Positions 1 to 51,876 of a DNA stretch of 51,876 nucleotides are shown here, one piece after another. The stretch covers positions 1 through 51,876 of the IMG/VR virus record IMGVR_UViG_3300037833_000008; one strand, written 5' to 3'. The translations under genes were made by a program, and so were the position numbers. The notes beneath the pieces were generated by a model. That model did not search any database, had not been told where the DNA came from, and was given only the letters and a program-made list of their open reading frames with translations. The stretch comes from a virus. Positions within the stretch are counted from its first letter, which is position 1. Every line of letters begins with the position of its first letter.

Positions 1-157
1 GGCGTGCCGGACATCGCCCTCGCCAGGGCGGCCCGGATGGTCACCTTGGAGCCCGGCGCCGACGACGAGGCCATCGCGGCCGAGGTCGAGGCGCTCCGCA
101 CCGAGGTCCCCGCCCTCTTCACCTCCTCGCCCTCGGGCGACGCCCCGCCCCCGCCCC
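1..157. repeat. Terminal direct repeat, left copy (contig circularity)
   Basis: Bases 1-157 match 51720-51876 except at 127 (t; a at 51846) and 153 (g; c at 51872). The scaffold reading frame continues correctly from 51719 into base 1, so the repeat is an assembly overlap of a circular or circularly permuted molecule, not two genes. The unit length is 51,719 bases. Both mismatches lie in the last 31 bases of the contig, where a long C run makes assembly error likely. Confidence 0.93.
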
Positions 158-282
158 CTCCGCCCGCCGGCGGAGGTCCCGCCCCCCGGGGCGGCCAGGG
201 CGGCGGCAAGTCCGCCGAGGACCGAGCCCGGGAGCGCTTCGAGCGCCGCCGGACCCGCCTCGGTTCCACCACCGCCGCCTGA
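1..282 (+). CDS. Scaffold protein, C-terminal part (continues from 51408)
   Basis: This is the downstream part of the capsid scaffold protein whose start is at 51408. Joined across the circle the protein is 197 residues: 104 from the end of the window and 93 from here. The joined chain has an acidic N-terminus, a long charged coiled coil rich in Ala, Glu and Arg, a proline run (near bases 145-168), a Gly-rich linker and a basic C-terminal helix ending in RRRTRLGSTTAA. Coiled coil plus basic tail just upstream of the decoration and major capsid genes is the normal form and place of a siphovirus scaffold; the basic tail usually contacts the capsid protein. The product is removed or degraded during head maturation in related phages. 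The function is inferred from form and position; I see no protease gene nearby. Confidence 0.8.
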   Translation, partial: GVPDIALARAARMVTLEPGADDEAIAAEVEALRTEVPALFTSSPSGDAPPPPPPPAGGGPAPRGGQGGGKSAEDRARERFERRRTRLGSTTAA

Positions 283-299
283 CCCCCAGGAGCACTGCC

Positions 300-686
300 A
301 TGCCGTCCATCGCAACCACCACCGAGACCGTCGGGGGCGGTGACTACCGCTGGCTCCGATCCGCTCGGGGCACCGGCCACCCGAAGTCGGGCACGCTCGA
401 CATCTCGGCGTTCACCGCGAACACCCACTACCCCGACGGCTACGTCCGCTCGGGCACCCCGGTGACCTTCGACGCCGTCAGCGGCCTCTACGAGCCCGCC
501 GCGGCCACCAGCACGGCCACCGGCCTCGCCGGCTTCGTCTGGCACGACGTCGCCGTCCAGGGCGCCGCCGACCTCACCTTCGCCGTGATCGAGGACGCCA
601 CGATCAACAGCGACTTCATCCCCGTCCCCAACGACCTGGTCGACACGCGCTACATCTGCGACGCCGTCGCCGTGGCAGGAGCCTGA
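300..686 (+). CDS. Head decoration protein (lambda gpD-like)
   Basis: 128 residues, starting at the ATG 18 bases after the scaffold stop, with an AGGAG ribosome site. It is Thr/Gly-rich in the N-terminal half, with beta-type sequence and no membrane segment. Size, composition and the place between scaffold and major capsid gene fit the trimeric decoration proteins that bind the outside of expanded heads and stabilise them. The major capsid gene starts one base after its stop. The family call rests mainly on position and size. Confidence 0.7.
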   Translation: MPSIATTTETVGGGDYRWLRSARGTGHPKSGTLDISAFTANTHYPDGYVRSGTPVTFDAVSGLYEPAAATSTATGLAGFVWHDVAVQGAADLTFAVIEDATINSDFIPVPNDLVDTRYICDAVAVAGA

Positions 687-687
687 C

Positions 688-1695
688 ATGGCCGAGATCC
701 TCGAGGGGCTCGACCCGGTCGAGCTCACCAACTTCGCCCGCCTGGAGGCCAACGACTTCGACGCCCAGTCGCAGTCGCTCGCCCGCTGGTTCCCCTACCA
801 GGCCGTCAACGACATCCGCTACGCCTACAGCCGGGGCGTCGACGTCCTGCTGGACGAGGCGCAGTTCCGGTCCTTCGACGCCGAGTCCCCCCTCGGTCGT
901 CGGCCGGGCGCTTCCCGGGTCACCGGTGAGCTCCAGCCGATCAGCCGGAAGATCCCCCTGTCGGAGTACGCCCAGCTCCGGATCCGCAACGCCAGCAACG
1001 ACGAGATCAACGACCAAGTCTTCAACGACGCGGCCCGTCTCGCCCGTGGCATCGCCGCCCGCTTCGAGCGGGCCCGCGGCGAGCTGCTCCGCACCGGCAA
1101 CCTCGTCATCAACGAGAACGGGGTCGTCCAGACCTACAGCTCGGGCCGCCACGCCAGCCTCACCGTCGGCGCCGTGTCCCCGCTCTGGTCGGCGCACTCC
1201 ACCGCCACCCCCATCCAGGACATCCTCGACTGGATGGAGCTGATCCGGGCGCAGTCCGGCGTGACCGGCAACCGGCTGCTCGTCAGCCGCTCGGTCATGT
1301 CGCACCTCCAGCAGATCGACGAGGTGCGCGGGGCGTTCATGCCCGCCGGCCAGGTCCCCAACCGGATCACCACCGACGCCGTCGGCGCTGCGTTCGTGCA
1401 GCTCGCCGGCGTGACCGTCGAGGTGCTCGAGCCGCCTGCCGGCATGACCACCCCGCCGATCCCGGCGAACACGGTGATCCTGCTCCAGGACGGCGTCCCG
1501 CTCGGGACGACCACCTACGGCATCCCGGTGGAGGCCACCCTCCCCGAGTACCAGGGCCTCGCCCCCCAGCCTGGCGTCCTCGCCGGTGGCTGGAAGGACC
1601 GGGACCCGGTGACCGCCTGGACCCACGCCGTGGCGATCGGCCTGCCCCTCCTGGGTGCGCCGAACCTCACCCTGTCGGCCACGGTCCTCGCCTGA
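688..1695 (+). CDS. Major capsid protein (HK97 fold, gpE-type)
   Basis: 335 residues. The protein resembles the major capsid protein E family of actinophages: an N-terminal arm with LTNFARLEANDFD, a middle region with a long helix carrying RLARGIAARFERARGELL (about residues 112-130), and a C-terminal beta-rich A-domain ending in VAIGLPLLGAPNLTLSATVLA. It forms the icosahedral shell. It lies directly after the decoration gene and is followed by a perfect 14-bp hairpin, as expected for the most heavily expressed late gene. Confidence 0.88.
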   Translation: MAEILEGLDPVELTNFARLEANDFDAQSQSLARWFPYQAVNDIRYAYSRGVDVLLDEAQFRSFDAESPLGRRPGASRVTGELQPISRKIPLSEYAQLRIRNASNDEINDQVFNDAARLARGIAARFERARGELLRTGNLVINENGVVQTYSSGRHASLTVGAVSPLWSAHSTATPIQDILDWMELIRAQSGVTGNRLLVSRSVMSHLQQIDEVRGAFMPAGQVPNRITTDAVGAAFVQLAGVTVEVLEPPAGMTTPPIPANTVILLQDGVPLGTTTYGIPVEATLPEYQGLAPQPGVLAGGWKDRDPVTAWTHAVAIGLPLLGAPNLTLSATVLA

Positions 1696-1698
1696 CCC

Positions 1699-1736
1699 CG
1701 AGCCCCGCCCGGCCTCACAGCACCGGGCGGGGCTCG
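1699..1736 (+). terminator. Terminator-like hairpin after the major capsid gene
   Basis: A perfect 14-bp inverted repeat (1699-1712 with 1723-1736) encloses a 10-base loop, 4 bases after the capsid stop. No T tract follows, as is common in high-GC actinobacterial DNA. It may reduce transcription past the capsid gene or protect the capsid mRNA 3' end. Confidence 0.7.
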
Positions 1737-1763
1737 CTCCCCCTCGTCTACGGAGGCGACCCC

Positions 1764-2126
1764 ATGGCCCGCACGCTGATCGAGAACGTCTGGGCCAACG
1801 GGCAGGGCTACGGCCCCGCCCACGGCCGCCTCATCCTCCCCGAAGGCGTCGGGGAGGATCTCCCCGACCACGTCTTCGCCGACGACGGCGACGACCGCGT
1901 CGAGGTCGACCTGCCCGACCCGCCGCCCACCGAGGGCGAGCGCAACGAGTTCGAGACCGGCGGCGTGCTCCAGGCCGACGGTTCCATGGTCGGGTGGGGG
2001 TCGCTCGACGACCTCGACAAGCCCGCCCTGCTCGACCTGGCCGAGCGGCGCGGCATCGCCGAGGTGAGCCCCCGCTGGGGCGCCAAGCGGATCCGCGAGA
2101 CCCTGCGCGACGCCGAGGCAGGCTGA
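1764..2126 (+). CDS. Head-associated protein with Rho-N/SAP-like C-terminus
   Basis: 120 residues, start ATG with GGAGGCGACCCC before it. The C-terminal third (about residues 78-120) reads LDDLDKPALLDLAERRGI and on to RIRETLRDAEA, the helix-turn-helix pattern of small Rho-N, SAP or LEM-like motifs often found in actinophage head genes after the capsid protein. The N-terminal part is acidic and beta-like. It overlaps the next gene by one base (TGATG), implying translational coupling. The exact role is unknown; it could be a minor head or head-tail joining component. Confidence 0.6.
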   Translation: MARTLIENVWANGQGYGPAHGRLILPEGVGEDLPDHVFADDGDDRVEVDLPDPPPTEGERNEFETGGVLQADGSMVGWGSLDDLDKPALLDLAERRGIAEVSPRWGAKRIRETLRDAEAG

Positions 2127-2458
2127 TGGCCTCCGCCGAGGTGGAGGCCGTCCGTGATTGGGTCGGCACCGAGCCCAGCACCACCACCATCGAGGCCTTC
2201 CTCGACCGCTTCGCCACCAAGTCGACGCCGACGGCATGGGCGGCGTTGTCCATCCTCCGTCGCCGTCGCCGCGACGTCGCCGTCGGCCCCGAGTCGTGGG
2301 CCGTCGACGGCGACTACCGCGAGACCCGCAACCTGACCGCCACCCTGGCCGCCCTCGACCTCGACATCGCCCGCCTCGAGCGCATCACCGGGGACACGAC
2401 CGGGACCGCCAAGGTGCTCGACTCCGCGCCGATCTGCGCGACCGGCGGTGAGCGGTGA
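2126..2458 (+). CDS. Putative head-tail connector or head completion protein
   Basis: 110 residues. The ATG at 2126 overlaps the upstream stop. The protein is mostly helical, with LDRFATKSTPTAWAALSILR and a second helix TLAALDLDIARLERITG, similar in size to small connector proteins. No recognisable motif gives a firm assignment. The GTG of the next gene lies inside its stop (GTGA overlap). Confidence 0.5.
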   Translation: MASAEVEAVRDWVGTEPSTTTIEAFLDRFATKSTPTAWAALSILRRRRRDVAVGPESWAVDGDYRETRNLTATLAALDLDIARLERITGDTTGTAKVLDSAPICATGGER

Positions 2459-2793
2459 CCATCCGTGAAGACCTCGAGTGCAAGTCCAACGAGGACTTCG
2501 GCGTACAGGTCACCTGGCAGGTCGATGGCGAGGACGTGACCCTGACCTCCGGCCAGCTCCACGTCCGGCGCCGCAAGGCCGACGCCGACCCGCTCATCGA
2601 CCTGGAAGCCGACCTCGACGGCGGCACCGCCTCCTTCCTCCTCCCCGCCGCAGAGGTGGCCGACCTCAACTGGCCGCACCTCGACGGGCAGACAGGCGTC
2701 TACGACGCCGTCATCGTCTCCGAGCTGGGCCAGCAGCGGCTCATCGAGGGAGAGGTCACGTTCTCGTGGGGGGTGACCCGACCCGATGACTGA
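2455..2793 (+). CDS. Small virion-associated beta protein, unknown
   Basis: 112 residues, GTG start in a GTGA overlap. The order of strands, such as DFGVQVTWQVDGEDVTL, LHVRRRKAD and GVYDAVIVS, resembles the Ig-like N-terminal domains of baseplate or fibre accessory proteins (BppU type). It precedes two fibre-like genes and is probably part of the adsorption apparatus. This is inference from fold-like pattern and context only. Confidence 0.5.
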   Translation: MTIREDLECKSNEDFGVQVTWQVDGEDVTLTSGQLHVRRRKADADPLIDLEADLDGGTASFLLPAAEVADLNWPHLDGQTGVYDAVIVSELGQQRLIEGEVTFSWGVTRPDD

Positions 2794-3175
2794 GACCATC
2801 ACCGTCGACCAGAGGTCCGGGTCCGTCGTCGTCGACCAGCGCCCCGGCACCGTCATCGTCCGCGACGTCGTCCTCGCCGGCACCCAGGGCGCGTCGGCCT
2901 ACCAGGTCGCCGTCGCCAACGGCTTCGTCGGCACCGAGGCCGAGTGGCTCGAGACCCTCGTCGGCCCGGCCGGACCGGCCAGTGGCGGCGCCTACCACGT
3001 CCAGGGCGCCGCCTCGGCCACCTGGACCATCAACCACGACCTCGGCTTCCTGCCCAACGTCACCATCCGAGACACCGAGGGCAACGAGGTGCTCGGCCTC
3101 CTCATCGACAACAGCACCACCGCCACCACCATCCACTTCCCGTTCGCCATGACCGGCAACGCCACCCTCTCCTAG
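2786..3175 (+). CDS. Small tail fibre-like protein
   Basis: 129 residues; its start overlaps the previous gene by 8 bases. The stretch GFVGTEAEWLETLVGPAGPA is the usual motif before collagen-like or fibre stalk regions in phage tail fibres. The C-terminal half (HVQGAASATWTINHDLGFLP) is a beta domain that recurs in related form at the end of the next gene (VVITHNLGTRDVGVDIW), so the two may share a domain. It is probably a minor fibre component. Confidence 0.62.
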   Translation: MTETITVDQRSGSVVVDQRPGTVIVRDVVLAGTQGASAYQVAVANGFVGTEAEWLETLVGPAGPASGGAYHVQGAASATWTINHDLGFLPNVTIRDTEGNEVLGLLIDNSTTATTIHFPFAMTGNATLS

Positions 3176-3185
3176 GAGCCGACCC

Positions 3186-4247
3186 ATGGCCGTCCTACTC
3201 CCCAACGGTGCCGACCTCGGCGGCGGCGAGCTCCTGTCGTTCAAGGTGCAGTCGCTCACCTCCGACCCGACCGGGTCCGAGGCGCGCGTCTACTACAACA
3301 GCACCGACAAGCAGCTCAAGTACCACAACGGGACGACGTGGACGGCTCTCGCCGCCGGTTCCGGCTACAGCGACGAGAACGCCCAGGACGCCGTCGCAGC
3401 GGTCATCGCCGCCGGCACGCACACCGGCGTGACCGTCACCTACAACGACGCCGCCGGGACCTTGTCCTTCGCCGCCGACAACGTGCCGATCGCCAACCTC
3501 GCCGACATCGCCACCGCACGGATCCTCGGCCGCAACACCGCCAGCACCGGCGAGGTCGAGGTGCTGACCGGAGCGACCGTCAAGACGATGCTCGCCCTCG
3601 TCAAGGCCGACGTCGGGCTCGGGAACGTCGACAACACCGCCGACACGGCGAAGCCGGTGAGCACCGCCCAGCAGGCCGCCCTCGACCTCAAGGCGAACCT
3701 GGCCTCGCCGACCTTCACCGGGACGGTCGGGGGCATCACGAAGGCGATGGTCGGGCTCGGCAACGTCGACAACACCAGCGACGCCACCAAGTTCACGAGC
3801 CCCGCCCTGACCGGCACCCCGACGGCCCCCACCGCCACCGCCGGCACCAACACCACCCAGGTCGCCACCACGGCCTTCGTCCAGGCCGCAGCGGCCGCCC
3901 TCGTCGACGCCGCCCCCGGCACCCTCGACACCCTCAACGAGCTCGCCGCCGCCCTCGGCGACGACCCCGCCTTCGCCACCACGGTCACCAACCTCGTCGC
4001 CGCCATCGACACCCGGGTGGACGTCCTGGAGGCCGACACGCACTTCGCCGACGTGGGCGGCGGCACCGCCGTCGTCATCACCCACAACCTCGGCACCCGC
4101 GACGTCGGCGTCGACATCTGGCGCAACAGCACCCCTTGGGACACGGTCCTGCCGGACATGGAGCGCACCTCCACCAACACCGTCACGTTCCGGTTCGCCA
4201 CCGCCCCGGCGGCTGCCGCCTTCCGCTGCAAGATCAGCCGCCGCTGA
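3186..4247 (+). CDS. Tail fibre protein
   Basis: 353 residues, AGGAG site before the ATG. It carries the repeats typical of trimeric phage fibre shafts: LGNVDNTADTAKPVS near residue 143 and LGNVDNTSDATKF near 192, plus SPTFTGTVGG, SPALTGTPTAPTA and TTQVATTAFVQAA. The C-terminal 70 residues form a beta domain ending in FRCKISRR. It likely binds the host envelope. It sits directly before an SGNH esterase and a polysaccharide lyase, forming a surface-recognition and degradation block. Confidence 0.83.
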   Translation: MAVLLPNGADLGGGELLSFKVQSLTSDPTGSEARVYYNSTDKQLKYHNGTTWTALAAGSGYSDENAQDAVAAVIAAGTHTGVTVTYNDAAGTLSFAADNVPIANLADIATARILGRNTASTGEVEVLTGATVKTMLALVKADVGLGNVDNTADTAKPVSTAQQAALDLKANLASPTFTGTVGGITKAMVGLGNVDNTSDATKFTSPALTGTPTAPTATAGTNTTQVATTAFVQAAAAALVDAAPGTLDTLNELAAALGDDPAFATTVTNLVAAIDTRVDVLEADTHFADVGGGTAVVITHNLGTRDVGVDIWRNSTPWDTVLPDMERTSTNTVTFRFATAPAAAAFRCKISRR

Positions 4248-4248
4248 C

Positions 4249-6117
4249 ATGGAGATCCTGGGCCCGGTCAACGGCGTCACCGACGCGCCGCCGAAGGGCT
4301 ACGTCGACGCGTCGCTCGTCGGCACCAAGGGCACCCTGGCCCGCCGGCTCAACTACCGGCTCGGCGACGCCACCCTGGGCAAGCACATCCACCTCGTCGG
4401 TGACTCCAACGTGGAGTTCGTCGGCTCCGGCGGCACCACCCGGTTCGAGGGGATGGTCGGCCGCCTCCAGTCCCGGCTCCGGTCCTCCTACGGGACCTTT
4501 CCCCGAGCCTGGCCGGCGGGCTACTTCTCGACCAGCACCGGCTTGGAGGGCATCGTCGGAGCCGCCCCGGGCAGCCCGTGGACCCGCACCGGTTCACCCA
4601 CCACGCAGACGGACTTCCCCGGCAACAGCGGCCCAGGGCTGCGGTCGATCCTGCTGGCCAACGCGACTCAGTACGTCGAGACCTCGGCTGTCGTCTGCGA
4701 TCGGTACTACGTCCTCTACCGGCAGATCCCGTCGGGCGCCACCATCCAGGTCGCCCACGGTGACCCGGTCGCCAACATCGCCACCTTCTCGACGGCGAAC
4801 GCCACCACCAAGGGCTCCCGGGTCTACGACTCCGGAGCCCTCACCCTCGCCTCGAGGAAGGTGCGCCTCACCCCGACGACGACGGCGAACGCCTACATCG
4901 AGGGCATCTTCTTCATGCAGGGCGGCACCACCAACGTCTACGTCTGGGAGGGCGGCCACTCCGGGGCGACCGCCTACAACTACCTGCACTCCGGGAACGG
5001 CGGCACCGGGGCGCTCAACTACTTCACCGACCTCTACGACGGCACCCAGCCGTGGGGGTACTTCGACCACACGATCCTGATGTTCGGGTCGAACGAGATG
5101 GGCCCCAACGCCGCCCCGGCCCGGACGGCCGCCGAGACCGCCGCCGACTACACCAACCTGGTCGCCGCGATCCGCGCCAAGCACGCGGATGCCGAGATCA
5201 CGATGGTGGTCTCGCCGGCCCCGAACGCCGACACGGCGGCCACTCAGGCCGAGTACGCCGAGGCCGTCTCCGTGGCGGCAGCCGCGACGTCGTGCGGGTT
5301 CCTCGACCTCGGCCGCCGCATGGGGATCATGGAAGGCACCTCCACCGCGTCCGCCCCAGCTGGCTCTCCGTTCGTCGCCGCCCCGCTCACGACCGACGAG
5401 ACGCACTACACGCCCCGCGGGCATGAGTGGGTGTCCCGGCACCTCCTCGACAACCTGGTCGACGATTCGGGGGAGCGGTCGATCGTCCAGCTCACCGAGT
5501 GGGACCAGAAGACGACCCTCGCTGCCGCCACGCCGGCTCTCAACCAGTATTCGCCGCTCGTCATCGACGGCGACGGGAAGGTCACTGCTGCGCCGATGCG
5601 GCCCGGCGTCGTCCCCATGTGGACGACGTTCGGCACCAACTTCATGGGCACGTCGCGCATGGAGTACGACGCCTGCACCTTCCTCGCCTCCGACGCCAAC
5701 GTCGTGTTCGCCTCCCCGCCGGCGACCGTCCGCGAGTTCAAGAACCCCAGCCCCGCCGGGAAGTACCAGCGCCGCATCGGCACGCAGTGGGCCGGTCAGT
5801 ACCGCCTCGAGGTGTATGTGGCCGTCGCCGCTGCCTCCGCCCGCGTCGGCATCCAGTACCTCGACCAGACCGGTACGCCCACCTGGCGCTACATGACCGC
5901 CACCCTGTCGTCCACCGGCGGCGGATCCACGCCCGGGTCGGTCACCACCCCCGAGATCGACTGCTCCACCACCGGGCCGAAGAACTCCGGGTGGATCACG
6001 ATGGCCAACCCCGGCCCCGCGCTCGCCTCCGACGTCGACGTGCGCCTCGTCGAGCTCGGCAACGCCGCCGGCTCCCCGGCCATCACCCACGCCCGCCTCA
6101 TGCTCCGTCCGGCCTGA
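4249..6117 (+). CDS. Tail-associated SGNH/GDSL esterase
   Basis: 622 residues, ATG one base after the fibre stop. The N-terminal 20 residues (GPVNGVTDAPPKGYVDASL) look like a fibre attachment tag. The SGNH hydrolase core follows: Ser53 in LVGDSN, Asn282 in MFGSNEM, and Asp383/His386 in DETHYTPRGH, the expected catalytic blocks in order. The C-terminal 200 residues are beta-rich and may be a carbohydrate-binding jelly roll. The likely role is deacetylation or de-esterification of a host surface glycan during adsorption. The substrate cannot be read from sequence. No signal peptide is seen, which agrees with a virion protein. Confidence 0.8.
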   Translation: MEILGPVNGVTDAPPKGYVDASLVGTKGTLARRLNYRLGDATLGKHIHLVGDSNVEFVGSGGTTRFEGMVGRLQSRLRSSYGTFPRAWPAGYFSTSTGLEGIVGAAPGSPWTRTGSPTTQTDFPGNSGPGLRSILLANATQYVETSAVVCDRYYVLYRQIPSGATIQVAHGDPVANIATFSTANATTKGSRVYDSGALTLASRKVRLTPTTTANAYIEGIFFMQGGTTNVYVWEGGHSGATAYNYLHSGNGGTGALNYFTDLYDGTQPWGYFDHTILMFGSNEMGPNAAPARTAAETAADYTNLVAAIRAKHADAEITMVVSPAPNADTAATQAEYAEAVSVAAAATSCGFLDLGRRMGIMEGTSTASAPAGSPFVAAPLTTDETHYTPRGHEWVSRHLLDNLVDDSGERSIVQLTEWDQKTTLAAATPALNQYSPLVIDGDGKVTAAPMRPGVVPMWTTFGTNFMGTSRMEYDACTFLASDANVVFASPPATVREFKNPSPAGKYQRRIGTQWAGQYRLEVYVAVAAASARVGIQYLDQTGTPTWRYMTATLSSTGGGSTPGSVTTPEIDCSTTGPKNSGWITMANPGPALASDVDVRLVELGNAAGSPAITHARLMLRPA

Positions 6118-6152
6118 CCTGACGTACCCCACAACGCACCCCAGGAGCCCAC

Positions 6153-7361
6153 ATGCCCACCACCGACCAGCACAAGGCCCTCCTCGACTTCATCGTCGCC
6201 AACCAGGAGACCATCGACGAGGCCGGCAACATCCAGGCCTACGTCACCGGCGGCGCCGAGGACATCCGCCCCGAGCTCGCCCAGCTCAAGCGCATGGCCG
6301 AGATCGGCTGGTACGTCAAGGTCGTCCTCTCCCAGCAGCCCACCCCCGACCCTGACCCCGAGCCGGATCCCGACCCTGACCCCGAGCCGGATCCCGAGCC
6401 TGATCCCGACCCGGAGCCGGAGCCCACCCCCACGCCTGTCGGCAAGGGGATCTTCGTCTCCGTCGAGGAGGTCAAGCGCCTCGGTGCCGTCCCCTCCAAC
6501 GTGAAGTCCGCCGCGGCCGGGTCGGTGAAGGCCAACCTGGCCGACAACAACAGCGTGACCGACGCTGCCGCCTACGCCTCCGCCCTCGTCTTCGCCGCCA
6601 CCGGCGACCAGGCGGCCAAGGCCAAGGCGATCGAGGGCGTCAAGTCGATGTCCTCCAGTGGGTTCGCCCGGGTCCTCGAGATGTCCCGCAACGTCCCGAT
6701 GTACGTCTGGGCCGCCGACCTGTGCGGCTACCACGACAGCGACGACTTCCTCCGCTCCCTCGTCACCAAGCCCCTCGACGGCCACTCCGGCGGCAAGAAC
6801 ATGGTCGAGACCGCCGAGAAGTCCGCCTCCAACTGGGGCGCCATGGCGACCGCCGCGTGCACCGCCATCGGCCTCCACGTCGGAGACACGCAGCTCGTCG
6901 ACCGGATGGCCCGCGTGATGAAGGGGTGGTGCGACGGTTCGCACCAGTTCAACTTCACCGGCACCAACTGGCACGCAGACCCGGCCAAGAAACGCGGTGT
7001 GAACGCCAAGGGCGCTACGAGGAACGGGAACGACATCTCCGGTGTGCAGCCGGAGGACTTCCGGCGGGCCGGCGAGTACGGCTGGCCCGTCTCCAAGTCG
7101 GGCTACCAGTGGGAGGGCCTGACCCCCCGCATCGTCACCGCCGCCATGCTCCACCGGGCCGGGAAGTTCGACCTCCAGGCCGGCGACGCCGCCATCGCTC
7201 GGGCCGTCCGGTACCTCTACGACGTCGTCCGATACCCCGCCGAGGGTGACGACACGACCGTGATCTACCTGGCCAACCGCCTCTTCGGCCTGAGCCTCCC
7301 GACCACCGGTGACTCGATCTCCAAGAACGTCGCCTTCTGCGGCTGGACCCACCGGGCCTGA
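6153..7361 (+). CDS. Polysaccharide lyase-like protein with Pro/Asp/Glu linker
   Basis: 402 residues. Residues 1-63 form a helical domain. Residues 64-96 are a linker of PDPEPD repeats, and the remaining 300 residues resemble alpha/alpha-barrel alginate lyase-type proteins, with the segment SASNWGAMATAACTAIGLHVGD and the later EYGWPVSKSGYQWEGLTPRI. It probably cleaves a host capsule or exopolysaccharide and acts next to the SGNH esterase. The linker suggests it is tethered to the particle or to another protein. The two GCATCCC words just after its stop belong to the recurring intergenic motif described separately. The lyase assignment is moderate; the linker is certain. Confidence 0.65.
   Translation: MPTTDQHKALLDFIVANQETIDEAGNIQAYVTGGAEDIRPELAQLKRMAEIGWYVKVVLSQQPTPDPDPEPDPDPDPEPDPEPDPDPEPEPTPTPVGKGIFVSVEEVKRLGAVPSNVKSAAAGSVKANLADNNSVTDAAAYASALVFAATGDQAAKAKAIEGVKSMSSSGFARVLEMSRNVPMYVWAADLCGYHDSDDFLRSLVTKPLDGHSGGKNMVETAEKSASNWGAMATAACTAIGLHVGDTQLVDRMARVMKGWCDGSHQFNFTGTNWHADPAKKRGVNAKGATRNGNDISGVQPEDFRRAGEYGWPVSKSGYQWEGLTPRIVTAAMLHRAGKFDLQAGDAAIARAVRYLYDVVRYPAEGDDTTVIYLANRLFGLSLPTTGDSISKNVAFCGWTHRA
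6339..6440 (+). repeat. Pro-Asp/Pro-Glu codon repeat inside the lyase gene
   Basis: Short tandem units of CCCGACCCTGA and CCCGAGCCGGAT type encode the acidic proline linker. Such arrays change length by slippage and may vary between related phages. Confidence 0.85.
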
Positions 7362-7387
7362 CGCATCCCCACCGCCCGACGCATCCC
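7361..7387 (+). promoter_or_regulatory. Two ACGCATCCC words after the lyase stop
   Basis: ACGCATCCC occurs at 7361-7369 (overlapping the stop codon) and at 7379-7387, about 50 bases upstream of the holin start. They are variants of the TGCATCCC word that follows stop codons elsewhere in the late region. I do not see a clear hairpin after this pair, unlike the other sites. Confidence 0.5.
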
Positions 7388-7434
7388 ATCCCACGCTCGG
7401 GGACGAGATCACCACGCCACGGAGGCACCCCGCC

Positions 7435-7653
7435 ATGTCCAGCCTGTCCCGCTACCGCAAGGCCATCGCCGCCATCCTGACCGGCCTGCTCGGCTGGGCG
7501 ACCGCTGTCGTCCAGTCCGACCCCGAGCAGATCACCTCGGCCGAGTGGATCGGCGCCGCCACAGTGATCGTCGCCACGATCGCCGTCTACCTGGTGCCCA
7601 ACGACGCCCCCGCCGGCGTCGTCGCCGACCCCAACGTGTCCGAGCGCGGCTAA
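7435..7653 (+). CDS. Putative holin (two membrane segments)
   Basis: 72 residues; ATG preceded by GGAGG. Two hydrophobic segments (about residues 9-26 and 38-55: IAAILTGLLGWATAVVQ and WIGAATVIVATIAVYLV) flank a short loop. The gene overlaps the endolysin start by one base (TAATG). A small two-segment membrane protein immediately before an endolysin is the usual actinophage holin pattern. A second multi-segment membrane protein follows the endolysin, so which one forms the hole is not certain. Confidence 0.75.
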   Translation: MSSLSRYRKAIAAILTGLLGWATAVVQSDPEQITSAEWIGAATVIVATIAVYLVPNDAPAGVVADPNVSERG

Positions 7654-8468
7654 TGCGAGCCCTCTGGCTCCCCGGCGTCCTCCGGGACGCCGGGCTGACC
7701 GTCGTCGAACACGCGGGCTGGCGGACCCGTGGGAGCGAGCTCCGCGCCATCCACGGGGTCGTCTGCCACCACACGGCGACCAGCGCCCGCACCTCGGACT
7801 CCGCGGTGGCGCGCCTGCTCATCGTCGGCCGCGCCGACCTCAAGGGCCCGCTCTGCCAGCTCGGGCTTCGCCGCTCCGGCGTCTTCGACGTCATCACCTC
7901 CGGCCGGGGCAGCCACAACGGGTTCGGCCGATGGGGCAACGACTCCATCGGCATCGAGGCCTACAACGACGGCGTCGGCGAGCCCTGGCGTCCCGTCCAG
8001 GTCGACGCCTACCAGCGCGGTTGCGCCGCCATCTGCCGGCACCTCCGTCTCAGCGCCTCCTTCGTCCAGGGCCACAAGGAGACCGACCCGCGCCGCAAGA
8101 TCGACCCAGCCGGCATCGACATGCACGCCTTCCGAGCACGCGTCACCGACCTCCTCAAGCCCACCCCGCCGCCGGCTGCCGTCCCGCCCCGTCGCATCCT
8201 GCGCCCCGGCTCGAGCGGCCCCGAGGTCGTCTGGATCCAGGCGTGCCTCGCCATCATCCACAACCGCTGGCAGCAGGTCCCCGACCCCGGGCCCACCGAT
8301 GGCGAGTACGGCCCGAAGACGGCCGCCGCCGTGCTCGCCGTCGAGAAGATGCACAACGCCTTCCTGACCGCCTTCACCCCGGACGCCCCTCGCCACCAGC
8401 AGGACGGCGTCGCCACCGTCGCCACCCAGGACGCCATCACCTGGTGGGCGCAGCAAGCCGGGAAGTGA
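7653..8468 (+). CDS. lysA: Endolysin: N-acetylmuramoyl-L-alanine amidase with peptidoglycan-binding domain
   Basis: 271 residues from the ATG that overlaps the holin stop. Residues about 25-165 form an amidase_2/PGRP-type zinc amidase: His39-His40 in VCHHTATS, His88 in GRGSHNG and His141 in the GHKETDP block, followed by RRKIDPAGID. After a proline-rich hinge (about 170-180), residues 185-235 form a PG_binding_1 domain with LRPGSSGPEVVWIQACLA and DGEYGPKTAAAV. It cleaves the bond between muramic acid and the stem peptide to release progeny. There is no signal peptide, so it depends on the holin. Confidence 0.9.
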   Translation: MRALWLPGVLRDAGLTVVEHAGWRTRGSELRAIHGVVCHHTATSARTSDSAVARLLIVGRADLKGPLCQLGLRRSGVFDVITSGRGSHNGFGRWGNDSIGIEAYNDGVGEPWRPVQVDAYQRGCAAICRHLRLSASFVQGHKETDPRRKIDPAGIDMHAFRARVTDLLKPTPPPAAVPPRRILRPGSSGPEVVWIQACLAIIHNRWQQVPDPGPTDGEYGPKTAAAVLAVEKMHNAFLTAFTPDAPRHQQDGVATVATQDAITWWAQQAGK

Positions 8469-8478
8469 CGACCGCTCC

Positions 8479-8940
8479 GTGACTCCACCCTCTAGCGCCG
8501 GCCGCTCCGGCTCGGTGCCAGCGATCCTCCCCAGTCGGCGCGTTCGGTTCCAGGTCAACGCCTTCGAGGTCGTCGTCGCCGTCATCGCCCTCACCACCTG
8601 CGTCTACGGCCTCGCCGACCCCGCCGTCATCCGCGAGTCCACCCTCAACGAGGCCATCCCCATCGCATGGGCCTACATCTGGCACGCCGGCTACGGCCTC
8701 GCCGCGGTCGGGATCATCGCCGGCCTCTGGCGGGGCCGGCGCAACGAGGAGGCCGCCGGGCTCATCCTCATGGCCTCCGCCGTCGCCATCCAGACCGTGG
8801 CCGTCGTCGCCGTGCGGGGCACCTCCGCCTCCTCGTCGGTGCTGGTCCTCCTCGCGGTCACCCTCGGCTGCGCCTGTCGTGCCGGGCTCCTCCTCACCAA
8901 CCGCCGGGCCATCCTCATCACCGCAGAGGTCGCCCGATGA
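8479..8940 (+). CDS. Four-segment membrane protein of the lysis block
   Basis: 153 residues, GTG start. After a 28-residue polar N-terminus there are four hydrophobic stretches: FEVVVAVIALTTCVYGL, AYIWHAGYGLAAVGIIAGLW, AAGLILMASAVAIQTVAVVAV and SVLVLLAVTLGCACRAGLLL. It lies between the endolysin and two coiled-coil membrane proteins and may be a second holin or a holin partner. No family can be named with confidence. Confidence 0.65.
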   Translation: MTPPSSAGRSGSVPAILPSRRVRFQVNAFEVVVAVIALTTCVYGLADPAVIRESTLNEAIPIAWAYIWHAGYGLAAVGIIAGLWRGRRNEEAAGLILMASAVAIQTVAVVAVRGTSASSSVLVLLAVTLGCACRAGLLLTNRRAILITAEVAR

Positions 8941-9308
8941 ACCCGACCATGCTGACCACCATCCTCGCCGTCCTCGGCGGTGGCGGCCTCCTCACCGCCT
9001 TCGCCGTCTGGCGCAAGGCCGGCCCCGAGTCGTCCCAGATCCTCGTCGACGCCGCCTCCGGCGTGGTGTTGATCCAGAAGGGCGTCATCGACGACCTGCG
9101 GGCCGACATGGACGTGCGGGACCGCCGCATCGACGCGATCGAGGCCGCCCTCGTCGACCGGGACACCCGCATCAAGGCGCTGGAGGCGGCGCTGGCCGAG
9201 CGAGACCGGGAGGTCCACGCCACCCGCGCCGAAAACGACGAGCTCCGGCAACGGGTCAAGCACCTGGAGGCCGAAGTGCTGGAGCTGAAGGAGAACGGCA
9301 ATGCCTGA
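8937..9308 (+). CDS. N-anchored coiled-coil protein (lysis-associated)
   Basis: 123 residues, ATGA overlap with the previous gene. One N-terminal membrane segment (residues 4-24, MLTTILAVLGGGGLLTAFAVW) is followed by a long charged coiled coil with heptads (IDAIEAALVDRDTRIKALEAAL) to the end. This shape is common in actinophage lysis cassettes (DUF2746-like) and suggests a membrane-anchored rod, perhaps spanin-like or regulating the holin. Its end overlaps the next gene by 8 bases. Confidence 0.62.
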   Translation: MNPTMLTTILAVLGGGGLLTAFAVWRKAGPESSQILVDAASGVVLIQKGVIDDLRADMDVRDRRIDAIEAALVDRDTRIKALEAALAERDREVHATRAENDELRQRVKHLEAEVLELKENGNA

Positions 9309-9843
9309 CCGAGACCGGAGGGCGTGGCGGCGGCTCGTCACCGCCCAGCTCAGAGACACCGACACGTCGCACCTGTCCCACCTCGACGCCGACACGATCG
9401 ACCACACGGCGTCCCTCTTCGACGAGGACGACGACACCCGTTCCCTCGGCGACACGGGGAGGACCGCGGCGCATCGCCCGAAGGCCCGCCTCGCCCGTGC
9501 TGCCGCCCTCGTCTGCGCCATCCTCGTCCTCGCCGCGGTCGTCGGGTCCCAGGTCCTCGCCTACGCCGCCCTGGACGCCGAGAAGGGGTCTCGGGAACGA
9601 TCCGAGGAGCAGGTCGAGGCCCTCCGCACGTCGCGCGACGAGTGGGAGAGGGCCGCCCGCCAGGCCAACGCCGAGAAGGTCTCGATCAACTGCCAGCAGA
9701 TCGGGCGGCTGAACGACTTCATCACCGTCGTCGCCCAGATCGCCGCTACCGGCGAGCGGACCCCGGAGGAGCGAGAGGCGCTGGCCCCGTTCCTCACCCC
9801 ACCCCCTCGCCCTGCGGAGTGCCCACCAGAGGACGGCGGCTGA
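9301..9843 (+). CDS. Single-pass membrane protein with periplasm-side coiled coil
   Basis: 180 residues. A 60-residue polar N-terminus precedes one membrane segment (about 65-88, ARAAALVCAILVLAAVVGSQVLAYAAL) and a coiled coil (about 92-125). The C-terminus is proline-rich with two Cys (SINCQQI and AECPPED). It looks like a type II membrane protein. With the preceding gene it may form a two-component envelope-spanning complex; that is inference. Confidence 0.58.
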   Translation: MPDRDRRAWRRLVTAQLRDTDTSHLSHLDADTIDHTASLFDEDDDTRSLGDTGRTAAHRPKARLARAAALVCAILVLAAVVGSQVLAYAALDAEKGSRERSEEQVEALRTSRDEWERAARQANAEKVSINCQQIGRLNDFITVVAQIAATGERTPEEREALAPFLTPPPRPAECPPEDGG

Positions 9844-9846
9844 CCG

Positions 9847-10815
9847 ATGCCGCTGACGCCTGACGAGGAGGCGATCGCCGATCGGCTCACCGATCTGCAC
9901 CGGGCCACCCAGGAGAGCCTCCTGGCCCAGATCGCCAGCGCCTCGACCTCACCGAACGCCAAGAGCCACCTGCGGGCCCTCCTCGCCGAGGTCGACCGCC
10001 TCTTCACCCAACTGCTGGAGGGCGCCCGCGCGTGGGTCTCCGACGCCCTGCCGGGCCTCTACCGGGCCGGCGCCACCGCGGCGGCCAACGCTGCCGGCAA
10101 CGCCTTCGCCTGGACCCAGGTCCACCGGGAGGCGGTCGAGGCCCTCGCCCGGCGCACCTGGGACGACGTGGCCACCACCCTCCAGCAGGTCTCGGCCGAC
10201 ACGAAGCGGGTCATCCGGTCGCTGCTCGACGACACTGTCCGCCGGCAGGTGGTCGAGGGCGTCCCCGGGCCGAGGGCGTCGGGTCAGCTCGCCCGGGCCC
10301 TCCAGTCCGAGACCGGGGCGGCCACGGTCACCTACTCCAACGGCGCCCGCCACGCCATGGCCGATTACGCCGACACGGTCGCCCGGACCACCACGGCCAC
10401 CACCCGCAACGCCGGCGCCATCAACCAGGCGAGGGCCGACGGCATCACCTACGTCGAGGTATTCGACGGGTCCGACTGCGGCTGGGCCAGCCACAACACC
10501 CCGCCGCTCGCCAACGGCCTCGTCGTGACGCTGGAGGAGGCCGAGTCGCAGCCTCTCAGCCACCCCCGCTGCGCCCGGTCCTTCGGCCCCCGCCCTGACG
10601 TCAGGACGCCGCAGGAGGCCGAGGAGGGCCGCCGGTACAGCCCGGCCGAGCAGCAGCGCATGGCGGCCGAGGAGCGGGCCCGTGCGGCCACCCAGAACGT
10701 CGACGGGCGCCGCCGTGGCACCTTCGCCGCCCCCACTGCGCCGACAGGGCGCCAGCCACGGGCGTCGAGGTCGAGCCGGGCCACGAGGACGCCACGGAGT
10801 CCGGTGAGCGGGTAG
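9847..10815 (+). CDS. MuF-like minor capsid protein
   Basis: 322 residues. The helical N-terminus (AIADRLTDLHRATQESLLAQI and on) leads to a C-terminal region with VARTTTATTRNAGAINQARADG and the Cys/His pattern VFDGSDCGWASHN ... PLSHPRCARSFGP. This matches the phage minor capsid protein 2/MuF (SPP1 gp7) group, which attaches to the portal inside the head and can be ejected. The C-terminal 80 residues are basic and low in complexity. It usually lies next to the portal; here it is about 11 kb away around the circle, after the lysis block. Confidence 0.72.
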   Translation: MPLTPDEEAIADRLTDLHRATQESLLAQIASASTSPNAKSHLRALLAEVDRLFTQLLEGARAWVSDALPGLYRAGATAAANAAGNAFAWTQVHREAVEALARRTWDDVATTLQQVSADTKRVIRSLLDDTVRRQVVEGVPGPRASGQLARALQSETGAATVTYSNGARHAMADYADTVARTTTATTRNAGAINQARADGITYVEVFDGSDCGWASHNTPPLANGLVVTLEEAESQPLSHPRCARSFGPRPDVRTPQEAEEGRRYSPAEQQRMAAEERARAATQNVDGRRRGTFAAPTAPTGRQPRASRSSRATRTPRSPVSG

Positions 10816-10885
10816 GATCAATCGGTGGAGTGAAGAGCCCCGCCCCGCCGGCCAGGAGCAGCTCCGACTGTCGCCGAACCGGCCC

Positions 10886-10915
10886 GAACCGCCCGCCCTC
10901 ACCGGCGGGCGGTTC
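10886..10915 (+). terminator. Strong hairpin after the MuF-like gene
   Basis: A perfect 12-bp stem (10886-10897 with 10904-10915) with a 6-base loop lies 70 bases after the gene stop in the 153-base gap 10816-10968. No T tract follows. A few bases downstream (10923-10932) is the perfect palindrome GGATGCATCC, which contains the TGCATCC word seen in other late gaps. Confidence 0.68.
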
Positions 10916-10968
10916 CGCGTCCGGGATGCATCCGACCAACCGGCAGGGGAGCGGCCGACCCTGCGGGG

Positions 10969-11307
10969 ATGCCAGGCACCCCGTTTCGAATCCGAGCCGA
11001 CCAGGTCGGTGGCTCCGTCGCAGTCGACGGCGTCGACATCCCCCCCGAGCACATCCTCGGCTGGGAGGTGCTCGGCGGCCCACGGGACCCGACCCGGTTC
11101 CTCCTCCACATCGCCGTCGAAGGCGTCGTCGACGGCGAGGGGATCGTCGAGACGATCCGTGACGCCGCATCCGGCGACGCCGTCCGGCGCCTCGACCCCA
11201 AGGCCGTCGAGGACGAGGCCCTGCGCCGCCTGACGACCAGCAAGGGCAACCTGACCCACCACCGGCTCGAGGTCGTCGCTGAGATGCTCGACGGGGCACC
11301 GACGTGA
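10969..11307 (+). CDS. Head-tail joining region protein, unknown
   Basis: 112 residues with an ATG start and only a weak ribosome site. An N-terminal beta part (FRIRADQVGGSVAVDGVDI) is followed by a helical C-terminus (AVEDEALRRLTTSKGNLTHHRLEVVAEML). It lies directly before a DUF6093-like connector gene with a GTGA overlap, so it probably belongs to the connector set. No motif names its function. Confidence 0.55.
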   Translation: MPGTPFRIRADQVGGSVAVDGVDIPPEHILGWEVLGGPRDPTRFLLHIAVEGVVDGEGIVETIRDAASGDAVRRLDPKAVEDEALRRLTTSKGNLTHHRLEVVAEMLDGAPT

Positions 11308-11726
11308 GCCACATCGCAGACGCCCGCGCCCGCAACGAAGCCCGCCTCGGCTCGCTCGGCACCGTCACCCGGGCCGGCGTCGGCGACGGCGTCATCGACG
11401 ACGAGACGCTCGCCGTCACCCGCCCCGGCGACGTCACCGTCCACGCCGGCATCCGGTGCTCGGTGACGGCCACCTCCAACCAGAGCCGCGAGGAGGACCG
11501 CGCCGGCCAGCAGCTCGACGCCAGCACCTACCGCATCGCCGTCCCCGTCTCGGCCACCGGCATCCGCCGCGGCGACACCTTCACCGTCACCAGCATCGAC
11601 GCCGACGGCGACCCCGACCTCGTCGGCGTCGCCCTCACCGTCGTCGACGTCGAGCTCCGGTCCAACGTCGTCCTGCGCCGGCTCCGCTGCACCGACACCC
11701 GCCCCGCGACCGGACGGCTGCCGTGA
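11304..11726 (+). CDS. Head-tail connector (DUF6093-like)
   Basis: 140 residues, GTG start in a GTGA overlap. The central region DVTVHAGIRCSVTATSN and STYRIAVPVSATGIRRGDTFTV, followed by a short beta C-terminus, resembles the DUF6093 proteins found between head and tail genes in actinophages. It is likely a ring component between portal and tail. The function is inferred from family and order. Confidence 0.65.
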   Translation: MSHIADARARNEARLGSLGTVTRAGVGDGVIDDETLAVTRPGDVTVHAGIRCSVTATSNQSREEDRAGQQLDASTYRIAVPVSATGIRRGDTFTVTSIDADGDPDLVGVALTVVDVELRSNVVLRRLRCTDTRPATGRLP

Positions 11727-12193
11727 GCGTCCAAGGCGACGACCTCGCCGCCCTCCAGCTCGCCCTCGCCCGCCTCGTCGCCGAGGTGCAGGAGGGCTCG
11801 GCCCAGACCGTCACCGCCTACACCGCCATGCTGGAGACGTCGGTCAAGCGCCACGCCAGCCAGCCCCGCACCCGCCTCCGCCCCCGTGGCGCCAGCATCG
11901 AAGGCCCCCGGCTGCTGACGGGCTCCTACGTCGCCTCCATCAACCGCAACGTCGACCGAGGGGTGGGCATCGTCACCGGCGGCGTCGGCTCGGCCGACGT
12001 CCGGGCCATGCCGCTGGAGTTCGGCAACCGCACCACCGGCGCCCTCGACTACCCCCACTTCGGGCCGGCCATGGACGAGATCGAACCCCGCTTCACCGCC
12101 GCCATGGCCGCCGTCCCCATCGTCGCCGCCCACAAGACGCGCGGTGGCGGTCGGGGCTTCATCGCCCGACTCTTCGGGAGGAGGGGCGCATGA
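11723..12193 (+). CDS. Tail completion protein (HK97 gp10-like)
   Basis: 156 residues, GTG start in a GTGA overlap. A helical N-terminus (LAALQLALARLVAEVQEGSAQTV) is followed by PRLLTGSYVASINRNVDRG and ALDYPHFGPAMDEIEPRFTAAM, the pattern of HK97 gp10-type proteins that act at the head-tail interface. The next gene starts within its stop (ATGA). Confidence 0.66.
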   Translation: MSVQGDDLAALQLALARLVAEVQEGSAQTVTAYTAMLETSVKRHASQPRTRLRPRGASIEGPRLLTGSYVASINRNVDRGVGIVTGGVGSADVRAMPLEFGNRTTGALDYPHFGPAMDEIEPRFTAAMAAVPIVAAHKTRGGGRGFIARLFGRRGA

Positions 12194-12618
12194 TCCCGAC
12201 CCGCAAGGTGCTCGACGCCCAGCTCGTCGCGCTGCGCGACCACTGGCCCTACGTCGGCGACGGCGAGGCCCCACCGCCTCCGGTCGACGGCCGCCCCGTC
12301 TCCTGGCTCACCCCGCAACCGCACCCCGGACCCGGGCCCCGGTTCGGTGGCGGTGAGACCACCCTCACCATCCGCGTCCGCGTCTCCTCGGCCGCCAGCA
12401 ACGGCAGCGGCGCGGCGGCCAGCGCGGCCCGGGCCCAGGCGCAGGGCCTCGCCGACCTCCACCGGGCCACGATGCTCACCGGGCCGATGATCGCCGGCAC
12501 CGGGTGGCGGGTCACCGGCCGCTGGCACGAGTCCACCGCGGCCGTCCCCGAGCCGAGCGCCTGGACCATCCACGACGACTACCGCCTCCACGTCGCCACG
12601 GTCGCTGCATCCCCTTGA
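12190..12618 (+). CDS. Tail terminator-like protein
   Basis: 142 residues. The order of elements, an N-terminal helix (VLDAQLVALRDHW), strands ETTLTIRVRVSSAAS, helix ARAQAQGLADLHRATML and strands TGWRVTGRWHES and WTIHDDYRLHVATV, follows the alpha/beta plan of tail terminators. Its place after gp10-like and before the tail tube also fits. The gene ends inside a TGCATCCC word (12606-12613). Confidence 0.66.
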   Translation: MIPTRKVLDAQLVALRDHWPYVGDGEAPPPPVDGRPVSWLTPQPHPGPGPRFGGGETTLTIRVRVSSAASNGSGAAASAARAQAQGLADLHRATMLTGPMIAGTGWRVTGRWHESTAAVPEPSAWTIHDDYRLHVATVAASP

Positions 12619-12631
12619 CCCCTACGGGGTC
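12606..12631 (+). promoter_or_regulatory. TGCATCCC word plus hairpin
   Basis: TGCATCCC at 12606-12613 covers the last codons of the tail terminator gene. It is followed by a 6-bp stem GACCCC-TAC-GGGGTC (12617-12631). The next gene starts at 12649. It is one of seven TGCATCC sites in this genome that sit at gene ends. Confidence 0.55.
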
Positions 12632-12648
12632 GACCCACGATCCCGGCC

Positions 12649-12921
12649 ATGGCCACCGGCATCACCTTGACGCACCCGCTCCTGGGTGACGAGTCCGTCC
12701 ATGCCGTCGACGAGGACCACGCCGCCGCGCTGGCCCACCTCGGCTGGGTTCCCGAGGGCACCAAGGCGCCCGCCGAGACCATCGCCGAGATCAAGGACCG
12801 CGTCGGCGACGACCCGGACCTGGCCGCCCAGGCCCTCGCCCTCGAGCAGGCCAGCCCCAACCCCCGCGTCACCCTCGTCGAGCACCTCTCGGCGGTCGTC
12901 AACCCGTCCCCGGAGGACTGA
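12649..12921 (+). CDS. Small tail-region protein, unknown
   Basis: 90 residues. The N-terminus MATGITLTHPLLGDESVHAVDEDH is followed by HAAALAHLGWVPEG, a short motif common in small actinophage proteins next to the tail tube gene, and by an acidic helical C-terminus. It lies 3 bases upstream of the tail tube gene. It may be a tube-associated protein; the function is unknown. Confidence 0.6.
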   Translation: MATGITLTHPLLGDESVHAVDEDHAAALAHLGWVPEGTKAPAETIAEIKDRVGDDPDLAAQALALEQASPNPRVTLVEHLSAVVNPSPED

Positions 12922-12924
12922 TCC

Positions 12925-13416
12925 ATGGCCCTGTACACCCCCGACGAGCTGGAGCGGATCTACTTCCTGCCCTCCGCCGCCTCCGTCTCGGCGCCGACGG
13001 TCGCCAACTTCACCGCCGGCGAGGACATCACTGACGCCATCGTGTCGATGAGCGGCTTCACCTTCGCGGCCAACAAGACCGAGGTCCCCAACCTCGGCAG
13101 CCGGTTCACCCCCTCGGTCTCCGGCCGGCTCACCGCCGAGGACTCCTCGATCGAGTTCTACAAGGGCGACTCCGCCACCGACCTGGAGGAGATCGTCCGG
13201 GTGCTCCTGCCCCGTGGCGCCGATGGCTACATCGCCCGCGTCCACCCCAAGGACGGCGCGCAGGCCGCCATCGCCGCGGCCACCAAGGTCGAGATGTGGC
13301 CGGTCGAGGTCATGTCCAACTCGATCGCCCCCCCGGTGCCCGGCGAGGCCGCCAAGTTCACGGTGCAGTTCTCGATCCCGAGGCAGCCGAACCAGTCCGC
13401 CACCATCGCCGCCTGA
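12925..13416 (+). CDS. Major tail tube protein
   Basis: 163 residues. Beta-rich sequence includes FTFAANKTEVPNLGSRFTPSVSGRLTAEDSSIEFYKG, the usual hairpin region of siphovirus tube proteins, and a C-terminal FTVQFSIPRQPNQS. Its position between connectors and chaperones and the hairpin after the gene (high expression) support the call. It polymerises around the tape measure. Confidence 0.85.
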   Translation: MALYTPDELERIYFLPSAASVSAPTVANFTAGEDITDAIVSMSGFTFAANKTEVPNLGSRFTPSVSGRLTAEDSSIEFYKGDSATDLEEIVRVLLPRGADGYIARVHPKDGAQAAIAAATKVEMWPVEVMSNSIAPPVPGEAAKFTVQFSIPRQPNQSATIAA

Positions 13417-13436
13417 CCGGCTGACGGCGCGTAGAC

Positions 13437-13479
13437 GCCGCCCCGGGTCGCCTCACGAGGGTGCCCGGCCCGGGGCGGC
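13437..13479 (+). terminator. Hairpin after the tail tube gene
   Basis: GCCGCCCCGG (13437-13446) pairs perfectly with CCGGGGCGGC (13470-13479) around a 23-base loop, 20 bases after the tube stop. There is no T tract. It probably lowers read-through into the chaperone and tape measure genes, which are needed in small amounts. Confidence 0.62.
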
Positions 13480-13514
13480 ATCACCCAGGCACCCCGAGAC
13501 AGGCACCCTCACCC

Positions 13515-14150
13515 ATGAGCACCGCTCAACAGCTCCTCAGTCGCAAGCCGCGCACCGAGGTCGCAGTCTTCTGCCGCGAACCGGACGACGCCTCCACGCT
13601 CGCCGAGCTCCGCCAGAAGGCCGCCCAGGCCACCGCCATCGCCGGCCGCACGATCGGCAAGCCGCCGACCACCGCCCAGAAGAAGGCGGCACGCGAGGCC
13701 GAGAAGGCCGTGGACGACTTCCTGGCCGAGGTGCCCACCATCACCTTCCACCTCCGGGCCATCGGCCCGAAGAAGATGGAGGCCCTCCTGGCGAAGCACC
13801 CGCCCACCCAGGAGCAGATCGACGCCCACGAGGTCGAGCGCCAGGCCGAGAACGACGCCCTGGCCGCCGCTGGCAAGGCCGACCGGATCCCCGCCCTCCA
13901 GTGGAACCCCGAGACGTTCCCCCCGGCGCTCATCGCCAAGTCCACCACCCGCCTCGTCGTCACCGGTGACGACGGCGGCGAGGTCGACGGGTCCGAGATC
14001 ACCGCGGACGTCGTCACCGAGATGGTCATGGAGAGCGAAGGCGGCTGGTCCCAGCAGGACCAGGCCGCCCTCATCAACATCTGCTCGGCCCTCAACCAGG
14101 CCGGCTCGGGCATCGCCCGCGACCTCGTGGACCGCCTGGGAAAAGGCTGA
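13515..14150 (+). CDS. Tail assembly chaperone, short form (gpG-like)
   Basis: 211 residues ending just after the slippery heptamer at 14138-14144. It has the features of actinophage tail chaperones: strand-rich N-terminus (EVAVFCREPDD), a helical middle, TITFHLRAIGPKKMEALLAKHPP, and a C-terminal WNPETFPPALIAKSTTR ... GWSQQDQAALINICSALNQ. It coats the tape measure protein before tube assembly. A fraction of ribosomes shift to make the longer form. Confidence 0.85.
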   Translation: MSTAQQLLSRKPRTEVAVFCREPDDASTLAELRQKAAQATAIAGRTIGKPPTTAQKKAAREAEKAVDDFLAEVPTITFHLRAIGPKKMEALLAKHPPTQEQIDAHEVERQAENDALAAAGKADRIPALQWNPETFPPALIAKSTTRLVVTGDDGGEVDGSEITADVVTEMVMESEGGWSQQDQAALINICSALNQAGSGIARDLVDRLGKG

Positions 14151-14521
14151 GAGATGACCCGGGCTTCGCAGACGCCATGGCCTACTGCGGGCCCCGGGGC
14201 ATCCCCTACCTCCACTGGCTCGGCGGCCGGGACCTCTGGGACGAGCTCAGCCGGGCCGCGGCCATCGCCTGGGCCGAGCGCGACGCCGACCGCTGCCCCG
14301 GCTGCGGGCTCCACCGCTCCGACCTCCCGGCCGATCCCCGCCACGACCTGCCCGTCGAGGGCGCCTTCTTCAACTGCCGCGGCTGCGAGGTCAAGAACAC
14401 GACGAAGCAGCCCGACGACAACCAGGACAAGGCCCGCAACCGCCACTTCTTCTGGCGCCACGCGGCGCCCAAGGCGCCCCGTGCATCCCGCCGCCGACGC
14501 CCTGATCGTGCGAGGCACTAG
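13515..14521 (+). CDS. Tail assembly chaperone, -1 frameshift product (gpGT-like)
   Basis: Reading 13515-14144 and then re-reading base 14144 in the -1 frame to the stop at 14521 gives about 335 residues. The -1 frame is open without interruption from the slip site, and its product continues RLRDDPGFADAMAYCGPRG, a sensible T-domain opening. The T domain contains paired Cys motifs (CPGCG near 14295 and CRGCE near 14378), suggesting zinc binding. The tape measure starts 3 bases after this stop. The frameshift is inferred; the site and reading frames are directly visible. Confidence 0.85.
14138..14144 (+). other. Programmed -1 ribosomal frameshift site GGGAAAA
   Basis: In the chaperone frame the bases read G GGA AAA (codons GGA at 14139 and AAA at 14142), a canonical slippery heptamer, 3 bases before the in-frame TGA at 14148. 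After a -1 slip both tRNAs can re-pair, and the reading frame continues to 14521. Confidence 0.88.
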
Positions 14522-14524
14522 GCC

Positions 14525-17500
14525 GTGAGCGCCTGGCGATCCCTGACCGTCGCCCTGACGGCGAACACCGCCGGCTTCGTCGGGCCCATGGGCAAGGCCG
14601 GCGCGGCGGCCAAGGGCTTCGGCGTCGCCATCGCCGTCGCCCTCGGTGCCAGCCTCGGCGAAGCCATCAAGTTCGAGTCCGCCATGGCCGGCGTCGCCAA
14701 GACGATCGACGCCACGGCGGCCGAGATGGCGGTGCTCGAGCAGGGCATCATCGACATGGCCAACCGGATGCCGGCCAGCCGCGAGGAGATCGCCGGCGTG
14801 GCCGAGGCGGCCGGCCAGCTCGGGATCAGCAAGGGCGCCCTGCTCGAGTTCACCGAGACCGCCGTCATGCTCGGCACCGCCACCAACCTCTCCGCCGAGG
14901 ACGCTGCCACCGGTCTGGCGAAGATCGCCAACGTCATGGGCACCGCCGAGGCCGACTTCGACCGGCTCGGCGCCACCCTCGTCGAGCTCGGCAACAACGG
15001 CGCATCCACCGAGTCCGACATCCTCGCCATGTCCGAGCGCCTCTCCGGCATCGGTGCCATCACCGGCGCCACCGAGGCCGACGTCCTCAGCCTGGCGAAC
15101 GCCATGTCATCGGTCGGCATCGAGGCCCAGCTCGGCGGCGGCGCCGCGCAGCGCATCTTCATCATGATCGAGGAGGCCGTCGCCAACGGCGGCGAGGGGC
15201 TGGCCGCCTACGCCGAGGCCGCCGGCATGTCGGCCGAGCGGTTCGCCTCGGCCTGGGAGACGGGGCCGGTCGAGGCCTTCGACTCGCTCGTCGGCAGCCT
15301 CGCCAACACCCAGGCCGAGGGCGGCAACGTCATCGGCATCCTGGAGGAGCTCGGCATCAAAGGCACCCAGAACCGGTCGGTGATGCTGCGCCTCCTCGGT
15401 GCCAGCGACCTCCTGTCAGAGTCGCTGAACGACGGCCGGCGGGCGTGGGACGAGAACACCGCTCTCGTCGAGGAGGCCGAGAAGCGCTACGAGACCGCCG
15501 CGGCTCGCCTCCAGATGTTCAAGAACCAGGTCACCAACGCCGGCCGAGAGATCGGCGAGCGGATGCTCCCCGCCCTCATCGACGGCGTCACCGCCCTCGG
15601 CCAGTTCGGCCAGGGCCTCGCCAACATCGCCGAGGGCCAGGGCGACAAGTTCGCCTACATCGGCCGCCAGATCGCCGGCGCCTGGGAGCACACCACGGTG
15701 ATCCTCGGTCGGGTGGTCGAGGGCATCAAGCCGCTCGCCACCCTCCTCGGCGCCATCGTCGGTGGGACCATCGTCGTCGGCATCATGGGCCTGGCCACCG
15801 CTCTGGAGTCCACCGCTGGCTTCATCGCCGAGAACGAGTGGGCCGCCTACGGCCTCGCCGCCGCCCTCGGCATGCTCAACGCCACCCGCATCGCCTCCCT
15901 CTTCGCCGGCGTCGGCGAGATGGCCAGAGGTGCGGCCGGGAGTGTGCGCTACCTGGGCGAGATGATCCGCCAGGTGGCCGCCACCCGCGGCGTCTCCAAC
16001 ATGGCCGCCGCCTGGGGCATGGTCGCCGCCAGCATCAACCCTGTCACCGTCGCCGTCGTCGCCGCCGCTGCCGCGATCGGCGGTCTCACCTGGTGGACCC
16101 GGAAGCAGACGGAGGCCGCCACCGACCTCGTCGGGTCCGGCCTCGTCCACTCCATGCGAGACCTCGCCGAGGGCCACGGCATCGCCGGCGCCCTGGCCGA
16201 GACCCATGGCCGGAACCTGGAGGGCATCGCCAGCGGCCTGGCCGAGATCCGCGAGCACTCCCAGGCCACCAAGACCGGCGGGTTCACCGGCACCGGCATG
16301 TGGGGGTGGATGGACACCTGGTTCGGCGACGGCGAGAAGTCGCAGGCCGCCCAGGACGAGATCGCCGAGCTCGGTGCATCGCTCGAGGAGCTCTGGTCAT
16401 CCGATCCGACCGGCGCCGCGCTCGCCTGGGAGCGGTGGAGCCGGGTCCTGGACGATGCCGACATGAACCTGCTGGCCGAAGAGATGGGCCTCACCGGTAC
16501 CGCTGTGAAGGCCTTCTCCGAGGACTTCGAGCGCAACTTCGAGGTCCTCCGCGAGGACACCGGGCTGACCCGCGGTGCCTTCGCCACCCTGGTCCGCGAT
16601 CTCGACCTCGGCCCTGCCGAGCTCAGCACCGCCCGTGGCCGCTTCCTCATCCAGGACCACCTCCGCAGCCTCGCCGAGGCGGCCGGCTACACCGGCGACC
16701 AGATCGCCGAGGCGATGGTCACGGATCCCGAGCTGCTGGAGGAGGAGGCCGAGAAGCTCACCAAGTTCCAAGAGGACGTGGCGGGCGCCTTCGCCGGGTC
16801 CATGGACGTCGTCGCCGCCTTCTCCGGCCGCCAGACGGTGGCCGAGGTCCAGGCCGGGCTCGCCGAGATCCGTGCAGCGCACACGGAGGAGATCGGCGGG
16901 CTGGCCACCGACGCAGAGGACTACGGCGCCCGGGTCATGGAGATCCGCGGCAAGGAGGCCGAGGCGCTCCGTGCCTACCGCGAGGAGCACAGCGTCACCG
17001 CCGACGCGTTGGGCACCTGGTACGCCGACCAGACCGAGAAGATCGCCTCGTTCTCGTCGAACATCACCAAGGCCTTCCAGATGGGCTACGACCCGCAGCT
17101 CGTCTCCCGGCTCCTCCAGCAGGGCCCGGAGGAGGCCGCCGGGATGGTCGAGGCCATGGTCAACGACACGTCCGGTCGCCTCCTCGACATCACCACCATG
17201 GGCGAAGAGACGATGCGCAACTTCAACGAGCGCGTCCTCGAGATGGCCCGTCTCACCTTCAAGGCCACCGAGCAGTCGACCGCCGAGCAGGCCTCGTGGC
17301 TGGGTGAGGCCATGGCCATCCAGGAGGCGATCGGCCGCCAGGGCGCCGCCGCCACCGTCCAGTCGATCGCCGACGAGCTCAAGCTGGGTCCCGGCCAGGT
17401 CGCCGAGATCATGTCGCACTACGGCATCGAGGTCGACAACAGCGGCCAGTTCATGGCGGCGATCGGTCGACTGCGCTCGGGGGAGACCGCTGACGCCGTC

Positions 17501-19021
17501 GCCGAGGAGCTCGAAATGGGCGTCCCCGACGTGATCTGGGCGGCCGCCCAGCTCGGCATCCCGATCAAGGAGGAGACTGACCTCATGCAGGCGGTGGCCA
17601 CCCTTGGGACGCGCGCCACCGCCGACAACGTCGCCGAGGAGCTCAAGGTGGGCGTCGACGAGGTCATCTGGAGGGCCGCCGCCTACGGCGTCAGTCTCGC
17701 CGGCGCCGTCAATCCGATCCTGTCCGCCACCGGAAAGCCGGAGATCGAGTTCAACGCCGGCGGGATCCGCTACCGCAACCGGGGCGGCCCCATCGACGGC
17801 CCCAACGTCGACCGCGACGTCATCCCCGCCATGCTCACCCCCGGCGAGTACGTCCTCCGCAAGGACGCCGTCAAGCAGATCGGGGTCAGCACCCTCGACA
17901 TGATGAACCGGACGGGCACGCTGCCCGGCTTCAACACTGGCGGCGAGGTCCTCGTCGCCGCCGGCCGTCGCCTCGAGCAGGCCGGCGCCCGGATCAGCGA
18001 GCACCCCGTCTGGGACCGTGTCGACCCGGTCCACACGAAGAACAGCTACCACTACCGCAACAGCAGTGGCACCGGCGCCGATGCCTTCGATGCAAACAAG
18101 GGCGCCGGGACCTCCGGCGGCGAGATGGCCTTCTTCGACAAGTGGGCGCCGATCATCGCCGGCATGGGCTTGAGAGTCTTGTGGAGGGTGAAGGACCACT
18201 TCAACCACATGCACGTCGACCTCGGCAAGGCCGGCTACGGCATGGGCGGGGCGGGCGCCCACTACGCCGTCGACCTCCCCAAGCCGCCCAGCATCGGCTC
18301 CCACGCCCTCGCCCAGGGCGGCGAGGGGATGATGGCGCTCGCCTACATGGCGGCCCAGGACTACGCGAACACCTCCTACGCCGCCTCGCTCGGCGGCACC
18401 GGGATCGGCCCCGGTGGCTCCCCGTCGGCGGCCCGGGCGATCGTTCAGCGGATGGCCGCCCAGCGGGGCTGGACCGGCGGCGAGTGGGACGCCCTCGACC
18501 GGCTGGTGCAGGGCGAGTCGGGATGGAACCCGAACGCCGCGAACCCGACCTCGAGCGCCCGCGGCCTGTTCCAGAAGATGACCTCGCTGCACGGCCCGGT
18601 CGAGCCGACTGTCGAGGGCCAGGCCAAGTGGGGCTTCGACTACATCGACGACGCCTACGGGTCCCCGTCCAACGCCTACCGCAAGTGGCTGTCCCGCTCG
18701 CCGCACTGGTACAACGCCGGCGGCTACATCCACCCCGAGCCGTGGGACACCCCCGGCGCCTTCCACGACGCCCCGCCCGGCCTCAACGCCTTCTGGAACG
18801 GCACCGGGCAGATGGAGCGGTTCCAGGCCCAGCCCGTCGGCCACCACCTCACCCCGGCCGACCGGGCCTTCCAGCCCATCCAGGCCACCATCGTCGTCCA
18901 CAACTACCTCGGCAACGAGCACTTCGACTCCCGGATCATCCACCACGCCGAAGCCGTCGTCGGCGCCGCCTACGAGGCCGAGACCCGCATGACCCGATCG
19001 GGGGCCCGACATGGCACATGA
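14525..19021 (+). CDS. Tape measure protein with peptidase-like and lytic transglycosylase domains
   Basis: 1498 residues, GTG start; by far the longest gene, directly after the chaperones. The N-terminus has TANTAGFVGPMGKAGAAAK and AESDILAMSER-type helices of the TP901 tape measure family, with hydrophobic stretches near residues 410-440 and 505-522. Near residues 1150-1235, DRVDPVHTKNSYHYRN and HFNHMHVDLG look like an M15/VanY-type DD-carboxypeptidase fold. Near 1300-1400, LVQGESGWNPNAANPTSSAR with Glu1331 and GLFQ is an SLT-type lytic transglycosylase. The protein sets tail length and, with its wall-degrading ends, probably opens peptidoglycan during DNA entry. Three related 40-residue segments near residues 935-1055 (ADELKLGPGQVAEIM, AEELEMGVPDVIWAA, AEELKVGVDEVIWRA) are internal repeats. 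Confidence 0.9.
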   Translation: MSAWRSLTVALTANTAGFVGPMGKAGAAAKGFGVAIAVALGASLGEAIKFESAMAGVAKTIDATAAEMAVLEQGIIDMANRMPASREEIAGVAEAAGQLGISKGALLEFTETAVMLGTATNLSAEDAATGLAKIANVMGTAEADFDRLGATLVELGNNGASTESDILAMSERLSGIGAITGATEADVLSLANAMSSVGIEAQLGGGAAQRIFIMIEEAVANGGEGLAAYAEAAGMSAERFASAWETGPVEAFDSLVGSLANTQAEGGNVIGILEELGIKGTQNRSVMLRLLGASDLLSESLNDGRRAWDENTALVEEAEKRYETAAARLQMFKNQVTNAGREIGERMLPALIDGVTALGQFGQGLANIAEGQGDKFAYIGRQIAGAWEHTTVILGRVVEGIKPLATLLGAIVGGTIVVGIMGLATALESTAGFIAENEWAAYGLAAALGMLNATRIASLFAGVGEMARGAAGSVRYLGEMIRQVAATRGVSNMAAAWGMVAASINPVTVAVVAAAAAIGGLTWWTRKQTEAATDLVGSGLVHSMRDLAEGHGIAGALAETHGRNLEGIASGLAEIREHSQATKTGGFTGTGMWGWMDTWFGDGEKSQAAQDEIAELGASLEELWSSDPTGAALAWERWSRVLDDADMNLLAEEMGLTGTAVKAFSEDFERNFEVLREDTGLTRGAFATLVRDLDLGPAELSTARGRFLIQDHLRSLAEAAGYTGDQIAEAMVTDPELLEEEAEKLTKFQEDVAGAFAGSMDVVAAFSGRQTVAEVQAGLAEIRAAHTEEIGGLATDAEDYGARVMEIRGKEAEALRAYREEHSVTADALGTWYADQTEKIASFSSNITKAFQMGYDPQLVSRLLQQGPEEAAGMVEAMVNDTSGRLLDITTMGEETMRNFNERVLEMARLTFKATEQSTAEQASWLGEAMAIQEAIGRQGAAATVQSIADELKLGPGQVAEIMSHYGIEVDNSGQFMAAIGRLRSGETADAVAEELEMGVPDVIWAAAQLGIPIKEETDLMQAVATLGTRATADNVAEELKVGVDEVIWRAAAYGVSLAGAVNPILSATGKPEIEFNAGGIRYRNRGGPIDGPNVDRDVIPAMLTPGEYVLRKDAVKQIGVSTLDMMNRTGTLPGFNTGGEVLVAAGRRLEQAGARISEHPVWDRVDPVHTKNSYHYRNSSGTGADAFDANKGAGTSGGEMAFFDKWAPIIAGMGLRVLWRVKDHFNHMHVDLGKAGYGMGGAGAHYAVDLPKPPSIGSHALAQGGEGMMALAYMAAQDYANTSYAASLGGTGIGPGGSPSAARAIVQRMAAQRGWTGGEWDALDRLVQGESGWNPNAANPTSSARGLFQKMTSLHGPVEPTVEGQAKWGFDYIDDAYGSPSNAYRKWLSRSPHWYNAGGYIHPEPWDTPGAFHDAPPGLNAFWNGTGQMERFQAQPVGHHLTPADRAFQPIQATIVVHNYLGNEHFDSRIIHHAEAVVGAAYEAETRMTRSGARHGT
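17355..17700 (+). repeat. Three internal repeats in the tape measure gene
   Basis: Segments near 17364, 17490 and 17616 each encode a unit of the form (A)DELxxGxxxVxWxAAxxGI, spaced about 126 bases (42 residues) apart. They resemble small helix-turn-helix or Rho-N-like units. They probably arose by tandem duplication within the rod. Confidence 0.7.
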
Positions 19022-20804
19022 GGCCGTCGCGCTCCTCCTCAACCCCAGCGACACGAGCAAGGGCTACATCGTCTGGTCCCACGGCGAGGTCGCCCCCTTC
19101 GGCGGCGCCCCGCCCACCGACGCCGAGATCATGTTCACCAACCTCGTGATCGGCGGCCAGATCCTCGACTGGACCACCCCGTCGGGCGCCGTGTTCCTCG
19201 CCGACGGTGCCGTCGTCCCCTTCGGTGGCGCCGCCTGGTCCGAGCCCGCCACCCTCACCGCCTTCCCGATCGTCCGGGCCATGCACGCCAACCCCGCCGG
19301 CACGAACCAGGGCTACCGGATGCTGGCCGACGGCACGATCCAGAAGTGGGGGGTCGGCACCCCGAACCCGACCTATGTGCCGACCACCTCCGGCACCAAC
19401 CTCGTCCGCGACTGGGCCTTCGAGTGGGGCACCCAGCGATCCCTCATCCTCCGGGCCGACGGGACCATGCAGACCTCGACCGGCGTCACCGGGTCCACCG
19501 TCGTCGTCAAGCCCGGCCGAGACGTCTACCGGTCGCTGGCCATCCGCGAATGGGACGCCACCCCCGGCTTCTGGGTCGCCGACTACGCCGGCACCATCTA
19601 CAAGGGCAACGGCGCCGAGGACCCCGGCCTGGCCGGCCCGAAGTGGTACGGACGCGACATCGTGCGCGACCTCGCCGTCGTCGACGACGGCCTCGGCGGC
19701 GACCCCCTCACCCTCGCCGTGCTCACCAGCTACGGCTCGATCGGGCGCTTCACGATCTCCGACCCGCCCGTCGTCGACGTCGTCGCCCCCACCGGCACCA
19801 TCACCACCACCACCCGCCCCCAGATCCGGTGGACCTACACCGACCCCGACGGCGACGCCCAGGCCGCCTACCACGCCCGCCTCTTCACCTCCGCCCAGTA
19901 CGGCATCGGCGGCTTCGACGCCGCCACCTCGCCAGCCACGGCCGAGTGGTACGGCGTCGACCGCACCGTCTTCGCCATCGACCCCACCACCGACCTCGCC
20001 AACGGCACCTGGCGGGCCTACGTCCGCTCCCGCGACACCGCCGGGCAGCTCTCGGCGTGGGACTACATCCAGTTCACGCAGAACGTCACGCCGCCCGCCA
20101 CCCCGACCGTCGCGGCCGTCCTGGCGTCCAACTGGGCGGTGACGGTGACCACCTCCAACGCCAACATCTTCGGCTCCGTCGACGTCGAGTTCACCGACGA
20201 CCCGCCGACGGCGACGACCCGCACCTGGGACACCGTCCGCGGGTCGGGCGTCTTCCCCAACGGCTCCGGCGTGCTCGTCCTCACCGACCGAGAGGCACGG
20301 CTCAACGTGCCCCGCTACTACCGGGCCCGGTCCCGGGTGTCCGGCCCTACCGTCGTCTCGGCCTGGTCGACGAGCACCGTCACCGTCACCGTCACCGAGG
20401 CGGCCCGCTGGCTTCTGTCCGCCCCCACCGAGACCGGCGCCCCCATCGCCGTCGACATCGACCCCGGCTTCTCGTGGTCCGAGCCCCTCGCCGCCGGCAT
20501 CGTCCGCCCCCCAGGCCGCGCCGAGGCGATCGTCGTCCGCGGCGCCGGCGGCCGCCAGTCCGCCGAGGGCCAGGCCACCATCCGCACCCTCACCGCCGCT
20601 GCCCGCATCGCCCTGCGGTACCTCATCGACGGCACCCGCACCCTCTTGCTCCGATCCCCCTACGGCGAGCACTGGTACTGCGAGGTCACCGGCGACGTCG
20701 GCACCTCGATGATGGACGGCCTCGCCCCGACCGCCGGCGAGACCACCGAGATGCGCCACGCCCACGAGACCACGGTGACCTTCACCCAGACGAGCCGGCC
20801 GTGA
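19011..20804 (+). CDS. Minor tail protein with propeller-like and Fn3-like domains
   Basis: 597 residues; its start overlaps the tape measure by 11 bases. The N-terminal 250 residues carry repeating blade-like segments (GYIVWSHGEVAPFGGAPP, AVFLADGAVVPFGGA, GYRMLADGTIQKWG, SLILRADGTMQTS) suggesting a beta-propeller. Residues about 265-350 (APTGTITTTTRPQIRWTYTDPDGD) and 365-450 look like Fn3/Ig domains. The last 120 residues resemble distal tail proteins. It is probably the distal tail or tip component that holds the hub. Confidence 0.72.
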   Translation: MAHEAVALLLNPSDTSKGYIVWSHGEVAPFGGAPPTDAEIMFTNLVIGGQILDWTTPSGAVFLADGAVVPFGGAAWSEPATLTAFPIVRAMHANPAGTNQGYRMLADGTIQKWGVGTPNPTYVPTTSGTNLVRDWAFEWGTQRSLILRADGTMQTSTGVTGSTVVVKPGRDVYRSLAIREWDATPGFWVADYAGTIYKGNGAEDPGLAGPKWYGRDIVRDLAVVDDGLGGDPLTLAVLTSYGSIGRFTISDPPVVDVVAPTGTITTTTRPQIRWTYTDPDGDAQAAYHARLFTSAQYGIGGFDAATSPATAEWYGVDRTVFAIDPTTDLANGTWRAYVRSRDTAGQLSAWDYIQFTQNVTPPATPTVAAVLASNWAVTVTTSNANIFGSVDVEFTDDPPTATTRTWDTVRGSGVFPNGSGVLVLTDREARLNVPRYYRARSRVSGPTVVSAWSTSTVTVTVTEAARWLLSAPTETGAPIAVDIDPGFSWSEPLAAGIVRPPGRAEAIVVRGAGGRQSAEGQATIRTLTAAARIALRYLIDGTRTLLLRSPYGEHWYCEVTGDVGTSMMDGLAPTAGETTEMRHAHETTVTFTQTSRP

Positions 20805-21025
20805 TGATCCGGGCCCGATTCGACCGGACGCTCAAGCGGCTGCTCGGCGTGCGCCGCCGTCCGTGCTCGGCCATCCGCGGCACGTCCTACCCCTACGAGC
20901 GCGGCTGGTTCGCCACCGGGCACGGCGTCGGGTACGGCGGCCCGATCCGGTGGGGCCGACGGATCGGCTGGGCCCGGGCATGGGTCGACGCCATCCGCCT
21001 CGAGCGGCGCGACCGGCGGGCCTGA
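20804..21025 (+). CDS. Small basic protein in the tail cluster
   Basis: 73 residues, very rich in Arg, Gly and Trp (GGPIRWGRRIGWARAWVDAIRLERR). The ATG overlaps the previous stop (GTGATG; GTG at 20801 is an alternative). It lies between two minor tail genes. It may be a small linker or nucleic-acid-binding protein; no family is recognised. Confidence 0.55.
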   Translation: MIRARFDRTLKRLLGVRRRPCSAIRGTSYPYERGWFATGHGVGYGGPIRWGRRIGWARAWVDAIRLERRDRRA

Positions 21026-21028
21026 CCG

Positions 21029-22159
21029 GTGTACGACCAGCCCGACGAGTGGCTCGACCTCGTCCGCCGCGGCCACACGATGATCGAGACATGCGAAGTG
21101 CTCGACTTCGACGGCACCTCGCTCATGGAGCTGGACCTCGCCTCCGGCGACGTCACCGAGGACGCCGGCGCCGAGGTCCGCCACAACGTCTCGGTCGACA
21201 TCGTCGACCCCATCGGCGAGCTCACCCCCGTGGACCTGGACGACCTCCTCATGCCCACCGGCCGACGGATCCGGGTCTCCCGGGGCATCGTCGGCACCAC
21301 CGGCGACATGGTCCCCCTCGCCACCGTCTTCCTCACCGAGACCCGAGCCCGCCTCGACGGCGAAGGCCGCGCCACGGTGCCGCTCACCGGCTACGACCGC
21401 GCCATCCGGCTCCAGCGCCCCACCTCCCGGCCCCTCGCCATCCCCGCCGGCCGATCGACGCCCCTGGCCATCCGAGACCTGCTCCTCACCGTCGACCCGA
21501 CGCTCACCGCCGACGTGATGACCTCGGCCGGGACCACCCCCCGGCTCGTCTTCGAGTCCGACACCGACCTCTACGCCCAGGCCGGCGACCTGGCCGCCAC
21601 CATCGGCGGCGAGCTCTACGTCTCCCGCGACGACGTGCTGACCCTGCGCCCCGTCCCGCTCATCACCCCCTTCACGCCAGCCGTCTGGCGGATCACCGAG
21701 GAGGTCGACCCGCCCGAGCGCACCTCCACCGCCATCACGGCCGAGACCGTCATCGCCACCGACCGGATCCCCAACGGCATCATCGTCGTCGGCCAGCACT
21801 CCTCGATGACCGCTCCGGTGCGCGGCGAGGCCTGGGACATGCGCCCCACCTCACCCACCTACCGGCACGGCCCCTACGGCGACTACCCCCGCTTCGTCTC
21901 CACCGAGAAGGCCACCACGATCGCCGCGGCCAACGCCATGGCCACCGCCATCCTCCAGACCGTCAACACCGCCACCGAGGTCGACGTCGAGGTATTCCCC
22001 CCGCCGTACCACCTCGTCGCCGGGGACATCGTCTGGGCCGACCTGCCGACCGTCGGCGCCTCCGGTCGCTACATCCTCTGGTCGATGTCCACCCCGCTCG
22101 CCGACCCCGGCGGCTCCGCCCAGATCACCCTCCGCCGTTCCATCACCGAGGACGCCTAG
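21029..22159 (+). CDS. Minor tail protein (DUF5047-like hub component)
   Basis: 376 residues, GTG start. ETCEVLDFDGTSLMELDLASGDVTEDAGAEVRHNVSVDIVDP near the N-terminus and the later TLRPVPLITPFTPAVWRITEEVD fit the DUF5047 minor tail proteins that follow distal tail genes in actinophages. It likely forms part of the baseplate hub. The next gene starts directly after its stop. Confidence 0.75.
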   Translation: MYDQPDEWLDLVRRGHTMIETCEVLDFDGTSLMELDLASGDVTEDAGAEVRHNVSVDIVDPIGELTPVDLDDLLMPTGRRIRVSRGIVGTTGDMVPLATVFLTETRARLDGEGRATVPLTGYDRAIRLQRPTSRPLAIPAGRSTPLAIRDLLLTVDPTLTADVMTSAGTTPRLVFESDTDLYAQAGDLAATIGGELYVSRDDVLTLRPVPLITPFTPAVWRITEEVDPPERTSTAITAETVIATDRIPNGIIVVGQHSSMTAPVRGEAWDMRPTSPTYRHGPYGDYPRFVSTEKATTIAAANAMATAILQTVNTATEVDVEVFPPPYHLVAGDIVWADLPTVGASGRYILWSMSTPLADPGGSAQITLRRSITEDA

Positions 22160-23323
22160 ATGCTCTCCCGCCGCCTCCGCCGCACCATCGGGTCCAAGGC
22201 CGCCACCCAGCGCTTCGCCGAGCGCCCCGCCGGGCCGATCAAGATGGCGACCGTCACCGAGGTGATCCCCGGCGACGGCACCCCCGGCAGCGCGTATGCC
22301 ACCGTCGAGCTGTCCGACGGCACCGAGACCACCCTCTACCCGACCGGGGGCTATCTCCCCGCCGTCGGCGACCAGGTGCCTGCCATCGCCAACGGCGGCG
22401 ACCTCGTCGCCTTCACGACGCGCCAGATGGTCGACGGCGACATGCAGTCCAGGACATGGGCAGGCGTCGACGGGCCCCCGGGGTGGATGCTCACCGCCGA
22501 CGGCATCCTCTACGCGGTCAGCGGCCACTTCAGTGGCACCGTCGAGGCCACCGAGTTCCGAGTGGTCGACTCCCTCGGGGCTGTCCGCATGGTCATCGAC
22601 GAGCCCGACTTCGGCCCCGCCGTGATCGCCTTCTACACCGGCGTCGCCACCGAGTCGATTCCCGGGCTGCTGGGCCGGTCCTCCTTTGGCGGGCTCACCA
22701 TGATCTCGTCGACCAGCGCAGGCGGCGCGAAGTCCGGGCTGAACGTGCGCCGCAGCTCCACCGGCGGCGGCACCCGGGGGACGGCGGTGCTGTACGCCAA
22801 CGACGACGGCAACGTCAACATCGTCGAGATGACGGTCCTCCCCGACGACATCCTCGTCAACGTCAACGGGTCCACCCGGAGCCTCCTCACCCCGCCCACC
22901 TTCCACGCCGGGCGCACCACCGTGCAGAGCCCGAGCGCGTCGACCTGGCAGGCCCTCACCCACACGACCGTCCACAAGAACCGCGGCTTCACCATCGTCG
23001 GCACCAACCAGTACCGCCCGGACACGCCGGGCCGGTACCGGGCGACCGCCACCGTCGAATGGACGGGCGGCACCTACTGGGCAGGCACCCGGATCAGCAA
23101 GAACGGCACCGGCATCGGTGGCGCCTTCGCCGCCGGCACCGCCGACTTCCGCGGGGTCGGCCACAGCATCACCGACGCGATCCACGGGGCATCCCAGGTG
23201 GCCACGGAGACCTTCACGCTGAACGGCACCAGCGACTACCTCCAGGTGGCCGGCTACCCCTCGGTGGGCGGCGAGAACGCCACCATGCTCGACCTGCTCA
23301 TCGAGTACGTCGGGCCCCTCTAG
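22160..23323 (+). CDS. Tail tip or receptor-binding protein with jelly-roll C-terminus
   Basis: 387 residues. An OB-like N-terminal part (MATVTEVIPGDGTPGSAYATVEL ... LPAVGDQVPAIANGGDLVAF) resembles gp5-like tip domains. The middle is a beta stalk. The last 105 residues (STWQALTHTTVHKNRGF ... TSDYLQVAGYPSVGGENATMLDLLIEYVGPL) have the strand order of C1q/TNF-like receptor-binding heads. Its stop overlaps the stop of a minus-strand gene (shared CTAG), so it ends the late operon. Confidence 0.72.
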   Translation: MLSRRLRRTIGSKAATQRFAERPAGPIKMATVTEVIPGDGTPGSAYATVELSDGTETTLYPTGGYLPAVGDQVPAIANGGDLVAFTTRQMVDGDMQSRTWAGVDGPPGWMLTADGILYAVSGHFSGTVEATEFRVVDSLGAVRMVIDEPDFGPAVIAFYTGVATESIPGLLGRSSFGGLTMISSTSAGGAKSGLNVRRSSTGGGTRGTAVLYANDDGNVNIVEMTVLPDDILVNVNGSTRSLLTPPTFHAGRTTVQSPSASTWQALTHTTVHKNRGFTIVGTNQYRPDTPGRYRATATVEWTGGTYWAGTRISKNGTGIGGAFAAGTADFRGVGHSITDAIHGASQVATETFTLNGTSDYLQVAGYPSVGGENATMLDLLIEYVGPL

Positions 23324-23673
23324 CCCAGCCGCAGGTCGACCCGGGCCGCCCACCACCGACGGTCGCGCCCGGCAGCCACCTCGGCGAGCACCTCGGCCGG
23401 GACGGCGACGGTCAACCCCGGCACCGACACGACGAGGTCGATGCCATCGAAGGCCGAGCTGGTCGCCACCAGCGTGCCCGCCGCCTCGGTGAGGTCCCAG
23501 GCTGCCCGGAGGCGCTCCAGGCGCCCCGTGGCGGCCACGACGAGGCCGCCCGGCCCAGCGGTGAGGCTCACGCCCCGCAGCGGCGTGGAGGCCTCCACGG
23601 CCTCGACCCACATGGGCGCCACCGTGGCGACCACCAGCCGCCAGACCGGCCCACTCGACAGGGAGACGTTCAC
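23320..23673 (-). CDS. Hypothetical protein convergent with the tail operon
   Basis: 117 residues from the GTG at 23673; a TTG at 23727 would add 18 residues. The sequence VNVSLSSGPVWRLVVATVAP ... LVVSVPGLTVAVPAEVLAEVA reads as a compact alpha/beta protein with no low-complexity bias. No clear ribosome site is visible. It is the only minus-strand candidate between the tail genes and the attP-like region. It may be a passenger next to the attachment site. Function unknown; it may not be real. Confidence 0.5.
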   Translation of the reverse strand: MNVSLSSGPVWRLVVATVAPMWVEAVEASTPLRGVSLTAGPGGLVVAATGRLERLRAAWDLTEAAGTLVATSSAFDGIDLVVSVPGLTVAVPAEVLAEVAAGRDRRWWAARVDLRLG

Positions 23674-23738
23674 GGGGCCGCCGGGGCCGCGGTGGGGCCG
23701 CAGGAGATATGGGCGCCGTGGGGCCAAGTGGGAGGTTT

Positions 23739-23826
23739 GGACACCGTGGACACCTCTCCGCCCCTGGTCAGAGCGTTTCCCCTGGTTCTGGTGGTGAGCT
23801 GGCCTGTAGGCGGGGGATCGGACACC
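23739..23826. other. Candidate phage attachment region (attP) with GGACACC repeats
   Basis: This gap lies directly downstream of the integrase gene. GGACACC occurs three times in direct orientation at 23739-23745, 23748-23754 and 23820-23826, flanking about 65 bases that contain CCCCTGG twice. Direct repeats on both sides of a core are the arrangement of arm-type integrase sites around attP. The core cannot be defined without the host attB, and no tRNA 3' end is recognisable in it. Confidence 0.5.
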
Positions 23827-23844
23827 AGGTGCGCTGACCTGGGA

Positions 23845-25014
23845 TTACGCGCCATCATCGGCCTCCTCGGGCCGCGAGCGGGCCGCACCAGCCAGAAGAT
23901 GGCGGTCCACGGCCGCCCTCGTCCGCTCCTCCACGTCCGGCCAGAGGTGGGCGTAGGTCTCCAACGTCTCGGTCGGCTTGTCGTGGCCGAGACGGCGCTG
24001 CACCACCGTGACCGGCTCCCCCTCGTGGATCAGCAGCGAGGCGTAGTAGTGCCTCAAGTCGTGCGGCGTCGCCCACTCCGGGATCACCTCGGTCGGCACC
24101 TCCGCGCCCCGGGCCTGCGCCTCCTCACGTCCGGCCAGCCATGCCCGGTACCTCGCCCGGTCGAACGCCGCCGCCATGCCACCCCGTCGCAGCGGGCGAC
24201 CCTGGCCGCCCGGGAACACGAGCCCGCCCCGATCCGCGGCGACCTCGTGGCGGGCGCCCAGCACCTCCAGCGCGGCCGCCGGCAGCGGCACCGTCCGCTC
24301 TGACGCCCTCGACTTCGGCGGCCCCAGCCGGGTCGGCCCCGACGGCGGCTGCAACGCCTGGCGATCCACTCGCACCTCCCGACGCCCCCAGTCCACCCGA
24401 TCCCACGTCAGGCCGAGCACCTCACCCGGGCGCAGGCCGGTCCCGGCCATCACCGTGAACACCGACCCCCAGAACGTCGGTGCATGGTCGATGAGGGCAC
24501 CCACCTGGACGTCGGTCAAGGGCACCACCCTCGCCCTGTCCGGCCTCGGGAGCTGGATGCGGACGCACGGCGACGACCCGATCACCCGGTCATCGGCGGC
24601 GGCCCGGAACATCGCCGAGGCGTAGCGGAACGTCACCTCGATCGTCGACGGCGCCAGCGTGTCCTCGAGCCCCCGTACCCATCCCTGGATCTCGGTCCGG
24701 CGGACGGCCCCGATCGGCCGGTCGCCCAGCACGGGGTAGAGCCGCCCCACCAGGGCCCGGCGCTGCACCTCTGCCGTCCCCTCCCGGCAGACCTGGGCGG
24801 CCCTCCACCGCTCGCCGTAGTCCCGTACCGACATGCGCCCGGCGCGGGGGTCGACGTAGGCGTGGGTCGCCATCTGGATCTCGAGCTCGGCGGCGTACTG
24901 GTTCGCCGCCGCCGCCCGATCGAACGACCGGGACCGCTCGCGGCCGTCAGGGTCGCGCCAGCGCACCCGCCACGTCGTCTTGCCGCCGCGCTTGCGGCGC
25001 TCGACGTGGGCCAC
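23845..25014 (-). CDS. int: Tyrosine integrase
   Basis: 389 residues, GTG start immediately after the ImmA-like stop. The N-terminal arm-binding domain (WRVRWRDPDGRERSRSFDRAAAA) is followed by the SAM-like core-binding domain (about 60-165) and the catalytic domain. The catalytic residues are visible: Arg near 195 in GTGLRPGE, His/Arg near 318-321 in HDLRHYYAS, His near 344 in RRLGHDKP and Tyr near 354 in TLETYAHLWPD. It inserts the phage into the host chromosome and, with a directionality factor, excises it. The small HTH protein at 27166 could be that factor. Confidence 0.93.
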   Translation of the reverse strand: MAHVERRKRGGKTTWRVRWRDPDGRERSRSFDRAAAANQYAAELEIQMATHAYVDPRAGRMSVRDYGERWRAAQVCREGTAEVQRRALVGRLYPVLGDRPIGAVRRTEIQGWVRGLEDTLAPSTIEVTFRYASAMFRAAADDRVIGSSPCVRIQLPRPDRARVVPLTDVQVGALIDHAPTFWGSVFTVMAGTGLRPGEVLGLTWDRVDWGRREVRVDRQALQPPSGPTRLGPPKSRASERTVPLPAAALEVLGARHEVAADRGGLVFPGGQGRPLRRGGMAAAFDRARYRAWLAGREEAQARGAEVPTEVIPEWATPHDLRHYYASLLIHEGEPVTVVQRRLGHDKPTETLETYAHLWPDVEERTRAAVDRHLLAGAARSRPEEADDGA

Positions 25015-25458
25015 CTACGCGACCCCGCGCCCCTCGGGGCGGATCTGCGCCAGCCAGGTCGCGTGTCGGGCGGTCGCCTCGGGGACATCGAAGTGCTCGA
25101 CCATGTCGTCGACGGTCACCGGGTCGCCGGTCGAGAGCCGGGCCCGGACGAAGGCGGCGAGCTCGGTGGGCGGGACGAGCCCGTCGGTGGTGATGCGGCG
25201 CACGGTCTCCTCCTCCTTGTCGTACAGGGCTCGTGGGCAGTCGGTGGGTGGGACGCCTCGCTCGGCGTGGGTGACCTCGTGGGCGAGCACGGCGTTGCGG
25301 TCCCGGCGACCGAGGCCCGAGTCGAGGTAGATGTCCTCGGTGCCGTCGGGGCGGACCTCGATGCGGCCTCGTCCCGATGGGTGGACGTCTCCGAAGTGGA
25401 GCCGGGCCTGCTCACGTTGTCGCAGCCGCCGCCACGGGTTGGTCCTCCCACCGGTCAT
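25015..25458 (-). CDS. ImmA/IrrE-type metalloprotease
   Basis: 147 residues. The zinc motif HEVTH lies in AVLAHEVTHAERG (about residues 60-64), as in ImmA and IrrE proteins, which cleave or antagonise phage repressors of the ImmR type. A C-terminal helical domain (VDDMVEHFDVPEATARHATWL) is typical of the family. It is in one minus-strand operon with the repressor and integrase, so the likely role is to inactivate the repressor during induction. The target is inferred. Confidence 0.75.
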   Translation of the reverse strand: MTGGRTNPWRRLRQREQARLHFGDVHPSGRGRIEVRPDGTEDIYLDSGLGRRDRNAVLAHEVTHAERGVPPTDCPRALYDKEEETVRRITTDGLVPPTELAAFVRARLSTGDPVTVDDMVEHFDVPEATARHATWLAQIRPEGRGVA

Positions 25459-25504
25459 CGGCCGATGGTACGGAGGGCGCGCGACAGTGGGACCGGGCCG
25501 CTGG

Positions 25505-25726
25505 TCAGTCGGCCGTCTTGCCCTTGCCCGACCAGATCAGGAGGGCGCCGAAGGCCACCATGGCGATCGACGGCGCAGCCATGAGGGCCGCCAGGTACCC
25601 GTCTGCGAAGGCGTCCCAGACCCACCAGAGGATCAAGGCGGCTACCAGGCCGATGAGCCCGGCCAGGATGAATGCGGGGCCGAGGGCTCGGTTCTGCGCA
25701 GCGGTATCTGTAGAAGTCGTCTCCAT
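25505..25726 (-). CDS. Small two-segment membrane protein of the lysogeny operon
   Basis: 73 residues with GGGAGG before the ATG. Two membrane segments (FILAGLIGLVAALILWWVW and LMAAPSIAMVAFGALLIW) flank a short loop. It is placed between the repressor and the ImmA-like gene, so it should be expressed in lysogens. Small membrane proteins at this position often act in superinfection exclusion; that role is inferred only. Confidence 0.68.
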   Translation of the reverse strand: METTSTDTAAQNRALGPAFILAGLIGLVAALILWWVWDAFADGYLAALMAAPSIAMVAFGALLIWSGKGKTAD

Positions 25727-25744
25727 GGTCCCTCCCGGGATCGG

Positions 25745-26338
25745 TCAGGCGTCCCAGTCGGCGCCATAGGGGTCGTCCTCGGCCGGCGTGGAGCCGACGC
25801 GGGGGCGGGGTCTGAGGTCGGTGGGGGAGGGGGCTAGGTGGGCATCGCCTCCCTCCTCGGCGGCGACGGCGAGCGCTTCGTCGAGTGACGCTTCGAGCTC
25901 GTCCTCGAACGTCTCGCCCTGAACCTCGCCGTCCTCGGCCGGGTTGGTGGCGCTCTCGAGGGCGGCCACGCGGTCACGCAGGGCCTCCACTTCGCGCTCG
26001 AGCCGCTCGACCTCGTCGCGAGTGGCGAGGCTGATCGGCTCCCGGCCGGGCCCCCCGACCTCCGCACCGACGCCGGCCAGCGGCGTCGGCTCCCGCCCGG
26101 CCCGGATCTCATCGAAAGCGTCCCCACGCCAGCCGAGGTGCTCGGCGAGGGCGGCGAGGCGGTCGGTCCGGGCGACGGGCTCGCCGGCCAAGAGCTTCTG
26201 GATCGTGACCGGTGCCGTCCTGGCTCCCCGGGCGATCCGGGCGCTTGAAAGTCCACGTTGCTGCATCTCCTGCCGTAGCCGGGCTGCTACCCGGTCCCAC
26301 CCCTCGTCGGGGTGATCGGTTGTCACGGCAGGCACCAT
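25745..26338 (-). CDS. Phage repressor with HTH and coiled coil (immunity repressor candidate)
   Basis: 197 residues from the ATG at 26338, which has GAGGAG six bases upstream. Residues about 12-70 form a Cro/CI-type HTH (VAARLRQEMQQRGLSSARIARGARTAPVTIQKLLAG). A coiled coil at about 105-130 (DEVERLEREVEALRDRVAALE) probably dimerises it, and the C-terminus is acidic and disordered. There is no LexA/CI-type autoproteolysis domain, which agrees with relief by the neighbouring ImmA-like protease. It is transcribed away from the Cro-like gene across a shared operator region. Confidence 0.82.
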   Translation of the reverse strand: MVPAVTTDHPDEGWDRVAARLRQEMQQRGLSSARIARGARTAPVTIQKLLAGEPVARTDRLAALAEHLGWRGDAFDEIRAGREPTPLAGVGAEVGGPGREPISLATRDEVERLEREVEALRDRVAALESATNPAEDGEVQGETFEDELEASLDEALAVAAEEGGDAHLAPSPTDLRPRPRVGSTPAEDDPYGADWDA

Positions 26339-26513
26339 GCGCTCCTCGGCCAGAGAAATACAGCGGCCCGGAGCGAACATTAGCGAACCTCTCTCAAAGA
26401 ACACTGCTGTAAGTACGCCGTTGTCGTCGGGCTGACCTGCCGTAACGGGTTCGCTGAAACGAAGTCGAACGTACCTATTGCAAGTTCGCTCGACTTCGCT
26501 TAGGGTCTGCGCC
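26339..26513. promoter_or_regulatory. Divergent promoter/operator region of the genetic switch
   Basis: The heptamer GTTCGCT occurs in plus orientation at 26449-26455 and 26484-26490 and inverted (AGCGAAC) at 26372-26378 and 26382-26388; CTTCGCT at 26494-26500 is a near copy. TTGCAA (26478-26483) and TAGGGT (26501-26506) are separated by exactly 17 bases and form a good promoter for the Cro-like gene, with GTTCGCT and CTTCGCT filling the spacer. The -10 box is 7 bases before the Cro-like ATG, so the transcript is probably leaderless. The inverted pair at 26372-26388 lies near the repressor gene. Confidence 0.72.
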
Positions 26514-26741
26514 ATGCAGATCAACCGCCACGCACTGAGCGACTTCATGGAGGGGGAGGGGCTCCGGCTCACCGACCTGTCCGCGAAGTCGGGCGTGTCG
26601 ATCTCCTTCCTGTCCGAGCTCCGCTCCGGCAGCCGCACCGAGGCTTCCGCCGCCACGGTCAGGAAGATCGCCGACGCCCTCAACGTCCGGGTCCGGTCCC
26701 TCATGGCCAACCCGAACGAGTCCGACGAGCAGGCCGCGTGA
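26514..26741 (+). CDS. Cro-like HTH repressor
   Basis: 75 residues from the ATG at 26514. An HTH_3 domain fills the protein (MEGEGLRLTDLSAKSGVSISFLSELRSGSR ... TVRKIADALNVRVRSLM). No ribosome site is present, consistent with a leaderless transcript from the promoter at 26478-26506. It is the first gene of the rightward early operon and likely competes with the repressor for the GTTCGCT sites. Confidence 0.82.
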   Translation: MQINRHALSDFMEGEGLRLTDLSAKSGVSISFLSELRSGSRTEASAATVRKIADALNVRVRSLMANPNESDEQAA

Positions 26742-27169
26742 TGGCCACCGACCTCCGCTCCGCCCGCCGTCGGCACCCCGCCGGCCGGGACCTGCCCCGC
26801 CCCGGCGACATCTACGACCTCCCCGGCGACGACGACACGGGCTGGGGCGCCTGCCGGGCCCTCCTCTGGGAGACCGACGTCGCCGACGCCAACGGCGCCA
26901 ACCGGGTGGCCGGCGTCCACGACTGGTGGATCATCGCCAGCAACACCCTCGCCACCGGCGTCGTCACCACCATCGACATCACCGGCGGCACCTACGTCGG
27001 CCGCGACGCCGCCCTCCTCGTCCACCTCCGGGCGCAGCACGATCCGGTCGAGTCGCTCCTCTGCGACGAGCCCGCCCAGGACGACACCGACCTCGTCCCG
27101 CTGCTCGAGCAGTCGGTGGCCATCGCCCAGGCCGCCCGCCGCCAGCGCCACCCCGAGGACGCGGCATGA
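26741..27169 (+). CDS. Hypothetical early protein
   Basis: 142 residues from the ATG overlapping the previous stop; GTG at 26738 would add one residue. The N-terminus has RHPAGRDLPRPGDIYDLP, followed by a mixed alpha/beta body with WGACRALLWETD and VHDWWIIASNTLATGVVTTIDITGG, and a C-terminal helix. It resembles small early actinophage proteins of unknown role. Confidence 0.65.
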   Translation: MATDLRSARRRHPAGRDLPRPGDIYDLPGDDDTGWGACRALLWETDVADANGANRVAGVHDWWIIASNTLATGVVTTIDITGGTYVGRDAALLVHLRAQHDPVESLLCDEPAQDDTDLVPLLEQSVAIAQAARRQRHPEDAA

Positions 27170-27351
27170 CCGACGCCCGCTTCCTCACCGTCGCCCAGCT
27201 CGCCGCCGAGCTCGGGATCTCCCGCAGCGCCGCCTACAACCTCACCGGCCGCGGCGCCCTCCCCGTCGTCAAGATCGGCGACTCGATCCGTGTCGAGCGC
27301 ACCGCCGTCGAGGCCTTCATCGCTGCCGGCGGCGAGCGGGTGGCCGGATGA
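27166..27351 (+). CDS. Excisionase-like HTH_17 protein
   Basis: 61 residues, ATGA overlap. FLTVAQLAAELGISRSAAYNLTGRGALPVVKIGDSIRV is the MerR/excisionase-type winged HTH (HTH_17). The protein consists of this domain only. It is a good candidate for the recombination directionality factor that works with the integrase, or for an early transcription regulator. Confidence 0.78.
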   Translation: MTDARFLTVAQLAAELGISRSAAYNLTGRGALPVVKIGDSIRVERTAVEAFIAAGGERVAG

Positions 27352-27476
27352 CCCGCCGCCTGCTCCTCGCCCTCGGCCTCGTCGTCGTCGTCATCTGCTG
27401 CGTCCTCATCGTCCTCGACGACCCCGCCGCCACCCCCGCACCGACCACCACCACCACCCACGGAGGCACCCCGTGA
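27348..27476 (+). CDS. Tiny membrane-anchored protein
   Basis: 42 residues, ATGA overlap with the HTH gene and GTGA overlap with the next. One strongly hydrophobic segment (LLLALGLVVVVICCVLIVL) follows MTRR, then a Pro/Thr-rich tail with a poly-Thr run. It could be an uncleaved signal anchor or a lipoprotein-like peptide. Function unknown. Confidence 0.55.
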   Translation: MTRRLLLALGLVVVVICCVLIVLDDPAATPAPTTTTTHGGTP

Positions 27477-27718
27477 CCACGATCAGCCGCGAAGGCACCA
27501 CCTACCTCGACCGGTCCGCCGGCATCAACGTGTTCCGACCCGACGAGGGCGTCACGATCCCCGCCGACCTGCTGGCCGAGGTCATCGAGGAGCTCGCCGG
27601 GCTCGGCATGTGCCACGCCGGCGCCACGCTCCCCGCCAACGTCATCGCGGACTGCCGCGACCTGGCCGAGCGAGTCGAGGCCATCGTCCTCGGCGTCGAG
27701 CCGGAGGCGGCGGCATGA
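27473..27718 (+). CDS. Small early protein, unknown
   Basis: 81 residues, GTG start. It contains TYLDRSAGINVFRPDEGVTIPADLLAEVIEELAGLG and two Cys (MCHAG, DCRDL). The tight overlaps on both sides and the absence of low complexity support translation. No known domain. Confidence 0.6.
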   Translation: MTTISREGTTYLDRSAGINVFRPDEGVTIPADLLAEVIEELAGLGMCHAGATLPANVIADCRDLAERVEAIVLGVEPEAAA

Positions 27719-27906
27719 GCGACTCCGTCTTCCTCACCGACCTGGTCTGGCTCACCATCGGCGCCGCCCTCATCGGCTGGGCCTGGGTCTGCCTCCGCCC
27801 CACGATCCTCGACAACCTCGAGGACATCGCCCGGGCGTACCTGCGCCACCGCGATCGCACCCATGTCCGCCGGCTCGCCCGGCGCAGCCCGCAGGTCGGG
27901 CGATGA
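27715..27906 (+). CDS. Small single-pass membrane protein
   Basis: 63 residues. One membrane segment (LTDLVWLTIGAALIGWAWVCL) is followed by a basic cytoplasmic tail (AYLRHRDRTHVRRLARRS). It is linked by ATGA overlaps to its neighbours. Function unknown. Confidence 0.58.
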   Translation: MSDSVFLTDLVWLTIGAALIGWAWVCLRPTILDNLEDIARAYLRHRDRTHVRRLARRSPQVGR

Positions 27907-28118
27907 TCCGGGTCCCGCTCGACCTGCACGGCGCCCGCGGCCACGCCGCCGACATCATCGTCGAGGACGTTGACGGCGAGGTCTCGCTGACCCTTGACGC
28001 CGAGCAACCTGGCGACCGCCCCCAGGACGATCAGCCCGTCGACCGCACGTTGCGACCGCACGAGGCTCGCGCTCTCGCCGCCGCCCTCTGGCACTACGCC
28101 GCGGAGGCCGAGCGATGA
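27903..28118 (+). CDS. Small early protein, unknown
   Basis: 71 residues. Strands IRVPLDLHGARGHAADIIVEDVDGEVSLTLD are followed by a helix (HEARALAAALWHYAAEAE). It overlaps the nuclease gene start by 4 bases. No family recognised. Confidence 0.58.
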   Translation: MIRVPLDLHGARGHAADIIVEDVDGEVSLTLDAEQPGDRPQDDQPVDRTLRPHEARALAAALWHYAAEAER

Positions 28119-29881
28119 CCCTCACCGCCGAGCCCACCCAGGCCGTCCAGCAGTTCCTTCTCGACGGCGGCGCCCCGCCCGCCCCCGACGCCCAGCTCGT
28201 CCGCAACGGCAGGTACCACATCCCCGACCCCGAGACCGGCAAGCCCCGGACGTGGCAGCGGGCCTCCAACTTCGCCAAGCTCCTCGACTCCTCCGAGGGG
28301 CTGACCAAGTGGAAGCAGCGGATGGAGGCCATCGGCTTCGTCCGACGCGGCGACCTCCACATCGCCGCCGCAGCCGCCGCCGGCGAGCTCGTCGACGCTG
28401 AGGCCGCCCTGAGCGCTGCTGGTGACGACCCGCCCGACAACCTCGTCGCAGCCGTCAAGAAGGCCAAGAGCGACCTCGACGCCGTCATCGACGCCGCCAT
28501 CGACGCCGCCGGCGGCACCGCCTCGGCCACCACCGGCACCGCCCTCCACTCGTTCCTCGAGCGCATCAACAAGGGGCAGCGCAACGTCGACGTGCCCGCC
28601 GCATGGCGCCCCGACATCGCCGCCTACCGCCGCGAGGTCGACCGGCTCGGGCTCGCCCCGATCCACCACGAGATCATCGTCGTCAACCCCCGCCTCGGCG
28701 TCGCCGGCCGCTTCGACCTGCTCGCCCGCACCATCCACCGGCCGCTCCCGCTGGTCTGCGACTACAAGACGGGCAAGGTCGACGGCAAGGCGCTCTCCCA
28801 CGCCCTCCAGATGGTCGCCTACGCCACCGCGACCCACATCTATGACCCGACCACCGGGACCTTCACCCCGATGCCCGAGGTCGACCAGACCGAGGCGCTC
28901 ATCATCCACCTGCCCCAGGGCCAGGGCGAGTGCACCACCTACTCCGTCGACCTCGTCCGCGGCATCGAGCTCGCCGACCTCGCCCTCGCCGTCCGCGACT
29001 CCCGCTCGGGGAACAAGGCCCTCCAGGTCCCCTTCGACACGACCGCCGGCACCTGGCCCACCCCCGAGCCCACCGACGCCGGCCCCCCCGACGAGGCCCC
29101 CGCCGACCGCACCACCTGGATCCGCGACCGCCTCGCCGTCCTCAAGGACCAGCCCGCCGCCGTCGAGGCCATCCGGTTCGGGTGGCCCGAAGGCGTCCCG
29201 GCCCAGCCGCCGTGGACCGACGAGCAGGCCGATGCCATCTGCGCCACCCTGTCGGCCGCCGAGACGGCGTGCGCCGCACCCTTCCCGGCACCCGACCCCG
29301 ACGCCGAGGCCGAGCTGGCCGAGGCCCGCCAGGCCGTCGTCGGCGACGATCCCGAGCCGGCCCCGCCCCGGGCCCCCGACTGGCCCATCGACGACGACGG
29401 CACGCCCGCCGAGGCCGCCGACCTGGAGGCCATCGCCGCCTCGGTCGCCTCGCTCACCGACGCCCAGCGCGACCGGGTGGCCGAATGGGCTCGCTCCGCC
29501 CTCCAGACCGGCGCCCCGTTCGCCGGGCCGAACCAGACCGCCCGGACCGCCGCCATCTGCGCGGCGGTCACCCGGCTGGTCGCCGACCTCTGGGACGACG
29601 GCCCCGCCGACCACGAGGCCCTCGCCCGGGCCGCCATCGTGATGGCCGTCTCGGGCCACATCGACGGCCCCCTCTCCATCGTCCCCTCGTGGGAGACCGG
29701 CGCCGTCCTCGGCCGCCTCGCCCACGAGGAGGCCCTCCGCCTCGTCGAGATCGCCGCCGGCTTCGCCGCCGGAGACGACGAGGTCAACGACCAGCTCGTC
29801 GAGATCATCTTCGCCGCAGACGCGGCGTCCACCACCGCCGCAACCGCGACGGACCCCATGCCCCAGGAGGCAACCCAATGA
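28115..29881 (+). CDS. Cas4/RecB-type PD-(D/E)XK exonuclease
   Basis: 588 residues. The nuclease core lies in the first half: a His in TGTALHSFLER (about residue 145), Asp201 in GRFDLLAR and the catalytic D-Y-K of DYKTGK (Asp216, Lys218), followed by HALQMVAYATA, the usual RecB-family signature. The second half (about 320-588) is acidic and helical with no known motif. I see no FeS-type Cys cluster, so it is closer to plain RecB-like phage exonucleases than to true Cas4. It is coupled by ATGA to an SSB-like gene, giving a recombination pair. Confidence 0.78.
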   Translation: MTLTAEPTQAVQQFLLDGGAPPAPDAQLVRNGRYHIPDPETGKPRTWQRASNFAKLLDSSEGLTKWKQRMEAIGFVRRGDLHIAAAAAAGELVDAEAALSAAGDDPPDNLVAAVKKAKSDLDAVIDAAIDAAGGTASATTGTALHSFLERINKGQRNVDVPAAWRPDIAAYRREVDRLGLAPIHHEIIVVNPRLGVAGRFDLLARTIHRPLPLVCDYKTGKVDGKALSHALQMVAYATATHIYDPTTGTFTPMPEVDQTEALIIHLPQGQGECTTYSVDLVRGIELADLALAVRDSRSGNKALQVPFDTTAGTWPTPEPTDAGPPDEAPADRTTWIRDRLAVLKDQPAAVEAIRFGWPEGVPAQPPWTDEQADAICATLSAAETACAAPFPAPDPDAEAELAEARQAVVGDDPEPAPPRAPDWPIDDDGTPAEAADLEAIAASVASLTDAQRDRVAEWARSALQTGAPFAGPNQTARTAAICAAVTRLVADLWDDGPADHEALARAAIVMAVSGHIDGPLSIVPSWETGAVLGRLAHEEALRLVEIAAGFAAGDDEVNDQLVEIIFAADAASTTAATATDPMPQEATQ

Positions 29882-30354
29882 GCACCCCCGAAGACTTCCT
29901 CGCCGAGAACAGCAAGGAGTTCGAGTCCAACCCGCCGTTCAAGTTCTCGGCCCCCGGCGACGCCATCGTCGGCGTCATCGTGTCCGAGCCCCGGGTCGTC
30001 GAGGTCGACGACCTCAACGGCAACGGCAAGGTCAACAAGCTGGTGCTGGACGTGAAGTCCAACGCCGACGGCGAGACCTACGCCCTGTGGGTCAACAAGG
30101 GCGCCATGGCCCGCGCCGTGGCCAAGGCGTGCCGGGAGGCCGGCGTGGCCGGTATCGCCGAGGGCGGCACCATCGCCCTCCAGCACACCTCGGTGGCCGC
30201 ACCGTCCCGCCCGGGGTTCAACGGCGCGAAGCAGTACGCCGCCAAGTACCAGGCGCCGACGCCGACGGTCGACGTCGGTGCCGTCTTCGGCTCCGACGCC
30301 GCCCAGGCCCCCGCCACCGACCCGTTCGCCGGCATCGGCAACCCGGCGGCCTGA
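29878..30354 (+). CDS. SSB-like OB-fold protein
   Basis: 158 residues. The segment FKFSAPGDAIVGVIVSEPRVVEVDDLNGNGKVNKLVLDVK and TYALWVNKGAMARAVAKACREAG has an OB-fold strand order. The C-terminus is Pro/Ala-rich and ends in PFAGIGNPAA, a possible partner-binding tail. It directly follows the RecB-type nuclease. It probably binds single-stranded DNA during replication or recombination. Confidence 0.65.
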   Translation: MSTPEDFLAENSKEFESNPPFKFSAPGDAIVGVIVSEPRVVEVDDLNGNGKVNKLVLDVKSNADGETYALWVNKGAMARAVAKACREAGVAGIAEGGTIALQHTSVAAPSRPGFNGAKQYAAKYQAPTPTVDVGAVFGSDAAQAPATDPFAGIGNPAA

Positions 30355-30362
30355 CCACTTCC

Positions 30363-30575
30363 ATGAACGGCACCCCAACCACCGACCCCGCCCCGGGCAC
30401 GAGGCCCGGGGCGGGGCGGCGGCCCTCGGCCGCCATCACCGAGCAGACGATCCACCTCTCGGGCGGACGCACGACGACCGTGGGCGCGCTCCTGGCCTCT
30501 GCCGGCATCGAGGACACCCCTGCCGCTCGGCATGTCGCCGCGATCATCCTGACCGCCGTTGGAGGCACCCCATGA
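30363..30575 (+). CDS. Small early protein, unknown
   Basis: 70 residues. A Pro/Gly-rich N-terminus precedes TIHLSGGRTTTVGALLASAGIEDTPAARHVAAIILTAVGG. The gene has no strong ribosome site but overlaps the next gene by ATGA. No known family. Confidence 0.52.
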   Translation: MNGTPTTDPAPGTRPGAGRRPSAAITEQTIHLSGGRTTTVGALLASAGIEDTPAARHVAAIILTAVGGTP

Positions 30576-30901
30576 CCGACACCCGACCAGCCCGACCGCT
30601 CCGTCGCCAGCGGGACTGCGACCTGGCCACCTCCCACGACCTCGCCGCCCTCGACGACGCCGGGATCACCTACGAGATCGTCGAGACCTCCGGCCAGGCG
30701 ACGACGCTGTGCCTCTCGCACGTCGACCTGCACGACCTCGCCGACGTGCTGCGCCGAGGAGACGTCGCCACCACCGACCACCCGCTCAAGAAGATCCTGG
30801 ACGAGATCGAGGCGGCCGCAGAGGAGGCCGAGGCCGCCGCCGATCAGCTCAAGTGGGCCGCCCGCGACCTCGCACGCGACGCCCGCAAGGCCGCCGCATG
30901 A
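30572..30901 (+). CDS. Early protein with C-terminal coiled coil
   Basis: 109 residues. The N-terminal half has TSHDLAALDDAGITYEIVE and LSHVDLHDLADVLRR; the C-terminal half is a charged coiled coil (ILDEIEAAAEEAEAAADQLKWAARDLARDAR). It is translationally coupled to the sliding clamp gene. Function unknown. Confidence 0.58.
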   Translation: MTDTRPARPLRRQRDCDLATSHDLAALDDAGITYEIVETSGQATTLCLSHVDLHDLADVLRRGDVATTDHPLKKILDEIEAAAEEAEAAADQLKWAARDLARDARKAAA

Positions 30902-31959
30902 AGGCCACCGCCCCCACCACCGAGCTGCGCCGCATCGTCGGCGTCGCCGCCCGCGCCGCTGGCAAGGGCATCGCCCGCCCCGTCCTCGGCGGCGCCCACC
31001 TCCACCTCGACGACGACGGCAACCTCACCGCCACCGGCACCGACATCGACCTCACCATGTCGGCCCGCACCACCGTCGACGGAGGCGACCCCGGCGCCGT
31101 CGTCATCCCCGCCGCCCGACTCGCCGCGGTGCTCGGCAAGATCAAGGCCGACGAGATCGCCCTCGCCACCGAGGACGACGAGGCCATCATCACCGCAGGG
31201 CGCACCACCGTCCGGCTCCGCTGCCTCCCGCTGGAGGAGTGGCCCCGCATCGCCGAGCCCGACGGGGAGCCCGCAGACCTCGACGCAGAGGTCTGGGACC
31301 GCATCGCCCGGGTCGCCATCGCCGCCTCGGCCGACGTCAACCGCCCCACCATCCAGGCCGTCCAGTTCCACGACGGCCAGGCCGCCGGCACCGACTCCTA
31401 CCGGCTCCACTGGACCCCCATCCCCGACGGCCTCGACGCCCTCGTCCCCGGACGGGCCATCACCGAGGCCCGACGCCTCGGCGACACGGTCACCATGGCC
31501 ACCGGCACCAACCACGCCACCTTCACCGCAGAGGGCGGCATCGTCACCACCCGCCTCGTCGACGGCAGCTTCCCCAAGTGGGGCGCCCTCGTCCCCACCA
31601 CCGTCGCCTCGGTCACCGTCGACCGCGACGAGCTGCTCGAGGCCATGGGCATCGCCGAGGTCATCCACGACGACGACGCCAAGGCCCCCATCCGGCTCAA
31701 CATCACCCCCGACCAGGTCGAGGTCACGAAGACCGGGGCCAGCGTCGGCCAGGCCGCCACCACCATCGACGCCACCACCGACGAGGTCGACACGGGCGGC
31801 CTCGTCATCGGCTACAACCCGACCTTCCTGGCCCAGGCCGTCGGCGTCGTCGCCCCCGACGGCGGCCCCGTGACCATCGGCTTCGTCGACGCCACCAAGC
31901 CCTCCCGGCTCGCCGGCGCAGGGATCGAGACCCTCGTCATGCCGGTGCGGGTGACGTGA
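30898..31959 (+). CDS. dnaN: DnaN-like DNA sliding clamp (beta clamp)
   Basis: 353 residues, close to the 365-380 of cellular clamps. Clamp features include the N-terminal helix (TTELRRIVGVAARAAGKGIARPVLGGAHLHLDDDGNLTATGTDIDL), VVIPAARLAAVLGKI, TVRLRCLPLEEWPRI, the central DSYRLHW and VDGSFPKW, and the ending IGYNPTFLAQAVGVV and SRLAGAGIETLVMPVRV. It should form a dimeric ring that tethers DNA polymerase. The phage has no recognisable polymerase III or other replicative polymerase, so the clamp may recruit the host enzyme. Confidence 0.87.
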   Translation: MKATAPTTELRRIVGVAARAAGKGIARPVLGGAHLHLDDDGNLTATGTDIDLTMSARTTVDGGDPGAVVIPAARLAAVLGKIKADEIALATEDDEAIITAGRTTVRLRCLPLEEWPRIAEPDGEPADLDAEVWDRIARVAIAASADVNRPTIQAVQFHDGQAAGTDSYRLHWTPIPDGLDALVPGRAITEARRLGDTVTMATGTNHATFTAEGGIVTTRLVDGSFPKWGALVPTTVASVTVDRDELLEAMGIAEVIHDDDAKAPIRLNITPDQVEVTKTGASVGQAATTIDATTDEVDTGGLVIGYNPTFLAQAVGVVAPDGGPVTIGFVDATKPSRLAGAGIETLVMPVRVT

Positions 31960-32516
31960 TGGATCCGGTGCTCGACAAGCGCTGCCCTGCCCCGGAGCCC
32001 CACCGACCCCACGAGTGGTGGCACGGGCAGCACACGCCCGCCCTCTGCCCCGGCCACAAGTGGCAACCGGTGGGGGACGACGACGAAGCCACGCCGATGT
32101 ACTGGCTGCTCGCCCGGGTGGAAGCGGGCCACGCCTACGCCGGCGACGTCCTCGCCCTCGCCACCGAGGTCCGACGCCTGCGGGCTGCTGGTTCTCCTGC
32201 TGTGCCCCCAGCCCCAGACGAACCGCCCACCGCGCAGGCAGCCGCGGTCGTCTCCGCCGCGCTGCGGTGGCGACAGAGCCGCTTCGACCGGGAGGGAGGG
32301 ACGGCGGGCCAGTACGTCGTCCAGTGCAACGCCTTGGTTGAGGCGATCGACGCATACCTCGCCGCTGCTGTGCCCCCAGCCCCAGACGAACCACCCACGC
32401 GGGTCACGGTGGACGACGACGGCGCGGTGATGATCGACGGCCACATCGCCGGGACGATCTGGCACGCCTCCGACCTGGAGACGGTCCGGGCCGCGATGCG
32501 GGGTGAGTCACGATGA
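31959..32516 (+). CDS. Early protein with two VPPAPDEPPT linkers
   Basis: 185 residues; ATG overlaps the clamp stop. Residues about 1-30 contain Cys and His (KRCPAPEPHRPHEWWHG and PALCPGHKW), perhaps metal-binding. VPPAPDEPPT occurs near residues 82 and 138 as a linker between three small segments. The last segment (TVDDDGAVMIDGHIAGTIWHASDLETVRAAM) is a small alpha/beta unit. The linker DNA is part of a three-copy repeat. Function unknown. Confidence 0.6.
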   Translation: MDPVLDKRCPAPEPHRPHEWWHGQHTPALCPGHKWQPVGDDDEATPMYWLLARVEAGHAYAGDVLALATEVRRLRAAGSPAVPPAPDEPPTAQAAAVVSAALRWRQSRFDREGGTAGQYVVQCNALVEAIDAYLAAAVPPAPDEPPTRVTVDDDGAVMIDGHIAGTIWHASDLETVRAAMRGESR

Positions 32517-32670
32517 CCGAGCCACGACCAACCCCGCCCGCCCTGTCTCCGTGGGAAACCGACGAGGTCGGCGCTCTAGGAATGGAGTGGGCCGCCTACG
32601 CCATGGAGTTGTCCGGCTGGATCGACCGCCGCCTCGCTGCTGTGCCCCCGGCCCCAGACGAACCACCCAC
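32199..32670 (+). repeat. Three near-identical 32-base repeats in two early genes
   Basis: Copies lie at 32199-32230, 32367-32398 and 32639-32670, each beginning GCTGTGCCCCC and ending CCCAC, differing at only two positions (11 and 27). All are read in the frame giving VPPAPDEPPT. The DNA identity exceeds what the protein linker requires. Confidence 0.8.
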
Positions 32671-32830
32671 AGCAGCCCGCAGCGCCGACGAGGTCGCCCA
32701 GTTCGTCTTGCGGGCCTGGGGCGAGCGGCACGGGTTCATGCCTCGTCACGATCAGGACTGGCTTGTGGAGACGATCCACACTGCTCTCGCCCGTCCCGAA
32801 CCGGAGACCCCCGGGGAGGTTCCGTCGTGA
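32513..32830 (+). CDS. Early protein with a VPPAPDEPPT linker
   Basis: 105 residues, ATGA overlap. The N-terminal helix (EVGALGMEWAAYAMELSGWIDRRLAA) is joined by VPPAPDEPPT to SADEVAQFVLRAWGERHGF and DWLVETIHTALARPEP. It shares the linker with the gene before it, so the pair probably arose by shuffling of small modules. Function unknown. Confidence 0.58.
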   Translation: MTEPRPTPPALSPWETDEVGALGMEWAAYAMELSGWIDRRLAAVPPAPDEPPTAARSADEVAQFVLRAWGERHGFMPRHDQDWLVETIHTALARPEPETPGEVPS

Positions 32831-33144
32831 GCGGTGGAGCCCCCAACCCCGACCGATGGGACGGCCTGCGGGAGCAGATCACGCGACTTGGACCCCACCT
32901 CGGTGGGCAGGCTGACGGATGGCGCGTCCCCTTCGTCTTCTCCGACGTCAAGGCGCTGCTGGCTGATCGGGATGCTGCTGTAGCCCGAGCCGACCGAGCC
33001 GAGACGCTGATCGCTGAGTGGCGGTCGATCGGCCACACCGGACCCAGCGATCGTCGGACGCAGATGCACTACGCGTTCACCCGCTGCGCTGACCAACTGG
33101 CGGCTGCTCTGGCTGGTGTCGGGGACCAGGAGACACCCAAGTGA
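32827..33144 (+). CDS. Early helical protein, unknown
   Basis: 105 residues, GTG start in a GTGA overlap. It contains WRVPFVFSDVKALLADRDAAVARADRAETLIAEWRS, a short coiled coil, then YAFTRCADQLAAALAGVG. Related forms are common as small early actinophage genes. No function known. Confidence 0.58.
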   Translation: MSGGAPNPDRWDGLREQITRLGPHLGGQADGWRVPFVFSDVKALLADRDAAVARADRAETLIAEWRSIGHTGPSDRRTQMHYAFTRCADQLAAALAGVGDQETPK

Positions 33145-33323
33145 TCGCCGCCGTCACCGTCCGCTGCGACGACTGCCGCACCGAGCAGACCATCCGCGGC
33201 ACCAACCTGGCCACGGCCCGCACCGTCCTCCGGGCCAGCGGGTGGGAGCACACCGTCGAGAACGGCCGGGCCACCGACCGGTGCCCCGGCTGCCTCCAGG
33301 ACGTCACGAGGAAGCTCCCATGA
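33141..33323 (+). CDS. Small zinc-finger protein
   Basis: 60 residues, GTG start in a GTGA overlap. Two Cys pairs, CDDC and CPGC, about 40 residues apart, make one treble-clef or ribbon-type zinc site around a helix (NLATARTVLRASGWEHTV). It immediately precedes the resolvase gene. A DNA-binding role is likely but unproven. Confidence 0.62.
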   Translation: MIAAVTVRCDDCRTEQTIRGTNLATARTVLRASGWEHTVENGRATDRCPGCLQDVTRKLP

Positions 33324-33811
33324 GCCGCGACCTGATCGTCGGCGTCGACCCCGGCGGCACCGGGGCCATCGCCTTCCTCGACGTCCGCACCGGCGACCTC
33401 GTCGACGTCCACGACATGCCCGCCCACGGCGGCATCGTCTCCGCCCCGCTCGCCGCCGACCTCCTCCAGAGGATGGCCTTCCAGTACGGCCGCCTCGTCA
33501 TCGCCTGGGTCGAAGACGTGCACTCCATGCCCAAGCAGGGGGTGGCCTCCTCGTTCAAGTTCGGCCGGGCTTTCGGCACCATCATCGGCGTCCTCGGCGG
33601 GGCCCGGGTCCCTGTCGAGTACGTCACGCCCGCCGTCTGGAAGCGGACCGCAGGGCTCAAGGCCGACAAGGGCATGAGTCGCCGGCGAGCCATCGAGCTC
33701 TGGCCCGACCACTCCACCGCCTTCGCCCGGGTCAAGGACGACGGCCGGGCCGAGGCGGCGCTCGTGGCTCGCCACGGGTGGCTGCTGCGGACCCAGGGGG
33801 TGGCGGCATGA
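33320..33811 (+). CDS. RuvC-like Holliday junction resolvase
   Basis: 163 residues. RNase H-fold signature: Asp10 in LIVGVDPGGTGAIAFLD, an acidic strand end in LVIAWVEDVHSM (about residue 63), and a C-terminal Asp/Glu pair in VKDDGRAEAALVARHGWLL. SSFKFGRAFGTIIGVLGG is typical of the family. It should cut branched DNA before packaging or during recombination. Confidence 0.85.
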   Translation: MSRDLIVGVDPGGTGAIAFLDVRTGDLVDVHDMPAHGGIVSAPLAADLLQRMAFQYGRLVIAWVEDVHSMPKQGVASSFKFGRAFGTIIGVLGGARVPVEYVTPAVWKRTAGLKADKGMSRRRAIELWPDHSTAFARVKDDGRAEAALVARHGWLLRTQGVAA

Positions 33812-34059
33812 CCACCACCCCGCCACCAGCCGGGGACGCCCCCGCCGCCTGCCCGACGTGCGAGCGCGTCCTGACCCCGTACCACCGCCCCAGCGACGAC
33901 ACCTACCGGTTCCCCGAGCACCCCGTCGCCAACTGGCTCGACCAGCCCGAGGTCGAGGGCCACCGCTGCTGCGAGTCCAACGACCCCGTCCGCCCCTACG
34001 ACTACCGGGCCGCCGAGCGCGCGGCACGAGCAGCGGGGGAGCAGGGGGCGGCGGCATGA
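33808..34059 (+). CDS. Small Cys-containing protein
   Basis: 83 residues. CPTC near residue 15 and CC near 61 may bind a metal; the middle reads RVLTPYHRPSDDTYRFPEHPVANWLDQ. It overlaps both neighbours by 4 bases. Function unknown. Confidence 0.58.
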   Translation: MTTTPPPAGDAPAACPTCERVLTPYHRPSDDTYRFPEHPVANWLDQPEVEGHRCCESNDPVRPYDYRAAERAARAAGEQGAAA

Positions 34060-35780
34060 GCGCCACCTACGTCGTCGCCGACGTCCGAGACGCCCTCGCA
34101 GCCCTCCCGGACGGCTCCGCGGACCTGGTGCTGACCTCGCCGCCGTTCCTGGCGCTGCGCTCGTATCTCCCGAGTGACCACCCGGACAAGGGCCGGGAGA
34201 TCGGGTCGGAGCCGACCCCGGCGGCGTTCCTCGACACGCTGCTGGGTCTGTCCGCGGAGTGGCGGCGGGTGCTGGCACCGCACGGGACGCTCGCCGTCGA
34301 GCTGGGTTCGACCTACTCGGGAGGCAGCCGCAAGGGCGGCGACTACGCCGACGGAGCATGGAGGGGCGACCAGGAGAAGTTCGGAGGCTCGTCGTCCTCG
34401 TCCCGTGAGTCGGGGTGGTCCATTGCCCAGGCGACATGGCTCGCCGGCGTGATCGACACAGAGGGTTACATCGGCGTTCGCCGGCAGGAATCCCAGCGCC
34501 GCTCCCCGTCGTTCCAAACCCAAGTGCGGGTCACGATGATGGAGCGCCAGGTGGTCGACCGGTGCGCTGAGGTCACCGGCGTCGGCAACGTCACCCAGGA
34601 CGGGCGCGGCGCCTACTCGTGGTCAGCGAACGGGCAGATGGCCCGGTACGTGCTGACCAACATTTGGCCCCACCTGCTCATCAAGAAGCGCCAGGCGATG
34701 GCCGGCATCGAGCTCCAGCGCCACATCGAGGACACGAAGCGACGAGGCCAGTACGCCCCGCTCGAGACCGGCGACGTCGAGTACCGGCAGATGATCCGTG
34801 AGTACGTCATGGGCCTGAACGCTCGAGGCGAGGAGCGGGGCGTGTACCAGCCAGAGTGGACCCCTCCGACGCCACCCCGGATTCAGCACTCAGCGACGGG
34901 CGCCTTCGACGGGTGGCCCCTCGACAAGTGCGATGCGCTCATCCCCGAGATGTACCGGCTCGCTCTCGCCTACGGCCGCAACCCTCTGACCGGGGAGGAG
35001 TCTCCAGCGGGCATGTGGCGCATCCGCAACGTGGTGAGGTGGGTTCGCGCCAACCCCCCAGTTGGGGCTTTGGGTGACAAATTTCGCTGTGCCACGAGCG
35101 ACCTGGTGGTGGCGTGCACCAGCCGCACCCGATGGTTCGACCTCGACGCCGTCCGCACTCCGCACCAGGAGGCCAGCCGCATCCGGGCTACCCCGCGACC
35201 AAAGCGGCACGACGACAGCCACCCGGGCACCGGTTGGACGTCCGCCCGCCCAGAGGTCGACCAGAACCCTGCGGGTGCTCCGCCGCTCGACTGGTGGTCC
35301 ATCCCACCCGGCGGCTACAAGGGCAGCCACTACGCCGTGTTCCCCCCCGAGCTGTGCCGGCGTCCCATCGAAGCGATGTGCCCCCGCCGGGTGTGCCGCA
35401 CCTGCGGAACCCCCAGCCGACGGGAGACAGAGAACCCGAACGCCGGTCACGGCCGGAACCCTTGGGGCGGCCAGGTTGGCGAGCATGGGTTCGGTGACCG
35501 TCCCAATGTCGCCGAGCGACTGACCACCGGCTGGTCGTCGTGCGGTTGCCCCGGCACCGACGGTCTCCGGTTGGACGGCTGGCACCGCGGCAACGGCTGG
35601 CGCCCCGGGCTCGTCCTAGACCCGTTCGGAGGCTCCGGTACGACCGGATTGGTGGCGACCGGTCTGGGCCGTGACGCCCTCCTGTTCGACCTCGACGCCC
35701 GCAACCTCGACCTGGCCCGGGAACGGCTCGGGATGCTCCTCGCCGAGTCCACCCTCGACGAGCTGGGGGCGGCGGCATGA
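34056..35780 (+). CDS. DNA methyltransferase (SPPF type) with an in-frame LAGLIDADG domain
   Basis: 574 residues. The methyltransferase order is beta class: motif IV SPPF at residues 28-31, and motif I DPFGGSGTTG at about 522-531 near the C-terminus. SPPF suggests N4-cytosine or N6-adenine methylation. Between residues about 118 and 285 lies an extra segment with WLAGVIDTEGYIGVRR (about 128), a single LAGLIDADG homing endonuclease motif, and LLIKKRQAMAGIELQRHI. The host sequence resumes at GWPLDKCDALIPEMYRLALAYG. No intein splicing motifs (N-terminal Cys/Ser block, C-terminal His-Asn) are seen, and the 500-base insert is fully coding, leaving no room for an intron core. A Cys-rich zinc site (CPRRVCRTCG ... 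CGCPG) lies near residue 450. The product is probably one fused protein. Confidence 0.85.
   Translation: MSATYVVADVRDALAALPDGSADLVLTSPPFLALRSYLPSDHPDKGREIGSEPTPAAFLDTLLGLSAEWRRVLAPHGTLAVELGSTYSGGSRKGGDYADGAWRGDQEKFGGSSSSSRESGWSIAQATWLAGVIDTEGYIGVRRQESQRRSPSFQTQVRVTMMERQVVDRCAEVTGVGNVTQDGRGAYSWSANGQMARYVLTNIWPHLLIKKRQAMAGIELQRHIEDTKRRGQYAPLETGDVEYRQMIREYVMGLNARGEERGVYQPEWTPPTPPRIQHSATGAFDGWPLDKCDALIPEMYRLALAYGRNPLTGEESPAGMWRIRNVVRWVRANPPVGALGDKFRCATSDLVVACTSRTRWFDLDAVRTPHQEASRIRATPRPKRHDDSHPGTGWTSARPEVDQNPAGAPPLDWWSIPPGGYKGSHYAVFPPELCRRPIEAMCPRRVCRTCGTPSRRETENPNAGHGRNPWGGQVGEHGFGDRPNVAERLTTGWSSCGCPGTDGLRLDGWHRGNGWRPGLVLDPFGGSGTTGLVATGLGRDALLFDLDARNLDLARERLGMLLAESTLDELGAAA
34407..34905 (+). mobile_element. 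LAGLIDADG homing endonuclease domain inserted in the methyltransferase gene
   Basis: The insert starts after the Ser-rich segment GGSSSSSRESG and ends before FDGWPLDKC. It encodes one LAGLIDADG helix (LAGVIDTEGYI), a beta region (SPSFQTQVRVTMMERQVVDRCAEVTGVG), and MARYVLTNIWPHLLIKKRQA, which match single-motif homing enzymes that act as dimers. Boundaries are estimates within about 20 bases, based on where the usual methyltransferase pattern stops and resumes. Confidence 0.75.
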
Positions 35781-35953
35781 CCTGCTCGACTTGCCCCCAC
35801 CCGGCCACCCACCGGCTCCGCTCCGGCCACCTGCTCTGCGATGGCTGCGCCACCCGCACCACCGCCGCCCTCGACCGGGCCCACCAGGCCCGGCTCCCAC
35901 GTCCGCTGGAGGTCCAGGGCCACCTCGACCTCGCCCCAGGAGAAGCTGCATGA
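35777..35953 (+). CDS. Small zinc-finger protein
   Basis: 58 residues. CSTC and CDGC pairs in MTCSTCPHPATHR ... LLCDGCATR make a compact zinc ribbon, followed by a helix. It is bound by ATGA overlaps to the methyltransferase and to the WhiB-like gene. It is a likely small DNA- or protein-binding factor. Confidence 0.62.
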   Translation: MTCSTCPHPATHRLRSGHLLCDGCATRTTAALDRAHQARLPRPLEVQGHLDLAPGEAA

Positions 35954-36348
35954 CCGACCACATGGGATCCGTCTACCGCTACGACACGCTCGGCTGCCGC
36001 TGCGACGCCTGCCGGGCCGCCAACGCCCGCAAGCACCGCGACATCCGAGCCCGACGTCAGAACAGCAACCGGCCCCGCGACCGCTGGGCGGAGACCGAGC
36101 CCCACGACGGCCCCGAAGCCGACCCCCGATGGCGGGAGGACGCGGCCTGCCGCGGCACCGACCCGGGGCTCTGGTTCCCCCCGCAGAGCGTCACCCTGTC
36201 GGCCGAGGTCCGCGCCATCTGCGGCGGGTGCCCCGTCCGAACCGAGTGCCAGGAGTACGCCATCGTCACCGTCCAGACCCACGGGATCTGGGGCGGGCTG
36301 ACACGGCGGGACCTCGAGGCCGCCCGACGTCGACGGCGGGCGGCGTGA
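35950..36348 (+). CDS. WhiB-like regulator with an N-terminal GCRCxxC module
   Basis: 132 residues. Cys67, 91, 94 and 100 (ACRGTDP, CGGCPVRTEC) are the four FeS-cluster ligands of WhiB proteins, followed by the GIWGG turn and a basic DNA-binding tail (RRRRRAA). An extra N-terminal segment has YDTLGCRCDACRAANARKHRD with Cys16, 18 and 21. WhiB proteins are found only in Actinobacteria and their phages and regulate transcription with the sigma factor. Its stop overlaps the next GTG by 4 bases. Confidence 0.87.
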   Translation: MTDHMGSVYRYDTLGCRCDACRAANARKHRDIRARRQNSNRPRDRWAETEPHDGPEADPRWREDAACRGTDPGLWFPPQSVTLSAEVRAICGGCPVRTECQEYAIVTVQTHGIWGGLTRRDLEAARRRRRAA

Positions 36349-36820
36349 AGGTCGGCTCCCTCTTCTCCGGCTACGGCGGCCTCGACCTCGCCGTCGAAGC
36401 GCATTTCGGCGCCGAGACCGCCTGGCAGGTCGAGGTGGACCCGCACGCCTCCAAGGTGCTCGTTGCCCGCTTCCCCGGCGTGCCCAACCTCGGCGACATC
36501 ACCCAGATCGACTGGGCGCAGGTGGAGCTCGTCGACATCTTGTGCGGGGGCTTCCCGTGCCAGGACATCAGCTCAGCCGGCCTCGGTGCCGGCATCAAGG
36601 AAGGCACCCGCAGTGGCCTCTGGTTCCGATATGCCGACGCCGTTCGCGTTCTACGACCGAGGTACGTGGTCATCGAGAACGTCGGAGCTCTTCTCCGACG
36701 AGGGCTCGACATCGTCCTCGGTGACCTGGCCGCGCTCGGGTATGACGCGGAGTGGACGTGCCTACGTGCTGCCGACGTCGGTGCCCCGCATCGACGCGAG
36801 CGCGTCTTCCTCGTTGCCCA

Positions 36821-36825
36821 CCCCC
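36821..36825 (+). other. C5 run at the probable frameshift in the cytosine methyltransferase
   Basis: CCCACCCCCACG here: with one C fewer, the N-terminal frame would run straight into the LPTP-repeat frame (LVAHPTTSLGGPRGK). It is therefore a one-base insertion, a sequencing error or a slippage site. The shift could also lie up to 15 bases upstream. Confidence 0.6.
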
Positions 36826-37257
36826 ACGACGTCGCTGGGGGGACCCAGGGGGAAGCCGAACCGGGAGACGGCACGGCGACGGTTGGAAGACGAGGGGCGA
36901 CGTTGTCTCGACGACGCGGTGACGATGCTCCCGACGCCGACGGCAGGGGATTCGGTCGGATCGAGGAACAGCACGGCCAGGCGCCGCCCCGACTCGACCG
37001 GGAACATCGGCGACACGCTGACCGACGCGGTGTGGAAGACGCACGGAGCGCCCGAGGGCGCCCTGGTGAAGGAGGGTTCAGTGCCGCTGCTGCCGACACC
37101 GGCGGTGAACGACATGGGGGAGGGCAAGACGGTCGAGGCGTGGGACGAGTGGACCGGGAAGATGCGGGAGGCCCACGGGAACGGGAACGGCCACGGCAAG
37201 TCGCTGGCGATCGAAGCGCAACGGCTGACTGTCACACCCCAGGAGGAGGATTGACCC

Positions 37258-37653
37258 ATGGGGACCCAACCGAAGCCGGACCCAGAGAAGTTCTGCCCCG
37301 TCTGCGGGACGCAGATGTTCCGCAAGCGGTTCAACGGCCGACTCGAGGACCGGACCCGGTTCCTGACACGGGTCAACTGTTCACAGAGCTGCGGGAACAC
37401 GAAGGTCGACGTGACGAAGGACGCCCACCACTGGCGGGCTCGCCAGCACAGGGGCGTGGCGTGCGAGGACTGCGGGACGACGAAGGGGCTGCACGTCCAC
37501 CACGTCGACCGGGACCACACGAACAACGACCCATCGAACCTGCGGACGCTCTGCGGGTCCTGTCACCTGCGTCTGCACTGGCGGGAGGATCGACCGGCAC
37601 GGATGGCGTCAGCTGGGGGCCGTACGGCCCGGCGATCCATCGCTGGGAACTGA
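37258..37653 (+). CDS. HNH homing endonuclease within the cytosine methyltransferase gene
   Basis: 131 residues. Two Cys pairs at the N-terminus (CPVCG; NCSQSCG) precede the HNH core CEDCGTTKGLHVHHVDRDHTNNDPSNLRTLCGSCHLRLHW, with its two zinc pairs and catalytic His. AGGAGGAGG, 10 bases before the ATG, is a strong ribosome site of its own. Its last 16 codons overlap, in another frame, the DNA that encodes the conserved WGPYGPAIHRWE segment of the split methyltransferase. The insert is hardly larger than the gene, so it is a free-standing homing gene, not an intron. Confidence 0.83.
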   Translation: MGTQPKPDPEKFCPVCGTQMFRKRFNGRLEDRTRFLTRVNCSQSCGNTKVDVTKDAHHWRARQHRGVACEDCGTTKGLHVHHVDRDHTNNDPSNLRTLCGSCHLRLHWREDRPARMASAGGRTARRSIAGN

Positions 37654-37867
37654 TCCTCGGGCGCCCTGCGCCACAACCCACAGATGAGAAGGGGCGGCTC
37701 TCGCCCTGGTTCGTCGAGTTCCTCATGGGCCTACCGGAGGGGTGGGTGTGCGACCACCTCGACCGCCGCCCGGCCCTTCGTGCGCTCGGGAACGGCGTGG
37801 TTCCGCAACAGGCGCTCGCCGCCCTCCGCCTGCTCGACGCCCTCGGCGTCGGTTCGAAGGCCGCAGC

Positions 37868-38008
37868 GTGACCACCTCCACCCCGTGCATCCCGCCGCTG
37901 GGCCCGGATGCAGCCACGGTGCTCCCAGAACGTGAAGGACCCGGCGACGCTGACGACGTCCCGGGTCCGTGGCCGACGATAGGAGAGGCGCCGACGTGGA
38001 CATCGTGA
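37868..38008 (+). CDS. Possible small protein before the primase gene
   Basis: 46 codons from a GTG in a GTGA overlap with the methyltransferase stop (VTTSTPCIPPLGPDAATVL and on). The overlap is typical of true genes here, but the sequence is Pro-rich. It also contains TGCATCC at 37886 paired with GGATGCA at 37906-37912, which could instead be a regulatory palindrome. I cannot decide between coding and regulatory use. Confidence 0.35.
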   Translation: MTTSTPCIPPLGPDAATVLPEREGPGDADDVPGPWPTIGEAPTWTS

Positions 38009-38039
38009 CCAGCGGGCTCCTGCCACCAGGGATGCGCAC

Positions 38040-40385
38040 TTGAGCGCCGCCGAGCAGCCCCTCCCGCTCTTCGCGGCCGCCGTCGAGCGGTACCGCGACG
38101 CTGGGTGGGAGGGCGTCCTGCCGATCCCGGCCCGGAAGAAGTCGAGCCCCCCGTCCGGGTTCACCGGCGACTCCGGCGCCTACCCGACCGAGGTGCAGCT
38201 CAGCGCGTGGGCGCGCGGTGCTCCCGACGCCAACATCGCCCTGCGGATGCCGCCTGACGTCATCGGCATCGACGTCGACGCCTACGGCGACAAGCCCGGC
38301 GGCAGGACCCTGGCCGCCCTTGAGGCCCAACTGGGTCCGCTCCCGTACACCTGGACCTCCACCAGCCGCCACGACGGGGTCAGCGGGATCCGGCTCTACA
38401 AGATCCCGCCCGGCGTCAAGCTCGTCGGATCGCTGCCGGGCATCGAGATCATCCAGCGCCACCACCGCTACGCCGTCGTGGCCCCCTCCATCCACCCCGA
38501 CGGGCGCGAGTACCGCTGGATCGACCCCGACGGCGTCGAGGGGAGCGACGTCGCCTACCGCGAGGACGTCCCCGACCTCCCGCCTGCCTGGCTCGAGCAC
38601 CTCCGAGCCGATCGCCACACGACCGCCGAGCGGCGCGTCCTGGCCACCGGACAGCAGGAGCCCTCCAGGGCCGTCGACAGCGCCCTCGGCGGGGCCATGC
38701 GGCGCCTCACCGTCGGCACCCGCCACGACGGCGCCCTCTCCGGCGTCACGGCCCTCACCCGGCTCGCCCACGAAGGCCACCCCGGCGCAGACGACGCCAT
38801 CGCCACCCTCCAGCGGGCCTTCCTCGCCGCCGTGGCGGCCGACGGCAGCCGCAACGAGCGCGAGGCCGCCGCCGAGTGGCAGCGGATGGTCGACAGCGCC
38901 GAGCAGCTCGTAACCACCACGCCCTCGACCCGACCATCCTGGGACGAGCTCACCGCCCAGAAGATCGACCCGTTCGCTGGGATCCTGCCGGCCGGGACGG
39001 TCACGACCCCCTCGCCCACACAGACCCCCGAGCGACCACCCGAGGGCGAAGAGGACCCCGACGGGGATCCGGCCCCCGACGAGGGCGACCCGACGATCGA
39101 CGGCGACGACTGGGAGCCGGCTGACATCCGAGGCGCCCTCGACGTCGGGCTCGTCTCCCCACGACCCACGATCCTCCGTCCCATCGACACCGACCTCGGC
39201 CTCATCTACGAGGGCCGGGTCAACATGATCTTCGGCGAGTCCGGCGCCGGGAAGACGTGGTTGGCCCTCGCGGCGGTCGCCGAGGCCATCCGCGACGGGC
39301 TCCACACGGTCATCATCGACCTCGAGGACAGCCTCGTGGGGACCCTGACCCGCCTCCGGGCCCTCGGGCTCACCGACGACCAGCTCGTCAACCAGCTCTC
39401 CTACATCGCGCCAGACACCGCATGGGGGGTCCGGGGCGCCACCGTCCTCGCCCGGATCATGGCCGCCCACGACGTCGCCCTCGTCGTCATCGACTCCGTC
39501 GGCGAGGCCATGGCTGCCGCCGGCGTGAAGGGCAACAACGACGACGAGGTCGCCGAGTGGATGAAGAACTTTCCCCGGGCCATATCGGTCCGGGGGCCGG
39601 GCGTCCTGCTCCTCGACCACGTCCCCAAGGACGCCAACGCCCCCGCCGGCTACTCCATCGGCTCCCAGCGCAAGCGCGCCGCGGTCACCGGCGCCTCGTA
39701 CCGGGTCGACGCCATCAAGGTGCCCAGCCGCAGCGACGACGGCATCTTGGAGATCACCGCCGCCAAGGACCGCTGGGGCCATCACACCCAGGGCCGCAAG
39801 GTGGCCACCGTCAGGGTCACCCACGGGCTCGGGAACCTGCTCTCGGTCACCCTCCTGGCCCCCGAGGGGATGCCGAAGGCACCTGACGGCGAGGACCGCC
39901 CCACCGAGCTCATGGAACAGGTGAGCCGCTACCTGGAGACCAACCCCCGGGCGACCACCAACGCCATCAAGACCGTCGTCGGCGGCAAGGCCCAGTACGT
40001 CGCCCAGGCCATCCGCCGGCTCGTCGTCGAGGGCTACGTGTTGCAGGAGGGCGGCCCCAACCGGAGCCACCTCCATTCGTCGATCGAGGCCTTCCGCAAG
40101 CCCGGAGGTGACCTCGACGGACTCATCGCACCGGCCTCCAACCCTGTGGACAACCCTGTGGACAACCCTGGTTCGCTGGGTGAGTCCCGGGTGAGTCCCG
40201 GTGAGTCCCCGAGTCCCGGGAACCACCCAGTCCCGGTGAGTCCCGTCCCGCCCCCCCCCGTAGGGGGCGGGACTCACCAGAGGGACCCACAAGAACCCAC
40301 CTCAAGCGTCGGGTGGGTCCCGGACTCACCGGAGGGCTCCCTCGACGAAGAAGCCCTCGAGGACATGAGGAGGCACCGACCCTGA
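38040..40385 (+). CDS. Primase-polymerase/helicase fusion
   Basis: 781 residues from a TTG at 38040; no ATG or GTG is available upstream in frame. The N-terminal part (about 10-200) is an archaeo-eukaryotic prim-pol: GIDVDAYGDKPGG at about 76 carries the acidic metal ligands, and VVAPSIHPDGREYRWI follows. A linker with acidic repeats (about 320-360) leads to a RepA/AAA_25-like helicase: Walker A FGESGAGKTW at about 398, Walker B VALVVIDSVGEA near 479, and LLLDHVPKD. The C-terminus has a winged-helix part (TNAIKTVVGGKAQYVAQAIRRLVVEGYVLQ), then low-complexity sequence that coincides with the origin-like repeats. It likely initiates phage replication. Confidence 0.87.
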   Translation: MSAAEQPLPLFAAAVERYRDAGWEGVLPIPARKKSSPPSGFTGDSGAYPTEVQLSAWARGAPDANIALRMPPDVIGIDVDAYGDKPGGRTLAALEAQLGPLPYTWTSTSRHDGVSGIRLYKIPPGVKLVGSLPGIEIIQRHHRYAVVAPSIHPDGREYRWIDPDGVEGSDVAYREDVPDLPPAWLEHLRADRHTTAERRVLATGQQEPSRAVDSALGGAMRRLTVGTRHDGALSGVTALTRLAHEGHPGADDAIATLQRAFLAAVAADGSRNEREAAAEWQRMVDSAEQLVTTTPSTRPSWDELTAQKIDPFAGILPAGTVTTPSPTQTPERPPEGEEDPDGDPAPDEGDPTIDGDDWEPADIRGALDVGLVSPRPTILRPIDTDLGLIYEGRVNMIFGESGAGKTWLALAAVAEAIRDGLHTVIIDLEDSLVGTLTRLRALGLTDDQLVNQLSYIAPDTAWGVRGATVLARIMAAHDVALVVIDSVGEAMAAAGVKGNNDDEVAEWMKNFPRAISVRGPGVLLLDHVPKDANAPAGYSIGSQRKRAAVTGASYRVDAIKVPSRSDDGILEITAAKDRWGHHTQGRKVATVRVTHGLGNLLSVTLLAPEGMPKAPDGEDRPTELMEQVSRYLETNPRATTNAIKTVVGGKAQYVAQAIRRLVVEGYVLQEGGPNRSHLHSSIEAFRKPGGDLDGLIAPASNPVDNPVDNPGSLGESRVSPGESPSPGNHPVPVSPVPPPPVGGGTHQRDPQEPTSSVGWVPDSPEGSLDEEALEDMRRHRP
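40145..40330 (+). other. Candidate replication origin inside the primase/helicase 3' end
   Basis: TGTGGACAA, the exact complement of the actinobacterial DnaA box TTGTCCACA, occurs at 40145-40153 and 40157-40165. GTGAGTCCC follows at 40180, 40191, 40201 and 40236, with inverted copies (GGGACTCAC at 40269-40277 and GGACTCAC at 40322-40329). Between them an 11-bp stem (40245-40255 with 40263-40273) encloses a 7-base loop. The gene product is the initiator-type primase, so an in-gene origin is plausible. Confidence 0.6.
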
Positions 40386-40458
40386 TGACCTCGCGTCCCT
40401 TCGCTCGCCCGGCGAGCGCCTCCACACCTGTCAACCCGACCCAGGAGTCGACTCCATG
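40384..40458 (+). CDS. Possible 24-residue peptide
   Basis: ATG at 40384 overlaps the primase stop and its TGA overlaps the next ATG at 40456, so the short frame would couple the two genes. It encodes MTSRPFARPASASTPVNPTQ and four more residues. It may serve only to pass ribosomes to the next gene. Confidence 0.3.
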
Positions 40459-40662
40459 ATGATCACACCAGCCGCAGCCGATCGGTTGCGCGTCGACGAC
40501 CACTCGCCACCCGAGCCGCTCACGTCGGACGAGTTGCGGGAGGCCGCCATCGCCTGTGCCCACTTCGGCATCGACCGCCTCCGCCCCGTGCTCGATCCAC
40601 TAGCCGACCGTCTGCGCCAGCACGCCGCCCACATCGACGCGCTCGAGGAGCGGCTGGGATGA
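40456..40662 (+). CDS. Small helical protein
   Basis: 68 residues; CAGGAG upstream. Helices TSDELREAAIACAHFGIDRLRPVLDPLADRLRQHAAHIDALEERL suggest a small four-helix or coiled-coil unit. Overlaps the next gene. Function unknown. Confidence 0.58.
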   Translation: MMITPAAADRLRVDDHSPPEPLTSDELREAAIACAHFGIDRLRPVLDPLADRLRQHAAHIDALEERLG

Positions 40663-40958
40663 CCCCGGGCATCACTGTCTGGGTCGTCGAGAAGGTCGAC
40701 GACAACGTCGACTACGGGTGCAACCCGGACACCGAGATCCTCGGCGTCTACGCCACGCTGGCCGCCGCCCAGGAGCACCACCCGTCGCCGGCCTGGGGGC
40801 ACCACGACCCGGTCGGCGCCTACCCGGAGGCGTGGGTGTCCGCCGACGGCGGCCTCACCATCGAGCCCTACGTCGTCCAGGGCCCGCCGGTCCGGTGCCG
40901 GCACTGCCACGAGCTCGACCCCGCCCACGACCCCGATTGCCCGGAGGCGACCCGATGA
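40659..40958 (+). CDS. Small protein with C-terminal Cys/His motif
   Basis: 99 residues. An alpha/beta body (TVWVVEKVDDNVDYG ... EILGVYATLAAAQEHH) is followed by CRHCHELDPAHDPDC, a probable zinc site. ATGA overlaps on both sides. Function unknown. Confidence 0.6.
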   Translation: MTPGITVWVVEKVDDNVDYGCNPDTEILGVYATLAAAQEHHPSPAWGHHDPVGAYPEAWVSADGGLTIEPYVVQGPPVRCRHCHELDPAHDPDCPEATR

Positions 40959-41257
40959 GCCGCATGATGCCCTACGAGTGCGAGCATGGCGTCACCGTCG
41001 ACTGGGGGGACTTCGGCCCCCACCAGTCCGACGAGGACTGCCGCCGCGACTACGGCCGCTGGCCCGGTGACGGTGCTCCTTGCCCGACCTGCTACCCGAC
41101 CTGCCCGCAGTGCGACGCCGACGAGGCGATCCGATGGGCCGCCGCGGTCAGCCGCATGCGATTCGTCCTCGATCGCGTCCCCCGCAAGGTGGGGCACTTC
41201 AAGGGCGGCGATCCCGAGGCGGCGCTGCTGTACGTCCTCGAGGGGGAGCCATCGTGA
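40955..41257 (+). CDS. Small Cys-rich protein
   Basis: 100 residues with CEHG, CRRDYG and CPTCYPTCPQCDAD, a zinc-ribbon-like cluster, then a helix and HFKGGDPEAALLYVLEGE. It immediately precedes the second WhiB-like gene. Function unknown. Confidence 0.6.
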   Translation: MSRMMPYECEHGVTVDWGDFGPHQSDEDCRRDYGRWPGDGAPCPTCYPTCPQCDADEAIRWAAAVSRMRFVLDRVPRKVGHFKGGDPEAALLYVLEGEPS

Positions 41258-41796
41258 CCACCGCCGACCGCATCGCCACCACCGACCCCGCCGCCTGGCG
41301 CCCACCCGACACCGCCCCGTGCCGCGCCACCTCCAGCCAGGGCGTCAACTTCTTCCCTGACCGGACCAGCGCCGAGGTCGGCTGGAACCGCTACGACGCC
41401 GGCCGCTCCGCCAAGGCCATCTGCGCCGGCTGCCCCCTCGCTGCCCCGTGCGTCACCGCCGCGGTCGCCCGCAACGAGCGCTGGGCGATCTGGGGCGGCG
41501 CCGGCGGTGGCCGACGCCGGGCCCTGCGCCGATGGTGGGGGACCGAGCACTGGCCCGACGCCCTCGCCGCCCACATGCGCGACCTCCACGGCCAGCGGGC
41601 CCAGCCCGACGACGACCGGTGGCTCAAGGTGGGTGGGGCCGAGCGCGAGTGCGGCAAGCGGGGCACGTTCGCCACCGGCTGCCGCTGCGACCCGTGCTCG
41701 GTGCGGGCCGGCGTCGAGGGGGCGATGGCGTCCACCAGGTTCGGGCGGTCGCTGTCCCCAGCGGTGGCGGCCTGGGCCGAGGGGGTGGCGGCGTGA
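41254..41796 (+). CDS. WhiB-like regulator with a C-terminal GCRCxxC module
   Basis: 180 residues, GTG start in a GTGA overlap. Cys23 (APCRATS), Cys57, Cys60 and Cys66 (CAGCPLAAPC) are the FeS ligands, followed by WAIWGGAGGGRRRALRRW, the WhiB turn and basic tail. After a linker comes AERECGKRGTFATGCRCDPCSVRAG with Cys133, 143, 145 and 148, the same small Cys module that is N-terminal in the WhiB-like protein at 35950. The domain order is therefore reversed between the two. Confidence 0.86.
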   Translation: MTTADRIATTDPAAWRPPDTAPCRATSSQGVNFFPDRTSAEVGWNRYDAGRSAKAICAGCPLAAPCVTAAVARNERWAIWGGAGGGRRRALRRWWGTEHWPDALAAHMRDLHGQRAQPDDDRWLKVGGAERECGKRGTFATGCRCDPCSVRAGVEGAMASTRFGRSLSPAVAAWAEGVAA

Positions 41797-41954
41797 CCCT
41801 CCGCACCGTGCTCGGCCTCAGCGCCGACGACCTGCGCCTCGCCGCCCGCACCATCGACGCCTTCACCGGCGCCCCCGCCGACGACTGGGGACTGGCCGCC
41901 CGCCTCCGGGCCGCCGCCGCCCTGCTCGACCCACCCACCGAGGAGCCCACATGA
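41793..41954 (+). CDS. Small early protein
   Basis: 53 residues, GTG start in a GTGA overlap: LRTVLGLSADDLRLAARTIDAFTGAPADDWGLAARLRAAAALL. It ends in TEEPT, encoded by the first copy of a repeated translation-start sequence. Function unknown. Confidence 0.55.
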   Translation: MTLRTVLGLSADDLRLAARTIDAFTGAPADDWGLAARLRAAAALLDPPTEEPT

Positions 41955-42294
41955 CCACCGACCCGCCGACCGCGCACCTCAGCGCCTTCGACGCCGAGGG
42001 CTTCGCCGCCCTCGGCTACGACGTCACCCACCGAGGAGCCCACATGACCACCACTCCGACCTTGGCCGAGCGCCTGGAGTCCTACGGCATCACCGAGCCC
42101 GAGCGCCGAGCCCGAGAGCTCGGAGCCCTCGCCGTCGATGCCGTGCTGGACCTCCTCGGCAGGGGCGTCGTCGATCTGCCCTGGCTCGCCGAGGTCGGCT
42201 TCGGCACCGAGCCACGCCAAGCGATCTGCCGCCTGCTGCTCGAGCGGGCGACCTTGACCCTCGACGACATCACCGAGGAGCCCACATGACCACC
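41936..42294 (+). repeat. Three exact copies of a 24-base ribosome-site/start sequence
   Basis: Copies lie at 41936-41959, 42029-42052 and 42271-42294. Each reads CACCGAGGAGCCCACATGAC and four more bases, and includes the ribosome site GAGGAG, the ATG (41951, 42044, 42286) and, in the outer two, an overlapping TGA stop. The middle copy is internal to a gene and in frame. Confidence 0.85.
41951..42289 (+). CDS. Early protein, possibly a fusion of two short genes
   Basis: 112 residues from the ATG at 41951, or 81 from the ATG at 42044, which has an equally good ribosome site. The first 31 residues (TAHLSAFDAEGFAALGYDV) precede TLAERLESYGITEPERRARELGALAVDAVLDLLGRGVVDLPWL. Both starts carry the same 24-base repeat, so the N-terminal part may be a remnant of another small gene. 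Function unknown. Confidence 0.6.
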   Translation: MTTDPPTAHLSAFDAEGFAALGYDVTHRGAHMTTTPTLAERLESYGITEPERRARELGALAVDAVLDLLGRGVVDLPWLAEVGFGTEPRQAICRLLLERATLTLDDITEEPT

Positions 42295-42975
42295 GACCTG
42301 CCCGCCCTCTTCGACGTCGGCTACGTCCTCGCCCTCCCCGGCTTCGAGTGCTCCGCCGTCGGCGCCCGACCAACCGACCTCGACGCCATCGACCCGGCCG
42401 CCACCCTCGCCGCCTGCGCCCAGCTCCGACCCGTCGGAGACGTCTCCCGCTGGCTCCTCGGCGACTTCGCCGCCGGCCTCATGGCCACCGTCGGCGAGGC
42501 CGAGGCGATCCGCCGCCTCGCCGTCCAAGGCCACAACCAGGCCGAGTTCGAGAAGGCCGTCAAGCTCGCCCTGGCCGTCCCCCACGGCGTGCGCCGGCCC
42601 GGGCTCACCTGGTCCCACCACGAGGAGGTCCACCGACTCGACCCGCCTCTCCAGGCGTTCTGGCTCGAGGTGGCCGAGACCGAGGGCCTCTCGGTACGGG
42701 AGCTCCGAGCCGCCATCAAGGCCGACCTGGAAGCCGACCAGCCCGCCCTCGAAGGCACCGAGCGGCTCCCTCACCCACCTGAGACGCTGCTCCGGCGTGC
42801 GCTGGCCGACGCCGGCCCTGACACCCCGGTGCTGTGGCTGCCGAGCGCAGGCGGGCTCTCAGCGGCCCGTGTCGTCGACACGGCGCGCCACGGTGAGCGG
42901 GCGGTGGTGGTGGTCGAGATCGACGCGGCGCTGCTCGAGCAGCTCCCGGTGACCGAGGCGGGGGAGGCGGCATGA
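42286..42975 (+). CDS. ParB/LmbU-like DNA-binding protein
   Basis: 229 residues. The central segment TWSHHEEVHRLDPPLQAFWLEVAETEGLSVRELRAAIKADLEA (about residues 106-147) is the helix-turn-helix pattern seen in LmbU-type and ParB-like actinobacterial and phage regulators. The C-terminus (TPVLWLPSAGGLSAARVVDTARHGERAVVVVEID) is a small alpha/beta domain. It probably regulates late genes or phage DNA functions; it lies three genes before the terminase. Confidence 0.62.
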   Translation: MTTDLPALFDVGYVLALPGFECSAVGARPTDLDAIDPAATLAACAQLRPVGDVSRWLLGDFAAGLMATVGEAEAIRRLAVQGHNQAEFEKAVKLALAVPHGVRRPGLTWSHHEEVHRLDPPLQAFWLEVAETEGLSVRELRAAIKADLEADQPALEGTERLPHPPETLLRRALADAGPDTPVLWLPSAGGLSAARVVDTARHGERAVVVVEIDAALLEQLPVTEAGEAA

Positions 42976-43118
42976 TTCTCACCGATGAGGAGAAGGAGAC
43001 TGCCAGGACGATCGCCCGAGTGGCGCGGTTGGCAGGCGTCGACGATGGCACCGCATGGGCGATCGGTCAGGTCGCTGCCGAAGTGCTCCGACCTTCGCCG
43101 ACCGAGGACCCGACATGA
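42972..43118 (+). CDS. Small helical protein
   Basis: 48 residues, ATGA overlaps on both sides: ILTDEEKETARTIARVARLAGVDDGTAWAIGQVAAEVL. It may be a short DNA-binding or accessory peptide. Function unknown. Confidence 0.55.
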   Translation: MILTDEEKETARTIARVARLAGVDDGTAWAIGQVAAEVLRPSPTEDPT

Positions 43119-43789
43119 CCACTAGCCGGACCCGCACCACCACCCCCCTCGGCGAGACCTGCGCCCAGTGCGGCCGGATCCACGAGCGCTGCGCCGGCCA
43201 CGCCAAGCACTCCAACGAGGAACGCCACGCCAAGGCCCTCGCCAAGTGGGGCCACGAGCCCTTCCCGTGCATGAAGTGGCACCGCAAGGGCCAGGAGGTC
43301 TGCACCGACCACGGCGGCCGAACCCCGAAGGGCCTGGCCGCCGGCGCCCGTCGCATCGAGCACGCCCAGATCCTCGGCCGCATGGGCGAGCTCATGGCCG
43401 AGGCCGGGGCCGAGGTCGACGACCTCGACGGCCCCGAGGCGCTCCTCGCCGCCATCCGCCGCACCCGCCGGATGGTCTGGGCGCTGGACGCCATGGTCGG
43501 CGACCTCGACTCACCGACCACCACCGACCACAACGGCAACGCCGTCCCGCACCCGATCATCGGCCAACATCACAAGTACCTCGCGCTGCTTGGCGGCATG
43601 GAGGAGGGGGCGCTCCGCCTTGGCCTCGACGTCCACCGCCAGCAGCGTCGGGAGGGCGAGCTGGCCACGATCGGCACCATGGTGCGTGAGCTGGTCGCCG
43701 GGCTGGGTCGCAGCCTGGACGACCCCGAGGTGGTGCCGGTGGTGGATCGGGTGCTGGCGCTCATGGCCGACAACGACGAGGCGGCGTGA
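43115..43789 (+). CDS. Putative small terminase subunit
   Basis: 224 residues. The N-terminal Cys/His region CAQCGRIHERCAGHAKH ... CMKWHRKGQEVCTDHGGRTPKGLAAGARR is the zinc-type motif of a group of actinophage proteins often placed as small terminase subunits. The rest is helical, with ALLAAIRRTRRMVWALDAMVGDL and an oligomerisation-type C-terminus. It lies one gene before the large terminase. The call rests on motif and position. Confidence 0.6.
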   Translation: MTTSRTRTTTPLGETCAQCGRIHERCAGHAKHSNEERHAKALAKWGHEPFPCMKWHRKGQEVCTDHGGRTPKGLAAGARRIEHAQILGRMGELMAEAGAEVDDLDGPEALLAAIRRTRRMVWALDAMVGDLDSPTTTDHNGNAVPHPIIGQHHKYLALLGGMEEGALRLGLDVHRQQRREGELATIGTMVRELVAGLGRSLDDPEVVPVVDRVLALMADNDEAA

Positions 43790-44571
43790 TGGGCCTGACC
43801 CCGTACTACGACGAGGACGGCGTGACGATCTACCACGGCGAGGCGCTGGACATCCTGCGCCAGCTCCCCGACGCGGCGGTCGCCGCCGTTGTCGCTGATC
43901 CGCCGTATTCGTCGGGCGGCGCGTTCCGAGCAGACCGTCAGGCCGACCCTTCAACCAAGTACCGCGGATGGAGCCAGGGCGCGGACGGGGGCAGCGTCGC
44001 CCCCAAATCGACGCCAGGATCTTTCACCGGTGACTCCCGCGACCAGCGCGGGTACGCCTACTGGTCGGCGCTATGGATGAGTCAGGCATGCCGAGTCTCG
44101 TCCGTTGGCGCTCAGTGCTTCGTGTTCACCGACTGGCGCCAGCTCCCGACCACCACCGACGCCGTGCAGGCAGGCGGCTGGTCGTGGCGCGGGGTGCTCG
44201 TCTGGGACAAGGGCGTCGGTCGACCGATGAAGGGCCGATTCCGCAACCACCTCGAGTACGTCGTCTGGTCCTCGTCCGGGCCGATGCCGTCCCCCGATGA
44301 CGTCTACCCGTCCACGCTTTTGCGGCACTCGCCGCCCGGTCACGCCGAGCGGGTGCACGTCACGCAGAAGCCCGAAGGGCTCATCCGCGAGATCCTGTCG
44401 GTGGCTCCTCCTGGTCTGGCCCTCGATCCGTTCATGGGTTCGGGCACGACCCTGCGGGCGGCAAAGGATCTTGGCCGCAAGGTGATCGGCATTGAGCAGG
44501 ACGAGGCCTATTGCGAGATTGCCGCGAGGCGTCTCGCCCAGACTGTCCTCGACTTGGGCGAGGCTTCGTGA
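43789..44571 (+). CDS. DNA adenine methyltransferase (DPPY type)
   Basis: 260 residues from the ATG overlapping the previous stop; GTG at 43786 would add one residue. DPPY at residues 37-40 (VVADPPYSSGG) is motif IV of N6-adenine methyltransferases, and LALDPFMGSGTTLRAAKDLGRKVIGIEQDEAYCEIAARRL near the C-terminus is motif I, giving beta-class order. It is intact, unlike the cytosine methyltransferase. It overlaps the terminase start by 4 bases, so it may modify DNA before packaging. Confidence 0.87.
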   Translation: MGLTPYYDEDGVTIYHGEALDILRQLPDAAVAAVVADPPYSSGGAFRADRQADPSTKYRGWSQGADGGSVAPKSTPGSFTGDSRDQRGYAYWSALWMSQACRVSSVGAQCFVFTDWRQLPTTTDAVQAGGWSWRGVLVWDKGVGRPMKGRFRNHLEYVVWSSSGPMPSPDDVYPSTLLRHSPPGHAERVHVTQKPEGLIREILSVAPPGLALDPFMGSGTTLRAAKDLGRKVIGIEQDEAYCEIAARRLAQTVLDLGEAS

Positions 44572-46004
44572 AGGGTCTCACGCTCGAGGAGCTCCGGGCC
44601 GCCGTCTACCCGCCACCGCCACCTACCGCCGCCGACGTCTGGGCCGACCTCGGCTGGACCCCCCAACCCAAGCAGGCCCGCGCCGAGGCCCTCGCCGCCG
44701 AGGTCAACGAGCTCCTCTTCGGCGGCTCGGTCGGTGGCGGCAAGTCCGAGTGGCTCCTCCACCACGCCGTGGCCGAGATGCTCCTCCACCCCGGCAACCG
44801 CGGACTGATCCTGCGCCGCACCATGCCCAAGCTCACCCGGTCGCTCCTGCCCCGCGCCGAGGCCCTCCTCGCCGGCATCGCCCGCGCCAACCGCAACGAG
44901 CACACCTTCACCTTCGACAACGGCTCCGTGCTGGAGTTCGGCCACCTCCAGCACGCCCACTCCGTCACCGACTACCAGGGCGCCGAGTACGGCTTCGTCG
45001 GCTTCGAGGAGGTCACCGAGTTCCTCGAGGAGCAGTGGGACGCCCTGTCTGCCCGTGTCCGGGCCCCGGCCGACGGCATCCGGCCCCACATGGCCGCCAC
45101 CACCAACCCGGGCGGCGTCGGCCACCGCTGGGTGAAGCGCCGGTGGGTGAAGCCCAAGCCCGAGGACGTCGCCGCCGGCGGTCCCGTGCCCGGCCCCGGC
45201 GAGCTCTGGCAGGCCCAGCCCCGCGTCGAGGGCGAGGACCCGGTGACACGCGTCTTCGTGCCGTCGATGCTGGAGGACAACCCCGCCCTCCTACGCCGCG
45301 ACCCCACCTACCGGTCCCGCATGCTCGCCGGCATCGCCAACCGGGCCGTCCGCCAGGCCGTCGCCTCCGGTGACTGGGACGCCATCGACGCCATCGAGGG
45401 CGCCCTCTGGACCTGGCCGATGATCGACGGGCACCGCTGCTCGCCGGCCTGGACGGGCCCCGGTGCGGGCGCGGGCGGGCTGGTGCGCGTCGTGGTCGGC
45501 GTCGATCCGGCCGCCACTTCCGGTCCCGACGCCGACGAGACCGGCATCGTCGTGGCCGGCAAGGGCGCGGACGGGCGCTTCTACATCCTCGCCGACCGGT
45601 CCATCCAGGGCGCCACGCCTGACGAGTGGGGCCAGCGGGCCGTCAAGGCGTACCGCGACCACGAGGCGGACCGGGTGGTGGCCGAGCGCAACAACGGCGG
45701 CGACATGGTCGCCCACGTCCTGGCCACCGTCGACCGCCACGTCCCGGTGAAGACGGTGTGGGCGTCGCGGGGCAAGGCGATCCGGGCTGAGCCGGTGGCG
45801 GCGCTCTACGAGCAGGGCAAGGTGTCCCACGCCGGGACCTTCCCCGAGCTCGAGGAGCAGCTCACCTCCTGGACGCCCGACTCTGGCGACTCCCCGGACC
45901 GGCTGGACGCGTTGGTCTGGGCGTTGACCGAGCTGGGCGTGGGCGGGCCGCCGCCGGCGATGTCGACGGCCTACGACAACCAGGCGCTCGACGGGGACCG
46001 GTAG
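44568..46004 (+). CDS. terL: Terminase large subunit
   Basis: 478 residues from the GTG in the methyltransferase stop. ATPase: Walker A GGSVGGGKSEW at about residues 52-62, Walker B EYGFVGFEEVTEF near 142-154, and the ATTNPGG coupling motif. Nuclease (RNase H fold): VVVGVDPAATSGPDADETGIVVAG near 305, VVAERNNGGDM near 370, and DRLDALVWALTEL near 445. It translocates and cuts concatemeric DNA at the portal. Confidence 0.92.
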   Translation: MKGLTLEELRAAVYPPPPPTAADVWADLGWTPQPKQARAEALAAEVNELLFGGSVGGGKSEWLLHHAVAEMLLHPGNRGLILRRTMPKLTRSLLPRAEALLAGIARANRNEHTFTFDNGSVLEFGHLQHAHSVTDYQGAEYGFVGFEEVTEFLEEQWDALSARVRAPADGIRPHMAATTNPGGVGHRWVKRRWVKPKPEDVAAGGPVPGPGELWQAQPRVEGEDPVTRVFVPSMLEDNPALLRRDPTYRSRMLAGIANRAVRQAVASGDWDAIDAIEGALWTWPMIDGHRCSPAWTGPGAGAGGLVRVVVGVDPAATSGPDADETGIVVAGKGADGRFYILADRSIQGATPDEWGQRAVKAYRDHEADRVVAERNNGGDMVAHVLATVDRHVPVKTVWASRGKAIRAEPVAALYEQGKVSHAGTFPELEEQLTSWTPDSGDSPDRLDALVWALTELGVGGPPPAMSTAYDNQALDGDR

Positions 46005-46130
46005 TAGTCGCTGCATCCCTGCGAATACACAGCAGTGGGCGCACTGTGCACGGTGACGACACCGCCCCCGGGATGAGACCCCGAGGGCGGCGGTACGGGC
46101 CACCGACATGGCCCAGGAACGAAGGTAGCC
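46005..46130 (+). promoter_or_regulatory. Gap after the terminase with TGCATCCC and a hairpin
   Basis: TGCATCCC lies at 46012-46019, 8 bases after the terminase stop. A 5-bp hairpin CAGTG-GGCG-CACTG follows at 46033-46046. The rest of the 126 bases contains no convincing gene. AACGAAGGTAGCC precedes the next GTG. Confidence 0.55.
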
Positions 46131-46703
46131 GTGAAGGTCCGCATCTCCATCGAGGGCACCGCCCCGCTGCTGTGCCACAACATCCAGCTCGCCGACCCGC
46201 TCAACCCCATCGCCAAGGCCATGAAGGCCATCTCGGCGAAGCGCAAGAAGACCGAGGACGACCACGAGCAGCTCGCCCGGCTCGAGTTCGAGGGCGGCCT
46301 GTACCTGGCTCCCGGTGTCGGCCCCTACGTGCCGGGCGTGAACATCGAGAAGTCGATCGTCGAGGGCGCACGGATCACCAAGCAGGGCAAGCAGGTCGAG
46401 CGCGGCCTGTTCGTCACGGACAACGAGGTCCCGCTGCTGTACCAAGGCCCCCGGGCTGTCGAGGATCTCTGGGCCGACGTCAACTTCCGGTCGTCGATGG
46501 CGGTCAAGGTCGGCCAGGCTCGGGTGATGCGCACCCGTCCGATCTTCCGATCGTGGGCCCTCGACGTCGACGCCGAGGTCGACCCGGCTCTGCTCGACAT
46601 GGCCAACCTGTCGGCGATCTGCGAGGACGCCGGCCGGATGGTCGGCATCGGCGACTACCGGCCCCGGTTCGGCCGGTTCGACGTCGAGGTCCACGCGCTC
46701 TAA
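46131..46703 (+). CDS. Conserved phage protein, possibly Cas7/RAMP-like
   Basis: 190 residues, GTG start. VKVRISIEGTAPLLCHNIQLADPLNPIAKAM opens the protein; GPYVPGVNIEKSIVEGARITKQGK follows near residue 65, and it ends MVGIGDYRPRFGRFDVEVHAL. I recognise the general type from other phages, where it is annotated as hypothetical. The order strand-GTxPLL, a helix after PGxNI, and a Gly-rich GxGDxRPxFGRF end resembles the ferredoxin-like RAMP/Cas7 plan, but I cannot confirm this. It is the first gene of a three-gene cassette between terminase and portal and is followed by a 332-base non-coding, structured spacer. Confidence 0.6.
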   Translation: MKVRISIEGTAPLLCHNIQLADPLNPIAKAMKAISAKRKKTEDDHEQLARLEFEGGLYLAPGVGPYVPGVNIEKSIVEGARITKQGKQVERGLFVTDNEVPLLYQGPRAVEDLWADVNFRSSMAVKVGQARVMRTRPIFRSWALDVDAEVDPALLDMANLSAICEDAGRMVGIGDYRPRFGRFDVEVHAL

Positions 46704-47035
46704 CCCTTGGCTTGGCAGTTCCCGGCAGCGCTCCGCAGGGCCCGCCATGCTACGGCTAGGCCTGTCATGGCCCGGCAGGGAGGGCGACGAGCAGCCACCC
46801 AGGTGCGAGGCCTGGGCGCCCACGACCACGGCATGACACGCCGAGGCACGACGAGGCTAGGCCAGGTTCGGCAGGGCGTGGTAAGGCGCGACACCGCTTG
46901 GCGAGGCATCGAAGGACGGCTGGCAGCCACCAGGGTTCGAGGCCCTGGCGTCCACGATCGAGACACCGCCGGACCCGGCTAGGCAAGGCGCGTCAAGACA
47001 GGGCTCGGATCATCACTACCTACGAAGGAGCACGG
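46704..47035 (+). ncRNA. Structured spacer with two covarying T-arm-like hairpins
   Basis: The 332-base gap holds no convincing gene. Two 33-base units at 46791-46823 and 46923-46955 begin GCAGCCAC and end CCACGA or CCCACGA. Each folds as a 6-bp stem with a 7-base loop: CCCAGG-TGCGAGG-CCTGGG (46798-46816) and CCAGGG-TTCGAGG-CCCTGG (46930-46948). The two stem positions that differ change in both arms, keeping the pairs. The second loop has the exact TTCGA form of a tRNA T arm, but no acceptor or anticodon arm is found. Short words such as GGCTAGGC and GGCAGGG recur between the units. A strong ribosome site (GAAGGAG) ends the spacer. Confidence 0.5.
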
Positions 47036-47599
47036 ATGACCGTGACGTTCGAACCCAAGGGCGAGGTCGCCGAATGGCGACTCGTCTACGACCACCTCGT
47101 CGGCCTCAAGGTCGGCGACATCATCACCTACGACCGACTCTCCGGCATCCTCGGCCGCGAGTTCCTCCACGGTCGGGGCCCGTTCCACCGGGCCAACCGC
47201 GAGCTGCTCGCCACCCACCGCCTCGGCCTCGTCAACGTCAAGGGCGTCGGCTATCGCGTCGTCACTGCCGCCGAACACGAGGACGCCGCTCGAGGCCAGC
47301 ACCGATCCGCTCGACGGCGGCTGCGTCGAGCCAAAGAGTGGATCGAGCACACCGACCGAGCCGACCTGACCCCGGAGGTGCGATCCCGCTTCGATCAGCT
47401 CGAGGAGCATCTCTCCCGTCAGATCGACTTCACCCGCCGCCTCGACGGTCGACTCAAGAAGGCCGAGCAGGCCATCGCCGAGGTGCGCGAGCAGCAAGCC
47501 GACTCGGCCGGCGACGTCGAGGCTGTCGGGGCGAAGGTCGACCGCCTCATGGAGGCGTTGACCCGTCGAGGCATCGACCTCGACACGGACGCCGCCTGA
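47036..47599 (+). CDS. Winged-helix/coiled-coil protein of the cassette
   Basis: 187 residues; GAAGGAG precedes the ATG. Residues about 12-80 (WRLVYDHLVGLKVGDIITYDRLSGILGRE ... FHRANRELLATHRLGLVNVKGVGYRVV) read as a winged helix with a wing ending in GVGYRV. The rest is a basic segment (RSARRRLRRAKEW) and a long coiled coil (HLSRQIDFTRRLDGRLKKAEQAIAEVREQQ). It probably binds nucleic acid as a dimer. Related proteins occur next to relatives of the preceding protein in other phages as far as I recall; this needs a search to confirm. Confidence 0.68.
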   Translation: MTVTFEPKGEVAEWRLVYDHLVGLKVGDIITYDRLSGILGREFLHGRGPFHRANRELLATHRLGLVNVKGVGYRVVTAAEHEDAARGQHRSARRRLRRAKEWIEHTDRADLTPEVRSRFDQLEEHLSRQIDFTRRLDGRLKKAEQAIAEVREQQADSAGDVEAVGAKVDRLMEALTRRGIDLDTDAA

Positions 47600-47756
47600 T
47601 TCCTCGAGGCTTGACTTGGTTGGGCCTGGCAGGACGGGGCGAGACCAGACAGTGGCTTGGGCAGAGGTCCGGCGCGAGGGGCTACCACCATCGTGTCGGA
47701 CTTCTGCACTTGGACGCATCCGCCGATCGCGCCCGACGATCCCGAAGGTGGCGACC
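47600..47756 (+). other. Spacer with TTGGC/GGCAGG words
   Basis: 157 bases without a convincing gene. The words CTTGACTTGG, GGGCCTGGCAGG and GTGGCTTGGGCAGAGG echo the start of the spacer after the previous gene (CTTGGCTTGGCAG). No clear hairpin pair like the one in that spacer is present. A GACGCATCC word lies near 47714. Confidence 0.45.
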
Positions 47757-48278
47757 ATGGCTGATCCCGAGACCCCAGGCCCGCCCTACCCTCCCACAGA
47801 CCTCGCCGACAGGCTCTACATGATCGGGGTCAACCACCCCACGGGCCGAGCCACCATCCTCGGCGAGCAGGCCGTCAACATCGTGCTGCGCTACATCGAC
47901 GCGCACAGCGGCCCGGGACTTGAGGGGGCCATCGAGGTCATGACCGAGCTAGGCATCCGTGGCACCCGCAACCGGATGGTGTGGCTGACACTCCTCGGCG
48001 AGAAGCGGGTCTACGACGACATTTCGTGGGATGGACCCGACCAGCCGGAGCCCGAGATGCTGCGTCTCGCCGAGGAGGTCGCCGAAGGGTTGCTCGTCTC
48101 CTTGGGGACTGCCATCTCTTGGCTGGAGGGCGCCGAGCGGCTGGTCCGGTACGACAAGGGTGGAACCATCCCCGTGGGCCCGACCCGCGCCGAGAACCCG
48201 ACTGACGAGGCCGAGCCGGTGCAGCGCCTCCAGGTCGGCGAGCGAGTGATCCGACGGGACGAGATCAACGGCCTCTAG
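47757..48278 (+). CDS. Third gene of the cassette, unknown
   Basis: 173 residues from the ATG at 47757 (GAAGGTGG upstream). It is helical: VNHPTGRATILGEQAVNIVLRYID, IEVMTELGIRGTRNRMVWLTLLGEKRVYDDI and MLRLAEEVAEGLLVSLGTAISWLEGAERLV. No membrane segment or known motif is seen. It has its own codon-typical sequence and ribosome site. It may be an accessory of the cassette or a head-related protein, since it directly precedes the portal. Confidence 0.6.
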   Translation: MADPETPGPPYPPTDLADRLYMIGVNHPTGRATILGEQAVNIVLRYIDAHSGPGLEGAIEVMTELGIRGTRNRMVWLTLLGEKRVYDDISWDGPDQPEPEMLRLAEEVAEGLLVSLGTAISWLEGAERLVRYDKGGTIPVGPTRAENPTDEAEPVQRLQVGERVIRRDEINGL

Positions 48279-48284
48279 CCACCC

Positions 48285-48331
48285 TGCATCCCCTCGCCCT
48301 GCATCCCCTGCCGCCACCGTCGCCGGGTGGC
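48285..48331 (+). promoter_or_regulatory. Double TGCATCCC word and hairpin over the portal start
   Basis: TGCATCCC at 48285-48292 and 48300-48307 is followed by a 6-bp stem GCCACC (48313-48318) with GGTGGC (48326-48331), loop GTCGCCG. The GTG at 48327, the likely portal start, lies inside the stem, so the hairpin could limit portal translation. Confidence 0.55.
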
Positions 48332-50300
48332 CCGACCCCGAGCGATCACCGTCGACCTGTGGAGTCCGTTGAGCCACAAGGCTCTCGTCGGCGACCCCGA
48401 CGACGACCCCGGCGTCGGCGCCCCCACCTGGTGCCCACCGTCAGAGTCCAGGCGCGTCCGGGCCTACCTCGCCCGCGCCGCCTACCTCGGCGGCAACGCC
48501 CGGCTCCTCCTGCCCCCGACGACCTCCGACAAGGCGATCGCCAACCGCCGCGAGTACGGCGACCCCGCATACATCGTCGACCGCATCGTCGCCGCCGTCC
48601 TCGGCGACGGCGCCACCTGGACAGTCGACGGCGCCGACGAGGACATCCCCGACGAGCCCGACCTCCCACCCACGCCCACCGAGCCCGGCGAGGACGCCAC
48701 CGACCTCGAGCGCCGGATCTTCGACGTCCGCCTCGCCCGCTGGGAGGCGCAGGCCGAGGAGGCCTTCGCCGCCTGGGTCGACGCCTGGGCCACCCAGCCC
48801 GCCCTCCGCCAACGCCAGGACGAACTCCGGGCCTGGGTGACCCGGGCCGGCATCGACGCCGTCGTCCACGAGACCGAGCACGACACGGCCGGTCTCGGCG
48901 ACTCCGTCGTCGTCCTCTGGCACCAGGCCGGCGACTGGCCCCGCCCCGAGATCATCCCGCCCGAGGCGTACTTCCCCGTCCGTGGCGAGCACGACGACGG
49001 CGCCTTCCCCAGCAAGGTCCACCTGGCGTGGGAGTTCACCCTCGACGTCGTCGACGGCGGTGTGTGGGTCGAGCGCCGCTTCCTGCGCCGCGTCACCTTC
49101 GAGCTCGCCGAGCTGGCCGAGCTGCGATCGGTCCCGGTCGACGGGACCTTCCGGGCCTGGGCCGGCGCCGACGGCATGCCGGCCGACGCGCCCACCCTCC
49201 GCCCCGACGAGGCCGTCGAGGTCGACCTGGACCGTGGCGCCTTCGTCACCCGCGCCTACCCGTGGGACCGGCCCGCCGAGGACGAGGCCGGCGAGGCCGT
49301 CGACCTCACCGAGACCGCCGAGGACCGCGAGCCGAGCCGCATCGTCTGCCTCTACAGCGACGGCACCTGGGCCCTCGACGACGTCACCACCCGCCTCGAC
49401 GACCTCGACGAGGCCGCCGCCGTCTGGCGCCCCTACGGCGAAGGCCTCGCCTACCGTGCCGACTACGGCATCGATTTCCTGCCCGTCCTCCACACGCCGA
49501 ACACCCCGACCGGCAAGGAGCACTGGGGCCGGTCGGTCATCGACCTCGTCGTCCAGGTCCTCGACGACCTCGCCGGCGCCGACACGGCCGCCGCCTCGGC
49601 GTCGCGGTACCTCAAGGACCCGACCGTCGCGCTGGAGGGCGCCGAGCTGCCCGAGGGCCAGGCGCCGATCATGGTGCCGGGTCACATCCTCACCGGGAAG
49701 CTCACCCCGCTGGACCTGTCGCTGGGCCTCGAGAAGCTCATGGATTACCGGGAGTCGCTGCGCGACCGGGCCGCCACCAACGTCTCGCTCCCGGCCGACC
49801 TCCTCGGCCGCACCGAGGACGGCGGCCCCGAGTCCGGCTTCTCCCGGTTGATCCGCTGGACCCCCTTCGCCCAGACCGTCGGGTCGCTCCGCATGGTCCG
49901 CAAGTGGCACCTGTTCGCCAAGATGGCCCAGCGCATGGCCCAGGTGCAGGGCGTGCTCCCTGCGGGCCCGACGCCGGCCGTGCGGCTCGCCTGGGGCTCG
50001 TTCCTGCCGACCGACAAGGGCGAGACCCTGCGGATGGTGGCCGAGGGTCTCGACGCCCACGCGATCAGCCCGCAGGTGGCGACGACGCTGCTGGTCGCCG
50101 CCGGCTTCCCGATCGACGACGCCCGGGCCGAGCTGGACCGGATCAAGGCCGCGAACACCGCCGCGGCCCGGGAGGCCGCGGATGCCACCGGGTCCGAGCG
50201 CGTCGCTGCCGAGTGGCTGGGCGTCGAGCTCGACGACGCCGGCCCGGCGCCCGTGCTGGACCTCCCACCCGTTCCACCCACCGAGGACGACGAGACGTGA
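48327..50300 (+). CDS. Portal protein
   Basis: 657 residues from the GTG at 48327. This start has no ribosome site; a TTG at 48369 with GGAG upstream would shorten it by 14 residues (beginning LSHKALVGDPDDDPG). The body has the actinophage portal pattern: CPPSESRRVRAYLARAAYLGGNARLLLPP, then FLPVLHTPNTPTGKEHWGRSVI, DLVVQVLDDLAGADTAAASASRYLKDPTVAL, and the C-terminal ISPQVATTLLVAAGFPIDDARAEL. It forms the dodecameric ring through which DNA enters. It is followed by a lipoprotein gene in a GTGA overlap. Confidence 0.86.
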   Translation: MARPRAITVDLWSPLSHKALVGDPDDDPGVGAPTWCPPSESRRVRAYLARAAYLGGNARLLLPPTTSDKAIANRREYGDPAYIVDRIVAAVLGDGATWTVDGADEDIPDEPDLPPTPTEPGEDATDLERRIFDVRLARWEAQAEEAFAAWVDAWATQPALRQRQDELRAWVTRAGIDAVVHETEHDTAGLGDSVVVLWHQAGDWPRPEIIPPEAYFPVRGEHDDGAFPSKVHLAWEFTLDVVDGGVWVERRFLRRVTFELAELAELRSVPVDGTFRAWAGADGMPADAPTLRPDEAVEVDLDRGAFVTRAYPWDRPAEDEAGEAVDLTETAEDREPSRIVCLYSDGTWALDDVTTRLDDLDEAAAVWRPYGEGLAYRADYGIDFLPVLHTPNTPTGKEHWGRSVIDLVVQVLDDLAGADTAAASASRYLKDPTVALEGAELPEGQAPIMVPGHILTGKLTPLDLSLGLEKLMDYRESLRDRAATNVSLPADLLGRTEDGGPESGFSRLIRWTPFAQTVGSLRMVRKWHLFAKMAQRMAQVQGVLPAGPTPAVRLAWGSFLPTDKGETLRMVAEGLDAHAISPQVATTLLVAAGFPIDDARAELDRIKAANTAAAREAADATGSERVAAEWLGVELDDAGPAPVLDLPPVPPTEDDET

Positions 50301-50455
50301 AGCGCATCATCGGCACCGTGATCGCGGCGGCCGCCGTGGCCGTCCTCCTCGTGGCGTGCGAGCCGGCGCCGGGCACGCCGTGCCCGTTCAAGTCGGGCCA
50401 CGTCCATCCCGACTGCCCGATCCCGCCGTGGGACAAGGGCAAGCCGATCGACTGA
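50297..50455 (+). CDS. Small secreted lipoprotein
   Basis: 52 residues, GTG start in the portal stop. VKRIIGTVIAAAAVAVLLVAC is a lipoprotein signal peptide with lipobox LVAC; the mature part is about 32 residues (CEPAPGTPCPFKSGHVHPDC and on) with three Cys, counting the lipidated one. Phage-encoded lipoproteins often block superinfection by related phages, but its place in a late head operon is unusual for that. Role inferred. Confidence 0.7.
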   Translation: MKRIIGTVIAAAAVAVLLVACEPAPGTPCPFKSGHVHPDCPIPPWDKGKPID

Positions 50456-50487
50456 CGCATCCCTGCGCCCTCGCGACGCCGGGCGTC
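50455..50487 (+). promoter_or_regulatory. ACGCATCCC word plus hairpin
   Basis: ACGCATCCC begins at the last base of the lipoprotein stop (50455-50463). A 5-bp stem GACGC-CGG-GCGTC follows at 50475-50487, and the next gene starts at 50499. Confidence 0.5.
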
Positions 50488-50498
50488 AGATCACCGCC

Positions 50499-50666
50499 AT
50501 GGGAGGCACCCCACCACCGCAGGCCCCCGCCCGGCGCCAGTGCGGCTCACCGGTCCGCAACGGCCCGTGTCAGCAGGTCGTCCTCGAGCAGACCGTCGAG
50601 CCCAAGGCGCCCGGCGCCAAGCCGGTGCGGCTCGTGATCTGCCCGCAGTGCGACCGGGTCCGATGA
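50499..50666 (+). CDS. Small zinc-ribbon protein
   Basis: 55 residues, ATG at 50499. Cys in RRQCGSPVRNGPCQQ and a CPQC pair near the end form a likely four-Cys zinc site. No strong ribosome site. It overlaps the next gene by 4 bases. Function unknown. Confidence 0.55.
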   Translation: MGGTPPPQAPARRQCGSPVRNGPCQQVVLEQTVEPKAPGAKPVRLVICPQCDRVR

Positions 50667-50857
50667 TCGGCTATCTGCTCCGATGGGCCTGCCCCGCGTC
50701 GGCGGTGGCCACCCAGCGCCGCAACCACGGCCTCCTCGGCCACCGCTCATGGCAGCCGACCGACGACGACCCGCTGGCCACCCCGCACGCCATCGACCAC
50801 GGCGGCGCCGACCTCGACGACTGGCCCGGCTCGGCCGGCGGCTGGGACGGCCCGTGA
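50663..50857 (+). CDS. Small late protein, unknown
   Basis: 64 residues, ATGA overlap. LLRWACPASAVATQRRNHGLLGHRSWQPTDDDPLATPHAI and a Gly/Trp/Asp-rich end. No recognised motif. Confidence 0.48.
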   Translation: MIGYLLRWACPASAVATQRRNHGLLGHRSWQPTDDDPLATPHAIDHGGADLDDWPGSAGGWDGP

Positions 50858-50991
50858 TCCGCCGCCTTCGCCACGGCGCCCCGCTCGTCGTCGACGTCGC
50901 CCGCGCCCTCGGCCAGCTCGCCGCCCTCGTCGTCGAGCTCACCGTCGACGCCTGGCTCGACCTGCGGGCCCGGGACCGCCGGCGTGGCTGA
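50854..50991 (+). CDS. Small amphipathic protein
   Basis: 45 residues, GTG start in a GTGA overlap. RHGAPLVVDVARALGQLAALVVELTVDAWLDLRARDRRRG is one long, partly hydrophobic helix with basic ends. It may lie on the membrane or bind a partner. Its end overlaps the next gene by 8 bases. Confidence 0.48.
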   Translation: MIRRLRHGAPLVVDVARALGQLAALVVELTVDAWLDLRARDRRRG

Positions 50992-51268
50992 GGGCCTCAC
51001 CCCCGACCAGCTCGTCGCGCAGGCCCGGATCCACGACCTGCTCGCCGAGCTGGTCGACCTCATCGGCCCCCGGTTCGGTGGGCTCGCCGAGGACGACCTC
51101 GACCCCGACGAGATGCCCGTCGGGCAAGTCTTCCTGTCCGAGTGGGTGACGGTCCTCGCCTGGGTCGACGAGGACGGCGATGGGTTCACCACCCGGATCG
51201 GCTCACCCAACCTCGCCCGCCACCACCGCACGGGCCTGCTCTACGACGGCCTCCACGACTTCGACTGA
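50984..51268 (+). CDS. Late protein before the scaffold gene, unknown
   Basis: 94 residues, GTG start. LTPDQLVAQARIHDLLAELVDLIGPRFGGL is helical, followed by VFLSEWVTVLAWVDEDGDGFTTRIGSPNLARHH with an Asp-rich turn. It is the last gene before a 139-base gap and the scaffold. Function unknown. Confidence 0.58.
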   Translation: MAEGLTPDQLVAQARIHDLLAELVDLIGPRFGGLAEDDLDPDEMPVGQVFLSEWVTVLAWVDEDGDGFTTRIGSPNLARHHRTGLLYDGLHDFD

Positions 51269-51407
51269 CCGTCCCTGCATCCCCACGGCCCCTCTCCGTG
51301 GCTCCCACGATCCCCGCGACAGGACCAGGCCCTACCTGGACGGTGACCCGCATGCCGTGAAGCGGGACAGGACCCGCCCTGCCGAGCGGGATGAAGAGGA
51401 CACGACC
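51269..51407 (+). promoter_or_regulatory. Gap before the scaffold gene with TGCATCCC and hairpins
   Basis: TGCATCCC at 51276-51283 lies 7 bases after a stop codon and runs into a 6-bp stem CCACGG-CCCCTCT-CCGTGG (51283-51301). A second small hairpin GCGGG-ACAGGA-CCCGC is at 51362-51377. GAAGAGGA precedes the scaffold ATG. No gene is seen in this gap. Confidence 0.58.
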
Positions 51408-51876
51408 ATGCCCGATCCGGTCACCGAGACGCAGTCAGAGACCAGCACCGTGACCACCACGGTGCCCGACGGCTACGTCCCCCAGGACCAGGTCAACGCC
51501 ATCGCCACCCGTGAGGCCGAGAGGGCCGCACGGGCCGAGCGCCAGCGCATCGAGGCCTACCTCGCCGAGCAGGCGCAGGAGGCCGAGAGGGCCAACATGG
51601 CCGAGGTCGACCGGCTCCGGTCCGAGCGCGACGCCGCCCGGGCCCAGGTCGAGCAGGCCCAGGCCGCAGCCGCCGCCGAGCGACTCGCCGCCAACGTCGA
51701 GCGCCGACTGCTCGCCGCCGGCGTGCCGGACATCGCCCTCGCCAGGGCGGCCCGGATGGTCACCTTGGAGCCCGGCGCCGACGACGAGGCCATCGCGGCC
51801 GAGGTCGAGGCGCTCCGCACCGAGGTCCCCGCCCTCTTCACCTCCACGCCCTCGGGCGACGCCCCGCCCCCCCCCC
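51408..51876 (+). CDS. Scaffold protein, N-terminal part (continues at base 1)
   Basis: ATG at 51408 with a GAAGAGGA ribosome site. The protein begins MPDPVTETQSETSTVTTTVP and enters a long charged coiled coil (AERQRIEAYLAEQAQEAERANMAEVDRLRSERDAARAQVEQAQAAAA). After 104 codons it reaches the duplicated segment (51720 equals base 1) and continues to the stop at 280-282 for a total of 197 residues. The copy of the last 50 codons here is a redundant end of the contig. Confidence 0.8.
   Translation, partial: MPDPVTETQSETSTVTTTVPDGYVPQDQVNAIATREAERAARAERQRIEAYLAEQAQEAERANMAEVDRLRSERDAARAQVEQAQAAAAAERLAANVERRLLAAGVPDIALARAARMVTLEPGADDEAIAAEVEALRTEVPALFTSTPSGDAPPPP
51720..51876. repeat. Terminal direct repeat, right copy
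   Basis: Same sequence as 1-157 with two mismatches (51846 and 51872). The last 7 bases are all C where the left copy has CCGCCCC, suggesting an assembly error at the contig end. Confidence 0.93.

What the first reader, a model, noticed from the sequence alone, without database searches (positions are those of the whole stretch)
46131..48278. Three-gene cassette with structured spacer between terminase and portal: candidate undescribed system
Terminase and portal genes are normally adjacent. Here they are separated by a possible RAMP/Cas7-like protein, a winged-helix/coiled-coil protein and a helical protein, with spacers of 332 and 157 bases in a genome whose other genes mostly overlap. The first spacer holds paired structured units. 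An RNA-binding protein acting with a small structured RNA made from its own spacer would fit this layout, for example in control of packaging or defence against competing phages.
Basis: inference. Interest (0 to 1): 0.72.

Follow-up and report, generated by a model that had tools for sequence, protein, structure and literature searches.

The report
Phage VIPR system with tRNA-like tails
Between its DNA-packaging and portal genes, this phage of high-GC bacteria carries a VIPR system, the newly described CRISPR-like RNA-guided weapon used between viruses, and its guide RNAs end in a small fold that imitates part of a transfer RNA, a feature the published description's main text does not mention.

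Summary
The 190-residue protein is a Vipr: it matches the solved SUSP1 Vipr (E=6.7e-38) and its predicted fold matches Cas7/Csm3 proteins. The 332- and 157-base spacers are guide-RNA arrays: pentamers GGY-NN in register, beaten by 0 of 2000 shuffles. All 87 vipr loci scanned carry such arrays (282 on the vipr strand, 2 on the other). The second protein is the conserved partner gene (vap), found in 43 relative loci. The third protein has no relatives and is not shown to belong. Phages with related terminase and portal genes lack the cassette, so it is cargo. VIPR systems were described in an April 2026 preprint, so this is a new member. What looks new is the guide-RNA tail. Two tails here and about 50 in related loci form an acceptor-like helix plus a T-arm hairpin (GTTCGANNC) with a covarying pseudoknot and a D-loop/T-loop-type contact, like a tRNA elbow. 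A role for tRNA-processing enzymes is inferred, not shown. I found no convincing targets for these guides.

The parts
44568..46004 (+). Terminase large subunit (left neighbour, not part of the system)
   Evidence: phrog_979 E=9.6e-73, Pfam Terminase_6C E=2.7e-21
46131..46703 (+). vipr: RAMP/Cas7-like guide-RNA-binding protein, 190 aa
   Evidence: PDB 36pp_D 'SUSP1 Vipr protein' E=6.7e-38; phrog_4652 E=6.5e-63; AF2 pLDDT 94.6 and Csm3/Cas7 fold hits
46709..46778 (+). vrRNA 1 repeat tract, 14 pentamers (GGY-NN, imperfect)
46782..46821 (+). vrRNA 1 tail: 5-bp acceptor-like helix, linker, T-arm-like hairpin (loop TGCGAGG)
   Evidence: independent covariance model R2, E=1.4e-8; covariation
46830..46909 (+). 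vrRNA 2 repeat tract, 16 pentamers, the most regular of the window
46914..46953 (+). vrRNA 2 tail: tRNA-elbow-like, loop TTCGAGG
   Evidence: independent covariance model R2, E=1.6e-10; covariation
46967..47006 (+). Possible short third tract, 8 units, without a recognisable tail
   Evidence: GGY positions in one register, listed; below the scan threshold, so tentative
47036..47599 (+). vap: accessory protein, 187 aa; DNA-binding role inferred
   Evidence: phrog_5926 E=4.7e-11; relatives in 43 vipr loci, mostly directly after vipr; aligned relative in phage MakoManhole annotated 'DNA binding protein'
47608..47652 (+). vrRNA 4 repeat tract, 9 pentamers (G[GA]Y-NN)
   Evidence: 0/2000 shuffles
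47659..47710 (+). Long hairpin after tract 4, candidate tail of another kind
   Evidence: predicted fold -36.3 kcal/mol for 47653-47712; single-sequence prediction only
47757..48278 (+). ORF3, 173 aa, unknown; probably not part of the VIPR system
   Evidence: no relative in Pfam, PHROGs, NCBIfam, phages or fetched loci
48327..50300 (+). Portal protein (right neighbour, not part of the system)
   Evidence: 42% identical to L113 protein that matches phrog_64 portal E=2.3e-13

Best explanation
This is a VIPR system. The Vipr protein coats a guide RNA (vrRNA) made from the spacers, probably one subunit per GGY-NN pentamer, and the NN pairs select a double-stranded DNA target read with one skipped base between pairs. 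The bound complex blocks transcription of genes of competing phages or satellites. The neighbouring vap protein probably helps DNA binding. The cassette is cargo inserted between terminase and portal. In this phage at least two vrRNAs lie head to tail and are presumably co-transcribed. Each ends in a 40-base tail that folds like a tRNA elbow (acceptor-like helix, T-arm, D-loop-like linker locked by a pseudoknot), which caps the RNA, anchors Vipr or marks where the precursor is cut. Shown here: protein family and fold, repeat arrays, tail structure by covariation, vap conservation, cargo position. Inferred from the published SUSP1 and P. fulva systems: guide loading, one-base-skip code, silencing. 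Speculative: who cuts the precursor.
For: Vipr homology and Cas7/Csm3 fold; arrays beyond chance and on the vipr strand in 87 of 87 vipr loci scanned, 282 against 2; tails found by an independent model with 110 double changes in 14 pairs against 26.6 shuffled and pseudoknot pair 14-29 in all four Watson-Crick types, 0/10000 shuffles; vap in 43 loci; phages with related terminase and portal lack the cassette; function of VIPR from PMC13142463.
Against: The repeat tracts are less regular than in many relatives (53% and 69% exact GGY, median 73%), so one or more guides may be decaying. No convincing target was found. No promoter was found. Expression is untested.
Confidence: 0.9

Rival explanations
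1. The tail is only a passive, Vipr-bound cap. The T-loop is a generic RNA folding motif reached independently, and no tRNA enzyme is involved.
For: The published SUSP1 clade has a structured tail with a pseudoknot and no tRNA likeness is reported; the nearest relatives L002 and L003 have other tails; no CCA end or anticodon arm; ARAGORN and Rfam find no tRNA.
Against: The likeness reaches the D-loop/T-loop contacts and the invariant G53-C61 equivalent, more than a T-loop needs. Arrays are so closely packed (median 8 bases) that something must cut between them.
Confidence: 0.5
2. A decaying VIPR system: vipr is kept but the guides are losing their repeat pattern and no longer work.
For: Tracts 1 and 2 have 53% and 69% exact GGY; tract 3 is short and has no tail; tract 4 slips register.
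Against: Both tails keep every pair with compensatory differences between them (GGGCG/CGCCC against GGACG/CGTCC); 127 of 282 relatives' tracts are below 70% too; vipr and vap are intact.
Confidence: 0.12
3. The cassette controls the phage's own packaging.
For: Position between terminase and portal; in L002 it lies inside a terminase gene.
Against: Other phages carry it among replication, tail or other genes; phages with related terminase and portal lack it; no tract has a near-full match in the window itself.
Confidence: 0.03

Closest known systems
VIPR system of Escherichia phage SUSP1 and the Pseudomonas fulva prophage (PMC13142463)
   Same: Vipr protein (phmmer E=6.7e-38), GGY-NN arrays in the spacers on the vipr strand, structured 3' tail with a pseudoknot, an accessory gene, carried by a phage.
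   Different: High-GC phage; tail is a tRNA-elbow-like fold, unlike the wV8 (SUSP1-like) tail; vap is not detectably related to the gene after vipr in wV8 (not hit in L012); arrays sit between vipr and vap as well as after vap; cassette is between terminase and portal.
Cas7/Csm3 RAMP proteins of CRISPR type III and VII
   Same: Predicted fold; best structural hits (E down to 2.8e-5).
   Different: About 12% identity, single RAMP gene, no CRISPR array and no cas genes in the cassette; guide of pentamer repeats instead of spacers.
tRNA-like elements such as mascRNA/MALAT1 (Rfam RF01684)
   Same: Acceptor-like helix plus T-arm on the 3' side of a longer RNA; weak sub-threshold hit overlapping tail 2 (16 bits, E=4.5). 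RNase P makes the 5' cut in MALAT1 (general knowledge).
   Different: Bacterial phage; no anticodon arm; linker of about 11 bases; no CCA; no significant Rfam match.

Membership tests
VIPR system | Vipr protein, a minimal RAMP homologue | tested here: met
   PDB 36pp_D E=6.7e-38; Cas7/Csm3 fold
VIPR system | vrRNAs of 9-16 YNNGG repeats (GGY/NN) in the flanking intergenic sequence | tested here: met
   14, 16 and 9 units, 0/2000 shuffles; regularity at the low side of relatives
VIPR system | Conserved structured 3' tail after the repeats | tested here: met
   Tails after tracts 1 and 2, covariation and pseudoknot; tract 4 has another hairpin, tract 3 none
VIPR system | Adjacent vap gene | tested here: met
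   ORF2 relatives accompany vipr in 43 loci; which of vap1-6 it is could not be tested, the supplement is not readable here
VIPR system | Carried by phages or proviruses | tested here: met
   IMG/VR record with terminase and portal
VIPR system | vrRNAs expressed and bound to Vipr | not testable with these tools
   needs small-RNA sequencing and pull-down
VIPR system | Targets in competing mobile elements read with a one-base skip | tested here: inconclusive
   Best: 10 contiguous units (20/20 bases, 22/32 overall) in three related contigs, skip at the wobble position, near chance level; others chance
CRISPR-Cas class 1 | CRISPR array of identical repeats plus several cas genes | tested here: not met
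   No repeat family of CRISPR type in 45900-48400; one RAMP gene only; neighbours are phage genes
tRNA gene | Full cloverleaf with anticodon | tested here: not met
   ARAGORN none; Rfam none at gathering threshold
tRNA-like elbow (works like) | G53-C61 pair, T54-T55-C56-R57-A58 loop, D-loop GG contacting it, helix directly abutting the T-arm | tested here: met
   Equivalents G22-C30 and G10/C25 invariant in 32 tails, 9-24 covaries GT/AG, helices 100% paired; the three-dimensional fold itself was not tested

The most novel reading that the evidence does not exclude
In this VIPR lineage the guide-RNA tail is a functional tRNA mimic: tandem vrRNAs, packed with a median of 8 bases between one tail and the next array, are cut from one transcript by host tRNA enzymes (RNase P and/or RNase Z), a processing route besides the hammerhead-interspersed arrays of the preprint.
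Probability: 0.35. Interest if true: 0.82.

Novelty: new variant of a known kind. Interest (0 to 1): 0.62.

Why it matters
VIPR is a newly proposed ancestor of CRISPR, tested so far mainly in E. coli and Pseudomonas examples. This locus and its relatives show the system in phages of high-GC bacteria (relatives infect Mycobacterium and Gordonia), suggest functions for two anonymous phage families (phrog_4652 as Vipr, phrog_5926 as its accessory), and supply a guide-RNA tail, supported by covariation, that imitates a tRNA elbow. That makes guide processing and Vipr-tail recognition directly testable, and gives a short motif for finding further systems.

Tried and rejected
Targets by the one-base-skip rule: scans with tract 2 (viral contigs, bacterial genomes), tracts 1 and 4 (viral contigs), and an array of the M. 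abscessus prophage prophiBWHA-1 gave only matches near chance level. Rfam: no match at gathering threshold in the window or L002. Single-sequence AlphaFold failed (pLDDT 34.5); the alignment-based model succeeded. Promoter scan: no sigma-70 site in the cassette, uninformative for this kind of host. tblastn with vap and ORF3 in named phages found nothing. The preprint's supplement could not be read, so I cannot exclude that its figures show T-loop tails; its main text does not mention tRNA, and no other VIPR paper is in the library.

Full report
WHAT IS THERE. The three ORFs and the two spacers are at the coordinates given, between a terminase large subunit and a portal. The 190-residue protein belongs to phrog_4652 (unknown function, E=6.5e-63). 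It matches one solved structure by sequence, PDB 36pp chain D, 'SUSP1 Vipr protein', E=6.7e-38 over residues 3-187. An alignment-based AlphaFold2 model (48 sequences, pLDDT 94.6) has Csm3/Cas7 proteins of type III and VII CRISPR complexes as its best Foldseek hits (E down to 2.8e-5). Named phages hold 130 records with relatives; in the rows shown they are annotated as hypothetical or not at all.

THE KNOWN SYSTEM. A preprint of April 2026 (PMC13142463, read) describes VIPR: a small RAMP protein and ~100-nt vrRNAs made of 9-16 YNNGG repeats followed by an invariable structured tail. The NN pairs recognise DNA with one base skipped between pairs, the complex silences transcription, and natural guides target competing phages and satellites.

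THE ARRAYS. In this window the spacers hold GGY-NN pentamers in register: 46709-46778 (14 units), 46830-46909 (16), possibly 46967-47006 (8) and 47608-47652 (9). Scores exceed all 2000 dinucleotide shuffles in both spacers, while the sequence before vipr and before the portal shows nothing. Of 87 vipr loci scanned (the window and relatives), every one has such tracts within 3 kb: 282 on the vipr strand and 2 on the other. This is independent support for both the repeat and its strand. The window's regularity (53% and 69% exact GGY) is on the low side but within the range (median 73%).

THE TAILS. In 51 places in the fetched loci, all on the vipr strand and near vipr, with 1 on the other strand, the same design of about 40 bases recurs: a 5-pair helix; a linker of about 11 bases, typically NNNGGCANNCA; a 6-pair hairpin with a 7-base loop TTCGANN; and the other half of the helix directly after it. 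T-arms of this kind follow 48 of 288 arrays, with 0.64 expected in shuffled sequence. In 32 distinct tails the 14 pairs named are formed in 97.3% of cells (70.3% shuffled; 47% or less when slid), with 110 double changes (26.6 shuffled). The tails were collected by requiring the two helices, so their 100% pairing is partly by construction; the double changes, and everything in the linker and loop, are not.

The linker-loop pair 14-29 was not part of the search. It occurs as AU, CG, GC and UA. Among tails with G at loop position 6, 26 of 27 pair, against 11.5 on average in shuffles (0 of 10000 reach it). It holds with one tail per locus and even changes compensatorily between tandem copies of one locus (L041, L048, L057, L040). 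Mutual information, computed without a structure, finds this pair, the linker pair 7-13 and the contact 9-24 (GT in 26, AG in 4) among its strongest signals. G10, C25, G22 and C30 never vary. By analogy 9-24, 10-25 and 22-30 correspond to tRNA G18-psi55, G19-C56 and G53-C61. The tail is therefore a tRNA-elbow look-alike: acceptor-like helix, T-arm, D-loop-like linker.

A covariance model built without window sequences finds the two window tails at E=1.6e-10 and 1.4e-8 (next best 0.19), and 64 matches in 669 kb of loci, all on the vipr strand. In 17 whole phage records, 16 have matches at E<=0.001, and every match lies in the VIPR locus (compared with the contig ranges). The wV8 tails (SUSP1-like phage) look different, an H-type pseudoknot by eye, and the closest relatives of this window's Vipr, L002 and L003, have other tails. 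Tails have thus been exchanged or replaced within the family.

PROCESSING. Between one tail and the first GGY of the next array lie a median of 8 bases, usually beginning RCGC. There is no room for a promoter, so tandem vrRNAs are presumably cut from one transcript (inference). The preprint reports hammerhead-interspersed arrays in other types; a tRNA-like element at the same place suggests RNase P or RNase Z, but nothing here shows it.

THE PARTNER GENES. The second protein has relatives in 43 of the vipr loci, mostly immediately after vipr. It belongs to phrog_5926, one aligned relative is annotated as DNA binding, and Pfam matches are weak. It is the vap of this lineage. The third protein has no relative anywhere searched, so it is not counted as part of the system.

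THE SITE. Phages with the nearest terminases (L112, L113, L114) and more distant ones with a related portal (L124-L126) have terminase and portal adjacent or separated by another small insert, without vipr. The cassette is cargo. In L002 it sits inside a terminase gene, between profile positions 380 and 388 of phrog_9. In LittleE, MakoManhole, Trine, prophiBWHA-1, Medea1 and wV8 it lies elsewhere.

TARGETS. Decoded guides were searched with the one-base skip. The best match of tract 2 is 10 consecutive units in a short open reading frame of three related contigs, with the skip at the wobble position, but 22/32 overall and a chance expectation of roughly 0.02-0.05 (my estimate from the number of 8-unit matches). 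It is a lead, not a result. Others are at chance level.

VERDICT. A real VIPR system, new member, in a lineage whose guide RNAs carry a tRNA-elbow-like tail that the main text of the only paper found does not describe.

Noticed in passing
L002 4916-7719: The VIPR cassette of the closest relative (Vipr 71% identical) splits a terminase large subunit gene: the N-terminal half matches phrog_9 positions 56-380 and the C-terminal half 388-662, with vipr, vap and two arrays between. No Rfam intron was found.
   Followed up: partly
L041, L048, L057, L040 tails: The pseudoknot pair of the tails differs between tandem copies of one locus (U-A, G-C, A-U, C-G) while staying paired, as if neighbouring tails are kept from pairing with each other.
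   Followed up: partly
L101 5696-5731, also L095 and L096: Ten consecutive NN units of window tract 2 match with one-base skip, antisense to a short ORF that by eye resembles a phage tail-completion protein; the skip falls on wobble positions. Near chance level, possible target family.
   Followed up: partly
L112 6404-7297: The phage with the nearest terminase (69%) has a different small insert of unknown function between terminase and portal, so the site may be a general cargo site.
   Followed up: no
L005 7068-7398: Nearly continuous run of about 63 pentamers in six abutting tracts, most ending in GGCAG, like the staggered overlapping arrays named in the preprint.
   Followed up: no
L012 2750-2807 and 4143-4200: In Escherichia phage wV8 the deposited repeat regions 'DR_4' coincide with vrRNA tails on both sides of vipr.
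   Followed up: no
window 48282-48309: Two exact copies of CCCTGCATCCCCT, 15 bases apart, just before the portal gene; function unknown.
   Followed up: no
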